From Myxococcales bacterium (GTDB lineage: Bacteria; Myxococcota_A; UBA9160; JALSIO01): a stretch of DNA of 13,144 nt. Below the pieces are notes generated by a model. The model had not been told where the DNA came from. It saw only the letters and a program-made list of their open reading frames with translations, and did no database searches. Numbering within the stretch: position 1 is the stretch's first letter; every line of letters starts with the position of its first letter. Shown here one piece after another: positions 1 through 13,144 of the stretch. Location: positions 1-13,144 of the forward strand of contig JALSIO010000613.1 in NCBI GenBank assembly GCA_026989995.1, written 5' to 3'. The position numbers were made by a program, and so were the translations under genes.

Positions 1-368
1 TAGCCGGCCGAGTCGACGCCCTCCTGCACGTCGAAGTAGTCGTTGATCATGTTGTTGGCGGCGTGGGCCACCAGGATCCCCACGAGGGCCAGCCCGAAGG
101 ACAGCCCGTCGAAACTCGCGCGGTGGGGGCCGGCGAGGGCGAGAAGCCCGCCGATCGCCCCGGAGAGGAGCGTCATGGGGAAGACGCTCGCCCGGGTGAT
201 GAGCAGCCAGCGGCTCACCGGATCCATGGGGCGACCGGGAGCGAGATTCTGGGTGCGGAGGATCTCGAGCCAGCTCGCGAGCAGGCCGGCGCCCCCCCCA
301 CCCGGGCCACCGCCCTGGCCGGGAGCCGCCCCGGTCGCGCCGCCCGTTCCACGCACCGCCTCGGACAT
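1..368 (-). CDS. UbiA-family prenyltransferase, MenA-like, N-terminal part (runs off left edge)
   Basis: The minus strand reads from ATG (368-366) to the window edge without a stop, giving the first 122 residues. A Gly/Ala-rich disordered start (about 1-28) leads to a WLLITRASVFPMTLLSG helix and a second hydrophobic segment, then the motif NDYFDVQEGVD at residues 109-119. This is the first Asp-rich, Mg-pyrophosphate-binding motif of UbiA-type membrane prenyltransferases. The NDYFDxxxGxD form resembles MenA (1,4-dihydroxy-2-naphthoate polyprenyltransferase) more than UbiA proper. Such enzymes are multi-pass inner-membrane proteins that attach a polyprenyl chain to an aromatic acceptor. A GGGGAGG Shine-Dalgarno-like stretch lies 5 bases before the ATG. 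ATG at codon 48 is an alternative start that would remove the low-complexity tail. Family call firm; the exact acceptor (menaquinone or other) is inferred and the second Asp motif is outside the window. Confidence 0.85.
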   Translation of the reverse strand, partial: MSEAVRGTGGATGAAPGQGGGPGGGGAGLLASWLEILRTQNLAPGRPMDPVSRWLLITRASVFPMTLLSGAIGGLLALAGPHRASFDGLSFGLALVGILVAHAANNMINDYFDVQEGVDSAG

Positions 369-408
369 GCCGGCCTCCCCGGCGGCCCGCGCGGCCGCCC
401 GCGGCCGG

Positions 409-414
409 ACGATA
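409..414 (-). promoter_or_regulatory. possible -10 element for the prenyltransferase gene
   Basis: Minus-strand TATCGT preceded by GG, 40 bases upstream of the ATG at 368. It is an unusually AT-containing hexamer in this background. No convincing -35 box is visible. Weak support. Confidence 0.25.
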
Positions 415-460
415 CCGGCAGGGCGCCGGTGCTGCGAGCGCCCGGGCCGGGCCCCTCGGG

Positions 461-466
461 TACACT
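461..466 (+). promoter_or_regulatory. -10-like element TACACT, apparently giving a leaderless transcript
   Basis: TACACT sits in GGGTACACTCGCGCC, only 6 bases before the GTG at 473. There is no purine-rich ribosome-binding site before that GTG. If transcription starts about 7 bases after the hexamer, as is usual, the mRNA would begin at or next to the start codon. The same G-TAnnCT pattern recurs at 6447, 13052 and, on the minus strand, at 13009. No -35 box is evident. Confidence 0.45.
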
Positions 467-472
467 CGCGCC

Positions 473-1171
473 GTGGCTCCTTCCGGTGTCGTCCTCCTCG
501 CCCTCGCCCTCGCCCTCGTCGGGGCGGCGCTCGCCCTGCGCGGGTTCGCCTACCCGCGCCCGAGGCCGCCGGGCCCGGGCGGCGGGCCGTGGCGGCACCT
601 CGGCCGGATGGAGGTCGCCTTCGTCGAGGCCGCGGCGGATACCCTCTTCCCGCCCGGGGGCGAGATCCCTCCCTCGGGAAGCGAGGCGGGCGTCGCCGCC
701 TTCCTCGACCGCTACCTCGATGCGGTTCCCGCGGGCGTGCGCCGGCTGATGCGGCTGCTCCTCGTCCTCGTCGAGCACGGCACGCTGCTCTTCCCGGCGC
801 CCGGCTGGAACGGATTCCGGCGCTTCTCCGCGCTCTCCGAGGCACAGCGGGTCGCCGCGCTCGATGGCTGGCGGCGCAGCCGCCTCTTCCCGCGGCGGCT
901 GGTCTTCACCAGCCTGCGGGCCCTTCTCGCCATGGGCTACCTCGCCGATCCGAGGGTCCTGCGCGCCCTCGACCTCGCGCCGCGGGACATCGAGCCCGTG
1001 GTGACCGAGGTCGACCTGCTCTACCCGCCGGTCGGGGCCGGCCGGGAGGCGATTCCGTGGACCGAAGCCGATCTGGACCGGGGCGGGCACCGGCCCCCGC
1101 TCGGCCCGGACACGCCCCTTCACCCCGACTACCGCGATCCCACCCCGGCGGCGGGCGGGGGCCGGGCGTGA
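473..1171 (+). CDS. membrane-anchored small subunit of a GMC-type dehydrogenase (gluconate 2-dehydrogenase subunit 3-like)
   Basis: 232 residues from GTG. An N-terminal hydrophobic helix (about residues 5-25, rich in Leu/Ala/Val) would anchor the protein or act as an uncleaved signal. The soluble part starts HLGRMEVAFVEAAADTLFPPGG (first residues near 42), followed by a segment on a FLDRYL core. That arrangement is typical of the small gamma subunits (gluconate 2-dehydrogenase subunit 3 family) that accompany flavoprotein dehydrogenase subunits. Many members carry a Tat signal; this one has a plain membrane helix without a twin-arginine motif. The stop codon overlaps the GTG of the GMC gene (GTGA), so the two are translationally coupled and probably form one complex. 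The family assignment rests on the LFPPGG/FLDRYL pattern and on the neighbour. I see no metal- or haem-binding motif. Confidence 0.7.
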   Translation: MAPSGVVLLALALALVGAALALRGFAYPRPRPPGPGGGPWRHLGRMEVAFVEAAADTLFPPGGEIPPSGSEAGVAAFLDRYLDAVPAGVRRLMRLLLVLVEHGTLLFPAPGWNGFRRFSALSEAQRVAALDGWRRSRLFPRRLVFTSLRALLAMGYLADPRVLRALDLAPRDIEPVVTEVDLLYPPVGAGREAIPWTEADLDRGGHRPPLGPDTPLHPDYRDPTPAAGGGRA

Positions 1172-2736
1172 GCTCCGGGAGCCGGGCCCCGGCCGAGCAG
1201 CTCCGCGTCTTCGCCGACTACCGCGGGCCGGTGCGCGAGGAGGCAGACGTGGCCGTGGTGGGCTCCGGGCCGTGCGGGGCCGTGGCGGCGCGGGAGCTCG
1301 CCACGCGGGGCCTTCGGGTGGTGCTCCTCGAGGAGGGGCCGCCGCTGAGCGCACGGGACATCGTCCTCGACGGGGCCCTCTCCATGACCCGCACCATGCG
1401 CGAGGCGGGGCTGCGGGCCACCCGGGGCACCGTCATGCCCACGATGCAGGCCATCGTGCTCGGGGGCGGCTCCTTCGTGAACTCGGCCATCTGCGTGCGG
1501 GCCCCCGACTTCGTGCTCGACGGCTGGTGCGAGGTCGCCGAGCTCTCCGCGACCTCCCGCAAGGACCTCGACCCGCACTACGACGCGGTGGCCGCCCTCT
1601 CGGGTGTGGCCCCGACTCCCGACGAGGTGCAGGGGCGCCGGAATCTCCTCTTCCGCGACGGGTGCCGGGCCCTCGGCATCCCGAGCGAGCCCATCGAGCG
1701 CAACGTCCGGGGCTGCCGGGGCAGCGGCGAGTGCTTCACCGGCTGCCGCTCGCGGGCCAAGCAGTCCGCGGATCTCACCTGGATCCCCGATGCGATGCGC
1801 CACGGGGCTCGCGTGCTCACCTCGGTGCAGATCCAGGAGCTGCTCCACGAACGGGGGCGGGTGGTCGGCGTGGCCGGGCGGGTGGCCGAGCCCTTCACCG
1901 GGCGCCTCTCCCACCCGGTCTCGGTGCGCGCCCGGGCCGTGGTGCTCGCCGCAGGCGTGATGGCGACCCCCGTGCTTCTCCAGCGGAGCGGCAACCTCGC
2001 CAACCGGTCGGGGCAGGTGGGCGAGAACCTCCAGTTCCACCCCGGCGTCGCGGCCACCGGCATCTACCCGGAGCCCACGGATCCCTGGTTCGGGGCGACG
2101 CAGGGCTACCAGTCCCTCCACTTCGTGCGCGATGGCTTCAAGCTGGAGACCCTCTGGGCGCCGCCGGGGGTGATGAGCGTGCGCACGCCCGGCTTCGGCC
2201 ACGAGCTCAAGCGGCGGCTCGCCGAGATCCGCCGCAGCGCCACCTTCGACGCCATCGCGAGCTGCCACCGCTCCCTCGGCAGGGTGCGCGCCCGGCGCCG
2301 CGGGCTCGACCCGGCCATCACCTGGCGCCTGCACCCGGACGACGTCGACATCCTGATGCGCGCGCTTCACGTCCTCTGCCGACTGCACTTCGCCGCCGGC
2401 GCCGAGAAGGTGCTGCCGGGGGTGCACGGCGCGCCCGACGAGCTCTTCCGCGAGGAGGAGGCCGAGATCTTCGTGCGCCGGCGCTTCGGGCCGGGCGACC
2501 TCGTCACCGCCGGCAACCACGTCTTCGGCACCACCCGGATGCACGGGGACCCGCGCCGGGGGGTGGTGGACGAGCACGGACGCTGCCACGACGTGGAGAA
2601 CCTCTTCATCCTCGACACCGGGATCTTTCCCCGCAGCCCCGGCGTCAACCCCATGCTCACCGGCATGGCGCTGGCCCGCCGCGGTGCCCACGCCCTCGCC
2701 GACCAGCTCGGGGGCCGGTCGGCTCCGGAAGCCTGA
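1168..2736 (+). CDS. GMC-family FAD-dependent oxidoreductase (alcohol dehydrogenase/oxidase type)
   Basis: 522 residues from GTG 1168. The frame is open further upstream, but that part overlaps the real small-subunit gene and is not GMC-like. Residues 28-57 form the FAD-binding Rossmann motif with GSGPCG at 32-37. The GMC C-terminal domain shows H451 in NHVFGTTRMHG and N494 in PGVNPML, matching the His/Asn active-site pair of the family (choline oxidase H466/N510, nearly the same spacing). Residues 183-193 hold three cysteines, C183-x5-C189-x3-C193, followed by RSRAKQS, like the cysteine motif of bacterial long-chain alcohol oxidase (FAO)-type GMC proteins. The expected reaction is FAD-linked oxidation of an alcohol, probably a lipophilic or sterol-like one, with electrons passed to the membrane through the small-subunit partner. 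The substrate is inferred. No Tat signal is present, so the protein is probably cytoplasmic-face unless co-exported. Confidence 0.88.
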   Translation: MSSGSRAPAEQLRVFADYRGPVREEADVAVVGSGPCGAVAARELATRGLRVVLLEEGPPLSARDIVLDGALSMTRTMREAGLRATRGTVMPTMQAIVLGGGSFVNSAICVRAPDFVLDGWCEVAELSATSRKDLDPHYDAVAALSGVAPTPDEVQGRRNLLFRDGCRALGIPSEPIERNVRGCRGSGECFTGCRSRAKQSADLTWIPDAMRHGARVLTSVQIQELLHERGRVVGVAGRVAEPFTGRLSHPVSVRARAVVLAAGVMATPVLLQRSGNLANRSGQVGENLQFHPGVAATGIYPEPTDPWFGATQGYQSLHFVRDGFKLETLWAPPGVMSVRTPGFGHELKRRLAEIRRSATFDAIASCHRSLGRVRARRRGLDPAITWRLHPDDVDILMRALHVLCRLHFAAGAEKVLPGVHGAPDELFREEEAEIFVRRRFGPGDLVTAGNHVFGTTRMHGDPRRGVVDEHGRCHDVENLFILDTGIFPRSPGVNPMLTGMALARRGAHALADQLGGRSAPEA

Positions 2737-2837
2737 ATCCCCGCGCATTCGGTGATCCGGATCGCGGACGTTCGCCCACTCCGGGGTCACCCTCCAGACG
2801 CACGGCGTCGATTGCGCCCGGGTCGGGCCGGGTCCCA

Positions 2838-2932
2838 ACCGGGGGCGGCGAGGGGAAGTGCCCCCGGTGTGCCGGCCTCGTTGCCTTCAGTTCACCGGCA
2901 CGCCTGCCGATGAGCTGCTCGTCCGAAACGAG
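2838..2932 (+). promoter_or_regulatory. hairpin-rich leader before the small secreted protein gene
   Basis: Three successive inverted repeats occur in about 95 bases. ACCGGGGGC (2838-2846) pairs with GCCCCCGGT (2860-2868). GTGCCGG (2869-2875) pairs with CCGGCAC (2895-2901). CTCGT (2918-2922) pairs with ACGAG (2928-2932), which covers the presumed ribosome-binding site of the ATG at 2939. The first could instead end transcription of the GMC gene, though no T-tract follows. I do not recognise a known riboswitch class, and hairpins arise easily at this GC content. Confidence 0.3.
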
Positions 2933-2938
2933 GTTCCC

Positions 2939-3421
2939 ATGACGCCGAGGCGCGTGCTTCCCCGCATCTCCACCGGACGGTCGGCATGCTGGCGGGCCGG
3001 GATCCTGCCCGGAGCGGTGCTCGCGGCACTGCTGCTCGCGGGGCCGGGCTTCGCCCGCAAGGAATGCGTTCCCGTGGAGGCCGATGTCTCGGCCCCGCAT
3101 CCGGGGGGCGCCATCGGGACCGCGCCGTCCGAGGAGGAGCCGCCGGTCCGCTGCCGGGTCTCTCGCCGGCGGAACGAGTGCCGGGTTCTCGCGAAGCAGA
3201 TCGCCCACTTCGAGGGCGTCCTCGAGATGGCCCGCGAGCGGGACGACGACCTGTGGGCCCAGGGGACGGAGCGGCACATCGCCCGGCTCGAGGCGCGCCG
3301 CGACCGCCTCTGCCCGAAGCCGGAGGGCGATGGGGTCCGCATCGCGCGGTCCGTGGGCCGCTTCCTCCGGGCCGCGGCCTCCGCCGCGGCCTCCGCCGCC
3401 GCGGCTGCGCTGGTTCCCTGA
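2939..3421 (+). CDS. small secreted protein of unknown function
   Basis: 160 residues from ATG 2939, with ACGAGG about 6 bases upstream; an in-frame ATG at 2858 is possible but would bury the signal sequence. Residues 1-20 are basic, then GAVLAALLLAGPGFA (about 25-39) forms a signal-peptide core with a likely cleavage after GFA (about 39). The mature part has five cysteines, including CRVSRRRNEC (about 72-81). A predicted charged helix follows (about 82-120, rich in E/R/D/H), then a C-terminal Ala-rich helix (about 140-157) that looks amphipathic or membrane-seeking. I recognise no family. It lies between the GMC gene and the GST gene with about 200 and about 96 bases on either side, so it is probably its own transcription unit. 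That it is a gene is supported by the clean signal peptide; function unknown. Confidence 0.6.
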   Translation: MTPRRVLPRISTGRSACWRAGILPGAVLAALLLAGPGFARKECVPVEADVSAPHPGGAIGTAPSEEEPPVRCRVSRRRNECRVLAKQIAHFEGVLEMARERDDDLWAQGTERHIARLEARRDRLCPKPEGDGVRIARSVGRFLRAAASAAASAAAAALVP

Positions 3422-3479
3422 GCGGCGCCCCGCGCCCCCCGCCCCGGGCGCGCTGCTTTCGCCCGGCAGCAGGAGCCCC

Positions 3480-3485
3480 TACCTT
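3480..3485 (+). promoter_or_regulatory. -10-like element TACCTT for the GST gene
   Basis: CCCTACCTTCGGCCC is a weaker relative of the G-TAnnCT element seen at other starts here. It lies 32 bases before the GTG at 3518. TTTCGC at 3457-3462 has the right spacing for a -35 box but matches poorly. Confidence 0.3.
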
Positions 3486-3517
3486 CGGCCCGGTTTGTCC
3501 ATCCGGAGGTGAGCCCC

Positions 3518-4126
3518 GTGAAGCTCTACGACAGCGCCCTGGCGCCGAACCCCCGCCGGGTTCGCATCTTCCTCGCGGAGAAGGGCCTCGAGATCGAGAA
3601 GGTCCCCGTCGACCTGGCGAAGGCCGAGAACCGCAGCCCGGAGTTCCTGGCGAAGAACCCGCTGGGAGGCGTTCCGGTGCTGGAGCTCGACGACGGCACC
3701 TGCCTGGCCGAAACCGTGGCGATCTGTCGCTACTTCGAGGAGACCCGTCCGGATCCCCCGCTGATGGGAGTCGACGCCCTCGACCGGGCGCGGGTCGAGA
3801 TGTGGAACCGGCGCATGGAGTTCGAGGTCTTCCTCCCCATCGCGCAGGTCTTCCGCAACACCCACGACTTCTTCAAGGGGCGGATCCCCCAGGTGCCCGC
3901 GTGGGGTGAGGTGTGCCGGGAGGCGGCGGAGAAACGGCTCGCGTGGCTCGACGAGGTGCTCGGGGAGCGTCCGTTCATCGCCGGGGAGCGCTTCACCATC
4001 GCGGATATCACGGCGCTGTGTGGGATCGACTTCGGCCGCGTCACGGGGATCCGCATCGGGTCGGACCAGAAGAACCTGGCCCGTTGGCACGAGGCGGTGT
4101 CCGGACGTCCGAGCGCGGGGGCCTAG
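3518..4126 (+). CDS. glutathione S-transferase family protein
   Basis: 202 residues. I chose GTG 3518 (MKLYDS...) because GGAGGTGA at 3505-3512 is ideally spaced before it; the upstream in-frame GTG at 3509 lies inside that site. Residues 1-80 form the thioredoxin-like GST N-domain: PNPRRVRIFLAEKG (about 9-22), GGVPVLEL with the cis-Pro loop (about 52-59), and LAETVAICRYFEE (about 65-77) with the conserved E-T pair that contacts the gamma-glutamyl part of glutathione. The all-helical C-domain ends with FIAGERFTIADI (about 153-164), the N-capping and hydrophobic-staple motif. Length is usual for the family. Expected role: glutathione-dependent conjugation or detoxification in the cytoplasm; the substrate cannot be read from sequence. 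The gene is convergent with the selenoprotein gene, and the two stop codons share the palindrome CTAG. Confidence 0.9.
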   Translation: MKLYDSALAPNPRRVRIFLAEKGLEIEKVPVDLAKAENRSPEFLAKNPLGGVPVLELDDGTCLAETVAICRYFEETRPDPPLMGVDALDRARVEMWNRRMEFEVFLPIAQVFRNTHDFFKGRIPQVPAWGEVCREAAEKRLAWLDEVLGERPFIAGERFTIADITALCGIDFGRVTGIRIGSDQKNLARWHEAVSGRPSAGA

Positions 4127-5067
4127 CCGGGTCGGCCTGCGCCCGCCGCCGGGCCGGACGCCTTCCGACGGCCGCTCCGGGCCCCGTCCGCCCGGGCCTG
4201 GTTGGCCCGGCGCCGCTCGCCGAGCCGACGCAGCTCCTCGAGCCGCTCCGGATCGACCCGGGCGTAGCGCTCCCGCCAGGACTCGTCCTCCGACCAGCGG
4301 AAGGGCGCCTGCACGGTGGTGCGGGGAAGTCGGGCGCTTTCGAGCAGATCGAGGGCGTGCCCCACGATGGCCCGCTGCATGCCCCGGTCGTAGGGGCGCC
4401 CGCAGGGGTTCCCCAGCGGGAAGTCGCTGAAGAGCAGGCGCGGCACGCCGCACTCCTCCACGATGTCCCGGGCGGACCCGATCACCACGGTCGGGATCCC
4501 ATGCTCCTCGAGGTGGCGCGCGACCAGACTCACGGTCTGGTGGCAGACCGGTCAGAGGGGGACGAGGAGCGCCGCGTCGGCTCCGTCCTCGCGGCAGCGC
4601 CGCAGGACCTCCGGGGCGTCCTGCTCCAGGGTCCGGCGCTGGCTGTAGTCCGTGGGGACCCCGTGGAAGCGCGGCGCGAGGCCGGCGACGCGCCCCTCCC
4701 CGGCGAGCTCGGCGAGTGCGGCGAGGGGAAGGAAGGATTCCCGGTCGTCGGTGTGGGTGGACTCCCGGTCCCAGGCCAGGTGGGCGGTGTCGAGCCGCGC
4801 GGGGGGGTCGGCCGTGGAGCCGGACCAGACCTCGCGGTCTCCGCGGAGGACCCCGTCCACCGGTGCCTCGCCGCGCCACGGCGCGGCGGTGGTGATCACG
4901 GTGACCCGGCACTCCGGGAGCGGCTTCGGAAGGGGTGTGAAGGGCACCTCGTCGAAATGGGCCCAGCGGTAGGGCCGCTCATACCCCTGGGCGGCGTAGA
5001 ACTCCCGCGTGCGGTCGATGTAGCTCACCATCGTTCGGTGGGTGATCGGCCGGTTGGGCCCCGCCAT
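4123..5067 (-). CDS. selenoprotein, glycine/sarcosine/betaine/D-proline reductase B-like family (in-frame TGA = Sec)
   Basis: A 315-codon frame runs from ATG 5067 (GGGAGG 4 bases upstream) to TAG at 4125-4123, interrupted only by TGA at 4554-4552, codon 172. Both sides belong to one protein: the sequence reads ADAALLVPL-U-PVCHQTVSL, then IPTVVIGSARDIVE, CGVPRLLFSDFPLGNPCG and a helical tail. The VLLVPxUPxC...FPLG pattern is that of the GrdB/PrdB-like 'selenoprotein B family' found in many aerobic soil bacteria. U172 and C175 make a UxxC redox motif. A SECIS-like hairpin starts 10 bases after the TGA (separate entry). Earlier parts include DREVWSGSTADPP (about 77-89) and LAWDRESTHTDDRESFLPL (about 97-115). 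Classical GrdB/PrdB work in clostridial reductive cleavage of glycine or D-proline. Here the partner subunits are absent, so the substrate is unknown and a stand-alone redox or reductase role is inferred. Expression requires SelA/B/C/D encoded elsewhere. Confidence 0.85.
4523..4554 (-). promoter_or_regulatory. bacterial SECIS-like element with its UGA
   Basis: Directly after the TGA (4554-4552), the minus strand forms a perfect 7-bp stem: ACCAGAC (4541-4535) pairs with GTCTGGT (4529-4523) around the 5-base loop CGTGA (4534-4530). The apical loop contains G residues and begins about 17 bases after the UGA. That falls in the 16-37 base spacing known for SelB-dependent bacterial SECIS hairpins. 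An alternative 6-bp hairpin (GGTCTG 4549-4544 with CAGACC 4539-4534) shares bases with it and could compete. The hairpin lies in coding sequence and keeps the frame open. Confidence 0.75.
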
Positions 5068-5105
5068 CGCGCCTCCCTTCGATCCCGACCCGGGGCGTCC
5101 CGGGA

Positions 5106-5123
5106 TCGACCTCGCGGGGTCGA
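5106..5123. repeat. inverted repeat upstream of the selenoprotein gene (possible operator)
   Basis: TCGACC-(6 bases)-GGTCGA, a perfect 6-bp dyad 39 bases upstream of the minus-strand ATG at 5067. It overlaps the arm of a second dyad, GATCCCG/CGGGATC (5081-5107). Size and position suit a dimeric repressor, but this is inference and chance dyads are common at this GC content. Confidence 0.3.
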
Positions 5124-5448
5124 CCCGGCGCTCCGTTCCGGTGCCGCCTGTTCCCGGTGCCCCGGCAGACCGCGGGCGGGGACCGAGATGGACGCCCCCA
5201 GGGTACCGCGCCGGTCCCCCGGGCGGGCTCGCGGCGCCGTGGGGAACTCCGCCCCCCGGGGAGGCGGATGCGCAGCCCAGGGGGAGCGGGGGCCGCCGGG
5301 CCGCCTCGCTTCCGCGCGGGTCTCCGCGGGGCCCCGGACCGGGGCGGCAGGCCGCGCGAAGCGGGCCCGCCGCCCGCGTGTGCCCTTCCGCGGGATGCGC
5401 GGCCCCCGCCCCCTCCGCCACCGATCGGCCCCATGCCGGCACCCACCT

Positions 5449-5469
5449 GTGGCCCGGTGACCGGGCCAC
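5449..5469. repeat. perfect 9-bp inverted repeat upstream of the PEP-CTERM gene
   Basis: GTGGCCCGG-TGA-CCGGGCCAC: nine paired bases around a 3-base centre. It could be a protein-binding dyad or a stable hairpin in the 5' leader. No T-tract follows, so a classical terminator is unlikely. Confidence 0.45.
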
Positions 5470-5534
5470 GGCCCCCGCCGCCGGGGGGCGCCCCGGGAGG
5501 AGGAGCTCGGGGCCGACGCGAACGGGAGTGGTCG

Positions 5535-6311
5535 ATGGATCGAACCGGGATCCGGCACGCCGCAGCGGCGCTCGCCGCGCTTCTCCTCCTCGCCGCCGGA
5601 GTCCGCGATTCCCGCGGACTGGTCTTCGATTTCGAGGACCTCCAGCACGGGGAGATCGCCCTCGGCACCCGCGGGATCCTCGACATCTCGGCGCACAACC
5701 CCAATCGGAGCTTCGACCTCGCGGTGGGCTTCGACTCCCGGCTCACCGGGACCCGGGACCCCGACCTCGAGGCCGGTCCCGGAGGGTGGAGCGGTGGCAA
5801 CCTCGCCGGGGCCGATCTCGGCGTGCTGCTGGTGCTGCAGGAGAACTCGATCGGCTGTGGGGACGGCATCTGCGACGCACCGGACGACGAGGGCCGGCGA
5901 CCCGCCGGCGAGCTGGTCTTCCGGTTCTCCACGCCGGTCCGGGACTTCCGCTTCGATGCGGTGGACATCGAGGGGGTCATGGCGGAGCGCGCGTCGATCA
6001 CCTTCTACGACGGGACGCGGCAGGCGACCCTCGACCTGCTGGACTTCCTCGATCCGGGCTCCCCCTTCTACGATCCGAGCCTGGTCTTCGGCGACCGCAC
6101 CGCGAACCGCTTTCCCACCATCCGCGCGCAGGACCTGGGTCTGCCCGAGATCGACCGCATCGTCTTCGCCATGGGAGGTTCCGGGGCGCTGGACAATCTC
6201 ACCGTGACTCCCGTGCCCGAGCCCTCGACGGCGCTGATCCTCGGGCTCGGACTCGCGGTCCTGGCGCAGCGGCGCCGCTGCGCCGCGGAAGGGCGGCCTC
6301 CGCGGACCTGA
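5535..6311 (+). CDS. PEP-CTERM sorting-domain protein
   Basis: 258 residues from ATG 5535, with GGGAG about 6 bases upstream. Residues 1-28 are a signal peptide (basic start, then AAAALAALLLLAAG). The body is beta-rich with motifs such as LVFDFEDLQHGEIALGTRGI (about 29-48), an acidic CGDGICDAPDDEGR patch (about 112-125) and an FRFDAVDIEG strand, ending in DNLTVTP, which is common just before the tail. The C-terminus is a canonical PEP-CTERM: VPEPSTALILGLGLAVLAQR, starting at residue 227, then an RRR cluster and a 10-residue tail. Such proteins are exported and processed by an exosortase (EpsH/XrtA type), usually in organisms making extracellular polysaccharide. No exosortase is in this window. 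The specific role is unknown; the family resembles other FxFEDL jelly-roll-like PEP-CTERM proteins. Confidence 0.88.
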   Translation: MDRTGIRHAAAALAALLLLAAGVRDSRGLVFDFEDLQHGEIALGTRGILDISAHNPNRSFDLAVGFDSRLTGTRDPDLEAGPGGWSGGNLAGADLGVLLVLQENSIGCGDGICDAPDDEGRRPAGELVFRFSTPVRDFRFDAVDIEGVMAERASITFYDGTRQATLDLLDFLDPGSPFYDPSLVFGDRTANRFPTIRAQDLGLPEIDRIVFAMGGSGALDNLTVTPVPEPSTALILGLGLAVLAQRRRCAAEGRPPRT

Positions 6312-6446
6312 GCCGTCGAACCGATCCGTTCCCCCGGCCGGCGCCCGGCGATCCGCGGCGCCAGCTCCGTTCCAGGTCGGCTCGAAGCGGTCCGGCACCT
6401 CCGGGTTCCCCCGGATCGCGTCGCTCGGGGCTGGCGGGGTGTGGGG

Positions 6447-6452
6447 TACCCT
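6447..6452 (+). promoter_or_regulatory. -10-like element TACCCT for the winged-helix/TPR regulator
   Basis: TACCCT lies in GGGTACCCTCGCCCC, almost identical to the element at 461 (GGGTACACTCGCGCC). It is 31 bases before the GTG at 6484, leaving room for the GGGGAGGG ribosome-binding site. No recognisable -35 box. Confidence 0.45.
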
Positions 6453-6483
6453 CGCCCCCCGCGGTGGGCGGGGAGGGCGGGTC

Positions 6484-7977
6484 GTGGCGTCGCGGGTTCG
6501 GTTCGGGGCCTTCGAGTTCGACCAGGGGCTTCGCCTGTTGCGCCGCGACGGGCGCCTCGTCCGCCTTTCGCCCAAGGCCGCGGATGTGCTCGCCGTGCTC
6601 CTCGAGGCCGAGGGAGGGCTGGTCGCGAAGGAGGAACTCCTCCGGCGCGCCTGGCCCCGCGTGCGGGTGGACGAGGGCTCGCTCAAGGTCCGCATCGCCG
6701 AGCTTCGCCGCGCGCTCGGAGACGACGCGGCTGCGCCCGCGTTCATCGAGACCCACCTCCGCCGCGGCTACCGCTTCGTCGCCCGGATGGAGGTGGAGGC
6801 CGACGGCCTCCTGGGAGCGGAGGGGGCAGAGCGACCCTCCCTCGGCGTGCTTCCCTTCGAATCGGGCCCCTCCCGCGTCGAATGCTCGCTGGCGGCTGCG
6901 CTCGGCCGCGGGCTCGTGCGCGAGCTCGCCCGCTGGCGGGAGATCCGCGTGGTGCCGCTCGAGCAGGACGCGGGCCGCGCGGCCGTGCCGGAGCTCCTCC
7001 TCGAGGGAAGCGTGCGTCGCGAGGCGCGGGCGGTGGGGTTCGAGGTGCGGCTGGTCGACGGCACCACCCGCCACCCCCTCTTCGTGGGTCGATTCTCCGC
7101 CGCCGGCGCAGGAGGCGGAAACGTGCGCGCCCGTCTGGTTCGGGAGGCGGCGGCCGAGATCCGGAGGAGCTTCCACCCGCGCGCCTCCCGAAGACCCAGC
7201 TCGGAGGTGCGCGAGGCGTGGCGCCACGTCCTGCGGGCGCGGGCCCACCGCTGGCGGGGCGGCCGGGCCGACAACCGACGGGCCCAGAACCACTACCGCA
7301 AGGCGCTGGCGCTGGACCCGGAAGCGGCGCAGGTCCACGCCGACCTGGTGTCGGCCCAGTCCGTCGAGCTCCTCTGCGGGTGGGCCCCGGATCTCGCCGC
7401 CCTGCTCGCCGAGGGCCGGTGGCACGCCCGCCGCGCCCTGGCCCTCGATCCGGCGTCTCGCAGCACCCGCATCGCCGCGGCGTGGGACGCCTGTGCCCAT
7501 CGGGAGAGCCAGCGCGCCCTCCGCCACCTCGAGACGGCCCGAGGACTCGGGGCCCGCCGTCCTCCGCCGGTCTTCGACTGGCTGGAAGCCCTGGCGCTGC
7601 TCCAGCTCGGTCGGGTCCGCGAAGCCGACCGCGTCGCCGCGCGGCTCGCCGGCCGCGCGCTGGGCCACCGCGAAGGCGACCTCATCTTCTTCCTCCAGGC
7701 GTCGGTGGCGCTCCACCGCGGCGGCTTCGAGGAGGCGGCCACGGCCGCGGAATGCGCCTCCGCGATCCGGCCTGCGTGGACCTTCGACCTCACGGCAGCC
7801 GTGGGGTGGCGGCTGGCCGGTCGGAGGGATCGGGCGGTGCAGGCCCTGCAGCGGGTCCGTCGCCGCCGGCCCGGGCTCTCCGGAGCGCGGGCCCTCGCGA
7901 ACCTGGGCTGGATGGGGCCGCCGGAGGGAAGCGCGCGCATGCGGCACTGGCTCGGCGAACTCGGCCTCGAAGGGTGA
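6484..7977 (+). CDS. winged-helix (OmpR/ToxR-type) transcriptional regulator with TolB-like and TPR regions
   Basis: 497 residues from GTG 6484. A GGGGAGGG ribosome-binding site precedes it, and the frame's upstream ATG at 6439 overlaps the promoter element. Residues 5-100 are a Trans_reg_C winged helix: FGAFEFD strands, SPKAADVLAVLLE and KEELLRRAWP helices, recognition helix in DEGSLKVRIAELRRALGD (63-80), and wing IETHLRRGYRFVA (88-100). Next is a TolB-N-like segment beginning SLGVLPFESG (about 118). The C-terminal half (about 235-490) is helical with TPR-like signatures such as NHYRKALALDPEAAQVHADL and WHARRALALDPASR. There is no receiver domain and no membrane helix, so it is a soluble one-component regulator of the CadC/HilA-like kind. 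Neither ligand nor target is visible. The phospholipase-like gene 194 bases downstream on the same strand is the obvious candidate target, as is the PEP-CTERM gene upstream; both are inference. Confidence 0.87.
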   Translation: MASRVRFGAFEFDQGLRLLRRDGRLVRLSPKAADVLAVLLEAEGGLVAKEELLRRAWPRVRVDEGSLKVRIAELRRALGDDAAAPAFIETHLRRGYRFVARMEVEADGLLGAEGAERPSLGVLPFESGPSRVECSLAAALGRGLVRELARWREIRVVPLEQDAGRAAVPELLLEGSVRREARAVGFEVRLVDGTTRHPLFVGRFSAAGAGGGNVRARLVREAAAEIRRSFHPRASRRPSSEVREAWRHVLRARAHRWRGGRADNRRAQNHYRKALALDPEAAQVHADLVSAQSVELLCGWAPDLAALLAEGRWHARRALALDPASRSTRIAAAWDACAHRESQRALRHLETARGLGARRPPPVFDWLEALALLQLGRVREADRVAARLAGRALGHREGDLIFFLQASVALHRGGFEEAATAAECASAIRPAWTFDLTAAVGWRLAGRRDRAVQALQRVRRRRPGLSGARALANLGWMGPPEGSARMRHWLGELGLEG

Positions 7978-7987
7978 CCGCATCCCG

Positions 7988-8028
7988 CGGCGGATCCGCC
8001 GGTTCGACGTCACCCCGCGGGGTTAACC
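7988..8028. repeat. cluster of perfect palindromes between the regulator and the phospholipase-like gene
   Basis: Three perfect palindromes occur in 41 bases: CGGCGGATCCGCCG (7988-8001), CCCCGCGGGG (8013-8022) and GGTTAACC (8021-8028), the last two sharing GG. The TTAA core is exceptional in this GC-rich sequence. The first, 11 bases after the regulator's stop, could be a transcription-end hairpin; the others look like operator material. Function inferred. Confidence 0.4.
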
Positions 8029-8171
8029 GAATCATCACGGCACCCGGCGGGGGTCTTCCCTACACCGACCCCACGGATCTCCCCACAGGGGGGACTGCTG
8101 CGGGGGCGCTTCGGCCCTCGCCCGGACTCGGCGTCGCGCTCCTCGCGCGACCGCCCCGGAGGATCTTCGCG

Positions 8172-11100
8172 ATGGCCGAACGGATTCCCGGGCCCCTCGC
8201 CGTCCTGGCGGCGGCCACCCTCGCGCTTGTCGCCGGCGCCGCCGGGGGGCAACCCCTTCCGGTCCCTCTGCCCACCTCCACGGGCTGCCTCGAGGCACCC
8301 TCCGGTGACTGCAACCGCGACTGGATGGCGGTCCTCGACGGCTCGGGCCTGATCCGCAACCGCCCCATCTCCCAGCTCGTCCTGCCCGGGTCGCACGACG
8401 CCGCCATGGTGACCGACGTGGAGGGCGCGGGGTACTCCTGCCAGTTCGGCATCTGCGAGAGCGCCGTCACCCAGGACCGGAACGTCTACCACCAGCTCGA
8501 ACGGGGAAGCCGCTACCTCGACCTCCGGTTCGCGTGGAACTGCCATCCCAAGGTCCAGGACTGGACCTCGTACCACAACATCTGGTTCACCGACTACCGC
8601 ATGCGGGACATCCTCTTCGACGGGGGTCGGGGCGTTCTGGCCTTTCTGGCCCGCAACCCGCGTGAGATCGTGATCCTCGACGTTCGCACCTACGACGGAG
8701 ACCCCTCCGGTGCCCAGACGCTCTGCGATCCGCTCGTCGGGCACTTCCGCCGGGAGTTCGATGCGATCTGCCGCCGCTTCGTGGACGAGAACTGGGGGAA
8801 GTTCATCCGCCCCACCGACATCCGGCGGGCAGCCTACCTGCGGGAGCCCGAACGCAACGGGGTGCATCCCCTGAACGACGCCGCCGCCCCCGTCCGGGAG
8901 GGGATGTCCGTCTGGGACCCGGGGGGCGTCTCCACCGTCCTCTCCCTTCGGGAGGGCGACCGCTACCAGAATCCGGGTCGCTTCGCCCCCACCTCCACGG
9001 TGGGCGACATCTGGGACCTGCCGGGTGGCCCCCAGATGATCGTCTTCTGGCCCGCGTGCGCCGACGCCTATCGGCGCCTCACCGGCCGGTCGGCGCCGTT
9101 CGAGGGGTGGACCCAGAAGACCTCGGCACCGCCCGAGCCGCCCGGAACGGTGCTCCCCACCACGATCAATGCCGACCTGCTCGGATACTACCCCCACTGG
9201 TGCTACTGGGAGTTCATGTTGGGCCGCATCGAGGAGGCGGTGCGGAAACGGCTCAAGGGAGCCGGCCGCAAGGATCAGACGGAGCGCGCCTTCGGTCTCT
9301 ACAACGTGTCGGTGGCGACCACCTACACCACGATCGCAGCGGACCAGGGCGGGCCGTGCGCCGTGGCGCCGCGTCCGGGACTCGCGGAGCAGGAGTGGCT
9401 GCTCGACGAGCTGCGGGATCGCTACGCCGCGGACGACCGCGGCAACCATCTCCAGGCGAACCTCAACATCCTGAACGGAGACTTTCTCGAGGACTCCGAT
9501 CTCCCCGAAGTCGCCATCGAGATGAACCAGATCGCCGTGCGGGACCTCTCCATCTCCCTCACCTCCGGGCGACTTCCGGATGGGACCACGTCGGTGCGCC
9601 TCGATTGCGGTACCGGAGCCGTTTCGGGGCAGCTGCTTCGGGTTCCGGAGCCCTACGTCCGGATCGAATCGGCTCCGGGTCGGTACGGACCTTTCCTCCC
9701 CCTCCTGGTTCCCGCTCCCCCGGACGGCCGCCGGGTGCTCGCCCGTCCGCAATACGCGGGCATTCCCCCCGTCGCGATCGACGGCGGCGGGCGCGCGGAG
9801 ATCCTGGTCGATCCGGCGCTCCCGCTCCTGGTTTCGGGCCTCGAGGCCTCGACCGCGGGATTCCCGGGGAGCGAGTTTCCCGGGACACCCGTCTTCGCGT
9901 TTACCGGCAAGAGGACGGAGACGTTCATCGGAACCTGCGTGAACTCCCGCGGGGTCGCCCTGCGCGACACCCTGACGGTCCAGGTTCCCGATCGGGATCC
10001 CCCGACGATCACCGTCGAGGCGTGCCCCTTCACCCCGGGGTGTCCGGTGCCCTACGTCGCGGGGACCTGGAGCGCCGATCCGGTGGTGCTTACGCCGCAT
10101 TGCGACGACGATTCCCGCGGTGTGATCTGCTCCGACCCCATCGTCCGCAACTCCGACGGCGTCTACCCGAGCCATGCGTTCACCGCCACGGACGTCGAAG
10201 GGCGCACGGCCACGGTCGATTTCGGAGAGGTTCGGATCGATGCGACGCCGCCCTCGGTGCGCGTGGAGCTCGTTTCCGGCGGCCGCACCTACTTCCCGGG
10301 AAACTGGACTCGGTTTCCCGTACAGGCGACCCCCGTGTGCTCCGATTCGGCCTCGGGCGTGGCCGACTGCGACCCGCCCCGGTCGCTGGAGGCCGAGGGC
10401 GTCTCCTCGGCGAGCTTCGCCGGGCGGGACGTCGCGGGCAACGTCGCGATCGCCACGGTCGCCGACATCTGGATCGACCGGACGCCACCGACGATCGGCG
10501 TCCTCGCCGAGACCCGAAGTGGACCCTACGCCACGGGGAGCTGGGTCGCGGAGCCGGTGACGGTGCGCTTCACCTGCGAGGATCTGCCCGCGGGGTCCGC
10601 GTCGGGCCTCGCAGTCTGCCCCGATCCCATCCCGATCTCCGATGGCGACCTTTCCGTGGCGGGCGAAGCGCGGGATGTGGCCGGGAACACGGCGAGGGCC
10701 TCGGTCCGGGTTCGCGTGGACACCCGCCCCCCGTCCCTCGAGGCGCGCATGCGTTCGGGCGGGGCCCCCTACACGCCCGGGACCTGGGCCAACCAGCCCG
10801 TGACGGTGGATTTCCCCTGCCGCGACGAGGGCGTGGGTCTCGAGGGCGGATGTCCCGCGCCGGTGACCTTCGCCTCGAGCGGTGCCGACCAGGGCGTGAC
10901 CGTCTCGGTGCGCGATCTCCTGGGCCACGAGGCCGTTCTCGCGGTGGACGGCATCTTCGTGGATCGGATTCCGCCCACCGTGACCCTCGAGGGAGCCGGC
11001 GAGTACGGGATCCTGGATCTCGTCTCCATCCGCTGCAGCGCCGCCGACGGGGAATCGGGGATCGCGCACAGCGCGTGCGCGGACGCCACCCGTCCGGCCT

Positions 11101-11447
11101 GGGAACTCGGCGTGGGCACCACCACCTTCACGGCTTCGGCCACCGATCGGGCGGGCAATGTCGGGACCGCGACCGCGTCGGTGCGGGTGGTGGCGACCCA
11201 CCGGGATCTCTGCGTCCTCGCCACGCGCTTCAACGACGGGTCCCGCGGCAAGGCCCGTGCCCTGTGCAACCGGCTTCGGGCGGCGGAGCGCGCGGCGGCG
11301 CGGGGACGCCCCGATCTGCACGCGCGGAGGATGACGCGCTTCGTGCGCTTCGTGGACCTCGCGGTGCGCCGGGGCTGGCTCACGGCCGCCGAGGGGGACG
11401 TGCTGTCGGCCGCGGGGCGGGCCCTCGCGGCGGCAAGCGGCGCCTGA
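8172..11447 (+). CDS. secreted PI-specific phospholipase C-like protein with five Ig-like repeats and FIMAH-like C-terminus
   Basis: 1091 residues from ATG 8172; the frame is open far upstream, but that part is antisense/off-frame to the regulator gene. A signal peptide (1 to about 26, GPLAVLAAATLALVAGAAGG) is followed by a PLC-X-like domain (about 55-450). SQLVLPGSHDAAM places H75-D76 like H32-D33 of Bacillus PI-PLC, RYLDLR places D117 and R119 like D67 and R69, and H135 in SYHN like H82. Residues 455-605 are a beta-rich linker. Five units of about 80 residues follow (607-1007), then a helical domain (about 1012-1091) resembling FIMAH domains. Expected role: extracellular phosphodiesterase on PI, GPI-like or related phosphodiester substrates, with the repeats as spacer or binding modules. 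There is no LPXTG, PEP-CTERM or type IX signal, so how it is retained is unclear. Catalytic competence is likely but specificity is not readable; eukaryote-like PI substrates are speculative. Confidence 0.85.
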   Translation: MAERIPGPLAVLAAATLALVAGAAGGQPLPVPLPTSTGCLEAPSGDCNRDWMAVLDGSGLIRNRPISQLVLPGSHDAAMVTDVEGAGYSCQFGICESAVTQDRNVYHQLERGSRYLDLRFAWNCHPKVQDWTSYHNIWFTDYRMRDILFDGGRGVLAFLARNPREIVILDVRTYDGDPSGAQTLCDPLVGHFRREFDAICRRFVDENWGKFIRPTDIRRAAYLREPERNGVHPLNDAAAPVREGMSVWDPGGVSTVLSLREGDRYQNPGRFAPTSTVGDIWDLPGGPQMIVFWPACADAYRRLTGRSAPFEGWTQKTSAPPEPPGTVLPTTINADLLGYYPHWCYWEFMLGRIEEAVRKRLKGAGRKDQTERAFGLYNVSVATTYTTIAADQGGPCAVAPRPGLAEQEWLLDELRDRYAADDRGNHLQANLNILNGDFLEDSDLPEVAIEMNQIAVRDLSISLTSGRLPDGTTSVRLDCGTGAVSGQLLRVPEPYVRIESAPGRYGPFLPLLVPAPPDGRRVLARPQYAGIPPVAIDGGGRAEILVDPALPLLVSGLEASTAGFPGSEFPGTPVFAFTGKRTETFIGTCVNSRGVALRDTLTVQVPDRDPPTITVEACPFTPGCPVPYVAGTWSADPVVLTPHCDDDSRGVICSDPIVRNSDGVYPSHAFTATDVEGRTATVDFGEVRIDATPPSVRVELVSGGRTYFPGNWTRFPVQATPVCSDSASGVADCDPPRSLEAEGVSSASFAGRDVAGNVAIATVADIWIDRTPPTIGVLAETRSGPYATGSWVAEPVTVRFTCEDLPAGSASGLAVCPDPIPISDGDLSVAGEARDVAGNTARASVRVRVDTRPPSLEARMRSGGAPYTPGTWANQPVTVDFPCRDEGVGLEGGCPAPVTFASSGADQGVTVSVRDLLGHEAVLAVDGIFVDRIPPTVTLEGAGEYGILDLVSIRCSAADGESGIAHSACADATRPAWELGVGTTTFTASATDRAGNVGTATASVRVVATHRDLCVLATRFNDGSRGKARALCNRLRAAERAAARGRPDLHARRMTRFVRFVDLAVRRGWLTAAEGDVLSAAGRALAAASGA
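9990..11192 (+). repeat. five tandem Ig-like domain repeats within the phospholipase-like protein
   Basis: Unit starts are marked by a D-x(1-2)-PP strand at residues 607/609 (DPPTITV), 690 (DATPPSVRV), 769 (DRTPPTIGV), 850 (DTRPPSLEA) and 931 (DRIPPTVTL), a spacing of 79-83 residues. Units 1-4 carry Y-x-x-G-(T/N/S)-W followed by PV. All five carry a cysteine pair 8-15 residues apart, suggesting one disulfide per domain. Most end with a D-x-x-G-N or similar turn. The layout matches HYR/bacterial Ig-like 'DxTPP' domains of secreted proteins. Repeats are diverged at DNA level, so this is old duplication rather than a recent expansion. Confidence 0.8.
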
Positions 11448-11492
11448 TCGGGGGAACGTCCCCGCTCCCTCGGGCGGGGGTCCGCCCCGATC
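11446..11492. terminator. inverted repeat between convergent genes, possible bidirectional terminator
   Basis: GATCGGGG (11446-11453, overlapping the TGA of the phospholipase-like gene) pairs perfectly with CCCCGATC (11485-11492). Inside it a smaller GGCGG/CCGCC hairpin is possible. It lies between convergent genes, 28 bases from the ferredoxin stop. No T-run is present on either strand, so it would be an atypical intrinsic terminator. Confidence 0.4.
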
Positions 11493-11519
11493 GGGATGCG
11501 GGCCTGCGGAAGATGCGGT

Positions 11520-11717
11520 CTAGCCCTCGCCCTCGAGGGTGATGGCGTCCTCCGGGCAGTTGGCCTCGCCGAGGCGGGCCTGCTCCTCGAGCTCCGGGGG
11601 AACTGTCTCGAAGCGGAGGCGGCAGTGGCCGCGCTCGTCCTCCTCGAAGACATCCGGGGCGAGCTCGTAGCAGCGGCCGTGGCCGACGCAGGCCTCCCGG
11701 TCGAGACGGATCTTCAT
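11520..11717 (-). CDS. small [3Fe-4S] ferredoxin, likely electron donor to the adjacent P450
   Basis: 65 residues from ATG 11717, with GGAGGAG just upstream. The start MKIRLDREACVGHGRC shows C10-x5-C16, and a third ligand lies in ANCPEDAI (Cys 55). The pattern CxxxxxC...CP, with His13 in the place of a fourth cysteine, is that of P450-associated single-cluster [3Fe-4S] ferredoxins of actinobacteria and others (SoyB/FdxE-like). An additional cysteine at 32 is not in a ligand motif. Acidic composition fits docking to a P450. The gene is 46 bases downstream of the P450 gene on the same strand, so the two are almost certainly co-transcribed. Role: one-electron transfer in the cytoplasm from a ferredoxin reductase not present here. 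Confidence 0.9.
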   Translation of the reverse strand: MKIRLDREACVGHGRCYELAPDVFEEDERGHCRLRFETVPPELEEQARLGEANCPEDAITLEGEG

Positions 11718-11763
11718 GCTCCTCCTCCGCGCGCCGGCTGGCTCCGCCCCGCCCGGCGCACCC

Positions 11764-12978
11764 TCAGGCCTCCGGGCCGAAGACGAGCGGCAGGTGGCGG
11801 ACTTCCCGGATCCCGGGAGTGTAGAGGGGAACCTCGCCGGGGGCGATGCGGTACTCCGGGATCCGCCGATGCCACTCCTCGAGCGCCACCCGCAGCTCCA
11901 TCCGCGCGAGGTGGGAGCCGAGGCAGCGATGAGGTCCGGCGCCGAAGGCGATGTGCTTGTTCCGCTCCCGGTCGAAGTCCACCTGGTCCGCCCGCGCAAA
12001 GCGCTGTTCGTCGGTGTTGGCCGCGCCGAGCAGCAGCGTGACGAGCTGCCCCTTCTCGAGCTGCACGCCGGCGACCTCCACATCCCGCTTGAGCACCCGG
12101 GGCACCGCGGTCACGGGGGTCTCGTAGCGCAGCAGCTCCTCCACGGCGGCGTCGATGCGCGCGGGATCCTCCACGAGCCGGCGGCGGTGGGCCGGGTTGG
12201 AGGCCAGGAAGGCGATGCTGCACCCGAGGGTGGCCGTCACCGTGTCGAGGCCGGCGAGCAGCAGCAGGAAGCAGATGTCGAGCATCTCCTCGCGGGTGAG
12301 CCGGCGCCCGTCGAGCTCGGTGGTCGTGAGCCAGGTGAGCAGGTCCTCCCGGGGGCGGTCGAGCCGCTCGTCGAGGGCCTGGTCGAAGTAGGCGTAGATG
12401 CGCCGACCGGTCTGCGTGCGGAGCTCCGCGGCCCGGTCGGGCGGCGCCGGAGGCCGGATGATCCCGTCCTTGAGCTCGAGGAAGAGGTCGAGCTCCTCCG
12501 CGGGGAGGCCGAGCAGCCGGAGGAAGGCGGTGCAGGGGAGGGGCACGGCGAACTCCCGGTGGAACTCGCAGGATCCGCGCCCGGCGAAGCCCTCGATCAG
12601 GTCGCGGGCGTGGCGGCGGATGTCCGGTTCGAGGTCCTGCATGCGCTTCCGGGAGAAGAGGGGGTCGAGGAGCTTCCGGAAGCGCGTCTGGCGGGGCGGG
12701 TCGATCTGCTGGGGAATCATGGGGCGCTCGGTGCCGAGGGCCATCTCGAGGTCCATCTCCGAGGAGAAGATCTCGGGGTGCCGCAGCGCCCACATCACGT
12801 CCTCGTAGCGCGAGATCACCGGGTTTCCGATGAACGACTGGCGCGCCACCGGGAGCTCCGCCCGCAGCCTCGCGTAGACGGCGTGGGGACAGCGGGCGAA
12901 GTCGGCGTCGAAGAGGTCGACCTCGCCGGTCGCGGGGTCCGGGTTGGGCTTCGGGGTCTCGGTCTCGGCGGTGGCCAT
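11764..12978 (-). CDS. cytochrome P450 (class I, soluble)
   Basis: 404 residues from ATG 12978, with GGGGAGGAG upstream; the usual size of bacterial soluble P450s. Visible signatures are: QIDPPRQTRFRKLL in the C-helix region (91-104, Gln where most have Glu and His), the I-helix oxygen-activation motif AGLDT (242-246), the ExxR motif E281-LL-R284, and the haem loop FGAGPHRCLG with the thiolate ligand Cys352. No membrane helix, so cytoplasmic. It performs NAD(P)H-dependent mono-oxygenation with electrons passed by the neighbouring [3Fe-4S] ferredoxin. The overall pattern (DLFDADFARCPHAVYARLR start, LLLLAGLDTVTATL) is like CYP families acting on terpenoids, fatty acids or aromatic acids, but the substrate cannot be named. 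It lies divergent from the gene starting at 13102. Confidence 0.95.
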   Translation of the reverse strand: MATAETETPKPNPDPATGEVDLFDADFARCPHAVYARLRAELPVARQSFIGNPVISRYEDVMWALRHPEIFSSEMDLEMALGTERPMIPQQIDPPRQTRFRKLLDPLFSRKRMQDLEPDIRRHARDLIEGFAGRGSCEFHREFAVPLPCTAFLRLLGLPAEELDLFLELKDGIIRPPAPPDRAAELRTQTGRRIYAYFDQALDERLDRPREDLLTWLTTTELDGRRLTREEMLDICFLLLLAGLDTVTATLGCSIAFLASNPAHRRRLVEDPARIDAAVEELLRYETPVTAVPRVLKRDVEVAGVQLEKGQLVTLLLGAANTDEQRFARADQVDFDRERNKHIAFGAGPHRCLGSHLARMELRVALEEWHRRIPEYRIAPGEVPLYTPGIREVRHLPLVFGPEA

Positions 12979-13003
12979 GGCGCTCCTCCCCTTCCGCCCG
13001 GCC

Positions 13004-13009
13004 AGTCTA
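13004..13009 (-). promoter_or_regulatory. -10-like element TAGACT for the P450-ferredoxin operon
   Basis: On the minus strand GGGGTAGACTGGCC, 25 bases before the ATG at 12978. It has the G-TAnnCT form shared with other starts in this window. The distance leaves room for the GGGGAGGAG ribosome-binding site. Confidence 0.4.
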
Positions 13010-13051
13010 CCCCAGGATGGATCCGGTGCGGGAGGGATGACGGCTCCGGGC

Positions 13052-13057
13052 TATCCT
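13052..13057 (+). promoter_or_regulatory. -10-like element TATCCT for the gene at the right edge
   Basis: GGCTATCCTCGCGGC matches the elements at 461 and 6447 (shared GG-TA-CTCGC). It lies 44 bases before the ATG at 13102 and is divergent from the P450 promoter. Confidence 0.45.
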
Positions 13058-13101
13058 CGCGGCGGGAAACGACCTGCACCCGGAGGGGAGCCGAGCGAGC
13101 C

Positions 13102-13144
13102 ATGGTTCGAAGGGTCGACGCCGCCCGCCCGCGTGGGAGCGGGC
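13102..13144 (+). CDS. N-terminal fragment of an unidentified gene (runs off right edge)
   Basis: ATG 13102 follows GGAGGGGAG (13082-13090) at a rather long 11-base spacing and a plausible -10 element. Only 14 codons (MVRRVDAARPRGSG) are inside the window, too few for a family. A basic, disordered start of this kind, divergent from a P450 operon, would suit a TetR-like regulator or a DNA-binding protein, but that is a guess. Confidence 0.4.
   Translation, partial: MVRRVDAARPRGSG

Follow-up and report, generated by a model that had tools for sequence, protein, structure and literature searches.

The window, by which we mean the whole 13,144-nucleotide stretch of Myxococcales DNA that was analysed, carries a gene that in all likelihood (with a probability of roughly 0.88) encodes a selenoprotein and, at the same time, a member of a stand-alone branch of PrdB-like proteins. 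That its in-frame UGA is recoded as selenocysteine (Sec, U), as proposed in a preliminary description made from the sequence, is borne out by the occurrence of Cys or Sec at the same alignment column, by a hairpin directly downstream and by the comparison with relatives. The interest of the protein lies in its stand-alone architecture, in the existence of further Sec clades around it and in the fact that its substrate and reductant are undefined.

A gene read through an in-frame UGA

Translation of positions 5067-4123 with TGA read as U yields 314 residues with a sole U at position 172 (PLUPVCHQTVSL), after which 142 sense codons follow before a TAG. The joined protein reads ...ALLVPL-U-PVCHQTVSLVARHLE... 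around this residue and contains DFPLGNPCG further on (see Table 1 for all features). Ordinary gene calling yields two pieces, a 5' ORF terminating at 4552 and a 3' ORF of 136 aa that starts at 4533. The earlier claim of one protein running through a single TGA at 4554-4552 within a UxxC motif thus held in frame, coordinates and motif alike, and the GST, P450 and GMC genes that it placed in the window were confirmed by Pfam.

Table 1. Features of the selenoprotein gene and its convergent neighbour (positions in the window)
Feature	Position	Strand	Remarks
Stand-alone PrdB-like selenoprotein gene	4123..5067	-	314 codons including one recoded TGA; TAG stop at 4125-4123
In-frame TGA read as selenocysteine, U172	4552..4554	-	TGA at this column in relatives, Cys in listed database homologues
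TGC, resolving Cys175 (putative role) of the U-P-V-C motif	4543..4545	-	Invariant in two family alignments
Ribosome-binding site GGGAGG	5072..5077	-	4 nt upstream of the ATG at 5067-5065; read in the sequence
Bacterial SECIS hairpin (predicted) ACCAGAC-CGUGA-GUCUGGU	4523..4541	-	Fold, codon fixation, pair counts, decay in Cys genes
Neighbouring glutathione S-transferase (GST)	3509..4126	+	Pfam GST_N/GST_C; link to the selenoprotein gene no more than suggestive

According to Pfam, the selenoprotein gene is surrounded by the GST gene, which is convergent with it and overlaps it by 4 nt (4123-4126), by a PEP-CTERM protein gene on the far side, and by genes for a P450 with a ferredoxin and for a GMC oxidoreductase. 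On the minus strand, 11520-11711 and 11764-12978 together comprise the P450 gene and, behind it, the small 4Fe-4S ferredoxin gene (Fer4_15/Fer4_13), whose products likely form a P450 redox pair. A 1091-aa protein encoded at 8172-11447 on the plus strand matches bacterial Ig-like domains and a C-terminal FIMAH domain; its N-terminal third we take to resemble a PI-PLC-type hydrolase.

Cysteine and selenocysteine share one column

The window protein (P0001) matched 3791 database proteins. The 120 that were listed are 57-63% identical to it over 86-100% of the query, and as their alignments run straight through the TGA, the match of the two fragments is not a matter of chance. All 120 carry Cys at the TGA column, in 119 cases within CP(V/I)CHQ and in P0030 within CPVCYQ. 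The database consists of conventionally predicted proteins, in which Sec members would be truncated, and it can therefore show Cys forms only.

The Sec forms were found at the nucleotide level. Family members occur in 70 of the 147 genomes that were searched completely (the own genome being among the 147), and a TGA is positioned exactly at the U172 column in each of the 29 relative loci read. A scan of named genomes with six exact query peptides, none of them spanning the motif, gave 128 loci, the best 80 of which were kept and all have the TGA at the column (80/80); the two sets of loci overlap. The records of these 80 are titled Deltaproteobacteria, Myxococcota, Burkholderiales, Reyranella, Acidimicrobiia, SAR324 and Syntrophaceae, among others. 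Exact query peptides such as FHGVPTDY miss the Cys clade (FHGVPTEY), so that the 80/80 denotes consistency and not a rarity of Cys. Downstream of the TGA the frame stays open in the relatives and the invariant residues (the DFPLGNP region) are kept. The column thus holds Cys (in the listed database proteins) or Sec (in the TGA loci) and no unrelated residue, and a sequencing error for TGC or TGT, which had been named as a possible refutation, is untenable because the same TGA recurs in many independent genomes.

The TGA genes are also present in isolates, i.e. Quisquiliibacterium transsilvanicum DSM 29781 and Vineibacter terrae CC-CFT640. In the order of Vineibacter terrae (which includes a Reyranella record and which we take to be aerobic) 74 of 76 genomes have matches, and the matches listed mostly contain one TGA. 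One in-frame TGA is also present in many of the selD genes of this order, so that SelD is there probably a selenoprotein as well. The contig of one Vineibacter terrae locus (L254, genome G148) holds two family matches with the same motif about 6 kb apart, the second of which is restricted to the portion from query residue 158-159 onward. Two environmental-looking MAG records are titled Klebsiella pneumoniae (L096) and Bordetella parapertussis (L107), species names that are probably mislabelled.

A hairpin kept in Sec genes and degraded in Cys genes

Bacterial SECIS elements are hairpins located just 3' of the UGA with a G/U-bearing apical loop. The hairpin in the window has this position and such a loop: it spans nucleotides 14-32 counted from the U of the UGA (window 4541-4523) and has 7 bp, formed by 14-20 and 26-32. 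Taken as a single sequence it is not remarkably stable (z -0.36; 61 of 200 shuffles reach the same stability or better), and it was the comparison of 97 genes that revealed it. Over these 97 non-identical loci the codons after the TGA are nearly fixed as CAG ACC GTG AGT CTG. Of the 85 genes with Ser at codon +8, 81 use AGT there, compared with 88 of the 1147 Ser codons at other places in these genes (median GC 0.65; kinship ignored). The helix 14-20/26-32 is paired in 96.4% of the cells of the 97-gene comparison, against at most 31.7% for slid controls, kinship again not being taken into account. Double-change cells number 24 vs a shuffled mean of 3.5 (0 of 500 shuffles as high, likewise irrespective of kinship), and two of the five covariation measures are not above the shuffles (102 and 91 of 500 as high). 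The compensatory changes include CAG..CTG to CAA..TTG, ACC/AGT to TCC/GGA and CAC/GTC to CAT/ATC; since the latter two also alter residues (HQTVSLV to HQSVGLI), the protein letters follow the RNA helix.

The Cys genes provide the counterpart. In the order of Vineibacter terrae, the 39 TGA genes read keep 7/7 pairs (37 genes) or 6/7 (2 genes), and the six full-length listed matches without a stop are Cys genes that have 4 or 5 of the 7 pairs. The plasmid-borne Cys genes of Roseomonas and Haematobacter have 4/7 pairs each, and the Cys gene of locus L222 encodes the unchanged peptide CPVCHQTVSLVARH by different codons, with a degraded hairpin. The preliminary description had noted a SECIS-like hairpin at the proper distance; it is indeed present at +14 to +32, is kept across 97 genes and is degraded in the Cys genes, and we conclude from these comparisons of sequences that it is under selection. 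The pairs of Sec and Cys genes within one order constitute a clean natural experiment on the loss of a SECIS element.

The selenocysteine machinery

As to the sel genes expected in the same genome, selA (500.9 bits) and selB (289.9 bits; a full-length 652-aa ORF overlapping an ORF read as serS) are present in the own assembly, a MAG of 824 contigs that is 89.9% complete, and selC and selD were not found in it. The best tRNA-Sec candidate reached 41.5 bits vs a cut-off of 47, ARAGORN identified the best two candidates as tRNA-Ser, and six others that were read sit at other ordinary tRNAs; for selD, nothing exceeded the cut-off in this 89.9%-complete MAG and the best match resembles ThiL. These two genes, not found in a fragmented MAG, are the sole weak point of the Sec reading.

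Over the 147 genomes the gene and the machinery go together. Among the 70 genomes with the gene, selA was found in 69 (E <= 1e-30), selB in 58, tRNA-Sec in 60 and at least two of the three in 65, vs 41, 36 and 33 (selA, selB and tRNA-Sec, respectively) for the 77 genomes without it; the association between the gene and selA has a Fisher p of 1.5e-11 when kinship is ignored. SelD was found in 107 of the 147 genomes. Two tRNA-Sec matches above the cut-off occur within one assembly in G008 (contig C140) and in G013 (contigs C29 and C192).

A branch related to, but distinct from, PrdB and GrdB

The relation to PrdB and GrdB that had been read from the sequence was substantiated by profile comparison: hhalign aligns the window protein with PrdB of Peptoclostridium at a probability of 99.7%, with the Sec columns in register. 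The homology extends over 214 columns, with UGTCH in PrdB (TIGR04483; Peptoclostridium, Terrisporobacter) facing UPVCH in the window protein and the conserved motifs in the same order. Unlike PrdB, the window protein is longer at both ends (314 vs about 238 aa), and it is only 30% identical to it; moreover, prdB of Terrisporobacter is directly preceded by prdA and prdC, whereas the own assembly yielded no gene with PF09338, the domain of the pyruvoyl partner PrdA/GrdE. TIGR04483 is the best NCBIfam model for P0001, with 90 bits vs a curated cut-off of 300 (PrdB of Peptoclostridium itself scores 310). Similarity to GrdB/GrdF/GrdH (PF07355, TIGR01917/01918) is weak and confined to their C-terminal part with the UxxC region; the window protein differs in being some 120 residues shorter, in staying below the cut-offs and in having no GrdE partner that could be found. 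On TIGR01918 it scores 31.9 bits vs a curated cut-off of 65.45 (the sister-clade member L042 scores 67.0), and Pfam gave no match for P0001 up to E 0.01, PF07355 included; on the latter model (gathering threshold 22 bits) the Cys homologue P0075 scores 18.8 bits and L042 passes with 49.4.

In a phylogeny with 37 rows, a branch with 97/94 support sets two PrdB rows and a single GrdB row apart from 34 stand-alone rows; the root is a midpoint root for drawing, the PrdB/GrdB side comprises these three rows only, and the row of GrdB is a long one. Several clades with an in-frame TGA make up part of the stand-alone side, i.e. UPVCHQT (to which the window gene belongs), UPVCHQS, UPLDHQT, UPMC[HN]Q and UPxCTR, of which UPVCHQS is closer to PrdB by score (169 bits). 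Within the UPVCHQT clade, Cys versions appear at two separate positions, next to Sec members in both cases, which implies at least two exchanges between Sec and Cys, in whichever direction. Single genomes contain up to 8 family matches (G159; 7 in G083). Paralogues from related genomes (L255, L256) read UPLDHQT, i.e. their TGA-encoded position lacks the resolving Cys (UxxD), and would therefore require a different catalytic cycle. An assignment of the window protein to PrdB proper was considered and rejected, given the 90 bits, the separate branch and the lack of a PF09338 match in the own assembly.

A stand-alone gene without a conserved neighbourhood

The PF09338 model recognises the true PrdA of Terrisporobacter (79.7 bits), and it found no such gene in 145 of the 147 genomes searched, the own, incomplete assembly among them. 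The exceptions are G053 and G061, in both of which a distant match to P0001 is located on the same contig; as 14 named control genomes gave no PF09338 match, these two finds are the only positive control of the search. The contigs (C117 of G053 and C348 of G061) combine a GrdE/PrdA-type gene with a GrdB-type match and are probably true glycine-reductase-type operons. The description of the window gene as standing alone is accordingly upheld.

Across the 80 loci, no conserved neighbouring gene was found. Alpha/beta hydrolases are the most frequent among the immediate neighbours (8 of 135), followed by CoA-ligase-like proteins, acyl-CoA dehydrogenases and alcohol dehydrogenases with at most 5 each. 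The GST beside the gene, which had been pointed out in the window, is real but recurs beside the gene in a few relatives only: a GST about 45% identical to it adjoins the gene, in other orientations, in two further genomes (L021; L022, identical in location to L090), L105 has another GST upstream, and L101 has two GSTs two and three genes away. This recurrence is no more than suggestive. On a plasmid of Roseomonas haemaphysalidis (L169), the Cys homologue and a gene annotated as protein adenylyltransferase SelO are convergent.

Structure, proposed mechanism and competing readings

In an AlphaFold2 model (pLDDT 88.6) of Rossmann-like alpha/beta arrangement, residue 172 is located right before a helix (173-188) and after a strand (165-169); Cys175 and His176 are invariant in the alignments used. 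A Foldseek search with the model gave no match at E <= 0.001, and a search by sequence found no relative of solved structure.

The protein is likely a Sec/Cys reductase, the reaction of which we infer by analogy, together with catalysis, substrate class and reductant. In the cell, SelB would deliver Sec-tRNA to the UGA at codon 172, guided by the hairpin at nucleotides 14-32. Sec172, at the N-terminus of a helix in the Rossmann-like domain, may then act as a selenolate, attacking an electrophilic atom in a small organic molecule and expelling a leaving group in the manner of PrdB, GrdB and FarB; by homology with these three proteins, the atom attacked would be a carbon bearing the leaving group. 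Cys175 could resolve the adduct to a selenenyl-sulfide, which would be reduced by a general cellular thiol system (thioredoxin or glutathione). The reaction would proceed without the pyruvoyl subunit (PrdA/GrdE) that the amino-acid reductases use. In view of this missing subunit, binding of the substrate as a Schiff base is improbable, which would make acids, esters, halides, ethers, CoA esters or glutathione conjugates likelier substrates than amino acids. We put this mechanism of carbon-heteroatom reduction forward as a tentative proposal, with odds somewhat below even.

A doubtful but serious competitor is that the UxxC motif reduces disulfides, sulfenic acids or peroxides instead of a carbon-heteroatom bond, i.e. 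that the protein has a general role in handling thiols or peroxides. The position of the motif at the start of a helix, the existence of Cys versions and the spread over varied bacteria without a conserved metabolic neighbour would agree with such a role. The points against it are all indirect: the protein is homologous to PrdB, which is a subunit of a carbon-nitrogen reductase, the motifs conserved beyond UxxC and the up to 8 matches per genome suggest distinct small substrates, and one clade (UxxD) lacks the resolving Cys altogether. Very improbable is a true D-proline or glycine reductase B subunit with its PrdA/GrdE partner in the missing tenth of the MAG: although the hhalign probability to PrdB is high, PF09338 occurs in 2 and the gene in 70 of the same 147 genomes, the PrdB score stays far below its cut-off, and the protein falls outside the PrdB/GrdB branch of the tree (97/94 with midpoint root and three PrdB/GrdB rows). 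Hardly credible is a TGA that is a real stop, in a decayed gene or by sequencing error, leaving two fragments or a pseudogene; gene callers would indeed end at the TGA, and neither selC nor selD turned up in the MAG, but the TGA is kept in 29/29 relatives and 80/80 named-genome loci with an open frame and invariant residues (DFPLGNP) behind it, and the hairpin appears to be under selection. Decoding of the TGA as another residue such as Trp, by a changed code or a suppressor, would explain the open frame and nothing beyond it and can be dismissed, given Cys and not Trp at the column in the listed homologues, the conserved hairpin just 3' of the TGA, the presence of selA and selB, and some relatives that appear to terminate at a plain TGA stop.

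Beyond the stand-alone selenoprotein itself, we regard as improbable, though worth stating, a wider generalisation: the window protein may belong to a large superfamily of single-subunit selenoenzymes with at least five Sec clades (the five motifs listed above) and up to 8 matches per genome, which would cleave carbon-heteroatom bonds reductively and without a pyruvoyl partner in mostly aerobic soil and water bacteria, with thioredoxin or glutathione as the source of electrons and, in certain genomes, with glutathione conjugates from the adjacent GST as substrates. It would have been hidden by the split at the UGA and by proline or glycine reductase labels.

Relation to described systems

The preliminary description needs correcting in that such proteins are not rare. 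UxxC 'PrdB' has been counted among the commonest selenoproteins in surface-ocean metagenomes since 2005 (PMC1088965, PMC2398784). With 42 genes, a UxxC 'Proline reductase PrdB' ranked third in abundance among the families of the Sargasso Sea (PMC1088965), the GOS data comprised 235 Sec and 110 Cys sequences (PMC2398784), and a 2021 re-analysis assigned 6.4% of selenoprotein genes to proline reductase (PMC9402790). These proteins resemble the window protein as UxxC selenoproteins abundant in surface water. Members of the window family occur in sequence records with the titles marine actinobacterium, Acidimicrobiaceae and SAR324 (L159, L160, L164, L165, L168). Likened by their description, the Sargasso/GOS proteins are very probably of the same family, but in the sections consulted they are treated as proline reductase, with partner and phylogeny undiscussed. 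The plasmid-encoded proteins of the alphaproteobacteria Roseomonas and Haematobacter, annotated as 'Glycine/sarcosine/betaine reductase selenoprotein B family protein', also belong to this family (43-45% identity to a Bradyrhizobium query, CP(V/I)CHQT) but have Cys for Sec and the degraded hairpin (4/7 pairs). Given the Sargasso, GOS and 2021 counts and these annotations, there is nothing new in a PrdB-like protein with Sec in organisms other than amino-acid fermenters; in the literature searched, which included parts of the cited papers, we found no account of a separate, partner-less branch with several Sec clades.

In the portions consulted, FarB of Synergistota is a GrdB-like selenoprotein proposed for the reduction of fluoroacetate, i.e. 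for C-F cleavage (PMC10838667). Its proposed target, a carbon to which a leaving group is attached, resembles that of the mechanism considered here; unlike the window gene, for which no such partner was found, the FarB gene comes from an anaerobe and shares its operon with a GrdE homologue. By analogy, FarB suggests that the superfamily may not be tied to amino acids. Concerning oxygen, the parts consulted of a 2026 review state that selenoproteins are rarely retained by aerobic bacteria (PMC13188914), and those of a 2016 genome survey that Sec use is about equal in aerobes and anaerobes (PMC5029168).

If the stand-alone reading is true, the labels 'proline reductase PrdB' and 'glycine reductase' on many such proteins are misleading, because the subunit that enables these reactions was not found in 145 of the 147 genomes. 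With isolates at hand, the role of 'PrdB' in water and soil bacteria is directly testable.
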